Positions 1 through 64,000 of a DNA stretch of 64,000 nt are shown here, piece by piece. Within the stretch, counting starts at the first letter, position 1, and each line of letters starts with the position of its first letter. The notes beneath the pieces are model-generated. The model saw only the letters and a program-made list of their open reading frames with translations. It had not been told where the DNA came from and ran no database searches. Location: assembly GCF_013409305.1 (NCBI RefSeq), contig NZ_JACBZJ010000001.1:1054001-1118000 (forward strand), read 5' to 3'. The translations under genes were made by a program, and so were the position numbers. Source of the stretch: Cellulomonas soli. Its GTDB lineage: Bacteria; Actinomycetota; Actinomycetes; Actinomycetales; Cellulomonadaceae.

Positions 1-13
1 GTAGCGTCGCCGC

Positions 14-781
14 ATGGCCATCAGCGACACCGCACGACGCACGCACGACGAGATGTTCCCCGGGCACGTCTCGACCCTCGCGGTCACCGACCCCGAGCTC
101 GTCGAGGTCTTCGACAACGTCGCGTTCGACGAGGTTCTCGCCTACGCCCCGCTCGAGACGACGCTGCGCCTCAAGGTCCAGCTGGCCGCGCTCATCGCCT
201 GCCAGGCGCTCGCGGAGTACCGCGTCATGCTCGGCGCGGCGCTGACCGTCGGCGTGACCCCGGTCGAGGCGAAGGAGATCGTCTACCAGGCCGTGCCGTA
301 CGTGGGCATGGCCAAGGTCTTCGACTTCCTGCACGCCACCAACGAGGTGCTCACCGCCCGCGGCGTCGAGCTGCCGTTGCCCGGGCAGTCGACCACCACG
401 CCGGAGACCCGCCTGGAGGTCGGTCGCGCGGTGCAGTCGGATGTGATCGGCGCCGAGCGCATCGACGCCATGTACGCCGCCGCGACCCCGGACACGCTGC
501 ACCTGCAGAAGCTGCTCTCGGCGCACTGCTTCGGCGACCACGTCGCCCGCGGCGGCCTCGACATCCGCACCCGCGAGCTGCTCACCGTCTCGATGCTCGT
601 CTCCCTCGGCGGGGCCGACGCCCAGGTCCGCGGGCACGTCGCCGCCAACCTGCACGTCGGCAACGACCGCGCGACCTTGCTCGCGGTGCTCACCCACCTG
701 CTGCCGTTCATCGGCTACCCGCGCACCCTCAACGGGCTGCAGGCGATCAACGAGGTCGCGCCGGCCGCCGTCGGGGGATAG
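14..781 (+). CDS. Carboxymuconolactone decarboxylase (CMD) family protein
   Basis: The 255-aa protein has two tandem alpha-helical CMD/AhpD-like repeats, roughly residues 25-110 and 155-245. The second repeat contains AHCFGDHVARGG and RELLTVSMLVSLGG, typical of this fold. Family members include gamma-carboxymuconolactone decarboxylases and AhpD-like peroxidase partners. The usual AhpD CxxC pair is absent, so a disulfide-reductase role is unlikely. The ATG lies only 13 nt from the window edge, so the upstream signal and operon context cannot be judged. The substrate is unknown. The family call is firm and the specific activity is not. Confidence 0.8.
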   Translation: MAISDTARRTHDEMFPGHVSTLAVTDPELVEVFDNVAFDEVLAYAPLETTLRLKVQLAALIACQALAEYRVMLGAALTVGVTPVEAKEIVYQAVPYVGMAKVFDFLHATNEVLTARGVELPLPGQSTTTPETRLEVGRAVQSDVIGAERIDAMYAAATPDTLHLQKLLSAHCFGDHVARGGLDIRTRELLTVSMLVSLGGADAQVRGHVAANLHVGNDRATLLAVLTHLLPFIGYPRTLNGLQAINEVAPAAVGG

Positions 782-800
782 CCGTGGGCGGCGCACGGCG

Positions 801-1973
801 TCACGCGACCTGCGGGTCCGGTCCCGCCACCGCGCGCACTGCGATCTCGTGCCTCATCGAGGGATAAGGGTCCACCGGTGGGGTCGAGGGCCCGACCTCT
901 CGGCGGACCTCCTCAAGGCCCGCCCCGGCAACGTAGTGGCGACCCTTGGTCTCACCGACCGGCCGCAGCAGCCCGGCATCGGCCAGGGCCTTGAAGTCGC
1001 GACTCGCGGTGCGCTCGTCGACACCGGTCTGCTCCACGTACGTCGGGCGCCGCAGTCGGAACCCGAGCAGCCCCGAGTACAGGGCGTCGATCGTCCTGTC
1101 CGGGAGCCCGCGCACCGCGACCAGCCGGTCGAGGACCTCATAGCTCCGCTGCGCGCGGCGCCACCGGTCACGGACCGTCTGCGCCTGCATGTGATGGGCC
1201 CGCAGGTTGAAGCTCACCCAGAGGCTCGCGTCGCGCTCGGGATGCCACGCACCTCGCCCCGTGATCGCGAGCACGCGGTAGTAGTCGTCGGTGTTGGCTC
1301 CGAGCCACTCCTCGATGCTGGCGAACTCCGGCTCGGCGACGCCGCGGCGCGCGAGCACCAGGGTCTGCAGGGCGCGCGCCATCCGTCCGTTGCCGTCCCG
1401 GAACGGGTGGATCATCACGACGTTCAGGTGCGCCATGGCAGCATGCACGAGCGCGTCCTCACCGTCGTGCCTGTTCAGGTCGCTCACCAGTTCGGCCATC
1501 AGAGTCGGCACGCTGTCCGCCGCGGGGCCGGTGTAGACCACCTGCTCGGTGCGCTCGTCGTGCACGTAGATCTCACGCGACCTGTACTGCCCGGGGCTCT
1601 TGCCGAGGTCGTGCGCCAGCATCATGAAGTGCATGGACCGAAGCGCTGACGCGTCGAGCACGAAGTGCTCGTCGCGCGCCATGGCGAGCACGTAGCCGAG
1701 CGCCTGGCGGTAGCCGCGGATCTCGGCGAAGGTCCGCTGGTCTGCGCTCAGCGGCTCCTCGTCGTCGAGAGCGGCGTCGGCGTCGTCGAGCTCGACGTGG
1801 TAGCCCTCGATGCTGTTCGACCCTTGGATCGCACGCGCCAGTGCGGTGCGGCGCAACCTGCCCGTCCACCGCCGGGGTGCCCGCAGGTGCTCGGCGAGCT
1901 CGGCACGCATGCCGGATATCTCCTCGAGCACGCGGACGTCCTCGAGGCCGAGGTCGGGGAAGTCGTAGATCAT
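801..1973 (-). CDS. Fic family protein with internal inhibitory motif and C-terminal winged helix
   Basis: The 390-aa protein carries the Fic catalytic motif HPFRDGNGR at residues 189-197. An S-x-x-x-E-G inhibitory helix motif (SNSIEG) sits at residues 52-57, which marks a self-inhibited class II Fic enzyme with the alpha-inhibitory segment N-terminal to the Fic core. Fic enzymes usually transfer AMP from ATP onto hydroxyl side chains of target proteins. Residues about 300-370 look like a winged-helix DNA-binding domain (the segment TGVDERTASRDFKALADAG), so the protein may bind DNA or regulate itself. An inverted repeat lies just upstream. The target protein cannot be deduced. Confidence 0.9.
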   Translation of the reverse strand: MIYDFPDLGLEDVRVLEEISGMRAELAEHLRAPRRWTGRLRRTALARAIQGSNSIEGYHVELDDADAALDDEEPLSADQRTFAEIRGYRQALGYVLAMARDEHFVLDASALRSMHFMMLAHDLGKSPGQYRSREIYVHDERTEQVVYTGPAADSVPTLMAELVSDLNRHDGEDALVHAAMAHLNVVMIHPFRDGNGRMARALQTLVLARRGVAEPEFASIEEWLGANTDDYYRVLAITGRGAWHPERDASLWVSFNLRAHHMQAQTVRDRWRRAQRSYEVLDRLVAVRGLPDRTIDALYSGLLGFRLRRPTYVEQTGVDERTASRDFKALADAGLLRPVGETKGRHYVAGAGLEEVRREVGPSTPPVDPYPSMRHEIAVRAVAGPDPQVA

Positions 1974-1983
1974 GGCGCCGTCT

Positions 1984-2047
1984 CAATGTCTCTATCACGA
2001 GGCCATCCGCCCCGCGCCGACCGAGTGTCGCAAGAATAGAGACATTG
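1984..2047. promoter_or_regulatory. 12-bp inverted repeat upstream of the Fic gene
   Basis: CAATGTCTCTAT at 1984-1995 and its exact reverse complement ATAGAGACATTG at 2036-2047 are separated by 40 nt. They lie 11 nt upstream of the Fic ATG (minus strand), in the only AT-rich patch of this gap. Two perfect 12-mers at this spacing suggest a pair of operator half-sites, possibly for the winged helix of the Fic protein. A chance origin is unlikely. Function is inferred. Confidence 0.55.
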
Positions 2048-2077
2048 CACAAGACATGTCCTCGCCGCGAGCACCTG

Positions 2078-3508
2078 CTACGGCCAGGCCCGGAGCAGGT
2101 CGTCCGCCGTCCAGACCTGCGTGAGCCGATCGTCGTCGACGGCGCCGCCCGGGCATACCGCGACCAGCGGAGTCGAAGCACCGACGCCCGGGACGTGCGT
2201 AGCCTCCTGCGCGAGAGCACCGATCTCGGCGGCGGTGACCGGCTTGGCGGCGCGCCACTTGATGGTGCCGACGAAGGCGATCGACTCGGCAGGGCGGGCG
2301 TCCGCCGCCACCAGGTCGATCTCCGGCCGGTTGGTGCGCGGCCACCAGCCACCGATCTGCCTCGCGTGAGGCCACCGCTCGTCGGGCAGCAGGCGGGCGA
2401 GCGACTGGCGGACGACGGGCTCGACGGCACGGCCGCGCCAGGCGGCGTAGCCCGCCTCGAACCGCGCGGACGCGAGGTCGGGTCTCCCCCGGTCGATGTC
2501 GGGCAGTGCGGGCTCGACGACCGCGAGCCAGAACCGCAGCGCAGGGTCCGCCACGCGCCAGCGGCGGTCCTTCGCCGCGCGTCTCGTCGACAGCGGCTCG
2601 TCGGCCTCGACGACGCGCTTCTCGACGAGCAGGGCCAGTGACCGGTCCAGCGTGGTGGCCGAGATCGCACCGGTGAGCCGTTGGAGGATGCCGGTGTACG
2701 TGCGCTCACCCTTGCCGCCGATGGCCGCCAGCACGGCGCGTGCGTGGCTCGACTCCGGCAGCTCACCGTCCAGCACCCGGGTGCCGGAGACCACGAGTGC
2801 GCTGGTCGACCGCTCGAAGGAACGGCGGATGAACGCGGTCGGGGTCTGCCCGTCGGTCCACTCCTGCGCGACGAGCGGCTGGCCCCCGGTGATGAGGTGG
2901 GCGTCGAAGGCGGCCATCCCGCTCAGGCCGGTCATCCGGGCGACGTCCTGCGGCGACAGTGCGTACAGCACCATCTCGGTGGCTCGGCCGTGGAACGGCT
3001 GGTCGGGGCGGTTCAGGGACTCCATCATCCCGAGGTCGCTGCCGAGCAGGAGCAGGAGCACGGGCCGCTGGGACAGCTCGCGGTCCCACACCCGCTGGAG
3101 CTCGCCCGCCCCGCCGTCGAACCCCTCGAGGAGCCAGGGCAGCTCGTCGATGACCACGATCGCCGGGCCCTCGGTCGGCAGCGCCGCGGCCAGCAGGCGC
3201 AGGGCAGCCGTGAGCGACGCCGGCGTGTTGCCGTCGGCGACGGCGGCGCCCGACAGGGTGGACGTGGCGATCGCGTCGGCGAGCAGCGTCAGCTCGTCGG
3301 CCACCGGTGCTCGCCGAGCAGCCTGGAAGTAGACGCTGGGCAGCTGGGCCCGACGGATCAGCTCCGTGACGAGCCGGGACTTCCCCACGCGTCGTCTGCC
3401 GCGGAGGAGCACCGCCACCCCGGCGTCGGCCCGGCCCCCTCTGCGCACGACGTCCAGGTGCGCGTCCAGCTCGTCGAGCTCGACCTGCCGACCGATGAAG
3501 CCCGCCAT
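2078..3508 (-). CDS. AAA ATPase with DUF234-like C-terminal domain
   Basis: A 476-aa P-loop ATPase of the archaeal-type ATPase/DUF234 group. Walker A is RGRRRVGKSRLV near residues 38-48 and Walker B is IVVIDELPW near residue 120. A helical middle follows, then a C-terminal segment with RRWRVADPALRFWL and EIDLVAADAR...GTIKWR. That tail resembles a restriction-endonuclease fold, but the expected acidic residue before the lysine is Thr (G-T-I-K-W). I chose ATG 3508 over the in-frame GTG at 3514 because GGAGG sits six nt upstream of it. A paralogue lies at 25,012-26,457. The cellular role is unknown; relatives are often sporadic, defence- or mobility-associated genes. Confidence 0.75.
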   Translation of the reverse strand: MAGFIGRQVELDELDAHLDVVRRGGRADAGVAVLLRGRRRVGKSRLVTELIRRAQLPSVYFQAARRAPVADELTLLADAIATSTLSGAAVADGNTPASLTAALRLLAAALPTEGPAIVVIDELPWLLEGFDGGAGELQRVWDRELSQRPVLLLLLGSDLGMMESLNRPDQPFHGRATEMVLYALSPQDVARMTGLSGMAAFDAHLITGGQPLVAQEWTDGQTPTAFIRRSFERSTSALVVSGTRVLDGELPESSHARAVLAAIGGKGERTYTGILQRLTGAISATTLDRSLALLVEKRVVEADEPLSTRRAAKDRRWRVADPALRFWLAVVEPALPDIDRGRPDLASARFEAGYAAWRGRAVEPVVRQSLARLLPDERWPHARQIGGWWPRTNRPEIDLVAADARPAESIAFVGTIKWRAAKPVTAAEIGALAQEATHVPGVGASTPLVAVCPGGAVDDDRLTQVWTADDLLRAWP

Positions 3509-3526
3509 CTGCACCCTCCGTCGTCG

Positions 3527-3561
3527 AACCCCCGCGAGGAATACTATTCCTCACGGGGGTT
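3527..3561. promoter_or_regulatory. 35-bp near-perfect palindrome upstream of ATPase gene
   Basis: Two 17-bp arms flank a single central C. The left arm is AACCCCCGCGAGGAATA and the right arm is its reverse complement with one mismatch. It begins 18 nt upstream of the ATPase ATG (minus strand) and lies 50 nt from the end of the convergent-side isochorismatase gene. It has an AT core and lacks a run of T, so an operator or regulatory hairpin is more likely than a simple terminator. Confidence 0.55.
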
Positions 3562-3611
3562 CCGTGCATCGGCGACGGCGAAGGACGTGCACCGCCCTTG
3601 ATGCAGCCCGG

Positions 3612-4247
3612 TCAGTACCCCCGGGACGAGTCGGCCGTGACCGCCGCGCCGCGCAGCGTCGCGGCGTACTCGGCGACCGACATGGGCTTGGAGAACATCG
3701 GGTAGTCGTAGGTGATCGCGTTGTCGTGCTCGGCCTGGGACGTCGCGCCGACGGCGTCGGTGAGCGTGATGACCTCGAAGCCCTTCTCGTAGGCCGAGCG
3801 CATGGTCGACTCGACGCAGCAGTTGGTGAGGAAGCCCGCCAGGACCACGGTGCCGATGCCCTTGGACCGCAGGATGAAGTCGAGGTTGGTCGAGCCGAAC
3901 GCGTCGAGCCCGCGCTTGCCCTCGATGACGATGTCGCCCTCGACGGGCGCGACGTCCTCGACGATCTGCGCGCCCCACGTGCCCTTGACGAACGCGGTCG
4001 AGTCGACGACGCCCTTGAGGATCCCGTAGGGGTGCGCGGTGATCTCGTGGTAGCCGGCCTCGAAGCTGATCGGGCTGTGGATCACGGTCGCACCGGCGGC
4101 ACGAGTGGCCTCGAGCGCCGTGCGGGCGTTCGCCAGCATGCCGGTGCTCTCCATGGTCCCCTGCACGGCGGCGTGCAGGACGCCGCCCTCGCTGGTGAAG
4201 TCGTTCTGGAACTCGATCAGGACGAGTGCCGTGGTCTCCGGGTTCAT
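3612..4247 (-). CDS. Isochorismatase-family cysteine hydrolase
   Basis: The 211-aa protein shows the isochorismatase-fold triad. Asp is in LIEFQNDF near residue 13, Lys is in the GTWGAQI/EGKRGLDAF region, and the nucleophilic Cys is in GFLTNCCVESTMR. Family members hydrolyse isochorismate, nicotinamide, N-carbamoyl compounds or other amides. Nothing here fixes the substrate. ATG 4247 is preceded by AAGGGAG on the minus strand, so the longer upstream frame is not needed. It follows the large FAD/Fe-S oxidoreductase gene on the same strand after a gap of about 40 nt, so the two may be co-transcribed. Confidence 0.88.
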   Translation of the reverse strand: MNPETTALVLIEFQNDFTSEGGVLHAAVQGTMESTGMLANARTALEATRAAGATVIHSPISFEAGYHEITAHPYGILKGVVDSTAFVKGTWGAQIVEDVAPVEGDIVIEGKRGLDAFGSTNLDFILRSKGIGTVVLAGFLTNCCVESTMRSAYEKGFEVITLTDAVGATSQAEHDNAITYDYPMFSKPMSVAEYAATLRGAAVTADSSRGY

Positions 4248-4288
4248 CGCGTGCTCCCTTGCTGGATGTGACGGGACGGACGTGCGGG

Positions 4289-7150
4289 TCAGCGGGGATC
4301 GGGCGGTGCGCCGCCCAGGGCCTGCTCGGCGAGCAGCTCGACGACGTGCCGGTAGCTCCGGCCGGTGGCGCGGGTCATGCCCAGCTCGCATGTGCGGTTG
4401 CAGCTGGCGTGCGCCTGCGCGTCGATCCGGGCGACCTCGGCGGCCTCGCGCCGGGTGGCGGACGCCGTCAGCTCGGGGTGCAGCAGGCCACGGTCACCGG
4501 CGAACGCGCAGCAGCCCCAGTCGAGCGGCACGGTGACGGTCTCGGCGACCGCCTCGGCGACGGTCGCGAGTGCGGGGTCGAGGCCGAGCTGGGTGGACGA
4601 GCAGGTGGGGTGCAGCGTGAGCGAGTCGAGCCGCCGGTACGCCCCGGCCCGCTCCCCCAGGGCAGGCAGGACCCGTTCGGCCACGAACGTCACGACGTCG
4701 ACGACCTGCACGTCCAGCTCCGGGTCGTGCTCGACCAGGTGCCGGAACCCCTCGGTGCACGACGACGCGTCGCTGACCACCGGCAGCCGCCCGCCGTCGG
4801 TGGCCTGGCGCAGGACGGGCAGCACCTTCTCGCGCATGGCCGCGTAGCCCGCGGCGACGCCCTTGGAGGACCACGGCGTGCCGCAGCACAGCGCGTCGAT
4901 CCCCTCGGGGACCAGCAGCGTGAGCCCGGCGGCCGCGCAGAGGTCCTCGAACGCGACCTGCACCCCGGTGCCGCCGGACGCCGGGCCGAACATGACGTTG
5001 ACGCAGGCGGGCAGGTACACCGCGTCGGGTGCGGCCGTCGGTCGCGGACGTCGGCGCGGCGCGCCCCCGCGGGGCAGCTCGGCGGACCACAGCGGCACGG
5101 TGTCGGAGCCGAGCACGGCGCGCGCGGCGGCGTTGACCGCGGTGACCGCCGGCGTGAGCGGGCCGGGCACGGAGTCGACCACGGTCAGCGCGGTCCGGGC
5201 GAGCGCCGTGGTCGCGCCCCAGCCCTTCGCGGCGGTGGTCCAGGCGAGCGCGGCAGGTACCGGCAGGTTCTCGCGGCGCAGCGTCTTGACCAGCAGCCCG
5301 GTGTTGATGCCGACCGGGCAGGCCGTGCCGCACATGCCGTCGACCGCGCAGGTGTGCGTGCCGGGGTAGGTGAAGGCCGCCTCGAGCCGGTCGGCGGTGG
5401 CGGAGTCGCCCGCGAGCTCGGCGGTGCGGATGTCGCGGCGCAGCGCGATCCGCTGCCGCGGGGTGAGCGTGAGGTCGCGCGAGGGGCACACGGGCTCGCA
5501 GTAGCCGCACTCGACGCAGCGGTCGACCTCGGCCTGCACGGTCGGCGCGAGCTTGATGTGCCGCAGGTGCGCGTCGGGGTCGTCGTCGAGCAGGACGCCG
5601 GGGTTGAGCAGCCCACGCGGGTCGAACAGGTGCTTGACCTGCCGCATGACGTCGTAGAGCTCGTCGCCGTACTGACGCCGCACGAACGGCGCCATGACCC
5701 GACCGGTGCCGTGCTCGGCCTTGAGCGAGCCGCCGTGGCCGAGCACCAGGTCGACGAGGTCCTCGGTGAAGCCGCGGTACCGGGCCAGCTGCTCACCGGT
5801 CTCGAACCGGTCGGTGAGCATGAAGTGGATGTTGCCGTCCTTGGCGTGACCGAAGATCACCGCGTCGTCGTACCCGTAGGTCGCGAAGAGCGTGGTCAGC
5901 GTGGCGCACGTGTCGGCGAGCCGGTCCACGGGCACGACGACGTCCTCGAGCAGCGCGGTCGTCCCGCTGCGGCGGGCGCCGGCGACCGCGGTGTAGAGCC
6001 CCTTGCGCAGCTTCCACAGCTCGCCGCGCACGGTGGCGTCCGCGCTCAGGTGCACGGGGGCACGCAGCGCCAGCGCGTCCAGCGCCGGCCGGGCCGACCC
6101 GACGACCGCGTCGAGCTCCTCGTCGGTGGTCGCCTGGTACTCCAGGAGCAGGGCCGCCTGCTGCGTCACGCTCAGCGCACGGACCACCGCGGGCGACCCG
6201 GCCAGCTGCTGCCCGACGCGCAGGGACGTGGCGTCCATGAGCTCGAGGGTGGCGGCACCGGTCGCGACGAGCGCGGGCAGCGCCCGGTTGGCGGCGTACA
6301 GGTCGTCGAACACGAGCAGGGCCGAGGCGGTGCGCGCACGGACGGGCACGGTGCGGAAGGTGGCCGAGGCGACGAACGCGAGCGTGCCCTCGCTGCCCAC
6401 GAGCAGGTGCGCGAGGATCTGCGGCACGCTCGCGAAGTCGACCAGCGCGTTGAGGCCGTAGCCCATGGTGTTCTTCATCGCGAACTGCCGGGCGACTGTC
6501 GCGGTCGAGGCCGGGTCGTCCAGCACGCGTCGCCGCAGCGCGAGCAGGCCCGCGTGCAGGGCGGGTTCCAGGGCCTGGAGCCGCTCGTCCGCATCGGCCG
6601 CACCGGTGTCGACGACCGTGCCGGACGGCAGCACCGCGACCAGCGACTCCAGCGTCCGGTAGCTGTTCTCGACCGTGCCGCTGGCCATGCCCGAGGAGTT
6701 GTCGGCCACGACGCCCCCGACGGTGCACGCCGCCTCGCTCGCCGGGTCCGGCCCGAACCGCCGCCCGTACCGCGCCAGGCGCGCGTTGAGGTGCCGCACG
6801 GTCACCCCCGGCTGCACGCGGACCCGGGCACCCTCGTCGAGCACGTCCACGCGCGTGAAGTGCCGGCGCACGTCGGCCAGCACGCCCGATCCCCCGGCCT
6901 GGCCCGACAGGCTCGTGCCGCCCGACCGGAACGTCAGCGGCACCCCGGCGGCGGCCGTGGCCCGCAGCAGCCGGGCGACCTCGTCGGCGTCGCGGGGTGC
7001 GACCACGGCCGAGGGCACCAGCAGCACGTGCGAGGCGTCGTGCGCGAGCGCGCGCAGCGTGAGCTCGTCCGTGCGCACCTGGGCGCGGTCGGCGACGCAT
7101 CCGCCGAGCAGGTCGGCGAGCGTGTCCGGCGTCGTTGCCGTCGCGGTCAT
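4289..7150 (-). CDS. FAD-linked and Fe-S (GlcD-GlcF type) oxidoreductase
   Basis: A 953-aa fusion protein. The N-terminal half is a VAO-type FAD-binding domain (RSGGTSLSGQAGG and GGVVADNSSGM) with a C-terminal FAD-oxidase domain (GHAKDGNIHFM and KAEHGTGRVMAPF). It is followed by two 4Fe-4S clusters (CVECGYCEPVCP and CAVDGMCGTACP) and two CCG-type cysteine-rich domains (CCGTPWSSKG and DWGCCAFAGDRG). This layout is that of D-lactate or D-2-hydroxyacid dehydrogenases feeding electrons to the respiratory chain. ATG 7150 follows GAGGAG. It is divergent from a FadR-type regulator with an operator-like palindrome between them, so the regulator probably responds to the substrate, perhaps lactate or glycolate. 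Confidence 0.9.
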   Translation of the reverse strand: MTATATTPDTLADLLGGCVADRAQVRTDELTLRALAHDASHVLLVPSAVVAPRDADEVARLLRATAAAGVPLTFRSGGTSLSGQAGGSGVLADVRRHFTRVDVLDEGARVRVQPGVTVRHLNARLARYGRRFGPDPASEAACTVGGVVADNSSGMASGTVENSYRTLESLVAVLPSGTVVDTGAADADERLQALEPALHAGLLALRRRVLDDPASTATVARQFAMKNTMGYGLNALVDFASVPQILAHLLVGSEGTLAFVASATFRTVPVRARTASALLVFDDLYAANRALPALVATGAATLELMDATSLRVGQQLAGSPAVVRALSVTQQAALLLEYQATTDEELDAVVGSARPALDALALRAPVHLSADATVRGELWKLRKGLYTAVAGARRSGTTALLEDVVVPVDRLADTCATLTTLFATYGYDDAVIFGHAKDGNIHFMLTDRFETGEQLARYRGFTEDLVDLVLGHGGSLKAEHGTGRVMAPFVRRQYGDELYDVMRQVKHLFDPRGLLNPGVLLDDDPDAHLRHIKLAPTVQAEVDRCVECGYCEPVCPSRDLTLTPRQRIALRRDIRTAELAGDSATADRLEAAFTYPGTHTCAVDGMCGTACPVGINTGLLVKTLRRENLPVPAALAWTTAAKGWGATTALARTALTVVDSVPGPLTPAVTAVNAAARAVLGSDTVPLWSAELPRGGAPRRRPRPTAAPDAVYLPACVNVMFGPASGGTGVQVAFEDLCAAAGLTLLVPEGIDALCCGTPWSSKGVAAGYAAMREKVLPVLRQATDGGRLPVVSDASSCTEGFRHLVEHDPELDVQVVDVVTFVAERVLPALGERAGAYRRLDSLTLHPTCSSTQLGLDPALATVAEAVAETVTVPLDWGCCAFAGDRGLLHPELTASATRREAAEVARIDAQAHASCNRTCELGMTRATGRSYRHVVELLAEQALGGAPPDPR

Positions 7151-7177
7151 GGGTCTCCTCGTCGCGAGTAGTCCCGA

Positions 7178-7188
7178 TTGTCGGACAA
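7178..7188. promoter_or_regulatory. Putative GntR/FadR-type operator
   Basis: TTGTCGGACAA is a perfect 11-bp palindrome in the divergent gap between the FAD/Fe-S oxidoreductase and the GntR regulator. It fits the FadR-subfamily pattern T-n-G-T-n-n-n-A-C-n-A. A further ATTGTC half-site occurs on the minus strand around 7201-7206. The placement suggests the GntR protein represses both genes. This is inferred from sequence only. Confidence 0.6.
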
Positions 7189-7261
7189 GTAGACGCAAGT
7201 GACAATAGTCCTAGAGGATCGGACCCTCGCCGACGGCGACGAGATCCACGAGAGGACGGCG

Positions 7262-7981
7262 ATGGCGCGCGAGATCGTGGTGACCAGCCTGGTCGACGCC
7301 GTCGTCGACGACCTGCGCACGCTCGTCGTCACCGGCGACCTCGCCCCCGGGACTGCCCTGACCGAGGCGGACGTCGCGGCGCGCTACGACATCGCCCGCG
7401 CCAGCGCGCGCGCCGCGATCGAACGGCTCACCGCCGAGCACGTGCTCGTCCGGCGCAACCACAAGACCGCCCGCGTCGTCGACCTCGGCCCCGACGACGT
7501 GCGCGACATCTACCGCACCCGCACCTACCTCGAGTCCGAGGTGCTGCGCCGCCTGGCCCACGACCGGCTCGTCCCGCCGGCCGCCCGCGAGGCCAACGCC
7601 GAGATCGCCGCGCTGTGGGCCGACGGCTCCTACGCGGTCGTGGAGCCCGACATGCGGTTCCACACCAGCCTCATCGACGCCCTCGGCAGCACCCGCACCA
7701 GCGCGATCTACCACTCGCTCGCATTCGAGGTGAAGCTCTGCATGGCCCAGCTGCAGGGCCGCCAGCGGCTGAGCCCGCAGATCATCGTCGCCGAGCACGC
7801 CCGCCTGCTCGAGCTCATCGAGGCGGGTGACGGCGAGGGTGCTGCGCGCCTGCTCGACGAGCACCTGGCGCGGGCCCGCGAGCTGCTCGCGGCGAGCCTC
7901 GGCGGCGTCGCGGGTCCGGAGGCGTCGGTCCCGTCCTCGGCACTGCCCACCGCCCCGACGCCGGAGGCGGCGGCCCGCTGA
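7262..7981 (+). CDS. GntR-family transcriptional regulator (FadR/FCD subfamily)
   Basis: The protein is 239 aa from ATG 7262, which has AGAGGA at the right distance. An in-frame GTG at 7199 would add 21 residues. The N-terminal winged helix has the typical GDLAPGTALTEADVAARYDIARASARAAIERL (about residues 25-57). The C-terminal FCD effector domain carries the metal-ligand-like D-x-x-x-H pattern (DMRFHTSLID) and AEHARLLELIEAGD. It probably senses a small carboxylate and controls the adjacent oxidoreductase through the palindrome at 7178. The gene end overlaps one arm of a terminator hairpin. Confidence 0.92.
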   Translation: MAREIVVTSLVDAVVDDLRTLVVTGDLAPGTALTEADVAARYDIARASARAAIERLTAEHVLVRRNHKTARVVDLGPDDVRDIYRTRTYLESEVLRRLAHDRLVPPAAREANAEIAALWADGSYAVVEPDMRFHTSLIDALGSTRTSAIYHSLAFEVKLCMAQLQGRQRLSPQIIVAEHARLLELIEAGDGEGAARLLDEHLARARELLAASLGGVAGPEASVPSSALPTAPTPEAAAR

Positions 7982-8006
7982 CCTGCGGACCGCCGCCTCC
8001 GGCGTC
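7957..8006. terminator. Strong hairpin terminator between convergent genes
   Basis: A perfect 17-bp stem pairs 7957-7973 (GACGCCGGAGGCGGCGG) with 7990-8006 and has a 16-nt loop. The 5' arm is inside the last codons of the GntR gene. The minus-strand NfeD-like gene ends at 8047, so the hairpin may terminate transcription from both sides. Confidence 0.75.
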
Positions 8007-8046
8007 ACTGCTATGCACCCCACCGCTCACCGGCGGGTGGCCTCGC

Positions 8047-8274
8047 TCAGTCGCGCGGCGTCAGGTCGACCGGGGCAACCACGATCGTGCGCGGCGGGAA
8101 CAGCTCGACGACCCCCACCCGCGTCCCGGTGGGTACCGGCACCGTGCGATCCACGCCGTAGGCGCCGTACGTCGAGGTGCCGCCCGCGATCGCGACGCGC
8201 ACCTCGCCCATCCCCCCGACGGGGATCGTGGTCGTGACCAGTCCCGTCCGACCCACGGGCGTCTGCTCGCTCAT
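8047..8274 (-). CDS. Short NfeD-like OB-fold protein
   Basis: A 75-aa protein. Its second half (TVPVPTGTRVGVVELFPPRTIVVAPVD) looks like the beta-rich OB domain found at the C-terminus of NfeD proteins, without the membrane or protease parts. It begins 18 nt after the flotillin stop codon on the same strand. NfeD and flotillin genes commonly pair, and that supports this reading. Function is inferred from the pairing; homology over so short a length is tentative. Confidence 0.5.
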   Translation of the reverse strand: MSEQTPVGRTGLVTTTIPVGGMGEVRVAIAGGTSTYGAYGVDRTVPVPTGTRVGVVELFPPRTIVVAPVDLTPRD

Positions 8275-8292
8275 CCGACCGTCCCCGCTCCC

Positions 8293-9738
8293 TCAGTTCG
8301 ACTCGACGTGGCTGGGCCGCGTCGGCACCGTCGATGCCGTGGATGCCTGCGGGGCCGCCGCCTGCACCTGGCCGAGGATCTGCTTGATCGTGCTCAGCCC
8401 GGCCGCGCCCTGCCCGATCACGTTCATCAGCATGGACGTGACGCCCTCGGCGCCGTTCAGCACGTTCATGTTGTCCACGCCCGAGAAGGCCTCGGCGGCC
8501 GCGGAGACGATCGCCGGGTAGTTCTGCGCGAGCTGCTGCATGACGACCGCGTCCGAGTTGGCCGCGAGCGCCTGCGCGCGACGCTCGATCGCCTCGGCGT
8601 CCGCGAAGCCCTTCGCGCGGATCGCCGTCGCCTCGGCCTCGCCGACCGCCTTGGTGGCGGCAGCCTGACCCTCACCCTCGGCGCGCACGGCCTCGGCGAG
8701 CGCAGTCCGTCGCGACTGCTCCGAGGCACCGTTGAGCCGGACCTTCTCGGCATCGGCCTCGGCGGCCGCGATCACGGCGGCCTTGCGGGCCTCGGCCTCG
8801 GCGATCGCCGCGTTGCGGGCCGCCTGCGCCTCCTGCTCGACCTTGTAGCGCTCGGCGTCGGCCGGGCGGCGCACCTCGGCCTCGAGCTGCTGGTCGCGAC
8901 GCGCGGCCTCGAGCTTGGAGACCTCGGTCTCCTGCACGACGACCTGCTGGTGCGCCTCGGCCGCGGCGAGCGGGCCGGCCTGCGCGGCGATCGAGGCGGC
9001 ACGGTCGACCTCGGCCTGGTACTGCGCCTGCGAGATCCGCGACTTGCGGACCGCGTCGGCCTGGATGGCCTGCGCGACCGCCTCGGCCTCGGTGGCCTCC
9101 TGGTTGGCCTGCGCCTGCGCGATGCGCGCGTTCTTCTCGACCTCGGCCGCGTGCGGCTTCGCGAGGTTGTCGATGTACCCGGTCGGGTCGATCAGGTCCT
9201 TGATCTGCAGCGTGTCGATGACCAGGCCGAGCTTCTCGAGCTCCTGACCGGCCGCGGCGCGCGTCTCCTGGGTGAGCCGCTCGCGCTCGCGCACCAGCTC
9301 CTCCATGGTCAGCGACCCGATGATCGAGCGCAGGTGACCCTCGAACACGTTGACGATCCGGGCGACCATGGTCGTCTGGTTGTCCAGGAACCGGCGGGCC
9401 GAGTTGGAGATCGACACGTCGTCGTCGCCGACCTTGAAGATGACGACGCCGCGGACGGTGACGCCGATTCCCTGCTTGGTCACGCAGGTGACCTCGAGCG
9501 GCGCCTCGTTGATGTCGAGCGAGAGGCGGCGCACGGTCTGCACGCCGGGGATCACCAGCGTCCCGCGCCCCGTGACGACCTTGAAGCCGAGCGCCGATCC
9601 CGAGTCGCCCGTCTTGAGCCCGGAGATGATCAGGGCCTCGTTCGGCTCCGCCACCTTCCACATGGCTCGGAACAGCCCCACGCACACCAGCAGCGCCACC
9701 ACGACGACGCCTGCCCAGATGAACGGTCCTACCTGCAT
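8293..9738 (-). CDS. Flotillin (SPFH/band-7) family protein
   Basis: The 481-aa protein has one N-terminal membrane segment (FIWAGVVVVALLVCVGLF, residues 5-22). An SPFH domain spans about residues 30-200, and a long Ala/Glu-rich coiled coil with repeated A-E-A motifs covers about 210-400. This is the flotillin plan: a membrane-anchored scaffold of ordered lipid microdomains. ATG 9738 has GAGGAG nine nt upstream, so the longer open frame to 9969 is not used. The downstream short NfeD-like gene is a typical partner. Confidence 0.93.
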   Translation of the reverse strand: MQVGPFIWAGVVVVALLVCVGLFRAMWKVAEPNEALIISGLKTGDSGSALGFKVVTGRGTLVIPGVQTVRRLSLDINEAPLEVTCVTKQGIGVTVRGVVIFKVGDDDVSISNSARRFLDNQTTMVARIVNVFEGHLRSIIGSLTMEELVRERERLTQETRAAAGQELEKLGLVIDTLQIKDLIDPTGYIDNLAKPHAAEVEKNARIAQAQANQEATEAEAVAQAIQADAVRKSRISQAQYQAEVDRAASIAAQAGPLAAAEAHQQVVVQETEVSKLEAARRDQQLEAEVRRPADAERYKVEQEAQAARNAAIAEAEARKAAVIAAAEADAEKVRLNGASEQSRRTALAEAVRAEGEGQAAATKAVGEAEATAIRAKGFADAEAIERRAQALAANSDAVVMQQLAQNYPAIVSAAAEAFSGVDNMNVLNGAEGVTSMLMNVIGQGAAGLSTIKQILGQVQAAAPQASTASTVPTRPSHVESN

Positions 9739-10023
9739 GACTTCGTGCTCCTCGACCGCGAGTCCCCCGCGCGCGGTCGGCGCGGGGGCCGTGCTGCCAC
9801 CGATCGCGACGGGGTGCCGCCCCGACGGAGCGGGTCGAGCAGGCCGTGCGCCGAGCGCCCCGGGTGGCGGGGGGACGCGGATGCGGTCCGCACGGGGGCG
9901 ACGGCCTGACCTGCACCGCGCACCGCGCCTGAGGGCGTCCGAGCGGAGCGAGTCTTGCACACCGCGCACCGCCGGAACCGGGATCTGACCTGCTTGTGGA
10001 CGAGGGCGCTCGTCCGTCCTCGG

Positions 10024-11523
10024 TCAGCGCGGTCGGCGCGCGGGCAGGCCGTCGGTCGCCGGCGTCGGCAGACCGCCCGAGACCGCCGCATCGGGTGACT
10101 GTCGGGCGCGCTTGGCCCGGTACATCGCAGCGTCGGCCCGGCCGACGAGCGTCTCGACGTCCGACGCCTCGCCCGGATCCACGACCGCCAGACCGATGCT
10201 CACCCGCCCCGAGGCGACGACGTCGCCGAGCATCACCGGCTCGGCCATCGCCTGCTCGATCGTCGCGACGAGGGCGAGCCCGACGCGCTCCGGCACGCCC
10301 TCGAGGACGACCACGAACTCGTCCCCGCCGAACCGGGCGACCAGCGCGCACGAGGGCACGCAGGCGCGCAGCCGCTCGGTCACGGTCCGCAGCAGCCGGT
10401 CGCCCGCCAGGTGCCCGTGGGTGTCGTTGACGGCCTTGAACTCGTCCAGGTCGAGGTAGAGCAGGGCGGCGCCCGCCACCTCGCCGGCGGCGACCCGGCC
10501 CAGCAGGTCCGCCAGGTGGGCGGTCACCGAGCGCCGGTTGGGCAGACCGGTGAGCTCGTCGCGCGTGGCCAGGTCGCGCAGCCGACCTTCGGCCTCCGCC
10601 TGGTGCCGGGCGAGCAGCCCGATCCGGGCCACGACGAGCGGCACCATGAGCAACGACCCCGTGCTGAACAGCAGCACGTCGACCTGGCGCCCGAGCAGGT
10701 GCCCGAGCCCGGCGAGCAACGGGTTGACGGCGAGCGCAGCCGCGAGGAACGCCAGGTACGGGCGGGTGAGCCCGCGCGGCGGGGGTTCCGGCCGGGCCAG
10801 TGCGGGCACGGCCGGGTGCACGACCGCGGCGGCGAACGCGAGCAGGGGGACGACGCACAACGCGCTCGGCCACCACGCCGACAGCCCGGTCGACGGGTCG
10901 AGCGTGAGCGTGAAGCCGACGTCCGCGAGGTTCGTCGCGAGCATCCCGGCCAGCAGGAACAGCGCCGGGACCCGTGCCTCACGGGCGACGGCGGCGACGC
11001 GCACGACCATCCCGGTGAGCGCCGTGACGAGCAGGGCCAGCGCCATCTCGTTGGCCACGGTGGCCGGGTCGGAGCCCAGTCGCACGTGCGCGGGGTGCAG
11101 CACGACGCCCCACAGCAGGCTCGCGGCGGCGAGCCCGACGACCGTCGCGTCGAGCATCCCACCGCCGTCGCGGCGGGTGTACGGCAGGGTGACCGGGACG
11201 GCGCCGGCGAGCAGGAGCGAGTAGCCGAGCACGAGCGTCGCCGAGGCGAGGAGGCCCGTGGCGGGGGACCCGGTCGTGGCGACCGCGAGCGCGTTGTGCG
11301 CGTTGTGCGCGAGCAGCCCGCCGGTGCCGACGGCCATGAGCACCCAGCCGGTGCGGTGCACGGCGGTCCGGCGTCCCAGCTGGACGAGGAGCACGACGAG
11401 CGGCGCACTGTTCGCCAGGGCGACCGCGACGTAGCGCCAGGTCGGGCCGAGGGTGCACAGCGCCACGAGGGCGACGAGCAGCAGCAGGAGCGTGCCGTGC
11501 GCCCCGGTGCTGCGCCTGTCCAC
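10024..11523 (-). CDS. Membrane-bound diguanylate cyclase (GGDEF)
   Basis: The 499-aa protein has eight to nine predicted membrane helices in residues 1-310. A GGDEF domain follows (about 325-475), with TRDELTGLPNRRS at its start and the intact active-site loop ARFGGDEFVVV. It should make cyclic di-GMP from two GTP at the inner face of the membrane. No EAL domain is present, and no RxxD inhibitory site is obvious in the sequence before GGDEF. The N-terminal region is not a recognised ligand sensor. The gene is apparently monocistronic. Confidence 0.92.
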   Translation of the reverse strand: MDRRSTGAHGTLLLLLVALVALCTLGPTWRYVAVALANSAPLVVLLVQLGRRTAVHRTGWVLMAVGTGGLLAHNAHNALAVATTGSPATGLLASATLVLGYSLLLAGAVPVTLPYTRRDGGGMLDATVVGLAAASLLWGVVLHPAHVRLGSDPATVANEMALALLVTALTGMVVRVAAVAREARVPALFLLAGMLATNLADVGFTLTLDPSTGLSAWWPSALCVVPLLAFAAAVVHPAVPALARPEPPPRGLTRPYLAFLAAALAVNPLLAGLGHLLGRQVDVLLFSTGSLLMVPLVVARIGLLARHQAEAEGRLRDLATRDELTGLPNRRSVTAHLADLLGRVAAGEVAGAALLYLDLDEFKAVNDTHGHLAGDRLLRTVTERLRACVPSCALVARFGGDEFVVVLEGVPERVGLALVATIEQAMAEPVMLGDVVASGRVSIGLAVVDPGEASDVETLVGRADAAMYRAKRARQSPDAAVSGGLPTPATDGLPARRPR

Positions 11524-11668
11524 CCGCCCCTCGCCTGCCGTTCCTCGCCGCCTCGACCGTCTGACTTCTCATCGGCAGCGCACGTCCTTGCGGTGAGCGT
11601 TCGCCTGCCGCGGTTCGGGGTGCGCACGCGCCTCGGGCGGGTCTACGGCGCGCCAGTCCCAGCACCCT

Positions 11669-11682
11669 GGGACGAAGGTCCC
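11669..11682. promoter_or_regulatory. DevR/DosR-box-like palindrome
   Basis: GGGACGAAGGTCCC is a 5-4-5 palindrome (GGGAC-n4-GTCCC), the same core and spacing as the DevR/DosR box. It lies 46 nt upstream of the GTG of a kinase with DevS architecture. It probably binds the cognate response regulator, which is not in this window. This is inference from the motif and context. Confidence 0.6.
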
Positions 11683-11728
11683 TGTTCGCGTAGCGTGACC
11701 TCCTGATATCGAGCACGGAGGTCTCCAC

Positions 11729-13426
11729 GTGGAGCAGGTCGGTCCGCCCCTGGCGTCCTCGGACGTCGCCGCCGAGCTGATGTCGGCGATCCTCGAGCTC
11801 GCAGGCGACCTGGACACGCCGAGCCTGCTCGAACGGTTCGTCGCCGCCAGCACGGCGCTCACCGGTGCGCGGTTCGGGGCGATCAACATCGTCGACCCGG
11901 ACGGCGCCTCGACGACGTTCGTGCAGAGCGGCGTCGACGCGGCCACGGCGGCCTCGCTCGGGCACCCCCCGCACGCGCGCGGCGTGCTCGGCGCGATCCC
12001 CGACGAGGGGGTGCTGCGCCTGGCGGACCTGCGCGAGCACCCGGCGTTCGTCGGCCTGCCGCCCGCGCACCCGCCGATGGGTTCGTTCCTCGGCGCGGCC
12101 GTGCGGGTCCGCGGCGAGCGGTACGGGACGCTCTACCTGTCCGAGAAGGACGGCGGGTTCGACGACCAGGACGAGTCCGTCGTGCTCTCCCTGGCGGCCG
12201 CTGCGGCCGTCGCCGTGCAGAACGCCCAGCTGTACGCGCTCGAGCGTCGCCGGCAGCAGTGGCAGGCCGCCGGGCAGACGATCACGACCATGCTCCTGGA
12301 GGGCGCCGACCAGGAGGACGTCCTCGAACGCATCGCCGAGGCCGCCCAGGACATCGACGGCGCCGACATCGCCGCGCTCGCCCTGCCCGGGCCGGACGGT
12401 GAGCTGCTGCTCGAGATCGTCGCGGGCATCGGCGGGCACGACCTGATCGGGCTGGACGTCTCCGCGGACGCCCTCGTGCACGCCGCGTTCACCTCCGGCA
12501 CCGGGCAGACCGTCGCGTCGCTGGCCGCGACCGGCCCCGGGCTCGGCCTGCGCGCGCCGCTCGCCCGGTACGGGCCCGCGCTGTTCGCCCCCCTGCACAC
12601 CGCCGGTCAGGGCGTCGGCGTGCTGCTGCTGCTCCGCCCGACCGGTGCGGCGCCCTTCACCGCGGACGACCTGGCGATGTCGCAGTCCTTCGCCTCGCAG
12701 GCCGCGCTCGCGTTCGTGCTCGCCGAGGCGCAGCGGCTGCGCGGGCAGGCGGTGCTGCACGACGAGCGCACCCGGATCGCCCGGGACCTGCACGACATGG
12801 CCATCCAGCAGCTGTTCGCCGCCGGCATGCAGCTGGAGAGCGCACGGCACCACGGCCACGAACCCCTCCCGCCGGCGGTCGCGCAGGTGCTCGACTCCGC
12901 GGTCGGGCACGTCGACGCCGGCATCCGGCAGATCCGGGTCATCGTGCGCACGCTCGACGACCCGGGCGCCACGATCCCGCTGGTCGAGCGCGTGCAGGCC
13001 GAGGTCGAGCTCGCGCACAGTTCGCTCGGGTTCGCGCCCCTGCTGGCGATCACCGTCGACGGGTTCACCGTGCGAGCCGACGACATCGACAGCGCCGACG
13101 CCGACCTGGTCCGGGCGATCGACGACCTGGTCGCGCCCGGTCGGGCCAACAACGTGGTCGCCGTGGTCCGCGAGGCCCTCTCGAACGTCGCGCGGCACGC
13201 GCGCTCGGGCTCGGTCGCCGTGCGCGTGGTGATCACCTCGGCACCGCACGGGGCCATCTCGGTCGAGGTCGAGGACGACGGCGTCGGCGTCCCGGCGGCA
13301 CCCACCCGGGCGTCCGGCACGAAGAACCTCGCCGAGCGTGCGCAGGAGTCGGGCGGGACGTTCTCGCTCCTGCGCCCGGCCTCGGGGCGCGGCGCGCTGC
13401 TGCGCTGGACCGCGCCGCTCGACTGA
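11729..13426 (+). CDS. DevS/DosS-like GAF-GAF sensor histidine kinase
   Basis: The 565-aa protein has GAF1 at about residues 30-170 (ARFGAINIV...GRVLG-like segment, HPPMGSFLGAAVRVR, GTLYLSEK) and GAF2 at about 185-330. A HisKA_3 dimerisation helix contains the phospho-acceptor His in RIARDLHDMAIQQLF. A HATPase lid follows, with VVREALSNVARHA and VEDDGVGVP. This matches the DevS/DosS oxygen and redox sensors of actinobacteria, in which GAF1 may hold haem. Haem binding here is unproven. The GTG start is preceded by GGAGG. No response regulator is adjacent. The promoter has a DevR-box-like palindrome. Confidence 0.92.
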   Translation: MEQVGPPLASSDVAAELMSAILELAGDLDTPSLLERFVAASTALTGARFGAINIVDPDGASTTFVQSGVDAATAASLGHPPHARGVLGAIPDEGVLRLADLREHPAFVGLPPAHPPMGSFLGAAVRVRGERYGTLYLSEKDGGFDDQDESVVLSLAAAAAVAVQNAQLYALERRRQQWQAAGQTITTMLLEGADQEDVLERIAEAAQDIDGADIAALALPGPDGELLLEIVAGIGGHDLIGLDVSADALVHAAFTSGTGQTVASLAATGPGLGLRAPLARYGPALFAPLHTAGQGVGVLLLLRPTGAAPFTADDLAMSQSFASQAALAFVLAEAQRLRGQAVLHDERTRIARDLHDMAIQQLFAAGMQLESARHHGHEPLPPAVAQVLDSAVGHVDAGIRQIRVIVRTLDDPGATIPLVERVQAEVELAHSSLGFAPLLAITVDGFTVRADDIDSADADLVRAIDDLVAPGRANNVVAVVREALSNVARHARSGSVAVRVVITSAPHGAISVEVEDDGVGVPAAPTRASGTKNLAERAQESGGTFSLLRPASGRGALLRWTAPLD

Positions 13427-13494
13427 ACCGGCGGGCCGAGAGGGGTCACGACAGGGCCTGTCTCGTCGTCCGGGACGGTGCTGGACTGGACCCC

Positions 13495-13866
13495 ATGAGC
13501 ACCTGGACCGAGCAGGACGCGCACGCCCTGACCGCCCCGCAGGAGGTGCAGGTCGTCACCCGACGACCTGACGGCACCCTGCGCAGCCCCACCATCATCT
13601 GGATCGTCGGCGACGGCGACCGCGTCTTCGTGCGGTCCACCAACGGTCGTGGCGCCGGCTGGTTCCGGGGTGCGATCGCCACCGGCACCGGCCAGATCCT
13701 GGCCCGCGGCACCGCCTACGACGTGACCTTCACCGAGGCCGACGACGCCGACCTGACCCTCGTCGACGCCGGCTACCGCGCCAAGTACGGGCACTACGCC
13801 TCGATCGTCGACCACCTCGTGGAGGACGGGCCGCGGGCCGCCACCCTCGAGGTGCACCCGGCCTGA
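13495..13866 (+). CDS. DUF2255 family protein
   Basis: A 123-aa protein with the DUF2255 layout: VQVVTRRPDGTLRSPTIIWIV, then VRSTNGRGAGWFRGA, and a C-terminal helix YRAKYGHYASIVDHLV. The fold is a small beta barrel of the pyridoxamine-oxidase/nitroreductase-like type that may bind a flavin or F420. No catalytic role is established. It sits 68 nt after the kinase gene on the same strand. A role with the kinase is not evident. Confidence 0.75.
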   Translation: MSTWTEQDAHALTAPQEVQVVTRRPDGTLRSPTIIWIVGDGDRVFVRSTNGRGAGWFRGAIATGTGQILARGTAYDVTFTEADDADLTLVDAGYRAKYGHYASIVDHLVEDGPRAATLEVHPA

Positions 13867-13949
13867 GCACGCAGCCCGACGGGACGCGCCGCCCAGGCAC
13901 GACTTCCGGGCGCGTTCGGCTCCAGTGAGGGGCCTCGACGGTCGATGCT

Positions 13950-15200
13950 GTGGACGTGCCGATCGCACCCGACGACCTGCCCCGCTCCCCCACCGGCCGC
14001 GTGCCGCAGTGGGTGGTCGACGAGCGCACAGGACGCGCCATCGCACCCCAGGGGTGGCTGCCCCCGGACGTCGACGAGACGCCGCCCCCCGCGCCACGCC
14101 GGCGCGTCCGCTGGCAGCTCCCGACCGTGCTCGTGCTCGCCGCCCTCATCGCCACCTGGGCGCTGACCGGCGGCGGGGCCGGGGTGCCCGACGCGCTCGC
14201 CTCGGTCCCGTGGCTCACCGGCGCAGCGTCCTCGGAGCCGTCGACACCCCCCACCGCCGAGGTCGTCGCGCTCGCGGACGCCGCGTACCTGAGTGCCGAG
14301 GGCCGCGACCTGTTCTTCGGCACGACCCCGCAGGTCCTGGACGCCGCGACCTTCGGCGACCGGTGCACCGACTCCCCGGCCGCGATCGGCGTCCCGGCCG
14401 GCGCCGCCGTGGGCTGCTACCTGCCCTCCGAGCACTCGATCGTCCTGTACCGGCCCGCCGACGCCCGCCTGCAGGGGTACGTGGTGGAGACCGCCGCGCA
14501 CGAGACCCTGCACGCCGCGTGGGAGCTCCTGGGCGACGACGAGCAGGGCCAGCTGAACACGCTGCTGGAGGCGGAGGTCGCGACGCTGGCGACGGACGAC
14601 CCGATCCACGAGCAGATCGCCGGCTCCGTCGGCACCCACCCGGAGAACCGGCCCACCGAGCTGTTCGCGTACGTGGGCACGCAGGTGTGGCGCGACGGCG
14701 GCCTGGCCCCCGCCCTCGAGACCGTCTACGCCAGGTTCGTCAACGACCGGGCCGCGCTCGTCGCCGTGCACACCGGGTGGCAAGGCATGCTCGACCAGCT
14801 GGTCGCCGACATCGACACCGCGTCGCAGGCGCTCGCCGACCAGGAGTACGCCAACGCCTCGACCCGGGCGCAGCTCGAGGCCGACACCGACGGGGTGGCC
14901 GCCTACCGGTCGGCCTACGCGGACAAGCTGGCCGAGGTCGATGCCCTGCCCGCCGAGCAGCGGTCGGGGCTCCAGCTGTCGTGGGTGTGGTGGGACGGCA
15001 CCGACCTGCCCATGCGGCCCGCCGACGAGACCCTCGCCGCAGCCGCCGCACTCCTCGCACGCGACGACGCGGACCTCGCCGCGCGGACGGCCGCGGTCGA
15101 CGCGGCGGACGGTGCGGCCGCGGCCGAACGTGCACGCGTCGAGGGCCTGGTCGCGGACGTCAACGCGCTGCAGGCCCAGCTCGACCCGACGACAGGCTGA
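13950..15200 (+). CDS. Membrane-anchored protein with zincin-like HETLH motif
   Basis: The 416-aa protein has a cytoplasmic N-terminus rich in proline, one membrane helix (about residues 56-73), then an extracytoplasmic part. Residues 184-188 read HETLH within TAAHETLHAAWELL, an HExxH zinc motif. A possible third ligand Glu237 lies in PTELFAYVGTQ. Residues about 270-400 are Ala/Glu-rich and probably coiled coil. I do not recognise a named family. A membrane metallopeptidase is plausible, but it could be a catalytically silent relative. The GTG 13950 start is uncertain (GTG 13956 is an alternative) because no clear ribosome site is present. Confidence 0.6.
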   Translation: MDVPIAPDDLPRSPTGRVPQWVVDERTGRAIAPQGWLPPDVDETPPPAPRRRVRWQLPTVLVLAALIATWALTGGGAGVPDALASVPWLTGAASSEPSTPPTAEVVALADAAYLSAEGRDLFFGTTPQVLDAATFGDRCTDSPAAIGVPAGAAVGCYLPSEHSIVLYRPADARLQGYVVETAAHETLHAAWELLGDDEQGQLNTLLEAEVATLATDDPIHEQIAGSVGTHPENRPTELFAYVGTQVWRDGGLAPALETVYARFVNDRAALVAVHTGWQGMLDQLVADIDTASQALADQEYANASTRAQLEADTDGVAAYRSAYADKLAEVDALPAEQRSGLQLSWVWWDGTDLPMRPADETLAAAAALLARDDADLAARTAAVDAADGAAAAERARVEGLVADVNALQAQLDPTTG

Positions 15201-15321
15201 CGACGGCGCTCGGCGCGCCTCCCGCCGGGGCGCTCGTGGACGAGCTCGAGCGCCGGTCCGGCGTTGCCGCTGCGGGCCGACCCGTGGTTGCCTTCCCGCG
15301 GACGTGCCACAAGGAGGGCCT

Positions 15322-16173
15322 ATGGCGGGACAGGATGGGGTGTCGACGCCGACCTCGGCGACGCAGGAGCAGTACGAGCTGATCGGTCGGTTGCTGGCAT
15401 CGACCGCGCCCTCGGGGTGGTCGGAGGTGTCGTTGACGGTCTCTGTCGTCGGACCGGCGTTGCGGTCCACCGTCGTGGCACACCTGGCCGACGGGAGCGA
15501 CCGCACGCCGCTCGACGACGAGCCGATCGAGCTCGACCGGCTCCTCTTCGAGATCCACCGGCAGGCGTACGTACCCGGCGCCGGGTCGTGGATCACCGCA
15601 CGGGTGGTCGTGTTCGCCGACGGGCGGATCACCGTCGACCTCGAACACGACCTCGAGCCGCCGTTCGACTTCGCCCCGGCGTCATGGGAGGCCGAACTGA
15701 AGGAGCGGCCCCGGACGGCGGAGGCAACTCCCGCCTGGTTGGCGGCCAAGCTCGAGCACGACGACTGGTGCGGAGTGCGCCTGCAGCTGGGCTTCACCCC
15801 TGATGGTGACCTTGCCCCGCGCCCGCTCGACGCGACGACAACACCACAGGGCCACCTGTGGCTGCGCGAGATCGCGGACCGCCTCACGATCGCAGGGCAG
15901 CGGGTGACACTCGGCGCCGACGAGGGCTCGGATGCCACCGGTGCCCCGACCGTCTACGCGGAGATGCGCGTCACGATCGGCGAGGGGTACATGAGCGTGG
16001 CCTGCTTCACCGCGGAGCTGTTCTGGAGCGTGGACGTCTTCCCCGACCAGTGCGAGAAGCAGGTGGCCATCGACACTGTGCGCACGGTCGTCCAGGTCGT
16101 CGACGAGGTCACCGGCTACCGGCTGCACGCCACCGGCTTGTCGGCCTACGAGCGCCGGCTCCTCGGCCTCTAG
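15322..16173 (+). CDS. YezG/DUF600-like protein (paralogue A)
   Basis: The 283-aa protein begins at ATG 15322 after AAGGAGG. It is clearly paralogous to the minus-strand protein at 29,779-30,618. Shared blocks include AYVPGAGSW, RPLDATTTPQGHLWL, ITIGEGYMS and VFPDQC. The N-terminal half (GWSEVSLTVSVVG, then an acidic strand with DLEPPFDFAP) resembles the YezG/DUF600 group, many of which are immunity proteins of secreted toxins. No toxin gene is adjacent, so an orphan immunity or housekeeping role is possible. Family assignment is tentative; paralogy is directly visible. Confidence 0.6.
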   Translation: MAGQDGVSTPTSATQEQYELIGRLLASTAPSGWSEVSLTVSVVGPALRSTVVAHLADGSDRTPLDDEPIELDRLLFEIHRQAYVPGAGSWITARVVVFADGRITVDLEHDLEPPFDFAPASWEAELKERPRTAEATPAWLAAKLEHDDWCGVRLQLGFTPDGDLAPRPLDATTTPQGHLWLREIADRLTIAGQRVTLGADEGSDATGAPTVYAEMRVTIGEGYMSVACFTAELFWSVDVFPDQCEKQVAIDTVRTVVQVVDEVTGYRLHATGLSAYERRLLGL

Positions 16174-16183
16174 CCGCCGCGAC

Positions 16184-17059
16184 TCAGCCGCAGGACCAGC
16201 CGAACGTGTCCGACTCCAGGTCGATCTGCGCGTTGCCCCCGCCGAAGTTCAGACCGGGCAGCTCCTCGAGCTCGAGGTAGAACGGGGTGTGCCCAGGCGG
16301 CAGGCCCTGCACGGGAAAGGCCGTGCCCCCGAGGTGGCTCGACGCCAGCCCTTGCGCCCACGGGCGCAGGCCGAACCTCTCATCGAACGGCGATGCATGG
16401 CCGAGCGCACCAGCGGCTGCCTCGAGGTCGACGGGCACGTGGCCCGCATTCGGGTCGCGGCGCTCGAGCAGCCACACACGGACCAGGGGCTCGAGGGTGT
16501 CCCAGGCGTTCGGACCCTCGTCCGTGGCGACGTGCTCCCCGGGCCGCCGGGGGTCCACGGGCGGTGGCGTCGGGCCCGCGTCGAACTCCTCCTGCGTGAG
16601 ACGTACGAGGGCGAACTGCCCATCGATGATGTCGGACCGCCGACACAGCTGCGGATGGTCTGCGCAGCGGGCGATGTCGGCGACGAACGGGTCGTCGTCC
16701 CACTCGGTCGGCTCGGGGCGAGCCCTGGCGAACTGGCCTTCTCCCTGGAAGAACGCCACGGCCGGAAGCCCCGGGCCGTGACGCCGGAACGCGTCCGGGA
16801 GGAGCAGGGTGATTGCGTGGAACATCGGCAGCCCTGTGGCCGACCCCCGGGGCCAGCGCTCCGGGGAGATGCCTGGGCCTGCGCTGCCGAGCCATCCGGC
16901 GGCATCGATCGTGGGTCGAGGCCGCGTCGGGTCGCCGGTCGAGTGGGGCGCGACGCCGTCACCCGACTCGAACCACAGGTCGAACGCCGTCGCGTCACCC
17001 TCGACGGAGGGTGGTGCGTGTTCGGCGCGCCGGCCGCGGGTCAGCCACCTCGGACTCAT
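16184..17059 (-). CDS. Conserved hypothetical protein, possibly DUF1963-like
   Basis: A 291-aa soluble protein without a signal peptide or membrane segments. It is rich in Pro, Asp and Trp. The C-terminus (NAQIDLESDTFGWSCG) is reminiscent of DUF1963/YwqG-type proteins, but I cannot confirm the family. ATG 17059 was chosen because the protein-like composition starts there; the ribosome site is weak. It is convergent with the YezG-like gene (10 nt apart) and follows a lipoprotein gene on the same strand. Function is unknown. Confidence 0.55.
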   Translation of the reverse strand: MSPRWLTRGRRAEHAPPSVEGDATAFDLWFESGDGVAPHSTGDPTRPRPTIDAAGWLGSAGPGISPERWPRGSATGLPMFHAITLLLPDAFRRHGPGLPAVAFFQGEGQFARARPEPTEWDDDPFVADIARCADHPQLCRRSDIIDGQFALVRLTQEEFDAGPTPPPVDPRRPGEHVATDEGPNAWDTLEPLVRVWLLERRDPNAGHVPVDLEAAAGALGHASPFDERFGLRPWAQGLASSHLGGTAFPVQGLPPGHTPFYLELEELPGLNFGGGNAQIDLESDTFGWSCG

Positions 17060-17088
17060 GTCGTGTTCTTTCACGGTGGCGCGGGACG

Positions 17089-17763
17089 TCAGCCGACGGT
17101 GATGGTTCGCGCGATCGACGCCGCGAAGTCGATTCCCGCCTGGCCGGGGTGCGTGCTGACGTGCAGGCCGGACACCTGGCCGTTCGCGACGACCCAGACG
17201 ACCGCCAGACCTTGGGCTCCGGTCCAGCTCGTCCCACCACCGTTGCTGAGCTCGACGGAGAAGGCCTTGTCCAGGGACAGGAACTCGAAGGTGACGCTGT
17301 CGGCACCAGGGACCGACATCGAGTAGACGGTCTGGGTGACGTTCGGGTCGCCTGCTTCGAACTGGCCGGACATCCACGAGACGCCGATCGGGAACAGCCC
17401 CACGTTGGAGGCGAGGTGCGGGTCGGTGCCGTCCGGAAGGACCGCTTCGTCGATCTGCGGCCCGTCGAACTGCAGCCCCCCGTCGTAGGACTTCACCTGG
17501 GCGTACCCGTCCGGGACCGTCACGGTGAAGTGCCCGTTCGTGGCGGGCTGACCGGTGGCGACCGGACCGTCGGGCATCGGCGCGGGAGTGGGGGTCGGCT
17601 CGGCGCTGGGCGTGGCTACGACGGGCGTCGCGGTGGGGCTCGAGCCCGTCGCCCCGGCGGACGGGTCGCTGGCCGCGGCCGCGCCCTCGGTCCGCGGAGC
17701 ACACGCGACGAGCGCGAGGGTGACGCAGGCGGACAGCACGACGACCATGACGCGGGTTCTCAC
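17089..17763 (-). CDS. Secreted lipoprotein
   Basis: The 224-aa protein starts at GTG 17763, with GGAGG upstream. The signal peptide VRTRVMVVVLSACVTLALVA is followed by the lipobox cysteine (LVAC), so it should be lipid-anchored on the outer face of the membrane. A low-complexity Ser/Thr/Pro/Ala linker (about residues 25-70) precedes a beta-rich domain containing HFTVTVPDGYAQVKSYDGG and SFEFLSLDK-like segments. I do not recognise the domain. The gene ends 29 nt before the preceding hypothetical gene starts and may be co-transcribed with it. Confidence 0.75.
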   Translation of the reverse strand: MRTRVMVVVLSACVTLALVACAPRTEGAAAASDPSAGATGSSPTATPVVATPSAEPTPTPAPMPDGPVATGQPATNGHFTVTVPDGYAQVKSYDGGLQFDGPQIDEAVLPDGTDPHLASNVGLFPIGVSWMSGQFEAGDPNVTQTVYSMSVPGADSVTFEFLSLDKAFSVELSNGGGTSWTGAQGLAVVWVVANGQVSGLHVSTHPGQAGIDFAASIARTITVG

Positions 17764-17966
17764 GAAGGACCTCCATCGAGCGCCGCGCGCGCGGGGACGG
17801 CTCGACGTCGGTCCCCCGGCGCCGACCTGGTGCGGTGCGGTCGCGAGCAGTCTAGGGACGGTCAGATCCGGACAACCCGGACACGGTGCGGGGGCTGTGG
17901 ATCTCGGGGCGGTACGGCACGGGAAGATGTCCACCGACCGGTGGCACGAAGTGGGGCGGAGGGCAT

Positions 17967-19898
17967 GTGGCAGGCAGCGCCGCAGCAGATCGGGTCCTCG
18001 CGGGCCTGGACGAGCAGCAGGCGGCGGCCGTCCTCGCACCGCCAGGACCGTTGCGGATCATGGCCGGCGCAGGGACCGGCAAGACCCGCACGGTGACGCA
18101 CCGGATCGCCTACCAGCACCTGACCGGCGCCGTCCCGGCGAACCTCGTGCTGGCGGTGACGCACTCGACCAAGGCCGCGGGCGAGATGCGCGACCGGCTC
18201 GGCCTGCTGGGCGTGGGTCATGTCCAGGCGCGGACGTTCCACGCGGCCGCGCTGCGCCAGCTGCGCTACTTTTGGCGGGCGACCGGCCTGCCGGGGGACG
18301 CGCCCGTGCTGCTGGACGTCGACGGGAAGGGCGCGTACTACCGGTACCTGCGCGCGGCGCTCGGCCGGACGCTCGGGATGCCGGCGACCGCGGTGGACCC
18401 GACCGTGGTGACCGACCTGGCGACCGAGCTCGCGTGGGCGGCCGCCCGGGACCTGCCCGCGGACCGGTATCCCCAGCAGGCGAAGGCGGCAGGTCGGCGG
18501 CCGGGGACGGACCTCGCCACGATCGCCGACGCGATGGCCCGGTACACGGCCGCCAAGCGTGCGGACGGCGTCCTGGACTTCGCCGACCTGCTCGCGTCCT
18601 GCGCCCGGCTCCTCGAGGAGGACGAACAGGTCGCGACCACGATCCGCGCGCAGTACGCGGCGTTCGTCGTCGACGAGTACCAGGACACCGACCCGGCGCA
18701 GCAGCGGCTCCTGGACGCGTGGCTCGGTGGACGCGACGCGATCGCCGTCGTCGGTGACGCCCGGCAGGCGGTCTACGCCTTCAAGGGCGCGCAGACGTCA
18801 CTGATCCGGGACTTCCCCGTCCGGTTCCCGCACGCGGTCACGGTCGACCTGGTGAAGGACTACCGCTCGACCACCCAGGTCGTCGACGCCGCGAACCGGC
18901 TGATGGCCGGGACGCCCGAGGCGGCGGGCCCCATGCTCGTCGGGATGCTCGGGGAGGGCCCGGACCCGGTCGCGATCCGCTGCGACGACGAGGACGAGGA
19001 GGACGCGCGGATCGTCGCGACCGTGCGCCGGTGGTTGCGCGAGGGTGTCCCGGCCGAGGAGATCGCGGTCCTGCACCGGTTCAACGCGCAGGCCGTCACG
19101 ATCACCGCCGCGCTGCGCGACGCGGGCGTCTCGGTGGTCGGCGGTGACGGGTCCGCGTTCTTCGACCGCCGCGAGATCACGCAGGTCCTCGCCCTGCTGC
19201 GCGCCTCTGCCGCCCAGGCGCCGGACGACGACCTGGCCGACGCACTCGAGCGCGCCCTCGGCCAGGTCGGGTACGACCCCGACCGGCCGCCGGACGGGAT
19301 CGGCGCTGCACGCGAGCGGTGGGATGCGCTCGACGCCCTGCGCGCGCTCGTCGAGTCCCTGCCCGCTCCGCTGACCAGGACGATCGGCGCCCTGTCGGCC
19401 GACCTGGACCGACGCGCCGCCGAGGACCACGTCCCGCCCGGGCGCGGGGCGGTGACCGTCACCACGATCCACAAGGCCAAGGGCCGCGAGTGGGAGGCGT
19501 GCCTGATCGCGCGCGCCACCGACGGCTCGCTGCCGTCGGTGTACGCGACGACGCCCGCCGAGCTCGCCGAGGAGCGGCGGCTCGCCTACGTCGCCGCGAC
19601 GCGCGCCCGACGGCACCTGGTGGCGACGTGGGCTGCGGGTCGACCCTCGGGACGACCTGGCCGCCCGTCACCGTTCCTGTCGGCGCTGACGCCCGAGCGC
19701 GAGCGTCCGGCCCGCACCGGAGAAGGCGCGCGCGCTGCGACGACGTCCGCGGCCCTGTTCGCGGTCGGTCAGCGGGTCACGCACGACCGGCACGGCCTCG
19801 GACGCGTCGTCGACGTGCGGGGCGGCAGCGTCACGATCGACTTCGGGGCCGACGGACGCCGGACGGTGCGTCCGGACCACACGCTGATCGCCCTCTGA
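17967..19898 (+). CDS. UvrD/Rep-family ATP-dependent DNA helicase
   Basis: A 643-aa superfamily 1A helicase. Visible motifs include Walker A AGAGTGKT (residues 33-40), the Q-motif-like LDEQQAAAV, Walker B VVDEYQDTDPAQ, motif III VVGDARQAVYAFKGA, motif V TVTTIHKAKGREWE and motif VI RLAYVAATRARR. The C-terminus (about 590-643) ends in a small beta-rich module, VGQRVTHDRHGLGRVVDVRGG, like the UvrD/PcrA RNA-polymerase-binding tail. GTG 17967 follows GGCGGAGG. It is shorter than typical UvrD (about 720 aa). Involvement in repair is likely. Confidence 0.9.
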   Translation: MAGSAAADRVLAGLDEQQAAAVLAPPGPLRIMAGAGTGKTRTVTHRIAYQHLTGAVPANLVLAVTHSTKAAGEMRDRLGLLGVGHVQARTFHAAALRQLRYFWRATGLPGDAPVLLDVDGKGAYYRYLRAALGRTLGMPATAVDPTVVTDLATELAWAAARDLPADRYPQQAKAAGRRPGTDLATIADAMARYTAAKRADGVLDFADLLASCARLLEEDEQVATTIRAQYAAFVVDEYQDTDPAQQRLLDAWLGGRDAIAVVGDARQAVYAFKGAQTSLIRDFPVRFPHAVTVDLVKDYRSTTQVVDAANRLMAGTPEAAGPMLVGMLGEGPDPVAIRCDDEDEEDARIVATVRRWLREGVPAEEIAVLHRFNAQAVTITAALRDAGVSVVGGDGSAFFDRREITQVLALLRASAAQAPDDDLADALERALGQVGYDPDRPPDGIGAARERWDALDALRALVESLPAPLTRTIGALSADLDRRAAEDHVPPGRGAVTVTTIHKAKGREWEACLIARATDGSLPSVYATTPAELAEERRLAYVAATRARRHLVATWAAGRPSGRPGRPSPFLSALTPERERPARTGEGARAATTSAALFAVGQRVTHDRHGLGRVVDVRGGSVTIDFGADGRRTVRPDHTLIAL

Positions 19899-19920
19899 GC
19901 GCGGCGCACCTCGATAGTGC

Positions 19921-19994
19921 TGGCGTCAATATTGGCGCATCGATTCGTGGCGACACTATTGTCACCACCGCACGATGCGGCAATACTGACGCCA
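19921..19994. promoter_or_regulatory. Putative HipB operator array
   Basis: Three related elements precede hipB. TGGCGTCAATATTGGCGC is at 19921-19938. A palindrome spans 19947-19968 with core GACACTATTGTC. An inverted copy of the first element, whose reverse complement reads TGGCGTCAGTATTGCCGC, is at 19977-19994. The last one touches the hipB ATG. The arrangement fits cooperative autorepression by a HipB-type protein. Confidence 0.6.
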
Positions 19995-20230
19995 TGGCAG
20001 ACGAGCGAAGGTCGCTGTGGTCGCACCCCCGGTCACCGGCCGACCTGGGGGCCTTCCTTCGCGCCGCGCGCATCGAGGAGAACCTGACCCAGGAGGCACT
20101 GGCCGACGAGCTCGGCTTCGACCGACGGGTGCTGCAACGCATCGAGGCCGGCGAACCCACCCTCTACGCCACCCGCCTGTTCGCCCTGATGGGCCGCCTC
20201 GGGTGCGAGCTGGAGCTGCGCAAGCCATGA
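19994..20230 (+). CDS. hipB: HipB-like XRE antitoxin
   Basis: A 78-aa protein with one XRE helix-turn-helix (about residues 18-70, NLTQEALADELGFDRRVLQRIEAGEPTLYATRL). It lies immediately before hipA, with a 4-nt ATGA overlap, the classic hipBA order. It should bind the palindromic sites upstream and neutralise HipA. Because hipA is interrupted by an IS30 element, this antitoxin is probably now an orphan. The coding frame is intact. Confidence 0.88.
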   Translation: MADERRSLWSHPRSPADLGAFLRAARIEENLTQEALADELGFDRRVLQRIEAGEPTLYATRLFALMGRLGCELELRKP

Positions 20231-20947
20231 CCGTGCTCGACGCCTGGCTCTACGGCACCCACGTCGCCGAGGTGCGGTCACTGAACCCGGAGCGCGTCGA
20301 GCTGCGCTTCACGGGCGACGCGCTCGACCGCTGGGGCGTGAACGCACCCGTCCTGTCCGGCCTGCTTCCGCTCTCCTTCGACGCCCCCGCGCCGGCCCGC
20401 GTCAGCGCCTGGCTGCGCGGACTGATGCCCGAAGGTGCCTCCCGGCGTCGCCTGGCGCAGAACGCCGGGGTCGACACCCAGGACACCGTCGCGTTCCTCG
20501 GGGCCTACGGCCTGGACACCACAGGCGCCCTCGTCCTCGTCCCCCAGGGCGCCGACCCCGACCCGCCCGGGCACCTCGATCCAGTCAGCGACACGCAGGT
20601 CGCCCACCTGCTCGACCAGGCCGAGACGACCGGCTCCGCCGACCAGATCACCTCCATCGCCGGCCTTGAGACCAAGATCGCGCTGACCTGGACCCCGGCC
20701 GGGTGGGCATCGCCTGTCGGCCGTCCGCCCTCGACCCACATCGTCAAGCTGGCGCGACCTTCGGGCTCACGCACCGCGGATCTCATCGACACCGAGGCCG
20801 CAGCCCTCGACCTGGCCCGCCGGTGCGCACTGAGCACCGTGCACGCCGAGCTGGTCACCTTCGCCGGCAGGCGCACCATCGTCGTCGAGCGCTACGACCG
20901 GGTCGCACACGAGGACGGGCGACTCACCCGGGTCCGGCGGGTTCTAG

Positions 20948-20990
20948 CGATCCCCGCAACACCCTGAGTTTCAGGGAGTTGCGGGGATCG
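20948..20990 (+). other. Hairpin across IS30 left end sequestering transposase start
   Basis: CGATCCCCGCAAC (20948-20960) pairs with GTTGCGGGGATCG (20978-20990), and inside it CCCTGA pairs with TCAGGG around a GTT loop. One A-A mismatch interrupts the 20-bp stem. The base of the stem contains the purine-rich ribosome-binding region and the first G of the GTG start. Transcripts entering from hipBA would fold this way. Confidence 0.7.
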
Positions 20991-22372
20991 TGTCGTCGTT
21001 GGAGTTGAAGGGGTTGTTCTTCGCGGCCCTCGCGGTGGAGGAGGGGAACGTCTCGGCCGCTGCGCGTGAGGTCGGGGTGAATCTGAACACGGCGTTCGGG
21101 TGGGTGCGCAAGGCCGGTCTCCGCGGGACAGGCACTGGCGGCCGGGGTGGGCATCCTGGTCGGGCGGAGTACGAACGGTTGCGCGCTCAGGGAGTCAGCC
21201 GACGGCAGGCCGCTCGGCGTGTCAGCGTGCACGTGCGCACTGCTCGGGACTGGGATCGGGGCGTGCTCTCGCGAGGTCATACCCGGATCTATCCCGACGG
21301 CCGGAAGGTGGACTACCGCACCGGTGAGACCACGGCGGTCACCCCGCCGATCGGGCCGTCGATGGCCGTCGTGGAGGCCGTGCTGCACCCTCGGTTCCTG
21401 ACCCTGGTCGAGCGTGAGCAGATCGCCGATCTGCGCCGTCGAGGTGAGTCGTTTCGCGCGATCGGGCGGGCACTGGGTCGGCCCGCGTCCACGATCATGC
21501 GTGAGATCAGCGCCAGGTCCGTCGACGGCATCTACCTTCCGCACCGCGCGCACCGGTCGTGGGCCTCGGGCAGGTCGCGGCCCCGGCAGGCCAAGCTCGC
21601 CCGGCACGGTCGCCTGCGTGACTACGTCGCGGGCAGGCTTGCCGAGCAGTGGTCTCCCGAGCAGATCTGTCACGCTCTGGTCCGGGAGTTCCCGGACGAC
21701 GAGAGCATGCGGGTGAGCGTGGAGACGATCTACCAGGCGATCTACGTCCAGGCCCGCGGCGGTTTGCGCCGGGAGGTCGCCGACGCGCTGCGCACCGGGC
21801 GCACCCGCCGCAAGCCCCACCGGGCGCCCGAGCAGCGCACGCCTCGGTTCGTCGATGAGATGGTGATGATCTCCGAGCGGCCGGCCGAGGTCGCCGACCG
21901 GGCGGTGCCCGGGCACTGGGAGGGCGACCTGATCGTCGGGACGGGGTCGCGCTCGGCGATCGTGACCCTGGTCGAGCGCTCGACCCGTTACGTGATGCTC
22001 GGGCACCTGCCCGGCGGGCACACCGCCGAAGAGGTCCGCGATGTGCTGGTCCCGCTGATCGGGTCTCTGCCGGCGCACCTGCGCGGGTCGCTGACCTGGG
22101 ACCAGGGCTGTGAGATGGCCGCCCACCAGCAGTTCAGCATCGCGACCGGGGTCCCGGTCTACTTCTGCGACCCGCACTCGCCCTGGCAGCGCGGGTCGAA
22201 CGAGAACACCAACGGTCTGCTGCGCCAGTACTTCCCCAAGGGCACCGACCTGTCCGTCCACTCACCGGCCGACCTCGAGCACGTCGCTCAACAGCTCAAC
22301 GCCCGACCACGCAAGACGCTCGACTGGGGCACCCCAGCCGAGCGCCTGCGTGATCTACTGACGACCACGTAG
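20990..22372 (+). CDS. IS30-family transposase
   Basis: The 460-aa transposase has an N-terminal helix-turn-helix (about residues 15-40, GNVSAAAREVGVNLNTAFGWV) and the IS30 HTH region LGRPASTIMREI. The C-terminal DDE domain has D in GHWEGDLIVG, D in LTWDQGCEMA and E in NENTNGLLRQYFPKG. GTG 20990 is the start; its ribosome site is embedded in a hairpin. The frame is full length and undamaged. Confidence 0.95.
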   Translation: MSSLELKGLFFAALAVEEGNVSAAAREVGVNLNTAFGWVRKAGLRGTGTGGRGGHPGRAEYERLRAQGVSRRQAARRVSVHVRTARDWDRGVLSRGHTRIYPDGRKVDYRTGETTAVTPPIGPSMAVVEAVLHPRFLTLVEREQIADLRRRGESFRAIGRALGRPASTIMREISARSVDGIYLPHRAHRSWASGRSRPRQAKLARHGRLRDYVAGRLAEQWSPEQICHALVREFPDDESMRVSVETIYQAIYVQARGGLRREVADALRTGRTRRKPHRAPEQRTPRFVDEMVMISERPAEVADRAVPGHWEGDLIVGTGSRSAIVTLVERSTRYVMLGHLPGGHTAEEVRDVLVPLIGSLPAHLRGSLTWDQGCEMAAHQQFSIATGVPVYFCDPHSPWQRGSNENTNGLLRQYFPKGTDLSVHSPADLEHVAQQLNARPRKTLDWGTPAERLRDLLTTT

Positions 22373-23026
22373 GCCACCAGGTGTTGCGAGGACCCCGAGA
22401 ATCCGCCGTCCACCAGGAGGACGGGGCACAGCTGCTCGGCCTCAACACCGACGACCCCGACCGCAAGTTCCAGTGGGGACGCGCACTGCCGTCGCTGCGC
22501 GAGCTGGCCAGGGTGCTCATCAGTATGGGCGAGGTGCGCCCCACAGGGCTGCTGGCGCTGACGTGTTTCAACCTGGCGATCGGGAACACGGACGCGCACG
22601 CCAAGAACATCTCGGTCATCCACCGCGAGGACGGCTCCACCCAGCTGGCCCCGGCCTATGACGTGGCGATGTACCTCCATCACCCGCACGCCGCACGGCG
22701 CTTCGCGATGGACGTCAACGGCTCCAGCGACATGGACCACATCACCGCGCAGGACCTGGTCGCCGAGGGGCGCTCCTGGGGCCTGAGCCCGCGCGACGCG
22801 AGCCGCACCGTGCGCGACACGCTCGAGCACCTGCAGCAGGCGCTCGCCGACATCGACCGCGACACGCACCCGGGCGTGAGCGACGCGGCCTGGACGACCG
22901 TGCACACGCGCACCGACGCGCTGCTGAGCCAAGCACCGGCCAGCCCGCCGCCGGCGCGGGGAGGCCGTCGCACCGCGCCGCGCCCCGAGGACGACCCGGC
23001 AGGCCGTCCGTCGTAGCCGAGCCGGC

Positions 23027-23629
23027 TCAGACCTCCGGCTGCAGCGGACGGACGACCCGCGCCGGGTTCCCCGCGACGATCACGTCGGGCGGGACGTCCT
23101 TGGTCACCACGGACCCCGCACCGACCACGGATCGCGCACCGATCGTCACGCCCGGGCACACCACCACGCTGCCGCCCAGCCAGACGCCGTCCTCGATCGT
23201 GATCGACGAGACCCGCTCCCACCCCTGCGGCCGCAGCTCGGGGTCGAGCACGTGCGTCGGCGTGTACAGCCGCACGCTCGGACCGATGAGCACGTCCGCA
23301 CCGATGCGGATCTCCCCGCCGCCGAGTGTCAGGAAGTCCGCATTGATGAACGTCCGCTCGCCCACGTGCAGCCGGTGGCCGTAGTCCAGGTAGAACGGCG
23401 GCCGGAAGTCCGCGCCCTCGCCGACGCTGCCCAGCAGCTCACGGAACAGCGCCTCGGCCGCGTCGCGGTCCTCGTCGTACAGCGCGGTGATGCGCCGGCA
23501 CGTGCGCTGCGTACTGGTCGTCAGCTCCGCCAGCTCGGGGCCGAACCGGTAGCGGTACCAGTCGCCGGCCACCATCTTGTCGTACTCGGTGCGGCCGTCC
23601 GCGAGCGCGGTCGCCAGGTCGAGCTCCAC
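23027..23629 (-). CDS. Maltose/galactoside O-acetyltransferase-like (hexapeptide repeat)
   Basis: The 200-aa protein has the N-terminal Mac helix region (EYDKMVAGDWYRYRFGPEL, about residues 15-33) and a left-handed beta-helix of hexapeptide repeats (IRIGADVLIGPSVRLYTPTH and GGSVVVCPGVTIGARSVVGAGSVVTKDVPP). His in YTPTHVLDP is the predicted catalytic base. Members transfer acetyl from acetyl-CoA to sugars. GTG 23629 follows AAGGAGG. It is convergent with the hipA 3' end, 10 nt away. Confidence 0.9.
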   Translation of the reverse strand: MELDLATALADGRTEYDKMVAGDWYRYRFGPELAELTTSTQRTCRRITALYDEDRDAAEALFRELLGSVGEGADFRPPFYLDYGHRLHVGERTFINADFLTLGGGEIRIGADVLIGPSVRLYTPTHVLDPELRPQGWERVSSITIEDGVWLGGSVVVCPGVTIGARSVVGAGSVVTKDVPPDVIVAGNPARVVRPLQPEV

Positions 23630-23690
23630 CCGGGTCCTCCTTCATCGACGAACCCCGAGTCTGGCAGCCGCGTGGGGGTGGTTCGGTACG

Positions 23691-24620
23691 CTACGGGTCG
23701 GTCGAGGCCGAGGCCAGCGCCTCTGCCACCCTGCGCAGACCTTCGCGCTCGAACGCCTCGTCCCCCACTTGGTGCGCCCACGCCGCAGTCGCCACGGCCT
23801 CCCGGACCTGCGTGCGACCCCATGCCTCCGGTTCGCGGGGATCCTCGCCGTAGCCGAGGAGGAACGCCGCTTCCAGCGCAGGGTCACGTCGGAAGTCCCG
23901 AGCGGCCAGGCGGTCCAGGTCCGTGGCCGCCGGGCGCATGTCCGCCCGGCCCAGGTCGATGACACGGACCTCGCCTTCATGCACCAGCCAGTTCCGCGGT
24001 TGCCAGTCGCCATGCGTCGGCACCAGCACCGCCGACGGCTCGGGCCACGAGGCGACGAGCTCGCCGATCCGGGCGACGTCCCGAGGCGCGATGAGGTGCG
24101 GTGAGGCGAGCCAGCGTCGGCACCTGGCGTTCTCCCGCGACTCGTAGGTCGGGTCGACGCGCTGCTCGACGGCGTGCAGCGCGGCGAGCAGCCGACCTGC
24201 CTGCTCGTAGACCTTCGGGTCGTCGGCGGCCGGGTCGTGCAGCACGAGCCGCCCGGGCAGCCATCTCGTGACGAGCACCTTGGCGTCGACGTCGTGGTGC
24301 AGCAGCACCGGAGCCCGACCCGCTGACACCCAGGGCGCCAACCAGGACCGATGCGCCCTGATCTCACGGGCGATGTGGCTGTCCAAGGCGCCACCGGCCT
24401 TGACGACGCACAGGCCGCCGGCGGCTCGCACCCGTAGGACGGTCGTCTCGATCAGACCCCGGCTGAGGTCCGCGTCGAGCACCGCCCCGGGCAGCCACCT
24501 GCCGAGGCGCATGCGCTGGACATCGGTCAGCCGGTCGAACGCACCCGATCGCACGCGACCTACCGAAGCACGCGGCATCGGGAGGAGAGCACCGAACGCG
24601 CGGGCAGCGTCAGAACCCAC
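23691..24620 (-). CDS. Aminoglycoside phosphotransferase (APH)-family kinase
   Basis: The 309-aa protein carries the APH/choline-kinase Brenner motif THGDWQPRNWLV and the metal-binding VIDLGRADMRP. The N-lobe has a lysine in GGLCVVKAGGA. The family phosphorylates antibiotics, choline, homoserine or other small molecules. No substrate is indicated, and the N-lobe is divergent, so antibiotic resistance should not be assumed. The GTG 24620 start lacks a clear ribosome site; a downstream ATG at about residue 15 is possible. Confidence 0.82.
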   Translation of the reverse strand: MGSDAARAFGALLPMPRASVGRVRSGAFDRLTDVQRMRLGRWLPGAVLDADLSRGLIETTVLRVRAAGGLCVVKAGGALDSHIAREIRAHRSWLAPWVSAGRAPVLLHHDVDAKVLVTRWLPGRLVLHDPAADDPKVYEQAGRLLAALHAVEQRVDPTYESRENARCRRWLASPHLIAPRDVARIGELVASWPEPSAVLVPTHGDWQPRNWLVHEGEVRVIDLGRADMRPAATDLDRLAARDFRRDPALEAAFLLGYGEDPREPEAWGRTQVREAVATAAWAHQVGDEAFEREGLRRVAEALASASTDP

Positions 24621-24697
24621 CGGAGGGCTCGCCGTTCACGATCGGCCAGGCGGCGCAGCTCGCGGTCCGTCGCCGCTCTCGCGGTCGCCACCGGGGA

Positions 24698-25021
24698 TCA
24701 CTCCTGCGGTGCGCTCTGAACAGGTTCGGACGCCGGGCTGGGGTCCCCGTCGACGGACAGCGTCAGCGACAGCAGCAGCCCCGTGAGCAAAGTGACCGCA
24801 GCGATGAGCAGCGCCGCCCAGACCGGTGCCGGGTGCGTTCGCCGAGTCCGCAGGTGGACGACCGCTGCGACCAGAGCGACCAGGGCGAAGGGCAGGACGA
24901 TGGGCGGGGCGACGAACATTGCCGGGACCAGGACGAGCACGCCGATGACCGCAGCCACGAGCAGGGAGACGGGGCGAGACACCTGCGCGAGCATCCCCCG
25001 GGGCCCGTGCGTCAGCGCCAC
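24698..25021 (-). CDS. Small integral membrane protein
   Basis: The 107-aa protein has three hydrophobic segments (about residues 15-35, 38-55 and 65-88) and a charged, Pro-rich tail. GTG 25021 overlaps the stop of the upstream ATPase gene by 10 nt, which suggests translational coupling; ATG 24994 is an alternative start. I do not recognise a family. Its position implies a link to the ATPase, possibly only co-expression. Confidence 0.55.
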   Translation of the reverse strand: MALTHGPRGMLAQVSRPVSLLVAAVIGVLVLVPAMFVAPPIVLPFALVALVAAVVHLRTRRTHPAPVWAALLIAAVTLLTGLLLSLTLSVDGDPSPASEPVQSAPQE

Positions 25022-26457
25022 GCGGTCAGCAGGTCGGCCGCGTCGTAGGACACGTCGACGCCGTCGACCGCCCCGCCGTTCGGGCTGATCGCCGCCACGA
25101 GCGCCGAGTCCGCGTGCGGGATCAGGGCGCGATGCCTGCGCAGCTGGGCGACCTCGGCCGAGGTCACCTCACCCCTGGTTCTCCACTTGATCGTGCCCAC
25201 CATCGCGGTCGTGGCGTTCCCGCTCGCCACCACGTCGACCTCGACGTCAGACGCACGGGTCCACCAGGGGAGCACCGTCTCCACCTCGACCAGGCGCGGG
25301 TCCGTCCGCGCCAACCGGGTCAGGGCCTGACGGACGACCGGCTCGACGCTGTGGCCACGCCACGTCTCCCAGTCCCGCTCGAACGCCGCGACCGCCAGGT
25401 CCGCACGCCCCCGCGCGATCCGGTCCACGTTGCGCTCGACGTACCGGAACCAGAAGCGCAGGTAGGGGTCGGTGACGCGGTACCGGCGCAGCTTCGAGGT
25501 GGGAGCAGCCCACGCCGGCTGCTCCCGCTCGATCAGCGCCTTGGCGTTGGTCAGCGTGCTCAGCGCGCGGGTGGCCGCCGTCTGGGCGTTGGCACGCTCG
25601 GACGGGTCGGAGATGGCCCCCAGGACATCCATGAACCCCGGGTTGGCGACGTCGCTCGAGCCGATCGCGGAGAGCACCTGGTAGGCGGCCTGGGGCTCGG
25701 GGAACTCCGCGTCGAGCGTCAGCCGACCCGTGGTGACCAACGGGCTGAACTCGTCCTGCAAGGCACGGGTCACGTACCGGTGGACCCCGGCCCCGCTCGT
25801 CGCGAGGTCGGTCACCAGTCGCGGGTACCCGCCCGTGACGAGGTAGGCGTCGAACGCGTCCGACGCGCTCGTTCCCAGTGCCTGGGAGACCTCGGCCGGG
25901 TTGAGCGCAGGGACCACCAGCGGCGAGACGCGACCGAACAGGGGCCGCCCGTGTCTCGCAAGGCTGTCCATCATCGCGACGTCGGACCCGATCAGGATCA
26001 GGAGGATGGGGAGCTTCTGCAGCGTGCGGTCCCATGACGCCTGGAGCTCACCCTCCAGCGTCGCGACCTGCTCGATCATCCAGGGGAACTCGTCGAGCAC
26101 GGCGACGACCGGCCCGCTCCGAGCCGCGACGGCCAGGCGACTGAACCAGTCGCGCCAGCTCGTCGCCGGGCTCTGCGCGAGCAGGTCGGCATCGACGACG
26201 GGCCTCTGCGACTCCACGAGCGCGGACGTGGCATCCGCGAGCTGCGCGGTCGCCGGCGCACGGAACACACCCGTGACGAAGACGTACGGCACCGTGCCGC
26301 GTTCCACGAACCGCTCCACGACGCTGGACTTGCCGACCTGCCGCCGGCCCCGCAGCGTCACGATGCGCCCGCCGTGTCCACGCTCCACCGACTGGAGATG
26401 GTCGGCGAGGGCGTCGAGAGTCTCGATCCGCCCGAAGAACTCCCGCGCATGATTCAT
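25012..26457 (-). CDS. AAA ATPase with DUF234-like C-terminus (second copy of family)
   Basis: A 481-aa paralogue of the protein at 2,078-3,508. It has Walker A LRGRRQVGKSSVV, Walker B VVAVLDEFPWM, a sensor-like LLILIGSDVAMMDSL, RRYRVTDPYLRFWFRYVERN, and a C-terminal EVDVVASGN...GTIKWR block. As in the other copy, a Thr replaces the acidic residue expected before the last lysine of a nuclease-like ExK. ATG 26457 (protein MNHAREFFGR) fits a leaderless transcript. An in-frame ATG lies at 26469. The role is unknown. Duplication in the window shows that this family is sustained in the genome. Confidence 0.75.
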   Translation of the reverse strand: MNHAREFFGRIETLDALADHLQSVERGHGGRIVTLRGRRQVGKSSVVERFVERGTVPYVFVTGVFRAPATAQLADATSALVESQRPVVDADLLAQSPATSWRDWFSRLAVAARSGPVVAVLDEFPWMIEQVATLEGELQASWDRTLQKLPILLILIGSDVAMMDSLARHGRPLFGRVSPLVVPALNPAEVSQALGTSASDAFDAYLVTGGYPRLVTDLATSGAGVHRYVTRALQDEFSPLVTTGRLTLDAEFPEPQAAYQVLSAIGSSDVANPGFMDVLGAISDPSERANAQTAATRALSTLTNAKALIEREQPAWAAPTSKLRRYRVTDPYLRFWFRYVERNVDRIARGRADLAVAAFERDWETWRGHSVEPVVRQALTRLARTDPRLVEVETVLPWWTRASDVEVDVVASGNATTAMVGTIKWRTRGEVTSAEVAQLRRHRALIPHADSALVAAISPNGGAVDGVDVSYDAADLLTAWR

Positions 26458-26464
26458 GGCACGT

Positions 26465-26470
26465 ATCATA
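26465..26470 (-). promoter_or_regulatory. -10 element giving a leaderless ATPase mRNA
   Basis: TATGAT (minus strand, 26470 to 26465) lies seven nt before the A of ATG 26457. That is the spacing expected if transcription begins at the start codon. No ribosome-binding site precedes that ATG, which agrees with leaderless expression. The -35 hexamer is not obvious. Confidence 0.45.
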
Positions 26471-26602
26471 CTCGCAATGTTCTATAGGCGGCAGGTTCGC
26501 CGACTGCCCGCCCGAGGCCCCACGTACCATCGGAGCCCGGTGCGCGCCGGGGCGAGGACTCGACACCAGCCGGACGACGCGCGAGAGACAGGGGGGGCCG
26601 AG

Positions 26603-27199
26603 GTGCCGCGGATCGATGCCCCGACGGTCGCCGAGCACCGGGCCGCCCGGGAACGGGCCCTGCTGGACGCCGCGCGCGGCCTGCTGACCGACCGACCCGA
26701 CCGCCTGCCGACGCTCGCGGAGGTCGGGGAGCTCGCCGGCCTGTCCCGTTCGAGCGTCTACCAGTACTACGCCTCGCGCGACGACCTGCTCTCGGCGGTC
26801 GTGCGCGACTCGTTCCCGCGTTGGCAGCAGCGGCTGGACACGGCGATCGCGGCGGCGACCGGTCCGCGGGGGCGCATCCTGGCGTACCTGCGCGTGAACC
26901 TCGAGCTCGTCGCGGACGGCGAGCACGCCCTGGCCCGGACGCTGGTGTCGGTGGCCCCGTCCGAGGAGCTGGCGCGCCGGTCGCAGACGTTCCACGACCG
27001 GCTGCTCGTGCCGTTGCGCGGGGCCCTCGAGGAGCTCGGCGTGCCCGACCCCGAGACGACGACCGAGCTGCTCAACGGCCTGGTGCACACCGCCTCACGC
27101 GTGGTCGAGCGGACCGGGGAGCTGGAGCGCACCTACGACGCGACCGCGGCGCTGGTCGACGCGTACCTGCGCACGCTCCCCGGGCCCGCGCCCGCCTGA
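26603..27199 (+). CDS. TetR/AcrR-family transcriptional regulator
   Basis: The 198-aa protein starts at GTG 26603 after a GGGGGGG tract. The open frame extends to 26456, but that part is not protein-like. An N-terminal helix-turn-helix (LPTLAEVGELAGLSRSSVYQYYASRDDLLSAVV) is followed by an all-helical ligand domain. It ends 4 nt from the convergent ABC ATPase gene. The palindrome in the ABC operon promoter (29085-29099) is a candidate target; this is inference. Confidence 0.9.
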   Translation: MPRIDAPTVAEHRAARERALLDAARGLLTDRPDRLPTLAEVGELAGLSRSSVYQYYASRDDLLSAVVRDSFPRWQQRLDTAIAAATGPRGRILAYLRVNLELVADGEHALARTLVSVAPSEELARRSQTFHDRLLVPLRGALEELGVPDPETTTELLNGLVHTASRVVERTGELERTYDATAALVDAYLRTLPGPAPA

Positions 27200-27203
27200 C
27201 CGC

Positions 27204-27902
27204 TCAGGCCGGCCGCAGCCGGCCGTCGACCATCTCCAGGACGCGGTCGCAGTGCTCGAGCACGTCGTGGTCGTGGGTCACCATCACGGACGCGACGGCG
27301 TGCCGGTGGGTCTGGTCGGCCAGCAGCTGGACGGTCTCGTGCGAGCGGCGGCGGTCGAGCGCCGCGGTCGGCTCGTCGACCAGCAGGACCGACGGCGAGG
27401 CCACGAGCGCCCGGGCGATGCCGACGCGCTGACGCTCCCCACCGGAGAGGTTCCCCGGCCGCCGGTGCGCGTGGGCGGTCATCCCGACGGCCTCGAGCAG
27501 CGCCTCGGGCGGCGTCGTGGCGCGTCGACCGGTGATGTGCTCCACGAGCCGGAGCTGGTCGAGCGCGGTGAGCGCGGGCACCAGGTTGCCGGACTGGAAG
27601 ACGAAGCCGACGTGGTCGCGCCGGAACGTCGCCCGGGCCCGGGCCGAGAGCGTCGTGACGTCGACGCCGTCGACGACGACCGACCCGGAGGTCGGCCGGG
27701 CGAGGCCGCCGGCCACGGCGAGCAGGCTGGACTTGCCGGCACCCGAGGGACCGACGACTGCCACGAGTTCGCCGGGGACGACCTGCAGGTCGACGTGGTC
27801 CAGGGCGACGACCTGCAGGTCACCGGTGCCGAACGTCAGGGTGATGTCCGCGAGGGTCAGGCCGGTGCGGACGCGGGTGGAGGCGGTGGCGGTGGCGGTC
27901 AT
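27204..27902 (-). CDS. ABC transporter ATPase (LolD/MacB type)
   Basis: A 232-aa ATPase with Walker A GPSGAGKSS, signature LSGGERQRVGIARAL, Walker B VLLVDEPTAALD and an H-loop (VMVTHDHDV). It overlaps the upstream permease gene by 4 nt, so the two form a complex. The set is a two-gene MacB/FtsX-type exporter or mechanotransmission system without a periplasmic partner nearby. It may export peptides, lipoproteins or antibiotics. Confidence 0.93.
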   Translation of the reverse strand: MTATATASTRVRTGLTLADITLTFGTGDLQVVALDHVDLQVVPGELVAVVGPSGAGKSSLLAVAGGLARPTSGSVVVDGVDVTTLSARARATFRRDHVGFVFQSGNLVPALTALDQLRLVEHITGRRATTPPEALLEAVGMTAHAHRRPGNLSGGERQRVGIARALVASPSVLLVDEPTAALDRRRSHETVQLLADQTHRHAVASVMVTHDHDVLEHCDRVLEMVDGRLRPA

Positions 27903-29029
27903 CGGTTCTCTCCGAGGGCGGTGACGGGGTCGATGGAGGCGATGCGGACGGTGGCGATGCTCGCGCCCACGAGCCCGAGACCGAGCAGCAGCGCGGCACC
28001 TCCGGCCACGGGTGCGGTCTGGAGCGCGAACGGCATCCCGGTGCCGAGCAGCAGGCTGCCCAGGCCCAGCCCGACGGCGACTCCCACGCCGACGGCGGCG
28101 GTGAGCATGATCGCGGCCTGCAGGACCCCGTCGCGCAGCAGGAATCCGGTGGAGGCGCCGATCGCCCGCATCACGGCCAGCTCGCGGGTGCGCTGCACGG
28201 TCCAGAGCGTGAAGAACGCGCCGACGACGAGCGCCGAGATCGCGTAGAGGAACACCTGGATGAGCTGCATGGTCATCAGCTCGGCGGTGTACCCCGGTGA
28301 GGAGTCGAAGGCGTCCGTGATCGTGCGCGCTGACGTCCCCGCCGCGGCATCGGCAGCCGCCAGGTCGGGCAGCGCACCGTCGACACCACGCACCGCCACG
28401 ACGCTCGCGACGTCGTAGGTGCCCGCGTCCGGCTGCTCGCCGGGCAGCAGTCCTGCGTGGATCTCCTGCCAGGTGGGAAGCGGGACGTAGGCGATGTCGA
28501 CGTGCCCGAAGGTGCGCTGGTCGGCGGTGAAGCCGACCACCGTGAGCTCGGTGCCGAGCCGGTCGAGCGTGATGACGTCACCGAGCGCGACTCCTTCGTC
28601 ACGGGCCGAGGAGCTCAGCACGGCCTCCCCCGCGGCGGCCAGCGGACGGCCGTCGGCGGCGTCGGGCGCGACGAACCCCGAGGGGTCGACGCCGAACAGC
28701 GTCAGGTCCACGGGCGTCCCGTCGTCGTTCTTCGCGTTGACGATCGACGTGCCGAGCAGCTCGGCGTCGGCGACGTCGTCGCGGGCGGCCCAGCTGTCGC
28801 GCTGCGCGGTCGTCACCTCCGAGCGGGTGAACGCCGAGTCGGCCTTCGTCCCCTCGGAGAAGGCGACGACCTCGACCGGGCTGCGCATGAGGCCGGACAC
28901 CCCGTCGACGACGAGCCCGGACGACAGCCCGGACAGCAGGACCATGAGGACGGCGATGAGGGCGATGACGGCGCCCATCAGGCCGAAGCGGGTACGCGCG
29001 AAGGCGAGCTCACGCAGAGCGAGGAACAC
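27899..29029 (-). CDS. FtsX/MacB-type ABC permease
   Basis: The 376-aa permease has an N-terminal membrane helix (about residues 15-40), a large extracytoplasmic MacB_PCD domain (about 45-240) and three C-terminal helices (about 255-365), with the family RIASIDPVTALGENR-like end. Four membrane helices flanking one periplasmic loop is the MacB/FtsX plan. The GTG 29029 start has AGAGG upstream. It is co-translated with the ATPase by a 4-nt overlap. The promoter region contains a 15-bp palindrome. Confidence 0.9.
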   Translation of the reverse strand: MFLALRELAFARTRFGLMGAVIALIAVLMVLLSGLSSGLVVDGVSGLMRSPVEVVAFSEGTKADSAFTRSEVTTAQRDSWAARDDVADAELLGTSIVNAKNDDGTPVDLTLFGVDPSGFVAPDAADGRPLAAAGEAVLSSSARDEGVALGDVITLDRLGTELTVVGFTADQRTFGHVDIAYVPLPTWQEIHAGLLPGEQPDAGTYDVASVVAVRGVDGALPDLAAADAAAGTSARTITDAFDSSPGYTAELMTMQLIQVFLYAISALVVGAFFTLWTVQRTRELAVMRAIGASTGFLLRDGVLQAAIMLTAAVGVGVAVGLGLGSLLLGTGMPFALQTAPVAGGAALLLGLGLVGASIATVRIASIDPVTALGENR

Positions 29030-29078
29030 GGTGCACCTCTCGGGAGGGGAGCCGCGAAGTTATCGACGCGGTGTCGAC

Positions 29079-29099
29079 ATCTTACCGACATCATGTCGG
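29079..29099 (-). promoter_or_regulatory. ABC operon promoter with operator palindrome
   Basis: On the minus strand a -10-like TAAGAT (29084 to 29079) is preceded immediately by the perfect 15-bp palindrome CCGACATCATGTCGG (29085-29099), which occupies the spacer. A further CGACATC copy is nearby at 29074-29080. A repressor bound here would block RNA polymerase. The TetR protein at 26,603 is the closest candidate. Confidence 0.55.
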
Positions 29100-29218
29100 G
29101 AACACTAGACGGCGGTGCTCACCTGCTCCCGACGCCGGCTGCGCACCCCGTCGGGCGCGGCCCTCCAGCAGGTCGTCAGCCGTCACCCTGGGTGCGAGCA
29201 GGACGGGGGCCCGACACC

Positions 29219-29590
29219 GTGTGGGACACCTCCGTGGTCCCTCCGCGGCTCTCGAACGTCTCGCTGCAGTTCGAAGGGTGGCTCGGCGACGACCTGATCG
29301 AGACCTACCCGCTGTTCGCCGTCACGGACAGGCTGCGGGCGGCGCTGAGGGCATCCGGCGTGAGCGGGGTGTCGTTCGAGCAGGTGCCGACCATCAGATC
29401 CGAGCAGTTGCTCGAGCTCCAGCCCGGGGACGAGATCGGCACGTGGTCGCTCATGGCCGTCACCGGCCGAGCGGGCACCGACGACGCCTGGCTGAGCCCC
29501 CGCTGGATGCTCATGGTGTCCCAGCGCTTCTGGGACGTCGCCTCACGGTTCCAGCTGACCTACTGCGACATCGCCGAGCACACGAGCTGA
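29219..29590 (+). CDS. Hypothetical 123-aa protein
   Basis: The GTG start at 29219 gives a 123-aa protein with protein-like composition: LSNVSLQFEGWLGDDL, then YPLFAVTDRLRAALRASGVSG, and a C-terminal domain with SPRWMLMVSQRFWDVASRF. The block FEGWLGDDL...FAVTDRLRAAL occurs, as far as I recall, in small proteins found near toxin-immunity loci, but I cannot name the family. No signal peptide or membrane segment is present. It lies 189 nt from the divergently transcribed ABC operon start and faces the convergent YezG-like gene. An alternative start at GTG 29234 exists. Confidence 0.5.
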   Translation: MWDTSVVPPRLSNVSLQFEGWLGDDLIETYPLFAVTDRLRAALRASGVSGVSFEQVPTIRSEQLLELQPGDEIGTWSLMAVTGRAGTDDAWLSPRWMLMVSQRFWDVASRFQLTYCDIAEHTS

Positions 29591-29778
29591 CTCACAGGGC
29601 CCGAGCGGACCGGCTCCACGTCCACGATCGCCTGGATCCGTCTCCCATGACCGGGGGCGTCAGTCCGCGGCGCCAACGCAGCAAGCGCCGCCGGCTCGAT
29701 GTTCGTCCCCCAGCTCTTCGAGAGCACCCACGTCGAGTCGCTCACCTGCACAGCGCGAACGCTTCAAGCGGCTCCTCG
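29591..29778. other. Short gap with doubtful 63-aa minus-strand frame
   Basis: Between two convergent genes there is a minus-strand frame (29560-29751) encoding a 63-aa peptide with STWVLSKSWGTNIEPAALAAL, which looks protein-like but has no good start context. It may be a remnant of a longer gene. No hairpin terminator is obvious. Confidence 0.3.
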
Positions 29779-30618
29779 CTACCCGCTCAGCCCGAGGATG
29801 CGGCGCTCGTAAGAGAGCACTCCGGGGGCGAACAGCACGCACCCGGTGACCTCGTTCACCACCGTGATCACCGTGTGGACGATGTCGATTGCAGTCGTCT
29901 CGTCGCATTGGTCGGGGAACACGTCCGCGATCCAGGACAGCTCATGAGCGAAGCACGCCAGGCTCATGTAGCCCTCGCCGATGGTGATGCGCAGCTCCTC
30001 GTAGATGCTCGGCCGACCGTCGGCGTCCTCACCCTCGTCAGCACCGAGCCGCACCTGGACGCCCGCTGCCGTCAGACGCTTCACCATCTCCCCGAGCCAC
30101 AGGTGGCCCTGCGGTGTCGTGGTCGCGTCCAACGGACGCGGTGCCGGCCCGCCGTCGACGGTGAAGCTCATCTGCCAGCGCACGCCCAACCAGTCGTCGG
30201 TCGGGACTGCCTTGGCTGCCAGCCACGCCGGCGTGACTTGGGCCGCGCGGGGACGCTTCGCCAACTCGACCTCCCATGAAGCCGGGGCGAACTCGAACGG
30301 TGGCTCGTGGTCATAGTCGAAGTCCACCGTGATCCGACCGACGGCAAGCACGACCGCCCGTGCGGTGAGCCACGACCCGGCACCCGGCACGTACGCCTGC
30401 TCGTGAGCAGCGAGGAACACATCAACCAGCTCGATCGTCTTGCGGCCCACCGTGGGAACCTCGCTCCCGTCGCCGAGGTGGGCGACGACGGACGAGTGCA
30501 CCTCCCCGCCGACGATCGAGATCGTCAGCGAGACGTCCGACCACCCGTGAGGTGCGATCGACGACAAGAGCTGGCCGAGCAGCTGTTGCTGCTCGGGCGC
30601 GAGCGGGACCTGTGCCAC
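29779..30618 (-). CDS. YezG/DUF600-like protein (paralogue B)
   Basis: A 279-aa paralogue of the protein at 15,322-16,173, aligned over nearly the full length. Shared elements include AYVPGAGSWLTARAVV, FEFAPASWEVEL, RPLDATTTPQGHLWL, ITIGEGYMS, VFPDQC and a C-terminal SYERRILGL. GTG 30618 was chosen because homology starts about five codons later; the open frame to 30852 is not homologous. The N-terminal half resembles YezG/DUF600 immunity-type folds. No toxin gene is near. Two divergent copies in one window suggest a lineage-specific family. Confidence 0.6.
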   Translation of the reverse strand: MAQVPLAPEQQQLLGQLLSSIAPHGWSDVSLTISIVGGEVHSSVVAHLGDGSEVPTVGRKTIELVDVFLAAHEQAYVPGAGSWLTARAVVLAVGRITVDFDYDHEPPFEFAPASWEVELAKRPRAAQVTPAWLAAKAVPTDDWLGVRWQMSFTVDGGPAPRPLDATTTPQGHLWLGEMVKRLTAAGVQVRLGADEGEDADGRPSIYEELRITIGEGYMSLACFAHELSWIADVFPDQCDETTAIDIVHTVITVVNEVTGCVLFAPGVLSYERRILGLSG

Positions 30619-30777
30619 TGCACCACCACCGCCTCGCCGACACCAACGCCGCTCGGGAAGATACCTGACGAACACCCGACTCGGTCTCAGCGAGTCGCCG
30701 GGGTCCTTCTCCCACCGCGAGCGCAGCAGGTGCCCCGGGCGATCACGTCCCACATCGAATGGGCCGGTGGTACGTTG

Positions 30778-30788
30778 ACTCAATGAGT
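30778..30788. promoter_or_regulatory. Palindrome over the vapB start codon
   Basis: ACTCAATGAGT is an 11-bp palindrome around a central A and includes the vapB ATG at 30783. An autoregulatory VapB-VapC complex could bind it. There is no other strong promoter element in the adjoining 160-nt gap. Confidence 0.4.
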
Positions 30789-31028
30789 GGGACATATCCG
30801 GTGACCATGGGAGATCGTGGGCGACTCGTCGTTCCAGCGGAGGTGCGCGCACACGTCGGGCTCGAGGAGGGCGTCCCCCTGCTGCTGCTCGAGACGCCCG
30901 GCGGTCTGGTGCTCATGACCAGGGAGCAGGCGCGCGAGCTCCTGCGGCGCCAGCTCGCCGGCTCCGACGTCGTCGCACAGCTCCTGGCCGACCGTCGATC
31001 TGCCGCCGCTGCGGAGGACGCCGCATGA
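30783..31028 (+). CDS. vapB: AbrB/VapB-type antitoxin
   Basis: An 81-aa protein. Residues 1-45 form the swapped-hairpin AbrB fold (YPVTMGDRGRLVVPAEVRAHVGLEEG). The Arg/Ala-rich C-terminal helix (RELLRRQLAGSDVVAQLL) would bind and inhibit the toxin. It overlaps vapC by 4 nt (ATGA). The complex probably represses its own promoter. Confidence 0.9.
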   Translation: MSGTYPVTMGDRGRLVVPAEVRAHVGLEEGVPLLLLETPGGLVLMTREQARELLRRQLAGSDVVAQLLADRRSAAAAEDAA

Positions 31029-31393
31029 CGGTCGTCCTGGACGCGTCCGCGGTCCTGGCCTTCATCACAGGCGAGCCCGGCGCGGACGTCGTGGAGCAGG
31101 CGCTGACCGGCACCACAGTGTGCTCGGTCGTGAACTGGTCGGAAGTCGCACAGAAGGTCCGTGCCGCCGGCGGGGACTGGTCCGTCGCGTCCGCTCTGCT
31201 CGCCAGCTACGGCCTCTCCCCGCTCGACGCCACGACCCACGACGCCGAGGGTGCCGCGGCGCTGTGGCAGCGCGGCTCCGGGCTGTCTCTTGCTGACCGC
31301 TTCTGCCTCGCGCTCGCCAGCCGGCTCGACGCCGTCGCCCTGACGGCCGACACCGCCTGGGGCATCTCGGAACGCGTACGGCAGATCCGCTGA
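31025..31393 (+). CDS. vapC: VapC PIN-domain toxin
   Basis: A 122-aa PIN-domain RNase. Acidic residues of the active site are visible: D6 in VLDASAVLAF, E in NWSEVAQK, D in LSLADRFCLALA and D in ALTADTAW. VapC toxins cleave tRNA or rRNA and arrest growth. The catalytic residues are intact, so the pair should be functional. Confidence 0.92.
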   Translation: MTVVLDASAVLAFITGEPGADVVEQALTGTTVCSVVNWSEVAQKVRAAGGDWSVASALLASYGLSPLDATTHDAEGAAALWQRGSGLSLADRFCLALASRLDAVALTADTAWGISERVRQIR

Positions 31394-31538
31394 CGACTTC
31401 CTCGCAACCTCGGCAAGCACCTCGGGGCCGGCGTCCCTCGCCCCGCGATTTGGTCGACGCTCCGCTGCGCGGGCCCCACCGAAGCGTCGCGACCTCGTGC
31501 AGCAGACCCAGCCCGCTGACGACCTGAGCCGCGATCAC
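31394..31538. other. Gap after vapC with weak inverted repeat
   Basis: The convergent gap holds GGTCGACGCT (from about 31451) and AAGCGTCGCGACC (from about 31482), which can pair imperfectly with a two-nt bulge. It may act as a terminator for vapBC and the opposing membrane-protein gene. Confidence 0.3.
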
Positions 31539-31868
31539 TCAGAGCAGCTGGTGGGTCACCCCGTACCACCCGCCGATCCACACGACGGTGCACAGCGTGA
31601 GCCCGATGATCACGCGCCACCGTGGGCGGGAGGTCCAGGGAACGAACCACCACGGTGCGGCGAGGATGATTCCGGCGAGGAGCGTGAATGCGCCGACCAG
31701 CACGGAGGATCCGCGATCATCCCAGTTGCACGCGTGCAGTCCGCACCATGCGAAACCGGCGAATCCCACCGCCACGTATCCGCCCAAGAGGCTGAGCGGG
31801 ACGGCCCAGAGCAGGTGGAGAGGACGGGTCCGCCTCGGTGGCTCGTACCCCTGGTAGGGGGTGCTCAC
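31539..31868 (-). CDS. Small integral membrane protein
   Basis: A 109-aa protein from GTG 31868. It has three membrane helices: about residues 16-36 (LLWAVPLSLLGGYVAVGFAG), 50-70 and 83-100. A short Arg-rich N-terminus gives an inside orientation. The family is unknown. The GTG start overlaps the stop codon (TGA) of an upstream minus-strand frame, the pattern of coupled genes, which suggests that an upstream partner once existed. Confidence 0.6.
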   Translation of the reverse strand: MSTPYQGYEPPRRTRPLHLLWAVPLSLLGGYVAVGFAGFAWCGLHACNWDDRGSSVLVGAFTLLAGIILAAPWWFVPWTSRPRWRVIIGLTLCTVVWIGGWYGVTHQLL

Positions 31869-32029
31869 GATGTGTGCCCGGCAACGGTGACCGTTCCGGA
31901 CGTGCTCACGGTGCCTCCGTGCAGCCAGCCGGCGGTTGCGCTGGGGCCGTTGACAGTGATCGTTCCGGGTGTGTGCACCTCGAGCGTGGCTCCGTTCGAG
32001 GTGGTCGTCGCACCAGAGAAACGTACTGC
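31865..32029 (-). pseudogene. Possible remnant of an upstream surface-protein gene
   Basis: A minus-strand open frame of 54 codons ends with TGA at 31865 in a 4-nt overlap with the start of the membrane-protein gene. It encodes Thr/Val/Gly-rich strand repeats (TLEVHTPGTITVNGPSAT and GGTVSTSGTVTVAGHTS) and begins right after a stop codon, with no usable start. Beta-strand repeats like this are common at C-termini of secreted proteins. It is probably a truncated or frameshifted remnant. Confidence 0.35.
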
Positions 32030-32340
32030 TCAGGCTGCTGCGGAGCCCGTGAGCGCCGGGCTTCGCGGTGAGTCCAGCTGACCAACTCGGGGCGTCGTCC
32101 GCTGCCGCGAGGGTGTTCAGCCACGACGTCCACGTGACCTTGTTCTGATGTCGTGTCTGCCACCGGCTGCTGCGGGGCGGATACCTCCGGGGCAACGACC
32201 GCGGCGGCATCTTCGACGGTTCCGCCGACGACCGGCCGGGCTGCCGCGCCGGAGATCGCCGAACCGTCGATGTCGACACGTTGAACGGCGGCAACCCACT
32301 TGAGCAGGTGTGGTGGCGTCAGCCGCCCCACCGTGACGCC
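32030..32340. other. Gap without confident gene
   Basis: 311 nt between the remnant and the 208-aa gene. A minus-strand frame reading TWTSWLNTLAAADDAPSW is mildly protein-like and may be the frameshifted continuation of the remnant at 31,865-32,029. No RNA gene or promoter is convincing. Confidence 0.3.
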
Positions 32341-32967
32341 ATGAACACCGCCCAGCGCGCAGCCGCCTTCATCGGCATCTGCGTCGCCGGCGGTGTGCTC
32401 GTCGGTGGGGGCCTCTCGCTGGCGCTGCACAGCGCCTTCCGCGAAGGCGGCCGAGGCGACACGGTTCTCGAGACAGCATCGAAAGAACTTCGCTCGCCCC
32501 AGACGTCCGCCCAGATGCTCACCGACCGCCTCGCCGCCATCGACGGGGTGGACCCGAGCATCGAGTCCGCCGGTGGCAGCACACAGTTCGTCCCCGTCAT
32601 CGACAGCCCGCAGTGGCCGGCCGTCTTCGACGAGGTCGTCGCGATCTGCCAAGGCAGCGGCGACCTGTGGACCCACTTCGGCGCGGAGCCACCCGTGTGC
32701 GTCATCGCCACCAGCACCGTCACGGTCGAGTCCGGCTGGCCGTTCATCTCCGGCCGGGCGGCCGTCGACCTCGCCACCGAGTTGGCTGCCGACCCGTCCG
32801 TGCGCGCCGTGTCCGTCGGCATGGGCGACGACGGCCAGGGCCGCGTGCTGGTCACGGTCGACGAGACGCAGGACGTCGACACCTTCCGTGCCGAGCACGC
32901 CACCCTGGTGGGCAGGTACGCCAAGACCTCGATGGCGCTTCTGGTGCAACCTCAGCTCCCTGGGTGA
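32341..32967 (+). CDS. Membrane-anchored hypothetical protein
   Basis: A 208-aa protein. An N-terminal hydrophobic segment (RAAAFIGICVAGGVLVGGGLSLAL, about residues 6-29) anchors or exports it. The rest is soluble, acidic and Val-rich, with one Cys pair (VAICQG and PVCVIAT). I do not recognise a domain. ATG 32341 is the only sensible start. It lies 248 nt before the tRNA-Lys gene, and no operon partner is evident. Confidence 0.55.
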   Translation: MNTAQRAAAFIGICVAGGVLVGGGLSLALHSAFREGGRGDTVLETASKELRSPQTSAQMLTDRLAAIDGVDPSIESAGGSTQFVPVIDSPQWPAVFDEVVAICQGSGDLWTHFGAEPPVCVIATSTVTVESGWPFISGRAAVDLATELAADPSVRAVSVGMGDDGQGRVLVTVDETQDVDTFRAEHATLVGRYAKTSMALLVQPQLPG

Positions 32968-33215
32968 GCTGATCGCATCAGGGCGCGACCAGTGCGAGCC
33001 ACCGTTCAGCGACGATGGCCCGATGAGGGCGGGGTCGCCCGCGTCGGACTGGCCGATGAGCACCGACGGGCCGCTCCACGTCCTCGGGCATGGTCCCTGA
33101 ACTGCCACGACCAGGCGGTACCGTCAGTCCCGTCACACCGCAGCGGTCCACGCGTCGCTCGCGAACGACACGGGTGTTGTCCCGCGGACTCCACGAGTGG
33201 ATCCACTCACCACCC

Positions 33216-33291
33216 GGGCCTCTAGCTCAATCGGCAGAGCAGCGGACTTTTAATCCGCGGGTTGTGGGTTCGATCCCCACGGGGCCCACCA
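33216..33291 (+). tRNA. tRNA-Lys (anticodon UUU), CCA encoded
   Basis: A complete cloverleaf. The acceptor stem is GGGCCTC/GGGGCCC, the D-arm contains AGCTCAATCGGCAGAGC, the anticodon loop is CTTTTAA giving UUU, and the T-arm is GTGGGTTCGATCCCCAC. The genomic CCA follows discriminator A. tRNA 3' ends are common integration sites for mobile elements; an accessory region begins just downstream. Confidence 0.97.
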
Positions 33292-33792
33292 AGGTGTTTG
33301 TGCAGGTAAGAGGCTTACGCGGCGGGTGTGGCGGAGGCCCGAACTGGCGGTCGTCCGGGCGGCTAGTCCGCATTTAGTCCGCACTTTGTCCACGCGACCC
33401 CGGGTCCGGCCCACTGCGGCCCTTACGCGAGCGAGGGCGAGCCGAGCCCAGCTCCGGGCCCAAAGCTGGCCTACGACACGCGTTCGGGGCAAGGGAAGAC
33501 CAGGCCGCGACCCTCCCGCAGGACGGGGGACTACTCGAGCTCCTGCAGGCCTCCAGGCGCCCGGTGACAGGTGGGGCGGTGGAGAAGTGTTCGGCACGCC
33601 CGCTCACTACTACGCGCGGATGTCCTGACAGTGCGGCGCCAGGCCGGACAGCGGCTCTCGGCGGGAGGAAGCGACCAACGCATCGGCGCGACCGCCAACG
33701 GGCAGGTCGAGACTCCTCGGTGCCGATGCCTTTCACCGCATGGCGGGACGACGTTCATGGGGCAAGCGGGCACGAACAGAGAGGAGCCCCCG
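33292..33792. other. 500-nt gap between tRNA-Lys and the Ubl operon
   Basis: No convincing gene is seen. The long open frames here are shadows. The stretch presumably carries the promoter of the ubiquitin-like operon, but no clear -35/-10 pair stands out. I could not find a second copy of the tRNA 3' end elsewhere in the window that would mark an attachment-site pair. Confidence 0.4.
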
Positions 33793-34140
33793 ATGAGCAC
33801 TCCTACCGAGAGCGACACGACGTCCAAGCCGGGCCACGGCGAGGACCACCCGTTCAAGGTGACCATCCGGTCCCTTGCGGGGCACAGCGACACGGTCACC
33901 ATCAAGCCGTCCGACACGATCGGCGAGGTGCGTGACCAGGAGGTCAAGAGGTTCATCTCCAAGGGGTGGCTCACGGCAGGCGAGTACGCCCTGACGCTGC
34001 CGCGCGTCTCCAAGAGCGAACTCGACCCGACTGCCACATTCGGTGACCTGGAGGTCATCGCGGGCGACGTCCTGGTGCTGATCAACCGCAAGCCGCAGGT
34101 CGACGGGAGCTACCCGGTCGACACGGTCGACCAGGCCTGA
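33793..34140 (+). CDS. Ubiquitin-like beta-grasp protein (Ubl)
   Basis: A 115-aa protein. Residues about 20-100 follow a beta-grasp pattern: strand FKVTIRSLAG, strand DTVTIKPSDTIGEV, a helix EVKRFISKGW, strand YALTLPRVSK, the TFGDLEVIAGDVLVLI turn and last strand. The C-terminus is QVDGSYPVDTVDQA rather than a bare di-glycine. Cleavage after Gly105 by the neighbouring JAMM peptidase would give a mature end, but this is inference. ATG 33793 follows AGAGGAG. It is the first of seven tightly linked genes and would be the protein tag. It appears to be one Ubl fold, unlike the tandem fold of ISG15-like BilA proteins. Confidence 0.78.
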   Translation: MSTPTESDTTSKPGHGEDHPFKVTIRSLAGHSDTVTIKPSDTIGEVRDQEVKRFISKGWLTAGEYALTLPRVSKSELDPTATFGDLEVIAGDVLVLINRKPQVDGSYPVDTVDQA

Positions 34141-34153
34141 CGGCCCGAGCACC

Positions 34154-34573
34154 GTGGCTCTGCACCCGGCCGTTCTGTCGGACCTCCTGGACGAGGAGGT
34201 CCGACAGGCCCGCATCAAGTTGGGCCAGGACGCCGGCGACCTCCGCCGGGTTGGCACCAACGTGCTGATCACCGTGAAGCGCCCTGACGGCGTCTGGAAG
34301 CTGCTCCTCGACGGAGCCCGGTACGACTCGGAGCCCTTCGACGTTGCGCTGGTTGACGACGAGGGCGAGGTACTGGCCCTGGAGCAGTGGATCCCCGGCT
34401 TCGCCCTCGGGATCCATCCCAGCCTCAACGTCCCGTTCGTCTGTGTGAGCGGCACTCGCGGCTACTACGCCCACGAGAGCCACTTTGCTGAGCGCTGGGA
34501 CTCCCACCGCTTCAGCATGCGCCTTGACTCCCTGCTCGATTCCCTGCTCCGAAAGGCAGGCGTACATGCCTAG
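34154..34573 (+). CDS. E2-like conjugating-enzyme-fold protein
   Basis: A 139-aa protein starting with GTG 34154, 13 nt after the Ubl gene. The middle (NVLITVKRPDGVWKLLLDG, then YDSEPFDVALVDDEG and W79) matches the E2 strands and the proline-containing turn. The only cysteine, Cys97 in NVPFVCVSGTRGYYAHESH, sits where E2 catalytic cysteines lie and would form a thioester with the Ubl. The downstream His residues (107, 110) may help catalysis. Identification rests on pattern and on its place between Ubl and JAMM genes. Structure prediction would be decisive. Confidence 0.7.
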   Translation: MALHPAVLSDLLDEEVRQARIKLGQDAGDLRRVGTNVLITVKRPDGVWKLLLDGARYDSEPFDVALVDDEGEVLALEQWIPGFALGIHPSLNVPFVCVSGTRGYYAHESHFAERWDSHRFSMRLDSLLDSLLRKAGVHA

Positions 34574-35087
34574 CCACTCCACCTCCCGGGTGACGACCCA
34601 GCAGGGCCGCTCCGGCAGCCACGCGGCGCCGCCTCTCGTGCTGACCTCCAGCGTCCTCAACGAGGCAGCGAAGTTCTTCGAGGAGCGTGGCGCCTTCGGG
34701 CTCGAGGGCACTGCGATGATTAAGGCGGGCGACGTTCTTGAGCTAGTCGTCCCGCGACAGCTTGCTCACCGCGACGCGCATGGGCACGTCAACGTCGAGG
34801 TGCCTCGCGAGGGGCAGATGGATCTCGCTCTGGCCCTTGGCCCCGAGGAGATCTTCGTGGCCCGCATCCACTCCCACCCGGGGGACGCGTTTCACTCCTC
34901 GGCCGATGACGCCAACCCGATCATCTCGTACGAGGGCGGCTTGTCGGTCGTCGTGCCGTTCTTCGGACTCGGCCTTCGTCACGGGCTCGACGCCTGCGCG
35001 GTGTTCCTCTTCCACGCCGGCGGCTGGGTCGAGCTGCCGGCGGGCCCGAGGCGAAATCGGTGGGTCGTCGCGGAGCCCTTGTCATGA
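34566..35087 (+). CDS. JAMM/MPN+ deubiquitinase-like metallopeptidase
   Basis: A 173-aa JAB-domain protein with the complete catalytic set: Glu47 (GLEGTA), then H102-S-H104-P followed by S112 and D115 (HSHPGDAFHSSADD), which is E...HxHx7SxxD. Such enzymes remove ubiquitin-like tags or trim their tails. The first 8 nt overlap the E2-like gene, so the two are translationally coupled. In Bil anti-phage operons the JAMM peptidase (BilC) follows the E2 (BilB), as here. It might process the C-terminal tail of the Ubl and deconjugate products. Confidence 0.88.
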   Translation: MPSHSTSRVTTQQGRSGSHAAPPLVLTSSVLNEAAKFFEERGAFGLEGTAMIKAGDVLELVVPRQLAHRDAHGHVNVEVPREGQMDLALALGPEEIFVARIHSHPGDAFHSSADDANPIISYEGGLSVVVPFFGLGLRHGLDACAVFLFHAGGWVELPAGPRRNRWVVAEPLS

Positions 35088-36718
35088 ACGCCGACCCCCG
35101 TCTCCGGTTGCTCGGCGCTCCGGCATCCAGCGACTGGCCGGAGTCCGCCGGGGCGGTCCTCGCCCGGCTCGACGAGACCGAGGTCGTCGTCGCGGCTAGC
35201 CCGGACGCCGACGCTCCCGCGCGTGTGGCCATCGCAGCATTCGTGGCCATGATCGCCCGCCTGGTCCCCCACGTGAGGATCGACTGCGCCGGAGATCTTC
35301 CGGTCAACTGGTGGCAGGCCGAGTCCTGGGACAATCTGCTGGAGCGGCTCAAGGAGGTCCGAGCGACATCGACTACCGCCCCCACCCAGCAGATCAAGGT
35401 CGGCTTCGGTATCGCGCAGGAAGGCTATGACCTCTACGTAGGCGGTGGTGACTGGAACGTCCTCCTTGGCCTCGCTCCCGTCAACCTTGAGAACGGCAAC
35501 GCTCACGCCCTTGGAGTGCACGCCGCTGCATGCCTGGCGGTAAGTCAGGTGCTGATCATGGTCCTCCGGGAGCTGGGCTTCCCCGGAGTGGCCCTCACAG
35601 ACCAGGCAGGCACGTCCGGGCGGATCGAGACCAACCTCGTCGACCATGGTTTGCACACGATCGACCGCAACACCCCCGAGCAGTTCCCCCCCGTCCCCGG
35701 TCGGCCCCTGCGAGTCGGCTTCCTCGGCGTGGGGTCGGTCGGCACGAGCGCGCTGGCGCTACTGGCCACCGCGTGCTCACCCATGCTGAACCGAACCCTT
35801 CAGGCGAGCCCGTCCCTTGAGATCACGGCTGTCGACAGGGACGCCTTCGATCCCGGACGCAATCCGTACCGGTACCCGGCGCTCCTCGGCGGCGAGTCCG
35901 ACCACAAGGCGCGAGGTGTCGTCGAGCGGCTTAAGGTGCTCGGCCTCGCAGCCGAGGCGGTCGTGGCCGACGTGGGCAGCTGGAACAGCACCAAGGCCGA
36001 TCCTGGTTGGCGCGGTGTCTTGGTCTCGAGCGTCGACACCATCCCAGGCCGGCTCGACGTTGCTGACGTGCTGGGCGAGCGCACGCTGTCGGCCGGCGTC
36101 TCTGGTACAGAGCTCCACGTGCAGTGGGAGCGGTTCGCCGACGGGTTCGCCTGCCCGTTCTGCGACTTCGTGCGCGCTGACCCCCCACTGACCCAGGCGG
36201 GGGTGTTCGCCGAGGTCACGGGAATCCCGGTGTCGCGAGTCCTGGCCCTGCTGCTGGAAGGTGCTGCACTAGACGCCTCGGACGTCGACATGGCCATCGC
36301 TGCTGGACGGGTTCCCGAGCAGCGGCGGGAAGCGCTCATGGGTGCGCCACTCAGTGACCTCGTTCGACAGGCCTACGCCGAGGCAGAGTTCCGTCCGCAA
36401 GGGAATTCGGCTGGACCCGGAGCCGACGTCGTCGCTGTTGCCGCCCCACAGGTCTCCTGGCTCGCCGGCACCTTGATCGCCGCCGAACTCGTCAAGGACA
36501 TGTTGGGTCTGCCGACCTTGAGTCGCCGCGTCGACTTGGACGCAGGAGGACTGCCCGCCGGCCTCGTGCGCAGCGTGCCGCTCGACGGCACCGGGACCTG
36601 CGTGTGCCACTCCGGAGTACGTCGCCGCTGGTACCGCGCGATGTACAGCGCAGCCGAGACCGAGCCTGCAACCCCGCCGCGTGACTCGGTGTCGTTTCTG
36701 CCGACTACGTCGGGCTAG
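35084..36718 (+). CDS. E1-like (ThiF/MoeB-fold) adenylyltransferase
   Basis: A 544-aa protein. After an N-terminal domain of about 200 residues without recognised motifs comes the Rossmann ATP site GFLGVGSVG (212-220), Asp251/Asp253 in AVDRDAFDPGRNPYRY, and K275. Structural zinc ligands look to be C357/C360 (CPFC) and C506/C508 (CVC). It should adenylate the Ubl C-terminus. No cysteine occurs between 361 and 505, where canonical E1 catalytic cysteines usually lie. It overlaps the JAMM gene by 4 nt (ATGA). Order matches BilD. Confidence 0.85.
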   Translation: MNADPRLRLLGAPASSDWPESAGAVLARLDETEVVVAASPDADAPARVAIAAFVAMIARLVPHVRIDCAGDLPVNWWQAESWDNLLERLKEVRATSTTAPTQQIKVGFGIAQEGYDLYVGGGDWNVLLGLAPVNLENGNAHALGVHAAACLAVSQVLIMVLRELGFPGVALTDQAGTSGRIETNLVDHGLHTIDRNTPEQFPPVPGRPLRVGFLGVGSVGTSALALLATACSPMLNRTLQASPSLEITAVDRDAFDPGRNPYRYPALLGGESDHKARGVVERLKVLGLAAEAVVADVGSWNSTKADPGWRGVLVSSVDTIPGRLDVADVLGERTLSAGVSGTELHVQWERFADGFACPFCDFVRADPPLTQAGVFAEVTGIPVSRVLALLLEGAALDASDVDMAIAAGRVPEQRREALMGAPLSDLVRQAYAEAEFRPQGNSAGPGADVVAVAAPQVSWLAGTLIAAELVKDMLGLPTLSRRVDLDAGGLPAGLVRSVPLDGTGTCVCHSGVRRRWYRAMYSAAETEPATPPRDSVSFLPTTSG

Positions 36719-36732
36719 TCGTCGATACTTCA

Positions 36733-37326
36733 ATGGTGACGGATGCTCAGGCCGAGGAGGAGCCGCGCGGTCCCGCAGCAGGTGCGCGCATCTGCACCCC
36801 TACGGACGTCGCTGCCCAGTACCGGCGGCATCACGAGAGTCTCGCGAAGGTCGCAGCCAGGTTCTTCGAGGGGAAGCGACCGGACGCCGCCGAGAACGCG
36901 GTGATGGATGTCATGCTCCGGCTCACGGAGAGCGCCAAGGCTGGGGAACTCACCGACAAGGGCGAGGACTGGGGCCCGTACCTGCGCCGAGCCGTCCGCA
37001 ACAGCTGCGTGGACATCGTCCGTCGGGAGAAGAGGGAGCGCGAGCACTTCCCGCAGGGCGATCCGGAACTGGAGCGGATCGTCGACTTGGACCCGCTGGG
37101 CGACGCAATAGCTCAGCAGCACTCGACCAGATGGCAAGTCGCGCGCCTGAAGTCAGCTCTCGCGACCCTCGACGAGAGCGAGCTCCTGATCATTTGGCTC
37201 ACCTTCTGGAAGGGGGCGACCGACAAGCAGATCGGCGACCGCATCGGCACCAGCGGACAGGCAGTCGGCCAGCGCAAGAAGACCATCCTCAGGAAGCTCC
37301 TCAAGGAGGTGACGAAAGATGAGTGA
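36733..37326 (+). CDS. Sigma-70-family factor (ECF-like)
   Basis: A 197-aa protein with sigma region 2 at about residues 28-103 (AENAVMDVMLRL, then DWGPYLRRAVRNSCVDIVRREKR) and a sigma-4-type helix-turn-helix at about 145-195 (ESELLIIWLTFWKGATDKQIGDRIGTSGQAV). No anti-sigma gene is present. It starts 14 nt after the E1 stop. It may direct transcription of its own operon or of target genes. Its fusion-like coupling to the next gene (8-nt overlap) suggests an embedded regulatory function. Confidence 0.8.
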   Translation: MVTDAQAEEEPRGPAAGARICTPTDVAAQYRRHHESLAKVAARFFEGKRPDAAENAVMDVMLRLTESAKAGELTDKGEDWGPYLRRAVRNSCVDIVRREKREREHFPQGDPELERIVDLDPLGDAIAQQHSTRWQVARLKSALATLDESELLIIWLTFWKGATDKQIGDRIGTSGQAVGQRKKTILRKLLKEVTKDE

Positions 37327-38056
37327 CCAACAAACCGGTGGAGCCGACGCCGGAACCATGGAGCCAGCCGACGGGTTCACCCGCGCGCTTCTCGACATTG
37401 CCGCAGGCAGGCCACACGACATCGCTAGCCTCCCCGAGGAAGACCAGGAACTGCTTGCAGCCGTGACCGACTGGCTGCCAGCGCTTGCAGATGCGATCGC
37501 GGACCTCCACGTCGAAGGGCGCGACAGCGACATCGACGTCCACAGCCGTGGGCTGGTCGAAGTCCGCCCCGACGATCCGATTGCCTTGATGCTCGGACTC
37601 GTTGAGGACCCTGCTGTGCGTCTCGACGGCCAGCAGCTTGCGGCTGCCCGCAGGGCCGCCGGCCTCGACATCGCCCAACTGGCAGAACGCCTCAATCGAC
37701 GTGGTTGGGACGCAACAATCAAGACCGTGTCAGCCTGGGAACGGGGCAGAGTCAGCCCACCGCCAGCGACGATCAACGCGGTGGCAGAGGAGCTGGACGT
37801 TTCCTCCGAGGCGCTTCTGGCGACCGGCACCTTGGACGCGCCCACCATCGACACACTCTTCGACGACGCGGCAATTGCTGCGTTCCTAGACGAGTGGGCA
37901 CGCGAGGCCAGTATCCCAGCCGAGAAGCTCGCCGAGCAGTCGAAGCGCCTGCTCGCCACCGCTGGTAGGCGGAACGCAACCTCGGCGTCCCCCGAGGCGC
38001 TCCTGGCCGTCCTCAAGCACTTCAAGAACCTGCCCGGATTCGGGGTTTCGGGATGA
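37319..38056 (+). CDS. XRE-family regulator with central helix-turn-helix
   Basis: A 245-aa protein. The XRE helix-turn-helix is at about residues 105-165 (LAAARRAAGLDIAQLAERLN and IKTVSAWERGRVSPPPATINAVAEELD). The first 100 residues are acidic and helical, and the C-terminal 75 are also helical. It overlaps the sigma-like gene by 8 nt and the metallopeptidase gene by 4 nt. XRE repressors next to ImmA/IrrE-type peptidases are often cleaved by them; that would lift repression when stress is sensed. This pairing is suggested by context alone. Confidence 0.82.
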   Translation: MSDQQTGGADAGTMEPADGFTRALLDIAAGRPHDIASLPEEDQELLAAVTDWLPALADAIADLHVEGRDSDIDVHSRGLVEVRPDDPIALMLGLVEDPAVRLDGQQLAAARRAAGLDIAQLAERLNRRGWDATIKTVSAWERGRVSPPPATINAVAEELDVSSEALLATGTLDAPTIDTLFDDAAIAAFLDEWAREASIPAEKLAEQSKRLLATAGRRNATSASPEALLAVLKHFKNLPGFGVSG

Positions 38057-39057
38057 GCACTCGTCACACTCACGCCCGGCGGATAGTCGCCAACATCGCC
38101 GCCGACAAGCGAGCACTCATCGCAGGTAACCCGATCGCTGGGATCGAAAGCCTGGGTTACACCGTGGTTGCTGAAGCTGCCTTGACCTCCAAGCGAGGCG
38201 CCGGCGGCTGGTGTGACGGGCTCTCCTTCGCCGAGCACAACACCGTCATCTACGCCCCCACTCCCGGATCGAACCGGCAGAACTTCACTCTGCTCCACGA
38301 GGTGGGTCACATCCTGGTCGAAGACGACGACAGCGCCCTCGTTTGGCTCGCGGACCGCGACAACCCCGAGAGGGAGGTCGAACGCCTCTGTGACGAGATC
38401 GCGTCGGCACTCGTTGTCCCTGAGGAGATGCTCGACGACATCGTCGGCATTGGGCCTCTGACCGCCATGGACCTCAAGACTCTTGTGACTGTCTCTTCAG
38501 CTAGTGGGCCGGCCTGCGCCATCGCACTGGCGACACGCCTTTCATCCGGCGCTGTAGCAATCATCGATCGTGCCACCGAGATAGTCGCTCACTCCGCGCT
38601 ATGTGGCGATGAACTGCAGGTATACCCGTGGCGAGGGACCAATGTTCCCGCTGGCCACCCGTTGCTGAGACTCGCCGCCGGCGCGGCGACGACAACTAGG
38701 TCCTACTGGCTTGACCGGTGGGATCGCCGCCAAGACTACTACGTCAGTGCGGTGGCGACCGAGAAGCGGATCTACGCCGTATTCAGCATCAACGACCTAT
38801 GGGGGGTCGACCGGTTCCACGGTGGGCAAGCACCTCCGACGAAGTCTAACGCGCTACGAAGAGAGATCCGGTGCAGGTGCGGCTTCCGCGGCCCAGTCAC
38901 CGGTTGGCCGTGCCCTGAATGCGGACACCTCTACTGCCCTGAGTGCGGCGACTGCGACTGCCAGCGACGCGCGCGGATGCAGGAGCTGTGCGGTTCCTGC
39001 TTCTGCCTCACTCCGGCCGTCGATCTCGTCGGTGGGATTTGCAGCGGCTGCCGGTGA
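38053..39057 (+). CDS. ImmA/IrrE-type metallopeptidase with C-terminal cysteine-rich domain
   Basis: A 334-aa protein. The ImmA/IrrE (M78) zinc site is HEVGH at 82-86 with a third-ligand Glu about 115 (CDEIASALVVPEEM). Residues 274-333 hold 13 cysteines and one histidine in CxC, CxxC and CxxC-type clusters (C274, C276, C287, C290, C295, C298, C301, C303, C313, C316, C318, C330, C333). These read as a binuclear or trinuclear zinc module, possibly RING-like. A RING-like domain beside E1/E2/Ubl genes could be an E3 ligase, but that is inference. The 4-nt overlap with the XRE gene supports a repressor-protease pair. A 9-bp hairpin follows. Confidence 0.85.
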   Translation: MSTRHTHARRIVANIAADKRALIAGNPIAGIESLGYTVVAEAALTSKRGAGGWCDGLSFAEHNTVIYAPTPGSNRQNFTLLHEVGHILVEDDDSALVWLADRDNPEREVERLCDEIASALVVPEEMLDDIVGIGPLTAMDLKTLVTVSSASGPACAIALATRLSSGAVAIIDRATEIVAHSALCGDELQVYPWRGTNVPAGHPLLRLAAGAATTTRSYWLDRWDRRQDYYVSAVATEKRIYAVFSINDLWGVDRFHGGQAPPTKSNALRREIRCRCGFRGPVTGWPCPECGHLYCPECGDCDCQRRARMQELCGSCFCLTPAVDLVGGICSGCR

Positions 39058-39370
39058 AGTCCTCTCGAGACGTCCAACGTGGCGGGCGCAAGCTAAACCC
39101 GTGATCACGCTGGCCCCATCGCGTACCGCCCTCCGACACCTCAAACGCGAAGGGCTGCTGAATCACCGCATCGCTTCGGTCCACCGCACGCCTCCTCCCC
39201 TATCCAACGCAGAGGGGAGGACGGCGCCCGCGCACCTGCATGACTGCGGAGTTGTGGGCCGCTGGAGCGACTTCGCGCCGCCACATCCGACTCCGGGTCG
39301 AGAGACAGCCGTGCGCGCGGTCAGGGATGGAGTCACGTCGGTCCTGCTCCGGTCGACTACCTTCGGCGGC
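39058..39370. other. Gap with terminator-like hairpin after the operon
   Basis: Near its centre TCCTCCCCT (39193-39201) pairs with AGGGGAGGA (39213-39221) around an 11-nt loop, probably a terminator for the seven-gene operon. The rest shows no gene. The downstream gene fragment starts at ATG 39371. Confidence 0.5.
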
Positions 39371-39607
39371 ATGGTGACGTTCGAGTGGTACGACCGCCGT
39401 GCGGACGCCGACTCGCTGGCCGATCTGCTCGAGGAGCGAGGTCGCAGCTATGCGCAGCGCGCATGGGCGGCCCGCGAGCGGCGTGGGCCCACCCGGCCGA
39501 CGGTCGTCGCCCGCTCTGGAAGCCAAGTGATCGGCTACATGGGTCTGCCCCGAGTTTGGTTGACACCTGACCTGTGAGGATCTGGTCCTCGCTGGAAGGA
39601 TGTCCCC

Positions 39608-39895
39608 GTGGCAAAGCCGTATCCCAAGGAGTTCCGCGACGACGTCGTGGCCGTGGCCCGCAAGGGGCAGGTGCCGCTGACGCAGATCGCGAAGGACTTC
39701 GGTATCTCCGAAGGGTCGTTGTCGAACTGGATGAAGCAGGCCGACGTCGAGGACGGCCGACGGTCCGGGCCGACCCAGGCCGAGCGCGCCGAGCTGCGTG
39801 AGGCGCGCAAGCGGATCCGGGTGCTGGAGCAGGAGAACGAGGTCCTGCGCCGCGCGGCCGCCTACCTCGCGCAGGCGGGTCTGCCGGGAAAATAG
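39608..39895 (+). CDS. IS3-family transposase OrfA
   Basis: A 95-aa HTH protein (KEFRDDVVAVARKGQVPLTQIAKDFGISEGSLSNWMKQ) with a leucine-zipper-like C-terminal helix (RKRIRVLEQENEVLRRAAAYL). GTG 39608 start. It ends at TAG 39893-39895, just after the slippery sequence GGGAAAA. Confidence 0.92.
   Translation: MAKPYPKEFRDDVVAVARKGQVPLTQIAKDFGISEGSLSNWMKQADVEDGRRSGPTQAERAELREARKRIRVLEQENEVLRRAAAYLAQAGLPGK
39886..39892 (+). promoter_or_regulatory. Programmed -1 frameshift site (GGGAAAA)
   Basis: The heptamer is in the X-XXY-YYZ phase in the orfA frame (G GGA AAA), directly before the orfA stop. A -1 slip continues into the orfB frame (VFPLVREMAAAG) and makes the OrfAB transposase. This is a standard IS3 arrangement. 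Confidence 0.8.
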
Positions 39896-39915
39896 TCTTC
39901 CCGCTCGTCCGTGAG

Positions 39916-40797
39916 ATGGCCGCGGCCGGCGCCCGCATCAGGGTGCCGGTCGCGGTGGCGTGCCGGGTCCTGGGCCTGTCGACCCAGGGGTACTACAAGT
40001 GGCTCAAGAACCCGGTCTGCGACCGGGACTGGGACGACGCGCACGTCCTTGCCGCGATCTACGAGATCCATGGCGACGACGCGACACTCGGCTACCGGTT
40101 CATCACCGACGAGCTGGCCGACGAGCACAAGATCAGCGTCGGGGAGAACCGGGTGCACCGGTTGTGCCGGATCGCCGGCATCACCGCCAGCCACCACAAG
40201 AAGCGGTCCAAGCCCGCGACGGCCGGCCCCGCGCCGCACGACGACCTGCTCGCGGTGGTCGACGAGCACGGCGTGGTCCGTCACGAGTTCGTCGCGCACG
40301 CCCCGAACCAGGTGTGGCTGTGGGACATCTCCGAGCACCCCACCGCCGAGGGCAAGCTCTACATCTGCGCGATCAAGGACGTCTACTCGAACAAGATCGT
40401 CGGGTACTCCATCGACTCGCGCATGAAGTCGTCCCTCGCGCGGGCGGCGATGCGCAACGCGATCGCGCTGCGCTCACCGGCCGGCACGGTGTGTCATTCG
40501 GACCGAGGCGGCCAGTTCCGTGCCAAGGCGACCCAGCGGCTGCTGGCGAACAACGGCCTGGTCGGGTCGATGGGCCGCTCCTACGGCGCGGGCGACAACG
40601 CGAGCATGGAGAGCTTCTTCTCCCTGCTGCAGAAGAACGTCCTGAACACCCGCCGCTGGCACACCCGCGACGACCTGCGCCTGGCGATCGTGACCTGGAT
40701 CGAGACCAAGTACAACCGCCGACGCCGCCAACGCGCCCTCGGCAAACTCACGCCCGTCGAGTTTGAGATGATCTACACGGCCGCAGACGCGGCCTGA
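39916..40797 (+). CDS. IS3-family transposase OrfB (rve domain)
   Basis: A 293-aa integrase-core protein, read in the -1 frame relative to orfA. The DDE residues are D in WLWDISEHP, D in VCHSDRGGQF and E in ASMESFFSLLQK. The N-terminus probably derives from the frameshift fusion, so ATG 39916 may not be a real start. The frame is intact. Confidence 0.93.
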   Translation: MAAAGARIRVPVAVACRVLGLSTQGYYKWLKNPVCDRDWDDAHVLAAIYEIHGDDATLGYRFITDELADEHKISVGENRVHRLCRIAGITASHHKKRSKPATAGPAPHDDLLAVVDEHGVVRHEFVAHAPNQVWLWDISEHPTAEGKLYICAIKDVYSNKIVGYSIDSRMKSSLARAAMRNAIALRSPAGTVCHSDRGGQFRAKATQRLLANNGLVGSMGRSYGAGDNASMESFFSLLQKNVLNTRRWHTRDDLRLAIVTWIETKYNRRRRQRALGKLTPVEFEMIYTAADAA

Positions 40798-40977
40798 CTA
40801 CCGCAAACCCCGAGTGTCAACCAGACCGGGGGCAGACCCAGCGACCCGAGCGGACGGTTCTCGTTCTTCAGATCGCTCGGCTTCGAACCCCTACTCCCGA
40901 ACGACCCCACGGACGCCGTGTGCGCTCCGACACGCACTGTCCTCGAGCGGGCATCGTCGACCACACAACCCGGCTGA

Positions 40978-41119
40978 GAACCGATCGGAGCTGCGCTCGG
41001 TCCTCAGCCTCGGCTTGTCGGCGAGTCCGGGCCTCGGGCGGGACCGAGGGGTGAGGGTCGCGCATGTGATCCCCGAGGCTGCAGTCCGCATCAACCGCTT
41101 CTGCGCTTGGGCCACGGCA
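40978..41119. other. Unassigned sequence between GNAT remnant and traG remnant
   Basis: About 140 nt without a supported gene. The junction with the coupling-protein remnant lies near 41,120, where homology ends abruptly. This is consistent with a deletion or rearrangement breakpoint. Confidence 0.4.
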
Positions 41120-42464
41120 CGCCGGCAGCGGCGGCAGCGGCGCGAGGTTGCCGATCTCGTCCAGGGCGAGGAGCAGCGGCGGGTCGAGCCGCGCACCGGG
41201 CGACGCCGCTGCGATCCGTCGGGCCGTTTCCACCATGTCCTCGACGAGCGCCGCAACGATCGGCGCCGCGGCGCCGGCCCCGGATGCGGTTCCCAGCACG
41301 TACAGCGTCCCGCGGTCGCGCAGGAACGCCGCGGGGTCGAACTCCTCGCCCTCCCGCGGCGAGACCGCGTCCAGCACCCGAGGGTCAGCCAGCGCGAACA
41401 GCGCCTGCCGGACACCGAGCCAGATGGAGTCGCGGGTGCGGGGGCCGGAGTTCGCGGCCTGCTCGAGCGCTTTGTCCCAGCCCAGCGCCGCCGAGGGTCG
41501 CCCCAGGATGGTGATGGCCTCGGTGACCGCCGCCGGGTCGAGCGACCACCGGTAGAGGTCCCGCACGGCCCGGCCGTCGAGGGCAGCAGCGTGCAGCAGC
41601 GCGCGCAGGACCGTCTCGGTCTGCGCCTGCCAGAAGTCGCCGCCGCTGGTGCCCCGTGAGATCCCGGTCCCGGCGGCCAGGCCTCGGGCGCGGATCATCG
41701 CGATCTGCGGGACGTCGCACCCGCGCACCGGCGACCACCGGAATCCGTCGGGCACACCAGCTGCGAGGGCCTGCGGATCAAAGACTGCGACCGGCCCGAT
41801 CTCTCGCCTCGCCGCGTAGGTGGCGGCGAGGTTGTCCGGCCGGGTCGACGTCGTGACGACGGCGCCCGGGGCGTCGAAGAGCATCGGGATGACCACGTGC
41901 CCCTTGCCCGACCGCGGCGGCCCGACGACGAGGATCGAGTCCTCCACCGACGCCCACGCCTGCGCGCCGTGTGACCGGCCGAGCAGGTAGCCGACCTCGC
42001 GAGGGTGCGGGCGAGGCAGGGACGGCCGCGCATGGCGTGCGCGGCGGGTGACAGTCCGCGGCCTGGCGGCTTCCAGCACCTCGCTTCTGGTCGCGGTGCC
42101 CGGGAGGTTGCGCGGGGCGGCGCGACGACGTCGCGCATCCCCGCGGGACCATCGAACGAGTGCGATCCCCACGGCCGCCACCGCCGCAACCACGACACCT
42201 GTCACCGCCCATTAGGCGACCGGCCCGGGCATCGGCGTCCCCCACGCGGCGCTCGGATCGGACGGCTCGCGAACGACGGCGAGTGAGCCGGACAACCAGG
42301 CATGCGGCGCCTCGCGCCCAGTCACGACGGCCGCCCGCCGCAGCGCCTACCCACAGCACCCCAGCCGCACCGACGAGCGCAGCCAGAGCACCGAAGGCGA
42401 CATCCGTCAGCGACCCCGACGGCGCCACGCGGCTCCCAGGCTCGCGTCCCACGCCAACGCTCAC
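41120..42464 (-). pseudogene. Decayed TraG/VirD4-like coupling protein
   Basis: A minus-strand gene beginning at GTG 42464 in a 4-nt overlap with the VirB4-like fragment. The N-terminal membrane segment (AFGALAALVGAAGVLWVG) is in one frame. A net one-nt shift occurs within 42328-42347, and the other frame then reads on to GPVA-TAA-WAVTG, where TAA at 42212-42214 replaces a sense codon. The remainder has Walker A GPPRSGKGH and Walker B LLLALDEIGNLAPL. The C-terminal part ends abruptly near 41120 after PLPPLPA. Three lesions mark it as a pseudogene. Originally it would couple a T4SS to a DNA substrate. Confidence 0.8.
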
Positions 42465-42857
42465 GGCCGCCCCGCCATCCGCGCCCCGGTGTCGAACACC
42501 TCGAGCTCACCGCGCGTCAGCTGGTGCTGGGTGACGAACGCCCGATCGCGGATGCGCCACAGCCCTTGCCCGACGCCGAGGGTCGGCAGCAGCTCCGTCT
42601 CGGTCTCGGTCAGCCCGAGCGCCAGGGCGGACCCGGCGAGCTGGTCGGCCTCCTGGCGGTAGACGATGCGCGTCGAGCAGTCGGCGAGCAGGCCCTGGGC
42701 CAGGGCGCGGACCTCCGAGCCGAGGTCGCCGATGGCGTCGAGGTCGGACAGCCGATGGATCACCTTGAGGTTGGCGATCCCGTACGCACGCGAGAGCTTC
42801 CACTGGGCCTGCATCCGCCGGATCAGCGCCGGGTGCCGCATGACCCGCCACGCCTCT
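42461..42857 (-). pseudogene. C-terminal fragment of VirB4/TraC-like conjugation ATPase
   Basis: The open frame retains the region from the Walker-B-adjacent EAWRVMRHPALIRRMQAQWKL through KVIHRLSDLDAIGDLG to the C-terminal TRGELEVFDTGARM. Upstream (higher coordinates) homology stops inside the DEAW motif at about 42,857, and the sequence becomes unrelated. The stop overlaps the traG start by 4 nt, showing that the two were once an operon. It is a truncation product of a conjugative element. Confidence 0.78.
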
Positions 42858-43009
42858 CGACTCCCGTGGAGCCGGGAGCACGTCGGCGGCGATGGTCGAA
42901 CCGCACCGACGCGCCAGGTAGTGATCCTGGAGCACCTGCGAGCGGCGATGCCCTGAGACCTACTGTGACGAGAAGTGGCCGATTCGGGCCCTTCGGGCAG
43001 ACTTGCGTC

Positions 43010-44161
43010 GTGTGGCCATTCCGACGCAAGACTGCGCCGCGGGCCACTCCGCTGCCCCGAGGAACGGAACCTCAGCTTGGCGCCCCAGCGGACGCAGACG
43101 TCGATGCCGAAGCCCGTTCGACGACGCCTGCCACCGCGCCGCCGACCGACATGGTCGCCAGCAGCTTGGCCGCCATCTCGACACAGCTCGAGTCGATCGA
43201 GAGCGAGATGGCAGCACGTGCCCAACAGGACGCCGAAGCACGCAGGCGCCGCGCTGAGGATGCCCTCGTTCGTGACGCGATCGGCGATCCAAGCTCGCCC
43301 AGCGGGATTCTCTGCTTGTTCCTGCTCGCTCGTGGTTGGCAGATGCTGAAGCAGCAGTTGCTCACGTGGGAACGGGACCAGCAGCTGGTCGCAGTCGTCC
43401 ACGTGCAGGACCCGGATCACGTGTCCCTGTCGCTCAACGGTGAGCGTCAAGTGCGGCTACTTGGCGTTCAGCGCGTGTACGACCACCTCGACGAGATCGA
43501 GCACCACGAGCGTGGAGGTCGGCTGCCCGGGTGGCTGGTCGCGGACTTCTGGTGGTCCAGTTGGTTGGTGCGACGGCCCGACGCGGACGATCGCTTCCCC
43601 GAGTGGTTCGACGGTTGGCGTCACGAGAGACTGCTCGATGACGGGCACCAGTTCACGCTGCTCGAGGGCGAGTTCGCTGGGGCGGTGGCGACACTGCCAG
43701 CAAGGCCAGCTCGCTGGATCAAGAACGCGCCGAGCACGCTCAACGTGACAATGCCCGATGGTCGCCAAGCGACCTTCTGGGCCAGCGAGGCGAATCGGGT
43801 CCTTCCCCACTTCAAGTCACCCGAAGACCAGACCGGGTGGGCGTTCCCGCTGCGGAACGTCGCATCGATCCTCGAACCCGCGTTGGCCATCCATGAGCAA
43901 CTCGCCCCTCGCGGCTGGCGTTTCCGCGGATGCGGACCCTTTGCGATCTGGTTACCACAAGACGAGCGCCCGGTTCAGGTGGTGCTGATCCGATTGCCTT
44001 CCACGCCAACGCCTGCGGTGCGCGTGATCTTCACGGTCTCCGAGGGCATCGCGACCTCGGCCGACGTGACGCTGGTTCAGCTGACCGAGCGAATCGCCGA
44101 GGTCGAGGCGTACGAAGCCGGCGCGGTACCACCGGTGTGGGCGACCGACCGGCTGCCCTAG
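43010..44161 (+). CDS. Hypothetical 383-aa cytoplasmic protein
   Basis: GTG 43010 begins WPFRRK, a basic N-terminus. It is followed by a low-complexity Pro/Thr/Ala stretch (residues about 15-45), an Ala/Glu/Arg-rich helix (about 50-90) and an unrecognised globular domain with tryptophans (GWQMLKQQLLTWERDQQL, LPGWLVADFWWSSWLVRR). There is no signal peptide or convincing membrane helix. It sits immediately right of the degraded conjugation remnants, so it could be the far edge of the accessory region. I cannot assign function. Confidence 0.5.
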   Translation: MWPFRRKTAPRATPLPRGTEPQLGAPADADVDAEARSTTPATAPPTDMVASSLAAISTQLESIESEMAARAQQDAEARRRRAEDALVRDAIGDPSSPSGILCLFLLARGWQMLKQQLLTWERDQQLVAVVHVQDPDHVSLSLNGERQVRLLGVQRVYDHLDEIEHHERGGRLPGWLVADFWWSSWLVRRPDADDRFPEWFDGWRHERLLDDGHQFTLLEGEFAGAVATLPARPARWIKNAPSTLNVTMPDGRQATFWASEANRVLPHFKSPEDQTGWAFPLRNVASILEPALAIHEQLAPRGWRFRGCGPFAIWLPQDERPVQVVLIRLPSTPTPAVRVIFTVSEGIATSADVTLVQLTERIAEVEAYEAGAVPPVWATDRLP

Positions 44162-44305
44162 GCGCCGCCGGCTCTCGGGAGCGCAGATGGGTTGTCCGAC
44201 CGTGCCCCGTCGGGCAAGCGCTCCTGAGCGTTCCACGCAACGGTGATCTGCTCGGACACGACGCGCTGCTCGGCGGGCCCTCCCGCTCGAGGCAGGGCCG
44301 AACCG

Positions 44306-45001
44306 TCAGGGGTACCCCTCGAGGCCGGGCAGCACGAGGTAGGCGACCATCGCCAGCTGCCCGTCGGTCTGATCGACCCCGCCGCCGGTGGGGCACCTGA
44401 TCGTCACCACCTGCTGCACACCGGGCGAGGCGAGGACCCGGGCGCTGACCATCACCCACGTCCCGTCGGCAGGGTCACGACCGACCGCGCGGGCGACGTC
44501 GTAGGTGGGTCCCGCCTCACCCAAGGGCTCATCCAGGCCGCGCACGGCGAGCGCCGGGCCGGCCACGGTGTCGAGCTGCCGGAGACGGTCGGTGACCAGC
44601 GCGATCGAGGCGGTCTCGTCGTCAGTCCCGGGAGTCGCCTGCGCCGGGCCGAGCTCATCGAGCACCGTGCAGCCGTTGCCGGAGTTCTCCAGAGCGCGCG
44701 TCGCCGTGACGCCGGGCGACGGCTCGGGTGCGGAGGTCTGACCCGGTTGCGCGGACCAGTCCCAGACCTCCTCCAGGGTGTCGTGGAACAGCACCTCCTG
44801 ATCCGCGGCGAGCGCGGCGCCGTCGGCGAACGTCAGGCTCGACGACGGCTCCCCCGGTGGCGGAGCGGTCCAGGACGGGGGTGACGTGCTGTCGTCGGCG
44901 TCGGTGGGCGAGGGTGCGGGCGCGCACGCGGCCAGGATTGCCGTCGCAAGCAGCGCCACGGCACCGGCCTTCGCCGCGGATCCGGCGTCGCTCGTGCTCA
45001 C
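44306..45001 (-). CDS. Secreted lipoprotein
   Basis: A 231-aa protein from GTG 45001. The signal sequence AGAVALLATAILAACAP has the lipobox LAAC, so it should be a membrane-anchored lipoprotein. A Pro/Ser/Thr-rich linker precedes a mixed domain containing CTVLDEL and VVTIRCPTGG, a likely disulfide pair. It belongs to no family that I recognise. The start lacks a strong ribosome site (only GGGAG). No operon partner. Confidence 0.7.
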   Translation of the reverse strand: MSTSDAGSAAKAGAVALLATAILAACAPAPSPTDADDSTSPPSWTAPPPGEPSSSLTFADGAALAADQEVLFHDTLEEVWDWSAQPGQTSAPEPSPGVTATRALENSGNGCTVLDELGPAQATPGTDDETASIALVTDRLRQLDTVAGPALAVRGLDEPLGEAGPTYDVARAVGRDPADGTWVMVSARVLASPGVQQVVTIRCPTGGGVDQTDGQLAMVAYLVLPGLEGYP

Positions 45002-45198
45002 TCCCGGGACGCTACGCCGTCCGCTCCGCGTCCGGGCCGGAACCGGGAAGCGTCGGCGTGCGGGTCGGGCCGGTGGGCGTTCCCCGCTGGGCGAACACAG
45101 GCGCGGAATGGTCGACCGACCTGCGGTGGTTCGGAAGGGCAGCACGTGGTGCCTGATCCTTCGACGGGCACTCCCTCCAACGAGACGAGGTGTCCGCC

Positions 45199-45432
45199 AT
45201 GACCGCCACGACCTTCGACGCCCCCACGACCACCGCCGGGCTCACACGGCAGGACCGCTGCGACCGCTGCGGCGCGCAGGCGTTCGTCAAGGCGACGATC
45301 CACACGGCCGACGACATGGAGCTGCTCTTCTGCGGGCACCACTTCCGGGCCCACGAGCTCAAGCTCGTCGCCGCCGGTGCCACGATCCAGGACGAGCGCC
45401 ACCGCATCGACGAGCACTCGCCCGAGAGCTAG
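45199..45432 (+). CDS. DUF7455-like small zinc-ribbon protein
   Basis: A 77-aa protein with one C-x-x-C pair (DRCDRCGAQAFVKA) and a later CGHHF (LLFCGHHFRAHEL), the zinc-ribbon-like layout of a small actinobacterial family. ATG 45199 follows GAGGTG; GTG 45190 is in frame. Such proteins are strongly conserved in actinobacteria and are often near sigma-factor genes. The role is unknown. Confidence 0.7.
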   Translation: MTATTFDAPTTTAGLTRQDRCDRCGAQAFVKATIHTADDMELLFCGHHFRAHELKLVAAGATIQDERHRIDEHSPES

Positions 45433-45544
45433 GCCCGGCAGCATGCGCCCGAGCGGATGACCGCCCGCATCGGGCCCGCATCAGCCTGGTGACGAAACGG
45501 CAACCCGCGCCCCCCGTGCGCTGAAGCCGCCCTAGCGTGCGGGC

Positions 45545-46147
45545 ATGTCGACGAACGCGCAGGGATGGCCCACCCGGCTGCGGCGCGCGGGCGTGGCGGT
45601 CGTGCTCGTCGTGGGGGCGGGTGCTGCGATCGCGACGACGCCGGCCGTCGCGGAGTGCCCCGATCCGCCGCCGGACGGCGTCGTGAGCGACTTCTACGGA
45701 CAGCAGGACTCCGACTGGGACATGGTGCGGGGGACGTCGCCCTCGGAGTTCGCCGTCAGCGGGTACGACATCGTCCAGGGACAGGTCAGTGCGCCATCCT
45801 GCCTGACCGCCGATGACGCAGGGGTCCCCGTCGCTGTCGACTTCATGCTCGGCTACGACCAGCTGGGCCCGATCCCGGAGGAGACGTTGCGGACACTGAC
45901 CGTGGAGGACGGACTCGGACGCTCCTGGTCGCCGCGAGAGGTCACCACCCGGGAACGTTTCCCCGCGACGTCGGAAGGCGGCGAACAGTCTCGGTCCTAC
46001 GCCCGAGTCCAGTTCCAGCTGCCGATCGACCTCGTGGCTCCGGTGTCGTTGCACCTGGGCGCCTTGGGCGATGCGACCCTCAGCGAGCTGTCCTTGGACG
46101 AGGCCCGACCGACACCCGACGCAACCTCGCCCGAGACGACATCGTGA
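45545..46147 (+). CDS. Secreted hypothetical protein
   Basis: A 200-aa protein with an N-terminal signal peptide (LRRAGVAVVLVVGAGAAIATTPAVAE; likely cleaved after AVA). The mature part has two cysteines (ECPDPPP and SAPSCLTA) and beta-rich sequence. It is 4 nt overlapped with the following membrane-protein gene, so the two probably work together at the cell surface. I do not recognise a domain. Confidence 0.6.
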   Translation: MSTNAQGWPTRLRRAGVAVVLVVGAGAAIATTPAVAECPDPPPDGVVSDFYGQQDSDWDMVRGTSPSEFAVSGYDIVQGQVSAPSCLTADDAGVPVAVDFMLGYDQLGPIPEETLRTLTVEDGLGRSWSPREVTTRERFPATSEGGEQSRSYARVQFQLPIDLVAPVSLHLGALGDATLSELSLDEARPTPDATSPETTS

Positions 46148-46641
46148 CCGCCCCGGTCCGTGGAGACCTCCTGCTGCACCACGTCGCCCTCGTGAGCCTC
46201 GCCGTCCTGCTGCTCAACGATCACGTGCTCAAGGCGGCCGCGCCGGGCTGGGTGACCGGGAAGCTGTCGGACGTCGCCGGACTGGCATTCTTCCCGTTCT
46301 TGCTGCTTACGGGCTATGAGGTGCTTCTGCGGCGAGCACCCTCCGTGCGGTCCGCACGGGCCGCCGCCGGGGTCACGGCCGTCGCCTTCGCGGCGGTCAA
46401 GCTCTCGGCCGTGGCCCGGGCGCTCTACTCGGGCACCGTGGGCCTGCTCCGCTACCCGGTCGACGTGCTGGTCGCCGGCGCGGACTCGCCGGTACCGGTC
46501 GTCGTCCAGCCCGACGCGAGCGACGTCGTGGCGGTCATCGCGTGCGCCCTGGTCGTGCTCGCTGCGCGGCGACGCATCACGCGGTGGGAGCGCGAGAACA
46601 GGGGTGCGGGGTGCCGGTCGGGCGAAGCCCGCGCAGGGTGA
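46144..46641 (+). CDS. Integral membrane protein
   Basis: The 165-aa protein has three to four membrane helices (about residues 12-30, 38-58, 70-90, 120-138). GTG 46144 overlaps the end of the secreted-protein gene. The family is unknown. A tail of about 25 residues is basic and probably cytoplasmic. Confidence 0.6.
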   Translation: MTAPVRGDLLLHHVALVSLAVLLLNDHVLKAAAPGWVTGKLSDVAGLAFFPFLLLTGYEVLLRRAPSVRSARAAAGVTAVAFAAVKLSAVARALYSGTVGLLRYPVDVLVAGADSPVPVVVQPDASDVVAVIACALVVLAARRRITRWERENRGAGCRSGEARAG

Positions 46642-46791
46642 GGCGCCGCCAAACCGGACGCGGGTGGCCGAACCCGACGAACTCTCCGGCGGCAGGCCCG
46701 GACGGCCTGCCGGTTCACCCGTTCGCCACCGCCTGGCGGCCCGATCCCGTCCGATCGGGGGGGCAAGCACCTAGCCGACGAGGACCTGACG

Positions 46792-48600
46792 ATGCCACGC
46801 CCCCGCACGCCCCACCTGTTCGCAGCCCGCGCTCTGACGACCGCGATCGGTCTGGCCACCGCCACGCTGCTCGCGTTCGTGGGCCTGAGCCCGTTGCCCG
46901 CGTCGGCCGCGACCACGCCGGACCGTCTGACGAGCGGGCAGCAGCTGGCGTCCGGGGCGTCGCTGGTGGCGACGACGAGCACGCACCGGCTGACGATGGG
47001 CGCGGACGGCGACGTGACGATCCGGCTGGGCAGCGGACCGGTGCTGTGGCACACGGGGACGACGGGCAACCCGGGTGCGCGTCTCGTGCAGCAGACCTCG
47101 GGTGCGCTCGAGGTGCGGTCGGCCACCGGGGCGCTGCTGTGGAGCACGGGCACGGCGTCGACGGGTGCGCGTTCGATCATCAAGCCGGACGGTGTGCTGT
47201 ACACGATCGACACGGCGGGTCGGACGGCCTGGCGTTCGACGACGAACGGACCGGCGCTCAAGGTGGGCGGGACCGACCGGGTGGCCTCGGGCGGGCTGCT
47301 GCTGGCGGGCGAGCAGATCGCCGCGGGCGAGGCACGGCTGACCATGGGGACGGACGGCAACCTGGTCCTCACCTCGGCGGGCACGGCCGTGTGGCAGACG
47401 GGCACCGCCCTGCGCGGCGCGTCTGCCCGGGTGACGACGACCGGTGACCTGCAGGTCGTCGCGGGCACGTCGGTGCTGTGGTCGGCTCGAGCCGTCTCGG
47501 CAGGCGCGCGCCTGGTCGTCAAGGACCACGCGCGCATCTACCTGATCTCGACGGGTGGGGCGAACGTGTGGTCCTCCCCCGCAGCGCCCGTGGCGAAGGT
47601 GCCGACGGTCGTCCAGCTGCCGCTGCCCGCACCGCTGCCGGTGACCTCGGGCCTCGGTTCGTCCTCGGGCTCGAGCACCTCCGGCTCCGGCACGACGGGT
47701 GAGCGCACCTACGGCACGGTCCTCGCCCGTGCGGCGCAGTACGCGGACCCGACCTCGGTCGTGGCGCGTGCCGCGCAGACGGCACGCGCGGCGGGCCGTA
47801 CAGCGGATGCGACGTTGCTGGACAAGATCGCGGGAGGCGGCTCGGCCCGCTGGCTGAGCACGGCCGACGGCACGTCGAGCGTGCGCACGTACGCCGCGGC
47901 GGCCACCGCGGCGGGCCGGACACCGGTGTTCGTCACCTACGCGATCCCGGACCGCGACTGCGGCAGCCACTCGGCGGGCGGCTTCACGACCTCCGCCGAG
48001 TACGACGCGTGGGCACGTGCCGTCGCCGCCGGGCTCGTCGGGTCGCGGGCCGTGGTGGTTGTCGAGCCGGATGCGCTGCTGCAGCTGGACCGCTGCGGCA
48101 ACCGGACCGAGAGGCTGGGGATGCTGAGCCGTTCCGTGGACGCGTACGTCGCGGCGGGCGCCGAGGTGTACCTCGATGCGGCGAGCGCGAGCAGCTTCGG
48201 GTGGAGCACGGCCCAGCTGGTCGACATGGCGCAGCGGCTGCGCGCGGCGGGCGTCGACCGCGCGGCCGGCTTCGCGGTCGGTGTCGCGAACTTCCAGCGC
48301 ACCGAGCACGAGGTGGCCTACGGCCGGTACCTGTCGGCTCTGCTGGGTGGTCCGGCGTTCGTGGTCGACACCTCGCGCAACGGCAACGGTCCGCTCGCCG
48401 GGCCGGACGGCACCGTGTGGTGCAACCCCGACGGGCGTGCGCTCGGTGCCCGCCCCGCCGCGACGGGCACGGGCCCGTACGTCGCGAACCTCTGGATCAA
48501 GTCGCTCGGCCTGTCCGACGGCACGTGCAACGGCGGCCCGGCCGCCGGGACCTACTGGGAGCCGTACCTGCTCGGACTGGCGTCCCGCGCGAGCTGGTGA
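46792..48600 (+). CDS. GH6 cellulase-like enzyme with N-terminal bulb-lectin-like repeats
   Basis: A 602-aa secreted protein. A signal peptide ends near ASAAT (residue 40). Residues about 45-260 contain repeated bulb-type lectin motifs (GADGDVTIRLG, TMGTDGNLVLTSAG, TVLWSTGT-like), then a Ser-rich linker (about 275-300). The GH6 catalytic domain (about 310-602) has signature YAIPDRDCGSHSAGG, the VVVEPDAL acid region and a substrate groove WCNPDG. GH6 enzymes cut beta-1,4-glucan, releasing cellobiose. The lectin-like N-terminus may bind wall mannan or cellulose. This domain combination is uncommon as far as I know. Confidence 0.88.
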   Translation: MPRPRTPHLFAARALTTAIGLATATLLAFVGLSPLPASAATTPDRLTSGQQLASGASLVATTSTHRLTMGADGDVTIRLGSGPVLWHTGTTGNPGARLVQQTSGALEVRSATGALLWSTGTASTGARSIIKPDGVLYTIDTAGRTAWRSTTNGPALKVGGTDRVASGGLLLAGEQIAAGEARLTMGTDGNLVLTSAGTAVWQTGTALRGASARVTTTGDLQVVAGTSVLWSARAVSAGARLVVKDHARIYLISTGGANVWSSPAAPVAKVPTVVQLPLPAPLPVTSGLGSSSGSSTSGSGTTGERTYGTVLARAAQYADPTSVVARAAQTARAAGRTADATLLDKIAGGGSARWLSTADGTSSVRTYAAAATAAGRTPVFVTYAIPDRDCGSHSAGGFTTSAEYDAWARAVAAGLVGSRAVVVVEPDALLQLDRCGNRTERLGMLSRSVDAYVAAGAEVYLDAASASSFGWSTAQLVDMAQRLRAAGVDRAAGFAVGVANFQRTEHEVAYGRYLSALLGGPAFVVDTSRNGNGPLAGPDGTVWCNPDGRALGARPAATGTGPYVANLWIKSLGLSDGTCNGGPAAGTYWEPYLLGLASRASW

Positions 48601-48653
48601 CGCCCTGCGGACCTCTCGGGTCCGCCGCAGACTGGGGCGCGGAGGTGGTGACC

Positions 48654-49061
48654 GTGACCGACACGTACCCGACCGTCGCGCAGGTGGTGCTCGACACCAC
48701 CGATGCCCGCGCCCTCGCCGAGTTCTACCGGCGCCTGCTCGGCTGGACCTACCCGCCCGGCCACGAGCAGGTCGACCCGGCCGGTGACGACTGGCTGAAC
48801 CTGCGCAACCCGGCGGGCGGCGTCGGGCTCGCGTTCCAGCAGGTGGAGGCCCTGCCGCCGTCGAGCTGGCCGGACGCCACGATCCCGCAGCAGCTGCACC
48901 TCGACCTGACGGTGCCGGACCTCGACGCGCTCACCGTGCAGCACGACCGCGCGCTCGACCTCGGCGCACGTGAGCTGCTGGACCGCACCGACGATCCCGA
49001 CGAGCCGCTCTACGTCTTCGCCGACCCCGCCGGCCACCCGTTCTGCATCTTCGTCGCCTGA
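48654..49061 (+). CDS. VOC/glyoxalase-family protein
   Basis: A 135-aa protein from GTG 48654, with GGAGG eight nt upstream. It has VOC beta-alpha-beta-beta-beta halves: VAQVVLDTTDARALAEFYRRLLGW at the start and QLHLDLTVPDLDALTV in the second half, with FADPAGHPFCIFVA at the end. The family includes glyoxalases, dioxygenases and resistance proteins. The reaction is unknown. Confidence 0.85.
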   Translation: MTDTYPTVAQVVLDTTDARALAEFYRRLLGWTYPPGHEQVDPAGDDWLNLRNPAGGVGLAFQQVEALPPSSWPDATIPQQLHLDLTVPDLDALTVQHDRALDLGARELLDRTDDPDEPLYVFADPAGHPFCIFVA

Positions 49062-49080
49062 CGTCGGTGCGCCGCGGTCA

Positions 49081-49112
49081 GCGGCTCAACGGCTCAGCGG
49101 CTCAGCGGCTCA
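49081..49112. repeat. Four tandem copies of an 8-bp repeat
   Basis: gcggctca occurs four times in tandem (the second copy begins with a instead of g) between two convergent genes. The last copy contains the stop codon of the TetR gene. It may be a slippage-prone simple repeat. Confidence 0.6.
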
Positions 49113-49757
49113 GCGGTAGCCGTCCCACACGGGCGAGGGGAACAGCACGCGCTCGAACCGCAGCCACTCCTCGACGAGGTCGATCGTGGGGCTGCGGAAC
49201 AGGCGGACCTGGATGCCGTCCATCGCCTCGAGGCTCATCTCGACGAGGTGCCGGATGTCGTCGAACGACGCGATCGACGGCGGCAGCCGCCAGGAGACGC
49301 CGCTGTACTGCTTCCAGACGGACGAGGGGCGGTCGGCGAAGTACGCGTGCGCGGGGTGCGCCTCCGAGGACGCCTCGGTGCCGAGCACCATGTACAGCTG
49401 GATGAGGTGCGGCCGGGTGGCGTTGAACTTCACGAGGTAGCGCAGGTACCCGGGGAACGAGGGCCCGTCGGGGTGCACGGCCTCGGGAGTGCCGGTGGCG
49501 ATGTAGTCCTGCGGGGTGCCCGCACGGTCGTACTGCTGCTCGACGATGAGCTCGAGCAGGCCTTCCTTGTTGCGCACGTAGTGCAGCAGGCCGGCCTGGG
49601 TGATGCCGACCTCGTCGGCGACGTCCTGCAGGGAGACGCCGTAGAAGCCCTTGCGGGCGACGAGCCGGGTGGCGGCGGCGAGGATCTGCTCGGTGCGCTG
49701 CTCGGGGGTCAGCCGGACCCGCTTGCGCACCTCGCGAACGCCCTGCTGATCGGCCAC
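49110..49757 (-). CDS. TetR-family regulator
   Basis: A 215-aa protein from GTG 49757 with AAGGAGG upstream. HTH (GVSLQDVADEVGITQAGLLHYVRNKEGLLELIV) at about residues 30-65, then a ligand domain. It is divergent from the MFS gene. A 17-bp motif (TAGTGGGTACTCGGTAG) in the shared gap recurs in the beta-galactosidase promoter. It probably senses a galactoside or a hydrolysis product and controls the transporter and GH42 gene. Regulation is inferred. Confidence 0.9.
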   Translation of the reverse strand: MADQQGVREVRKRVRLTPEQRTEQILAAATRLVARKGFYGVSLQDVADEVGITQAGLLHYVRNKEGLLELIVEQQYDRAGTPQDYIATGTPEAVHPDGPSFPGYLRYLVKFNATRPHLIQLYMVLGTEASSEAHPAHAYFADRPSSVWKQYSGVSWRLPPSIASFDDIRHLVEMSLEAMDGIQVRLFRSPTIDLVEEWLRFERVLFPSPVWDGYR

Positions 49758-49848
49758 GTCGCCACCTCCTTCGACGCGTGAGGCTATCGCGCTCACAGGT
49801 TCGGGTTTGACATGCCGGGTGGGTCGACCTAGTTTCCTCGCTGTTATC

Positions 49849-49865
49849 TAGTGGGTACTCGGTAG
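49849..49865. promoter_or_regulatory. Candidate TetR operator, copy 1
   Basis: TAGTGGGTACTCGGTAG lies in the TetR/MFS divergent gap and matches TACTGTGTACTCGGTAG at 55403-55419 at 15 of 17 positions. It is a candidate site for the adjacent TetR regulator. Confidence 0.55.
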
Positions 49866-50009
49866 TGGGTCCGTGGCGTCGAAGCCTCGGGTCCGTGACT
49901 GCCGGGCACCACGGCGGCAGCCGCCGCCACCGCGTTCGACGAGGACCGCAATCCCACCCGGGAGCTCCGACGTCGGCGCACCTGGGTGCTCCAACCAAAG
50001 AAGGTGGAC

Positions 50010-51317
50010 ATGGAAACCCAGGCACCAGCAGCCGTCGCTGAGGCCGTGCTCGAGCCTGCTCGGACACCGGACGAGCTCGCCCCCGACACCGCGCAGCCCT
50101 TCACCACCGGCCGCACGATCCGCTTCGGTGCCGGCTTCATGCTCTTCGGCCTGCTGTGGTGCGTCGGCCTGATGATCGTCGCGGCCGTGCTCCTGCCGCA
50201 GCGGCTCACCGACCTGGGCGTGGCCTTCCCTGCCGCGATGCTCGGCACGATCAACGCGATCACCGCCGTGGTCTCGCTGGTCTCGAACCTCGTCGTCGGC
50301 AACCTGTCCGACCGCACGCGTGCCCGGTTCGGCCGGCGCACCCCGTGGATCCTCGGCGGCGCCGTGCTGGGTGGGCTCTCGCTCACCGGCGTCGGCCTGC
50401 TCGAGAGCCCGGTCCTGCTGACGGTCTCGTACTGCCTGTCGATGGTCGGCCTCAACATGATGCTGGCCCCGGCCGTCGCGGTCCTCTCCGACCGGGTGCC
50501 CATGCGCCTGCGCGGCACGATGTCGGCGCTCTACGGCGGTGGCCTCGTCGCAGGCCAGGCGCTCGGCACGCTCATCGGCGCGGCGTTCATCACCAACGCG
50601 GTGCCCGGGTTCGTCCTCGGCGGCGCGCTCATGCTGCTCGGCGGGGTCATCGCCCTGGTCCTGTGGCCGCGCGAGCTGTCGGCGGGGAACCTGCCCGCGA
50701 ACGTCGGCGGCTTCAAGGAGCTGCTGGTCTCGTTCCGCCCGCCGCGCAACGCCCCCGACTTCTACAAGGCGTTCGTCGGCCGCCTGCTCATGCTGGTCAG
50801 CTACCAGATGATCACCGCGTACCAGCTGTACATCGTGCAGGACCACATCGGGCAGAGCACCAAGGAGTCCGCCGCGACGATCGCCACGATGTCGGTCATC
50901 ACGATGATCGTGTCGCTGCTCGCCTCGGTCGGCGCCGGTCCCATCTCGGACAGGATCGGCCGCCGCAAGGTGCCGGTCGTCGTGGCCAGCGCGCTGTTCG
51001 CCGTCGGCATCGCGATGCCGTGGATCATGCCCACGACCACCGGCATGTTCCTCTACGCGGGCATCGCCGGCTTCGGCTACGGCGTCTACACCTCGGTCGA
51101 CCAGGCCCTCAACGTCGACGTGCTGCCCAGCGTGGAGAACGCCGGCAAGGACCTCGGCATCCTCAACCTGGCGACCACGCTCGGCCAGACCGTCGGCCCG
51201 ATCCTCACCTCGACGATCGTCGTGGCCACCGGCACCTACGCGGTGGCGTTCCCGGTCGCGATCGCGATGGCGCTGCTCGGGTGCGTGTTCATCCTGAAGA
51301 TCCGCTCCGTGCGCTGA
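50010..51317 (+). CDS. MFS transporter
   Basis: A 435-aa, 12-helix transporter. Helix 2-3 loop GNLSDRTRARFGRRTPW resembles the MFS signature, and a second DRIGRRKVP occurs between helices 8 and 9. The N-terminal 45 residues are acidic and cytoplasmic. ATG 50010 follows AAGAAGG. Regulation with GH42 by a shared operator suggests a galactoside or oligosaccharide substrate, though MFS families vary. Confidence 0.85.
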   Translation: METQAPAAVAEAVLEPARTPDELAPDTAQPFTTGRTIRFGAGFMLFGLLWCVGLMIVAAVLLPQRLTDLGVAFPAAMLGTINAITAVVSLVSNLVVGNLSDRTRARFGRRTPWILGGAVLGGLSLTGVGLLESPVLLTVSYCLSMVGLNMMLAPAVAVLSDRVPMRLRGTMSALYGGGLVAGQALGTLIGAAFITNAVPGFVLGGALMLLGGVIALVLWPRELSAGNLPANVGGFKELLVSFRPPRNAPDFYKAFVGRLLMLVSYQMITAYQLYIVQDHIGQSTKESAATIATMSVITMIVSLLASVGAGPISDRIGRRKVPVVVASALFAVGIAMPWIMPTTTGMFLYAGIAGFGYGVYTSVDQALNVDVLPSVENAGKDLGILNLATTLGQTVGPILTSTIVVATGTYAVAFPVAIAMALLGCVFILKIRSVR

Positions 51318-51337
51318 CGCCTCGCTCACCGCACCAG

Positions 51338-51375
51338 GAGGGGGCCGTCTCCGCACCCGCGGGGTCGGCCCCCTC
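51338..51375. terminator. Terminator between convergent MFS and membrane-protein genes
   Basis: GAGGGGGCCG (51338-51347) pairs with CGGCCCCCTC (51366-51375); the loop is 18 nt and CTTG follows. It is a bidirectional-type hairpin. Confidence 0.7.
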
Positions 51376-51396
51376 TTGCGCGCGTCCCAGGAACCG

Positions 51397-52425
51397 TCAG
51401 TCGACGGCCTCCGCGAGCGCTGCCCCCGTCGCCGCGCCCGCGTCACGCACGTGGCCGACGAGCGCGAGCACCAGCCCGAGGACGGCCCACCCGGCGAGGA
51501 CGAGCCAGGGGAAGGCTGTGGGGGCCGCCGGGAAGTACGACAGGTCGCGCAGCAGCGTGCTCCCGGCACCGGGCGGGAACCACTGCCCGACGGCACCCCA
51601 GGGCGAGGCGATCATCTCGACCGGCATCGCCGAGGCCGAGATCGGGTTGGCGACGAGCAGGAACAGCACCGGCCCGAGCGCCACGCCCCGTCGGCCGACC
51701 ACGGCGGTGAAGCCGACGATCACGCCGCTGATCGCGAGCAGCGCGAGGCCGACGGCTGCCGCGTCCGCCCAGAACGGGCCGACCAACGCCCCGAACCAGC
51801 CCTGCAGGACGGCCGTCACGCCGAGACCGGCGACGACCGCGTAGAGCCCGACGGCGGTCACCCGACGCCTGGCGCCCACGACGGTCGTGGAGATGACGAC
51901 CCCGCCGAGGATCCCACCGAGCACGAGCGGGAACGTCGCCGCCCCGAGCACCACGCCCCTCGGGTCGTCCGTCGAGAGCGGCACGACGTCGGTGACGGCG
52001 ACCGTGATCGGCGCGGCGAGCTCGACGCCCTGCGCCTGCGCCGCGGCGGTGAGCTGCGCCTGCAGCACGGGGGCGAGCCCGGCGAGGGTCTGCGCAACGA
52101 CCGGGCTCGCGGCTGACGCGGTGAGCACCTCGGGCTCCGCTCCCAGGACGACGGCGCCGTAGACGTCGCGGCTCTCGATCAGCTCGACCGCGGCGGCCCG
52201 GTCCTGCGCAGGCGTCAGCGCGAAGGCCCCGGGAGCGCGTTCGTCGAGGGCCGCTCCGAGCGCGTCCGTGACCGCCTGGTCGCCCACGACGGCCACGGGC
52301 ACGTCCTGCGCGTCGGCGGTCACGCTCGGCCACAGGAACGCCATGACGACGACCGCGAGCGCGGCGGCGAGCCCGAGGCAGGTGACGACGAGGTGCCGCC
52401 ACGGGGTGTGCGGGGTGCGGGTCAC
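51397..52425 (-). CDS. YhgE/Pip-like or ABC-2-like membrane protein
   Basis: A 342-aa protein from GTG 52425. It has one N-terminal helix (about residues 10-30), an extracytoplasmic domain (about 35-165) with VAVVGDQAVTDALGAAL, then six helices in the C-terminal half. The arrangement resembles ABC-2 export permeases and YhgE/Pip proteins. No ATPase gene is near. It is divergent from a TetR regulator gene with two palindromic operators between them, so it is probably repressed by it. Confidence 0.7.
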   Translation of the reverse strand: MTRTPHTPWRHLVVTCLGLAAALAVVVMAFLWPSVTADAQDVPVAVVGDQAVTDALGAALDERAPGAFALTPAQDRAAAVELIESRDVYGAVVLGAEPEVLTASAASPVVAQTLAGLAPVLQAQLTAAAQAQGVELAAPITVAVTDVVPLSTDDPRGVVLGAATFPLVLGGILGGVVISTTVVGARRRVTAVGLYAVVAGLGVTAVLQGWFGALVGPFWADAAAVGLALLAISGVIVGFTAVVGRRGVALGPVLFLLVANPISASAMPVEMIASPWGAVGQWFPPGAGSTLLRDLSYFPAAPTAFPWLVLAGWAVLGLVLALVGHVRDAGAATGAALAEAVD

Positions 52426-52444
52426 GGGAGTCTCCCCTTCAAAC

Positions 52445-52454
52445 CGAACGTTCG
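52445..52454. promoter_or_regulatory. Operator palindrome 1
   Basis: CGAACGTTCG, a 10-bp perfect palindrome in the divergent gap, 20 nt upstream of the membrane-protein start. It shares the AACGnTCGTT core style with the second palindrome. Confidence 0.55.
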
Positions 52455-52492
52455 TTCTCTGTCGGTCCGAGGGTCCGCCCATGCCGCCGGGG

Positions 52493-52527
52493 TTGTCAAG
52501 AACGATCGTTCGTTTTTATGGTGTCCC
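52493..52527 (+). promoter_or_regulatory. Promoter and operator 2 for a leaderless TetR gene
   Basis: TTGTCA (52493-52498) and TATGGT (52517-52522) are separated by 18 nt. The spacer contains the 12-bp palindrome GAACGATCGTTC (52500-52511). The GTG start is at 52528, so the transcript is probably leaderless. A dimer on the palindrome would block its own promoter. Confidence 0.6.
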
Positions 52528-53121
52528 GTGCCCAAGGTCACCGAGGAGTACCGCGACGCCCGCCGCCAGGAGATCGCCGACGCCGCCCTGCGCGTCTTCC
52601 GCCGCCGCGGCTTCCAGGCGGCGTCGATGGCCGAGATCATCGCCGAGTCGGGCATGTCGGCCGGCGCCATCTACGGGCACTTCCGCTCACGCGAGGAGAT
52701 CGTGCACGACGTCGCCGGCCGGGTCATCGGCGCCCGGATCGCCGACGTCGAGCAGCTCGCGACCCTCGAGCCGATGCCGGCGCCCCGGACGGTCGTACGC
52801 ACGATGATCGCCGGCCTGGAGCGGGAGGTCGGGGACCTCGGCGCGATCGTGCAGCTGTGGGGCGAGGCGATCACCGACCCGGCGATCCGCGAGCTCGCCG
52901 CCGGGATCTACCGGCGGATGTCGACGGTCATGGCCGGGTACCTGGCCACCTGGCACGAGCAGGTGCAGGGCCGCACACCCGAGCAGGCGGCGACCCTCGC
53001 ACGCGCGCAGGTGCCGCTGTTCGTCGCGGCCATCCAGTCGTACACGCTCACCGGCGCCCTGGTGGACGACTTCGACCGCGAGGCGTACCTCACCGCGATC
53101 GAGGCGCACCTGCCCGGCTGA
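52528..53121 (+). CDS. TetR-family regulator (likely autorepressed)
   Basis: A 197-aa protein with the HTH ASMAEIIAESGMSAGAIYGHFRSREEIV (about residues 28-55) and a helical ligand domain. GTG 52528 sits five nt after the -10 element, suggesting leaderless expression. It likely represses itself and the divergent membrane protein through the palindromes in the gap. The ligand is unknown. Confidence 0.9.
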   Translation: MPKVTEEYRDARRQEIADAALRVFRRRGFQAASMAEIIAESGMSAGAIYGHFRSREEIVHDVAGRVIGARIADVEQLATLEPMPAPRTVVRTMIAGLEREVGDLGAIVQLWGEAITDPAIRELAAGIYRRMSTVMAGYLATWHEQVQGRTPEQAATLARAQVPLFVAAIQSYTLTGALVDDFDREAYLTAIEAHLPG

Positions 53122-53181
53122 ACCGGCTGATCCGGGCCGAACCGGCGGAACCGACGGGAAGCGCGGAGCGGGCACGACGAA

Positions 53182-53223
53182 GCACGGGTGCCGTCGACCC
53201 CTCCGGTCCGGCGGCACCCGTGC
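53182..53223. terminator. Terminator between convergent TetR and GH42 genes
   Basis: GCACGGGTGCCG (53182-53193) pairs perfectly with CGGCACCCGTGC (53212-53223), with an 18-nt loop. It terminates transcription from both sides. Confidence 0.7.
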
Positions 53224-53237
53224 AGATCGTGTACGGC

Positions 53238-55295
53238 TCAGCCCTCGAGGACCGCCAGCCCCCACGGCCCGAGCGCGAGCACGTCACCCGCGGAGACGTC
53301 CGTCCCGTCGAGCAGCGACCGGCCGGAGACCGGGCTGGCGACCTCGACCAGGGCGGCCGAGTAGTTGAGAAGGTAGGTCACCGCACGCCCCTGGGCGTTG
53401 GTGCCTCGCCGCACGGTGACCGCACCGGCCAGGTCCTGCGGCCACGCCCACAGCCCCGCGTCGCGCAGCGCGAGCTCGAGGACCGCGGAGAGCAGCTCCG
53501 GGCTGGTCATCGTTCCCAGGTGCCACGCCGTGCCCTGGCCCGCGCGGTGGCGGGTGATCGCCGCGTCGCCGCGGTACGCGTCGTGGTCGTAGGACGCGAG
53601 CACCTCGGCGCCGGTCGGCTGCAGCAGCTCCATGAACTTCTGCGCCTGCGGTGCCTCGGCGCCCTCGGTCGCTCCCTCGGCGTAGGTGCCCGCGAGGTCG
53701 CCGTGCAGCGTCAGGCCGACCCCGTCCGGCAGCGTGAACTGGTTGTACGTCAGGCCGAGCGTGTCCGTCAGGCCGTGCGGCTGGGCGTCGTGCCAGACCT
53801 TCACGTGCTCGTTCGTCACGGCCGAGCGGAACGTGGTGACCAGGTGCCCGCCGCCGGCCACGAAGTCGCGCAGGCGGTGCAGCGTCGACTCGGGCGCGCT
53901 GTACAGCGCGGGGGCGAGGACCATCGCGTACCGGCCCAGGTCCTCCTCGTCGGGCGAGACGAAGTCAACCTCGACGTTCAGGTCGAACAGGGCGTCGTAG
54001 ACCCAGCGGAGCACGTCGTTGTAGCCGATCGAGCTGCCGAAGACCCCGTTGATGAAGCCGGTCTCGATGGTGAACCACTGCAGCGCGGTGAGCGACTCGT
54101 TGCTGACCATGACCGCGACCCGGTTCTGCTTGCGCAGGTGCACCAGCGAGTCGCCGACGCGGGCGACCTCGGCGCCGAAGACACCGGCCTCCTCGTACGT
54201 GGGGTTCGAGGCCAGGTCGTGGCTGAGCAGCCCCTTCCAGTACGTCTCGAAAGAGTTGTGGATGGAGTGCCAGTGCCAGTACATGACGGCGTCGGCGCCG
54301 CTGGCCAGGTGGCTGAACGCCTGCAGCCGCAGCTGGCCCGGGTAGGGCAGCCAGCCGGGCTGACCCTGCGCCTGCGTCTCGAGCACCAGGTAGTTCGCGC
54401 CGCCCTTGATGGAGCGGGTCATGTCGCCGCCGAACGCGATCTCCTTGCCGGTCAGGCGCGACTGCGTCGGGTGGTAGATGTCCACGCCGGCGATGTCGAC
54501 CGTCTTGGCAGCCTTGAAGTGGTCGACCGAGGGCTGCAGACCGTACGACCAGCCCGGGCCCCAGTCGAAGTCGAAGTTCTGCGTGACGAACTGGTCCTCG
54601 CGCGCGTACTCACGGACGAGCCCCGACTGCCAGCCCAGGTAGTCCTCGACGAGCCGGCGGCGGAACTTGTCGAACTCGGCGGCGAGCGAGCCGTTGATCG
54701 TGCCGCGCACGTCCGGGAAGTCCTCCCAGGCGTCGATCCGGTTGGACCAGTACGCCAGGCCGAACGCGTCGTTGAGCGCACCCAGGTCGTCGTCGAACTG
54801 CGCGCGCAGGTACTTCACGAACGCGCGCTGCACGTTGGTGCCGGCTGCGCCGTAGTACTTGGTCTCGTTGTCGATCTGGAAGCCGATGACGCCGGAGCGG
54901 TGCGCGGTGTGCTCCAGGAGCCGGCGGATGACCCGCTCGGCGTGGAACAGGAACGTCGGGTTGGTGACGTCCATGATCTGCCGGGCGCCGTAGCGACCCT
55001 CGCCGGCGTTGGTCACAGCCAGCACCTCGGGGTGCGACTGCACGAGCCAGGTGGGCACGGCGTACGTGGGGGTCCCGACGATCACGTGGATGCCGGCGGC
55101 CTCCATCGCGTCGAGCGCACGGTCGACGTGCGTGAAGTCGAAGACCCCGGGCTGGGGCTCGAGCGTGCTCCACGTCGACTCGGCGATGCGCACCACGTTG
55201 ATGCTCGCGGCGTGCATCATCGCGACGTCGTCGTCGATGCGGTCGCTCGGCATGTACTCGTCGTAGTACGCCGCGCCGAACAGAACCTTGTCCAT
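53238..55295 (-). CDS. GH42 beta-galactosidase
   Basis: A 685-aa protein. The GH42 (beta/alpha)8 barrel covers about residues 1-390. The general acid/base Glu lies in FQIDNETKYY and the nucleophile Glu in NYLVLETQAQGQ. The trimerisation and beta-galactosidase C-terminal domains follow. ATG 55295 was chosen because AAGGG is ten nt upstream; GTG 55307 is a possible alternative. It hydrolyses terminal beta-D-galactosides inside the cell, fitting with the GH53 galactanase and the MFS transporter. No signal peptide. Promoter contains a putative TetR site. Confidence 0.92.
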   Translation of the reverse strand: MDKVLFGAAYYDEYMPSDRIDDDVAMMHAASINVVRIAESTWSTLEPQPGVFDFTHVDRALDAMEAAGIHVIVGTPTYAVPTWLVQSHPEVLAVTNAGEGRYGARQIMDVTNPTFLFHAERVIRRLLEHTAHRSGVIGFQIDNETKYYGAAGTNVQRAFVKYLRAQFDDDLGALNDAFGLAYWSNRIDAWEDFPDVRGTINGSLAAEFDKFRRRLVEDYLGWQSGLVREYAREDQFVTQNFDFDWGPGWSYGLQPSVDHFKAAKTVDIAGVDIYHPTQSRLTGKEIAFGGDMTRSIKGGANYLVLETQAQGQPGWLPYPGQLRLQAFSHLASGADAVMYWHWHSIHNSFETYWKGLLSHDLASNPTYEEAGVFGAEVARVGDSLVHLRKQNRVAVMVSNESLTALQWFTIETGFINGVFGSSIGYNDVLRWVYDALFDLNVEVDFVSPDEEDLGRYAMVLAPALYSAPESTLHRLRDFVAGGGHLVTTFRSAVTNEHVKVWHDAQPHGLTDTLGLTYNQFTLPDGVGLTLHGDLAGTYAEGATEGAEAPQAQKFMELLQPTGAEVLASYDHDAYRGDAAITRHRAGQGTAWHLGTMTSPELLSAVLELALRDAGLWAWPQDLAGAVTVRRGTNAQGRAVTYLLNYSAALVEVASPVSGRSLLDGTDVSAGDVLALGPWGLAVLEG

Positions 55296-55402
55296 GGCCT
55301 CGGTCACCCTTCACGTCACCTTTGATCGTGCGTCCCGGGTGCGGTGGGCCCCGGGGAGGGCTCCGTCGCCGTCGGGGCGTCGGAGCCGGAGCACACTCTA
55401 CC

Positions 55403-55419
55403 TACTGTGTACTCGGTAG
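55403..55419. promoter_or_regulatory. Candidate TetR operator, copy 2 (GH42 promoter)
   Basis: TACTGTGTACTCGGTAG lies about 110 nt upstream of the GH42 start on the minus strand. It matches the motif at 49849-49865 in 15 of 17 positions. Nearby GGTAG and CTACC halves could form an imperfect inverted pair. Confidence 0.55.
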
Positions 55420-55424
55420 ACCTA

Positions 55425-55457
55425 GATCGTCTTTTCGATCACTGGGAATATAGTTCC
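55425..55457. promoter_or_regulatory. MarR-gene promoter with palindromic elements
   Basis: GATCGTCTTTTCGATC (55425-55440) has matching GATCG/CGATC arms. GGAATATAGTTCC (55445-55457) overlaps a -10-like TATAGT, 23 nt upstream of the MarR ATG. These may be MarR operator sites. Function is inferred. Confidence 0.45.
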
Positions 55458-55479
55458 GCGGCATCCAGTTGAGCCGGCC

Positions 55480-55908
55480 ATGGACTTCTTCGACGCCCTC
55501 GTGCGGTACGAGGTGCACCTCTGGAACCACCTCGACGAGCACGTCCGCGACCTCGGCATCTCGCTCGGCACGCTGCACGGCCTGCGGGTGATCCACCGGC
55601 ACGACGGCCAGTGCCGGGTGCAGGAGCTACGCGCCGACCTCGGCATCACCGTCGGCGCAGCCAGCAAGTTCGTCGACCGGCTTGAGCGCGACGGTCTCGC
55701 GGTGCGCAGCGCCCACCCGAGCGACCGCCGCTCGTCGCTCGTGACCCTCACGCCCGCCGGCGCGCTGGCGCACGAGCGTGGCGTCGCGGCCGTCGAGACC
55801 GAGCTAGCCGCGCTGCTCGCCGACGAGCCCGACATCGCCGCCACCACCGCCACGCTCCGCCGCCTGCTCGGTCGGCTGCAGCCCGAGGCTGCCGGATCCG
55901 AGCAGTGA
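55480..55908 (+). CDS. MarR-family transcriptional regulator
   Basis: A 142-aa protein with the MarR winged helix: RVQELRADLGITVGAASKFVDRLERDGLAVRSAHPSDRRSSLVTLTPAG (about residues 45-95). It is the first gene of a seven-gene block in which every junction is a 4-nt overlap. It probably represses the block in the absence of a phenolic or other ligand, or a toxic substrate of the encoded transporters. Confidence 0.9.
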   Translation: MDFFDALVRYEVHLWNHLDEHVRDLGISLGTLHGLRVIHRHDGQCRVQELRADLGITVGAASKFVDRLERDGLAVRSAHPSDRRSSLVTLTPAGALAHERGVAAVETELAALLADEPDIAATTATLRRLLGRLQPEAAGSEQ

Positions 55909-56885
55909 GCGGCACCATGCGCGCGGTCGTCCTCGACGGCCCCGGCACGCCCGAGGCGCTGCGCCTGCGCACCGTGCCGGTCCCCCGACCCCAGCCCGGC
56001 CAGGTGCTCGTGCGGGTCCGGGCGTTCGGCCTCAACCGCTCCGAGCTGCACTTCCGGCGCGGCCAGGCCACCTCCGGGTCGTTCCCCCGCATCCCCGGCA
56101 TCGAGGCCGCGGGCGTCGTCGAAGAGGCGCCCGGCGGCGAGCTCGCACCCGGCACGCAGGTCATGGCGATGATGGGCGGGATGGGTCGCACGATCGACGG
56201 CGGCTACGCCGAGCACGTCGTCGTCCCCGCCGCTCAGCTCGTGCCGTTCAGCAGCGACCTGCCCTGGGACGTGCTCGGTGCCGTGCCCGAGATGCTGCAG
56301 ACCGCCCACGGCTCGTTGGCCGTCGGCGTCCGGGCCGAGCCCGGGCAGAGCCTGCTCGTGCGCGGCGGCACCTCGTCGGTGGGTCTGGCCCTTGCCGTGC
56401 TCGGTCGGCTGCACGGGCTCACCGTCCTGTCGACCACGCGCTCCCCCGCGCGCCGCGCGCTGCTCGAGGCCCACGGCGTCGACCACGCGCTCGTCGACGA
56501 CGGGAACGTGGCGGAGCAGGTCCGCCGCATCCTGCCCGACGGCGTCGACGGAGCCGTCGAGCTGGTCGGCGTCGACATGCTGCGCGACACCCTGCGCTCC
56601 GTGCGCCCGGGCGGCACCGTCTCCTTCACCGGGATGCTCTCCGACCGGTGGACGATCCCGGAGTTCTACCCGATGGACTGGCTGCCGAACGGCGTGCGCC
56701 TGACCGCGTACTCCGGCGACGCGGCCGACCTGCCCGCACCCGTGCTCCAGGGGTTCCTCGACGCCGTCGCCGACGGCCGCGCCCGCGTACCCGTCGGACG
56801 CGTCTACCGGCTCGACGACATCGTGCAGGCGCACCGCGACATGGAGGCCGGAACCGTCGGCGGCAAGGGCGTGGTCGTCCTGTGA
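55905..56885 (+). CDS. Zinc-type alcohol dehydrogenase/quinone oxidoreductase (MDR)
   Basis: A 326-aa MDR-superfamily NAD(P)H-dependent oxidoreductase. An N-terminal GroES-like domain has PGIEAAGVVEEAPG, and the Rossmann half has VRGGTSSVGLALAVLGRL. No catalytic-zinc Cys/His set is obvious, so it is of the quinone-oxidoreductase type. Overlaps MarR by 4 nt. Confidence 0.88.
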   Translation: MSGTMRAVVLDGPGTPEALRLRTVPVPRPQPGQVLVRVRAFGLNRSELHFRRGQATSGSFPRIPGIEAAGVVEEAPGGELAPGTQVMAMMGGMGRTIDGGYAEHVVVPAAQLVPFSSDLPWDVLGAVPEMLQTAHGSLAVGVRAEPGQSLLVRGGTSSVGLALAVLGRLHGLTVLSTTRSPARRALLEAHGVDHALVDDGNVAEQVRRILPDGVDGAVELVGVDMLRDTLRSVRPGGTVSFTGMLSDRWTIPEFYPMDWLPNGVRLTAYSGDAADLPAPVLQGFLDAVADGRARVPVGRVYRLDDIVQAHRDMEAGTVGGKGVVVL

Positions 56886-58162
56886 GCCGGTCCCCGAGCA
56901 CCACGACGTCCTTGCGCGCCCGCGACCTGGCCAGCCCCACCCGGGTCACCGCGGCACTCGTCGGCACGCTCGCGCTGCAGAGCGCCGTGCCACCCTTCGC
57001 GACCGACATGTACACCCCCGCGTTCCCGCAGGTGACGGCCGACCTGGCCACCCAGGCCTCCCTCGTCGGCCTCACGCTCACCGCGTTCTTCCTCGGGCTG
57101 GGTGCCGGTCAGCTGATCGGCGGGCCGCTCTCGGACCAGCGCGGCCGTCGCATGCCGATCATCCTCGGCGGTCTGGTCTGCACGATCGGCGCCGTCGGGT
57201 GCGCGCTCGCACCCTCCATCGGCCTGCTCGTGGCCGCGCGCGTCGTGCAGGGCCTCGGCGGCGGCATCGCGTCTGCGGTGGCCCGAGCGGTGCTGGTCGA
57301 CGTGGCCCGAGGCGACCAGCTGGCCCGACTCATGGCGGTGCTCATGGCGCTCGGTGGCCTGGCGCCCATGATCGCCCCGGTCGCCGGCGCGGGCGTGCTG
57401 ACCGTCGGCACCTGGCGCACCGTGTTCTGGGCGCTCGTCGCGCTCGGCCTGCTGATGACCGTCACCGCCGTGCGCTGGATCCCCGAGACCCTGCCGCCGT
57501 CCCGTCGGCACGCCGGCGGCCTAGGGCGGTCGGTCGCCCGGTTCGGTGAGGTCCTGCGCATCCGACCGTTCGTCGGGTACATGCTCACCTCGTCGTTCTC
57601 GGCGTTCAGCATGATGGCGTACGTCGCCAACGCGACCTACGTGCTGCAGGTGCAGAAGGGCATGGGCACCTTCCCGTACGCGCTGTTCTTCGCCTCGACC
57701 GCACTGGCCCAGGTGCTGCTCTCGCTCGTGAACGCCCGGCTCGTCGGCCGGTTCCGGCCGCGCCGCCTGATCCTCGTCGGGCTGTCCGCCTCGACCACGG
57801 CGGTGCTCGCCCTGACCCTGGGCGTGCTCGTGTGGGACACGCCGCTGGTCCTCACCTGCGCCGGGTTCCTCGTCCTCATGGCCGCGCAGGCGTTCATCTT
57901 CGGCAACGCCGGTGCGCTCGCCGCGGGGCAGGCCACGCACATGGCGGGCTCGGCCTCCGCCGTGCAGGGCGTCGTCCAGGCGCTCGCCATGGCGCTCGCC
58001 GCACCGCTGGCCAGCGCGGGCGGCGGCGCCACGGCCGTCCCGATGGTGCTGGTGATGCTCGTCGGCGTCATCGGCTCGTGGGTGGCGTGCGGCATCGTCG
58101 TCCCCCGACCTGCGGCGATCCCCGCCGCAGCCCCCCACGACAGCGCGGAGGCCTCCCGGTGA
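56882..58162 (+). CDS. MFS transporter (Bcr/CflA-like)
   Basis: A 426-aa 12-helix MFS protein. The Bcr/CflA drug-resistance signature appears as DMYTPAFPQVTADL in helix 1 and GGPLSDQRGRRMPI in loop 2-3. Overlaps the upstream gene by 4 nt. Probable efflux of drugs or a reaction product of the adjacent oxidoreductase. Confidence 0.87.
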   Translation: MSRSPSTTTSLRARDLASPTRVTAALVGTLALQSAVPPFATDMYTPAFPQVTADLATQASLVGLTLTAFFLGLGAGQLIGGPLSDQRGRRMPIILGGLVCTIGAVGCALAPSIGLLVAARVVQGLGGGIASAVARAVLVDVARGDQLARLMAVLMALGGLAPMIAPVAGAGVLTVGTWRTVFWALVALGLLMTVTAVRWIPETLPPSRRHAGGLGRSVARFGEVLRIRPFVGYMLTSSFSAFSMMAYVANATYVLQVQKGMGTFPYALFFASTALAQVLLSLVNARLVGRFRPRRLILVGLSASTTAVLALTLGVLVWDTPLVLTCAGFLVLMAAQAFIFGNAGALAAGQATHMAGSASAVQGVVQALAMALAAPLASAGGGATAVPMVLVMLVGVIGSWVACGIVVPRPAAIPAAAPHDSAEASR

Positions 58163-58971
58163 TCGAGTACCGGTCAGTGACGAAGACCTACCCGGGCGGC
58201 ACGACGGCCGTCGACGAGTTCGACCTGACCATCCCCGCCCACCGCACCGTGGCCCTCGTCGGCTCGTCCGGCTCGGGCAAGACGACGCTGCTGCGGATGG
58301 TCAACCGCATGGTCGAGCCCACCTCGGGCACCGTCCTCGTCGACGGGCAGGACGTGCGCGACGTCGACCGGGTCGCCCTGCGCCGGTCGATCGGGTACGT
58401 GATGCAGGCCGGCGGGCTGCTGCCGCACCGCACCGTGGTCGACAACGTGGCGACCGTCCCGGTGCTGAGCGGCGTGCCCCGCCGCCGCGCCCGCCTGCAG
58501 GCCCTCGAGCTGCTCGAACGCGTCGGGCTCGACCCCGCCCTGGGTCGTCGGTACCCCGGCCAGCTCTCGGGCGGTCAGCAGCAGCGCGTCGGCGTCGCCC
58601 GGGCGCTGGCCGCCGACCCGCAGGTCCTGCTGATGGACGAGCCTTTCGGTGCGGTCGACCCGATCGTGCGCCGCGAGCTGCAGGACGAGCTGCGACGCCT
58701 GCAGGCCGAGCTGGGCAAGACGGTCGTGCTCGTCACGCACGACGTCGACGAGGCGTTCCGGCTCGCCGACCAGGTCGTGATCCTGCGCGCAGGCGCCCGG
58801 GTCGCCCAGGCGGGCACACCCGCGCAGATCCTGGCTCACCCGGCGGACGACTTCGTCCGGGCGTTCGTCGGCGCCGACCGGGCCGAACGGACGCTGAGCA
58901 CGCGTGACGTGCGCGGCCGTCAGGTGCTCGTCGACGGTCACGGGCACCTCGCGGGGGTGCTCGCCCCGTGA
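58159..58971 (+). CDS. OpuC/ProV-type ABC ATPase
   Basis: A 270-aa ATPase with Walker A GSSGSGKTT, Q-loop VMQAGGLLPHR, signature LSGGQQQRVGVARAL, Walker B LLMDEPFGAVD, and a short C-terminal part without CBS pairs. Belongs to a quaternary-amine (glycine betaine, choline, carnitine) importer with the next three genes. Confidence 0.9.
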   Translation: MIEYRSVTKTYPGGTTAVDEFDLTIPAHRTVALVGSSGSGKTTLLRMVNRMVEPTSGTVLVDGQDVRDVDRVALRRSIGYVMQAGGLLPHRTVVDNVATVPVLSGVPRRRARLQALELLERVGLDPALGRRYPGQLSGGQQQRVGVARALAADPQVLLMDEPFGAVDPIVRRELQDELRRLQAELGKTVVLVTHDVDEAFRLADQVVILRAGARVAQAGTPAQILAHPADDFVRAFVGADRAERTLSTRDVRGRQVLVDGHGHLAGVLAP

Positions 58972-59657
58972 CCTGGTTGTCCCACGCGTGGCCGCAGGTC
59001 CTCGACCTGACCCGCGCGCACCTGCTGCTGTCCGTCCAGGCGATCGCCCTCAGCCTGCTGCTCGCCGTGCCCGCCGGGTACGCCGCCGCCCGGTTCCCCC
59101 GCGTCGGCGGCGCGCTGACCAGTGCGGCGACCCTGCTGTACGCGGTGCCCGCGCTGCCGCTGCTGATCATCGTCCCCGCGGTGCTGGGCGTGCCGCTGCG
59201 CTCGACCACGACCGTCGTGGCCGCGCTGACCGTGTACGGCGTCGCGCTCATGGTCCGCAGCGCCACCGACGCGTTCACCGCGGTGGACCCGTCCGTCCGA
59301 CAGGCGGCGCAGGCCGTCGGGCACTCCCGCTGGTCGCTGGGCTGGCGTGTCGACCTGCCGCTCGCCGTCCCGCTCCTGGTCGCCGGGGCTCGGGTCGTGT
59401 GCGTGAGCACCGTCGGCCTGGTCACCATCGGCGCGCTGATCGGGGTGCCGAGCCTGGGGACGCTGTTCACCGACGGGTTCCAGCGCGGGATCGTCGCCGA
59501 GGTCGCCACCGGGGTGCTCGGCACCGTCGTGATCGGGCTGGCGCTGGACGGCCTGTGCGCGCTGACCGGCCGTGCGCTGACGCCGTGGGCACGCACCGCA
59601 CCCGAGCCGCACCGGCCCCACGCACCCGTCCGCGCGGGGCAGGAGGTCACGACGTGA
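58968..59657 (+). CDS. ABC permease, OpuC type (first)
   Basis: A 229-aa permease with five helices and the EAA-like loop VDPSVRQAAQAVGHSRWSLGWRVDLPLAVPLL. Forms the membrane pore with the next permease. Overlaps neighbours by 4 nt at each end. Confidence 0.9.
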   Translation: MTWLSHAWPQVLDLTRAHLLLSVQAIALSLLLAVPAGYAAARFPRVGGALTSAATLLYAVPALPLLIIVPAVLGVPLRSTTTVVAALTVYGVALMVRSATDAFTAVDPSVRQAAQAVGHSRWSLGWRVDLPLAVPLLVAGARVVCVSTVGLVTIGALIGVPSLGTLFTDGFQRGIVAEVATGVLGTVVIGLALDGLCALTGRALTPWARTAPEPHRPHAPVRAGQEVTT

Positions 59658-60364
59658 GCCTCTTCGAGGCCGCCCTCGCGTGGCTCACCGACCCCGCGCA
59701 CTGGACCGGGGCGGGGTCGATCCCCGTCCGCACCGCCCAGCACCTGGCCGTCACGGCCGCGGCGGTGCTGCTCGCCGCACTGGTCGGCCTACCCCTCGGG
59801 GTCCTGGTAGGCCACACGCGCCGCGGACGGCTCGTCGTGGTCGCCCTCGCCGGGGCGGCACGGGCCGTCCCGACCCTGGGCCTGCTCACGCTGCTCGGTC
59901 TGGCGCTCGGCATCGGGCCGCGCGCACCGCTGGTCGCCCTCGTCGTCCTCGCCGTCCCCTCGCTGATCGCCGGCGCGTACGCGGGGGTCGCCGGGGTGGA
60001 CCCCTCGACGCTCGACGCGGCGCGGGCGAGCGGCATGACCGAGGGGCAGGTCGTCCGGCACGTCGAGCTGCCGCTGGCCGGGCCCGTGATCGTCGGAGCC
60101 CTGCGTGCCGCGACCCTGCAGGTCGTCGCCACGGCGACCCTCGCCGCCTACGTGGCCGACCTCGGTCTCGGCCGCTATCTCTTCACGGGTCTCAAGACCC
60201 GTGACTACGCCCAGATGCTCGCCGGCGCACTGCTCGTCACCGCCCTCGCCCTGCTGCTCGAGGTCGCGCTGTCCGCCCTCCACCGGGCGAGCGCCCGGCA
60301 CGCCGACCCCACCCGTCCCCGCCGGACCCTCCGACGGGCGCCCCTCCCGGAAGGACACCCGTGA
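59654..60364 (+). CDS. ABC permease, OpuC type (second)
   Basis: A 236-aa permease with five to six helices and the EAA-like loop VDPSTLDAARASGMTEGQVVRHVELPLAGPVI. Companion of the previous permease. The C-terminal tail is Arg/Pro-rich and cytoplasmic. Confidence 0.9.
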   Translation: MSLFEAALAWLTDPAHWTGAGSIPVRTAQHLAVTAAAVLLAALVGLPLGVLVGHTRRGRLVVVALAGAARAVPTLGLLTLLGLALGIGPRAPLVALVVLAVPSLIAGAYAGVAGVDPSTLDAARASGMTEGQVVRHVELPLAGPVIVGALRAATLQVVATATLAAYVADLGLGRYLFTGLKTRDYAQMLAGALLVTALALLLEVALSALHRASARHADPTRPRRTLRRAPLPEGHP

Positions 60365-61272
60365 GCACCACCACCCGCCTGGCCGCCCTCGCCGTCGCCT
60401 GCCTCGCCCTGACGGCCTGCGCGAGCAACGACCCGCTGGCCGCCCCCGCCGAGGCAGGCACCGCCGATGCCAGCGCGACCATCGTCATCGGCTCGCAGGA
60501 CTACTACTCCAACGAGATCATCGCCGAGGTCTACGCCCAGGCCCTCGAGGCCGCCGGCTACGCGGTCGACCGCCAGTTCCGCATCGGGCAGCGCGAGGCC
60601 TACCTGCCCGAGATCGAGGACGGCACCATCGACCTGTTCCCCGAGTACACCGGCCCGCTGCTGCAGTACTGGGTCCCGGACACCTCCGCGCGCCTGGCCG
60701 ACGACGTGTACGCCGCGCTGGCCGACGCCACCCCGGACGGCCTGCGCGTGCTCGACCAGTCGCCGGCCACCGACCAGGACTCCTACATGGTCACCCGCGC
60801 GTTCGCCGACCAGTGGGGGCTGACCACGATCGACGACCTGGCGAAGGTCGCCACACCCCTGACGCTCGGCGGCAACTCCGAGGGCGAGACCCGCCCCAAC
60901 GGCCCGGCCGGCCTGAAGAGCACCTACGGCATCGACGTCGGCTTCACCCCGATCGAGGACGGCGGCGGCCCGCTGACCGTCAAGGCGCTGCAGGACGACG
61001 ACATCCAGCTCGCGATCATCTATACGGCCGACCCGTCCGTGCGGAAGAACAACCTGGTCGCCCTGGAGGACACGCAGGGGCTGTTCCTCGCCTCGCACGT
61101 CGTGCCGCTGGCCAGCGACGACGTCGACGCGGGTGCCGCCGCGGTCATCGACGAGATCAGCGCGACGATGACCGCCGACGAGCTCGTGGGGCTCAACGCC
61201 CGCAGCGTCGACGAGGAGCTGCCCGCCGCCACCATCGCCACCGACTGGCTCACCGAGCACGACCTGTCCTGA
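60361..61272 (+). CDS. OpuCC-type substrate-binding lipoprotein
   Basis: A 303-aa lipoprotein: the signal segment RLAALAVACLALTACASN has lipobox LTAC. The mature domain matches osmoprotectant-binding proteins (IVIGSQDYYSNEIIAEVYAQAL and DLFPEYTGPLLQYW). It delivers substrate to the two permeases. The set could protect against osmotic stress or take up choline-like compounds. It is last in the operon and is followed by a hairpin. Confidence 0.9.
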   Translation: MSTTTRLAALAVACLALTACASNDPLAAPAEAGTADASATIVIGSQDYYSNEIIAEVYAQALEAAGYAVDRQFRIGQREAYLPEIEDGTIDLFPEYTGPLLQYWVPDTSARLADDVYAALADATPDGLRVLDQSPATDQDSYMVTRAFADQWGLTTIDDLAKVATPLTLGGNSEGETRPNGPAGLKSTYGIDVGFTPIEDGGGPLTVKALQDDDIQLAIIYTADPSVRKNNLVALEDTQGLFLASHVVPLASDDVDAGAAAVIDEISATMTADELVGLNARSVDEELPAATIATDWLTEHDLS

Positions 61273-61376
61273 CACCCACCGCCGTCATGACGTCCCCACC
61301 CTCTCGCGGACGCTACGTCGTCCCCCCGGGGCGGGTCAGACCCTGGCGGGCCCATCCGCGGAGCACAGGACGCCGA

Positions 61377-61419
61377 GAGGGTGACTCCCCGCGGTCGACG
61401 GACCCGGGGAGCCACCCTC
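61377..61419. terminator. Bidirectional terminator between OpuC operon and GH53 gene
   Basis: GAGGGTG and CTCCCCG (61377-61391) pair with CGGGGAG and CACCCTC (61405-61419), with one A-C mismatch. The 15-bp stem lies between convergent genes ending at 61272 and 61435. Confidence 0.75.
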
Positions 61420-61434
61420 GTGGTGAGCGCCCGG

Positions 61435-64000
<2,566 letters not shown>

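What the first reader, a model, noticed from the sequence alone, without database searches (positions are those of the whole stretch)
33793..39057. Seven-gene operon with a complete bacterial ubiquitin-like conjugation set plus a sigma/XRE/metallopeptidase module
Seen: Ubl (33793), E2-like with single Cys97 (34154), JAMM peptidase with intact E/HxH/S/D (34566), E1-like (35084), then a sigma-70-like factor (36733), an XRE regulator (37319) and an ImmA-like metallopeptidase with a Cys-rich tail (38053). Gaps are +13, -8, -4, +14, -8 and -4 nt, so this is one transcription unit. Known: Bil (bacterial ISG15-like) anti-phage operons carry Ubl, E2, JAMM and E1 in this same order. Inference: here the module has acquired its own sigma factor and a repressor/protease switch, and its Ubl is a single-domain type. 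Whether this seven-gene form has been described I cannot tell without a search.
Basis: partly seen in the sequence, partly recalled or inferred. Interest (0 to 1): 0.92.

Follow-up and report, generated by a model that had tools for sequence, protein, structure and literature searches.

The report
Sigma-switched bacterial ubiquitin-like conjugation operon
Seven adjacent bacterial genes form a conserved unit that pairs a divergent relative of the Bil ubiquitin-like antiviral tagging system with its own switch (a sigma factor, a DNA-binding regulator and a protease), and its activating enzyme lacks the cysteine that the characterised Bil enzyme uses.

The parts
33730..33758 (+). Promoter-like two-box motif CTTTCAC-N15-CGTTCAT, ending 34 nt before the Ubl start codon
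   Evidence: Same motif at nearly the same distance in L002 and L013; 0 of 2000 shuffles reach the three-way identity; exact motif (N14-16) found once in own genome; degenerate copies in L042, L043, L044
33793..34140 (+). Ubl, 115 aa, single beta-grasp domain; Gly105 (34105-34107) is the inferred mature C-terminus (PQVDG), followed by a 10-residue tail (34108-34137)
34154..34573 (+). E2-like (BilB-related), 139 aa, GTG start; Cys97 at 34442-34444, His110
34566..35087 (+). JAMM/JAB peptidase (BilC-related), 173 aa, active-site residues intact
35084..36718 (+). E1-like (BilD-related), 544 aa; Ala432 (36377-36379) where BilD has Cys417; presumed zinc cysteines C357, C360, C506, C508
36733..37326 (+). 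Sigma-70 family (ECF-like, regions 2 and 4) factor, 197 aa
37319..38056 (+). XRE-type HTH regulator, 245 aa, HTH at about 104-168 (CapH-like role inferred from position)
38053..39057 (+). M78 (ImmA/IrrE/PprI/CapP-like) metallopeptidase, 334 aa; HExxH, Glu110 and Cys54 invariant in 25 aligned members
38872..39054 (+). Cysteine-rich tail of the M78 protein, 12 conserved Cys; weak FYVE/treble-clef resemblance
33216..33291 (+). tRNA-Lys (TTT) upstream; context only, not part of the operon

Best explanation
This is an autonomous, inducible ubiquitin-like protein conjugation operon of the Bil lineage, most likely anti-phage. SHOWN by sequence or model: four Bil-related proteins, three regulatory proteins, fixed gene order, a shared upstream motif. 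INFERRED mechanism: at rest the XRE regulator represses the operon. DNA damage or phage-produced single-stranded DNA activates the M78 peptidase, which cleaves the XRE protein, as CapP cleaves CapH. The operon's own sigma factor then drives its promoter (CTTTCAC-N15-CGTYYAY, one exact site in the genome), giving a positive loop. The JAMM trims the Ubl to ...PQVDG and can later remove it from targets. The E1 adenylates that glycine; lacking the BilD cysteine, it probably passes the Ubl from the adenylate straight to Cys97 of the E2, with His110 helping. The E2 then attaches it to phage or host proteins. The Cys-rich tail of the M78 protein may steer the E2 like an E3.
Against: No phage assay exists. 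No CapH match for the XRE protein at E <= 1. Sigma and XRE are the least conserved parts (identity 0.23-0.48 and 0.25-0.54), so their roles rest on position. The motif could be a binding site for the XRE protein or for another sigma factor; in L043 it is weak (24 of 1000 shuffles as good); inside the window alone, a match with up to 2 mismatches is no rarity (1 found, 1.09 expected). Loss of the E1 cysteine could mean that no thioester transfer happens at all; a four-gene Bil-like E1 (L018) also has no Cys there, so the loss is not unique to the seven-gene form. The tail of the Ubl model from residue 105 on has pLDDT under 50. The neighbour test is small, the ORFs were my pick, JetC and JetD were scanned after they had been noticed, and L043 and L044 gave no defence gene and L002 only a generic helicase.
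Confidence: 0.55

Rival explanations
1. A stress or signalling system rather than anti-phage defence: the Ubl is conjugated to the operon's own sigma factor, regulator or other host proteins, so that conjugation and JAMM removal control transcription.
For: A sigma factor sits in the operon in 6 of 6 complete loci; PMC13373217 (passages) says Bub operons have not been shown to protect against phage and may mediate stress responses.
Against: Defence genes beside 3 of 6 other loci; relationship to Bil, listed as a known anti-phage pathway in PMC13373217 (passages).
Confidence: 0.22
2. An adenylation or sulphur-carrier pathway (ThiS/MoaD style): the E1 only adenylates the Ubl glycine, which is then thiocarboxylated, with the JAMM trimming the precursor.
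For: E1 without the BilD cysteine; JAB peptidases occur with ThiS/MoaD-like proteins and E1-like enzymes in sulphur-transfer operons (PMC1779556, passages).
Against: An E2-fold protein with Cys97 and His110 invariant in 70 of 70 rows; none of the seven conserved genes matches a rhodanese, cysteine synthase or other sulphur-metabolism family.
Confidence: 0.08
3. The E1 still forms a covalent intermediate on another nucleophile, for example Cys150, or a conserved Ser/Thr of its catalytic half.
For: Cys150 is Cys in 101 of 117 rows and also in two four-gene Bil E1s; Ser315, Ser316 and Ser336 are conserved in at least 95% of rows.
Against: Cys150 is Ser in 14 rows, lies before the Rossmann glycine motif (215-220), and is also present in L008, which has the normal Cys417.
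Confidence: 0.12
4. The seven genes are an accidental neighbourhood of a Bil operon and an unrelated sigma/XRE/M78 module.
For: The window's copy lies beside a tRNA gene and an IS3-type transposase, where unrelated genes pile up.
Against: Same order in 6 of 6 complete loci and in the part of L001 that is held; 24 of 36 junctions overlap by 4 or 8 nt; tracking divergence; contig-length linkage of E1 with M78 (14 shared lengths, shifted controls 0-1).
Confidence: 0.02

Closest known systems
Bil (BilABCD, bacterial ISG15-like) anti-phage system
   Same: Ubl, E2, JAMM and E1 in the same order; E1, JAMM and E2 related to BilD, BilC and BilB by sequence or fold; a Ubl C-terminal glycine, which in Bil is exposed by BilC (PMC11354881, passages)
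   Different: E1 lacks Cys417; E2 lacks Glu144 and His146 of CEHH; single Ubl domain (also in the two four-gene loci L008 and L018 seen here); sigma, XRE and M78 genes belong to the operon; 28 family E1s separated from two four-gene Bil E1s by a branch of about 5 changes per column. PMC13373217 mentions five Bil operons with another controller pair, CapK+CapS
CapH+CapP repressor/protease module of CBASS, Bub and other defence operons
   Same: HTH gene followed by an M78 peptidase gene; M78 protein matches PADLOC capP at 1.1e-12
   Different: The module is last in the operon, follows a sigma factor gene, the peptidase has a 12-Cys tail, and the HTH protein has no CapH match
Bub (bacterial ubiquitination-like) operons
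   Same: Conjugation operons often coupled to DNA-damage controllers (PMC13373217, passages)
   Different: The E1, JAMM and E2 match Bil proteins here; no Bub model or sequence was at hand, so a comparison with Bub was not made
Other predicted conflict systems with Ubl tri-ligases (PMC7159879) or ECF sigma factors (PMC8195603)
   Same: Ubl, E1, E2, JAB and a zinc-binding partner, some with a metallopeptidase nearby (passages); ECF sigma genes beside predicted immunity genes (passages)
   Different: In the FtsH-ternary systems the Ubl is joined to E2 and EAD1 and works with MoxR/vWA/FtsH components, which are not in the conserved seven-gene unit; the sigma-linked systems there are caspase/TRADD-N systems

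Membership tests
Bil (BilABCD) | Gene order Ubl-E2-JAMM-E1 in one operon | tested here: met
Bil (BilABCD) | E1 homologous to BilD over its length | tested here: met
   8TYZ_A E 1.2e-20; PADLOC BilD 6.4e-6, residues 20-162
Bil (BilABCD) | E1 catalytic cysteine (BilD Cys417) | tested here: not met
   Position holds Ala in 116 of 117 rows, Glu in 1; alignment to 8TYZ; Cys417 from PMC11354881 passages
Bil (BilABCD) | E2 catalytic Cys and last His of CEHH (BilB Cys138, His151) | tested here: met
   Cys97 and His110, 70 of 70; alignment
Bil (BilABCD) | E2 Glu144 and His146 of CEHH | tested here: not met
   Gly (42) or Ala (28) in 70 of 70; Tyr in 69 of 70
Bil (BilABCD) | JAMM peptidase related to BilC with E, HxH, S, D | tested here: met
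Bil (BilABCD) | Two-domain Ubl (BilA as described in PMC11354881) | tested here: not met
   One domain in the window model and similar lengths, 107-117 aa, in 6 of 6 loci; L008 and L018 are also short, so this may not define the family
Bil (BilABCD) | Anti-phage activity and Ubl conjugation | not testable with these tools
   Needs experiment
CapH/CapP controller | M78 peptidase with HExxH plus Glu, adjacent to an HTH protein | tested here: met
CapH/CapP controller | HTH partner recognisable as CapH | tested here: not met
   No capH hit at E <= 1 for the window protein
CapH/CapP controller | Activation by ssDNA and cleavage of the repressor | not testable with these tools
   Needs experiment
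ECF-like sigma factor | Sigma-70 regions 2 and 4 | tested here: met
ECF-like sigma factor | Recognises the operon's own promoter | tested here: inconclusive
   Conserved two-box motif at a near-fixed distance, one exact match in the genome; binding not shown
RING/FYVE-type E3 in the M78 tail | Binuclear treble-clef zinc pattern | tested here: inconclusive
   12 Cys conserved; best PDB match EEA1 FYVE only E 0.031; no RING or FYVE in Pfam at E <= 1
Bub operons | Bub-type E1/E2/peptidase | not tested
   No Bub reference sequences were at hand; the Gong 2025 and Chambers 2024 papers are not held

The most novel reading that the evidence does not exclude
A bacterial ubiquitin-like pathway in which the E1 has lost its thioester cysteine, so that the Ubl passes from the adenylate directly to the E2 cysteine, and in which one protein is both the damage-sensing protease of the genetic switch and, through its 12-cysteine zinc tail, the E3-like factor. 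The whole pathway is wired to a dedicated sigma factor with a single promoter in the genome.
Probability: 0.2. Interest if true: 0.9.

Novelty: new variant of a known kind. Interest (0 to 1): 0.72.

Why it matters
It is a divergent, conserved actinobacterial branch of bacterial ubiquitin-like conjugation with its own transcriptional switch. It makes two questions directly testable: whether an E1 without its cysteine can charge an E2, and whether a conjugation immune system can be governed by a private sigma factor and a repressor-cleaving protease. The Ubl, E2, JAMM and E1 get no above-threshold Pfam or NCBIfam match, and the E1 and E2 relatives that carry a name in the tables are mostly 'hypothetical protein', so the system is easy to overlook.

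Tried and rejected
Accidental adjacency was tested by survey and rejected. Spread on plasmids or phages: the window's E1 found no match in 72,556 plasmid or 50,697 phage records at E <= 1e-5, and a scan of IMG/VR with patterns from alignment A1 confirmed none of 106 candidate stretches. Island ends: the tRNA-Lys 3' end has no second copy in the window closer than 3 mismatches, so no attachment pair was shown. LexA control: no recalled actinobacterial SOS box with 2 or fewer mismatches within 33300-33793, although 3-mismatch sites are common in this window (77 against 29 expected). Perfect inverted repeats with arms of 7 or more bases upstream of the Ubl were found in L013 but not in the window or L002, so no operator for the XRE protein was identified. 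Pfam gave no RING or FYVE match for the M78 tail. Weak E1 hits in G142, G1070 and G731 (L005, L009, L012, L007, L010) were not worked up. L017 (G1366) holds only broken E2 and E1 fragments; described, nothing mended.

Literature: ten paper searches listed no paper that I recognised as describing a Ubl-E2-JAMM-E1-sigma-XRE-M78 operon; I saw listings only, and passages of five papers (PMC1779556, PMC13373217, PMC11354881, PMC8195603, PMC7159879). That is weak evidence, because key papers are not held: Burroughs 2011, Chambers 2024, Hor 2024, Gong 2025, Lau 2022. From recall only, Burroughs 2011 described YukD-like Ubls with E1, E2, JAB and RING genes and may have noted a similar neighbourhood.
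Full report
OBSERVATION. All seven frames are present as described, with gaps +13, -8, -4, +14, -8, -4. Pfam and NCBIfam give above-threshold matches only for the sigma, XRE and M78 proteins; the Ubl, E2, JAMM and E1 have none, though Pfam's Prok-JAB (E 0.005) and Metal_CEHH (E 0.02, on the E2 around Cys97) appear below threshold. In PADLOC the JAMM matches BilC (1.7e-8), the E1 BilD (6.4e-6) and the M78 protein capP (1.1e-12).

THE Ubl END. In L013, L042, L043 and L044 the Ubl gene stops exactly after ...R(K/A)PQVDG. In the window and L002 the same PQVDG is followed by 10 and 7 residues. In several ISG15 rows Gly105 is the last aligned residue, opposite ISG15 residue 156 or 157 (that these are its terminal glycines is recalled); the model is of low confidence from 105 on. 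The simplest reading is a precursor trimmed by the JAMM, as BilC does for BilA (PMC11354881, passages).

WHERE IT DEPARTS FROM BIL. PMC11354881 (passages only) gives BilD Cys417 as the E1 thioester site and Cys138, Glu144, His146, His151 as the CEHH motif of BilB. The HMMER alignment puts Cys417 of 8TYZ on Ala432 of the window E1. In 117 aligned E1 rows (115 of the 120 listed of 162 hits, five under 480 aa dropped, plus the L002 and L013 copies, which repeat listed proteins) that column is Ala in 116 and Glu in one; only 15 of 117 have any Cys between residues 361 and 500; the conserved cysteines are 357, 360, 506 (116 of 117) and 508, taken as a zinc site, and Cys150 in 101 rows. In the E2, Cys97 and His110 (BilB Cys138 and His151) are invariant in 70 of 70, but the Glu144 position is Gly or Ala in 70 and the His146 position is Tyr in 69. 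The four-gene locus L008 keeps both features; L018 keeps CEHH but has no Cys at the E1 site. In a tree of 30 E1s the 28 family members are split from these two Bil E1s by a branch of about 5 changes per column with 98/100 support; the tool warns that long branches meet there. Gene context is known for only seven of the family's E1s.

HOW WIDESPREAD. Strong E1 matches: 1 of 396 phylum genomes (the own one; two more weak; single-sequence query), 1 of 221 family genomes (own), 1 of 396 order genomes (own; one more weak), 1 of 397 genomes of the order of G050 (G1228; one more weak), 1 of 112 genomes of the family of G1228 (G1228 again; one more with a fragment, one with a Bil-like E1) and 3 of 390 genomes of the family of G1070 (plus G1070 itself, weak). 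Searches used the profile A1, only a few candidates per genome were scored, and the sets overlap. With L001 (an Actinomycetes MAG) and L002 (Allobranchiibius) from GTDB contigs this makes seven loci. Six are complete and all six carry Ubl, E2, JAMM, E1, sigma, XRE, M78 in this order. The seventh, L001, begins inside the E2 at a contig end and carries the rest in order. Of 36 junctions 24 overlap by 4 or 8 nt; the largest spacer is 70 nt; start codons in L042-L044 are my choice among candidates. Pairwise identity of each gene over the 15 locus pairs follows E1 with r 0.91 (Ubl), 0.88 (E2), 0.86 (JAMM), 0.87 (sigma), 0.73 (XRE), 0.92 (M78); no unlinked gene was run as a control. In the protein tables, 14 contig lengths are shared by the E1 and M78 lists and 19 by the E1 and E2 lists against 0-1 for shifted lengths; these counts include the own genome, and the 1173-base entry must be a coincidence because both genes do not fit.

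THE SWITCH. The M78 protein has HExxH, Glu110 and Cys54 invariant in 25 aligned members that I chose from 127 hits, and matches PprI/IrrE structures. PMC13373217 (passages) says that CapP is activated by ssDNA and cleaves the repressor CapH, and that 219 of 544 Bub operons carry CapW or CapH+CapP. The XRE protein has no CapH match, so the pairing is by position. The M78 tail has 12 Cys identical in 7 of 7 loci; its only structural echo is the FYVE domain of EEA1 at E 0.031, so an E3-like role is a guess.

THE PROMOTER. In window, L002 and L013 the sequence CTTTCAC-N15-CGTYYAY ends 34, 35 and 35 nt before the Ubl start. Three-way identity is 11 of 14 box positions; 2000 shuffles reached at most 9 with spacing and shift left free. 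In three loci found later, the consensus is matched at 12, 11 and 12 of 14 positions at -63, -74 and -71 (L042, L043, L044; 8, 24 and 7 of 1000 shuffles as good). The exact motif with N14-16 occurs once in the 4.26-Mb genome, here, with zero for the reversed control; with N15, five sites have at most one mismatch, and with two mismatches allowed there are 46 sites against 21 for the control. In the 64-kb window a match with up to two mismatches is expected about once by chance. That ECF promoters often have a -10 box beginning CGT is recalled. That the operon's own sigma reads this promoter is an inference.

CONTEXT. PADLOC matches at E < 1e-40 lie near L013's operon (JetC, JetD), L042's (HmaB, C-terminal part of the model, HmaC, QatC) and L001's (AbiEi, AbiEii): 7 of 22 neighbour ORFs that I picked and scanned, 3 of 6 loci. 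L043 and L044 gave none and L002 only a generic helicase (1.9e-24). Of 20 control ORFs from six arbitrary stretches (of 24 picked), one matched at that level, without any single passing stretch. JetC and JetD were scanned because they had caught the eye, so the comparison leans towards the hypothesis. The window's own neighbours were scanned with Pfam only.

VERDICT. It is a Bil-related conjugation operon, but on tested features it is not a standard Bil system: the E1 cysteine and half of the E2 CEHH motif are missing, and a sigma/XRE/M78 switch is part of the unit. A new variant of a known kind is the fair placing. Whether it has been drawn before in a paper not held here cannot be decided.

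Noticed in passing
L008 5620-8530 and L018 about 2288-5217: Four-gene Bil-like operons in other genomes of the same phylum, both with a short, single-domain-sized Ubl; L008 has a divergent HTH-M78 fusion gene (RmrA/capP-like) just upstream, L018's E1 has no Cys at the BilD Cys417 position.
   Followed up: partly
L013 14968-19364: Wadjet genes JetD and JetC lie just downstream of the seven-gene operon in the Modestobacter-like genome.
   Followed up: yes
L042 157-4384 and 16155-17876: HmaB (part), HmaC and QatC defence-gene matches on either side of the seven-gene operon in the Kutzneria-like genome.
   Followed up: yes
L001 5801-7371: AbiEi and AbiEii genes about 0.85 kb after the M78 gene of the seven-gene operon.
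   Followed up: yes
L017 7524-8096: Remnants only of the E2 and E1 genes of this family in a relative of the L013 genome: a decaying copy.
   Followed up: partly
window 39608-42205: IS3-type transposase genes followed by a gene on the opposite strand with a partial T4SS-DNA_transf match: mobile-element debris downstream of the operon.
   Followed up: partly
window 30759-31393: MazE/AbrB-like (below Pfam threshold) and PIN-domain genes, a VapBC-like toxin-antitoxin pair, upstream of the tRNA-Lys.
   Followed up: partly
P0191 (E2 homologue, Saccharothrix xinjiangensis): A public record calls this E2-like protein a SUKH-3 immunity protein, probably a misannotation in view of the BilB-like fold of the family.
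   Followed up: no
P0284, P0292, P0300, P0311, P0317: M78 proteins with a shorter, 8-Cys tail that lack the last two CxxC pairs; whether they sit in conjugation operons is unknown.
   Followed up: no
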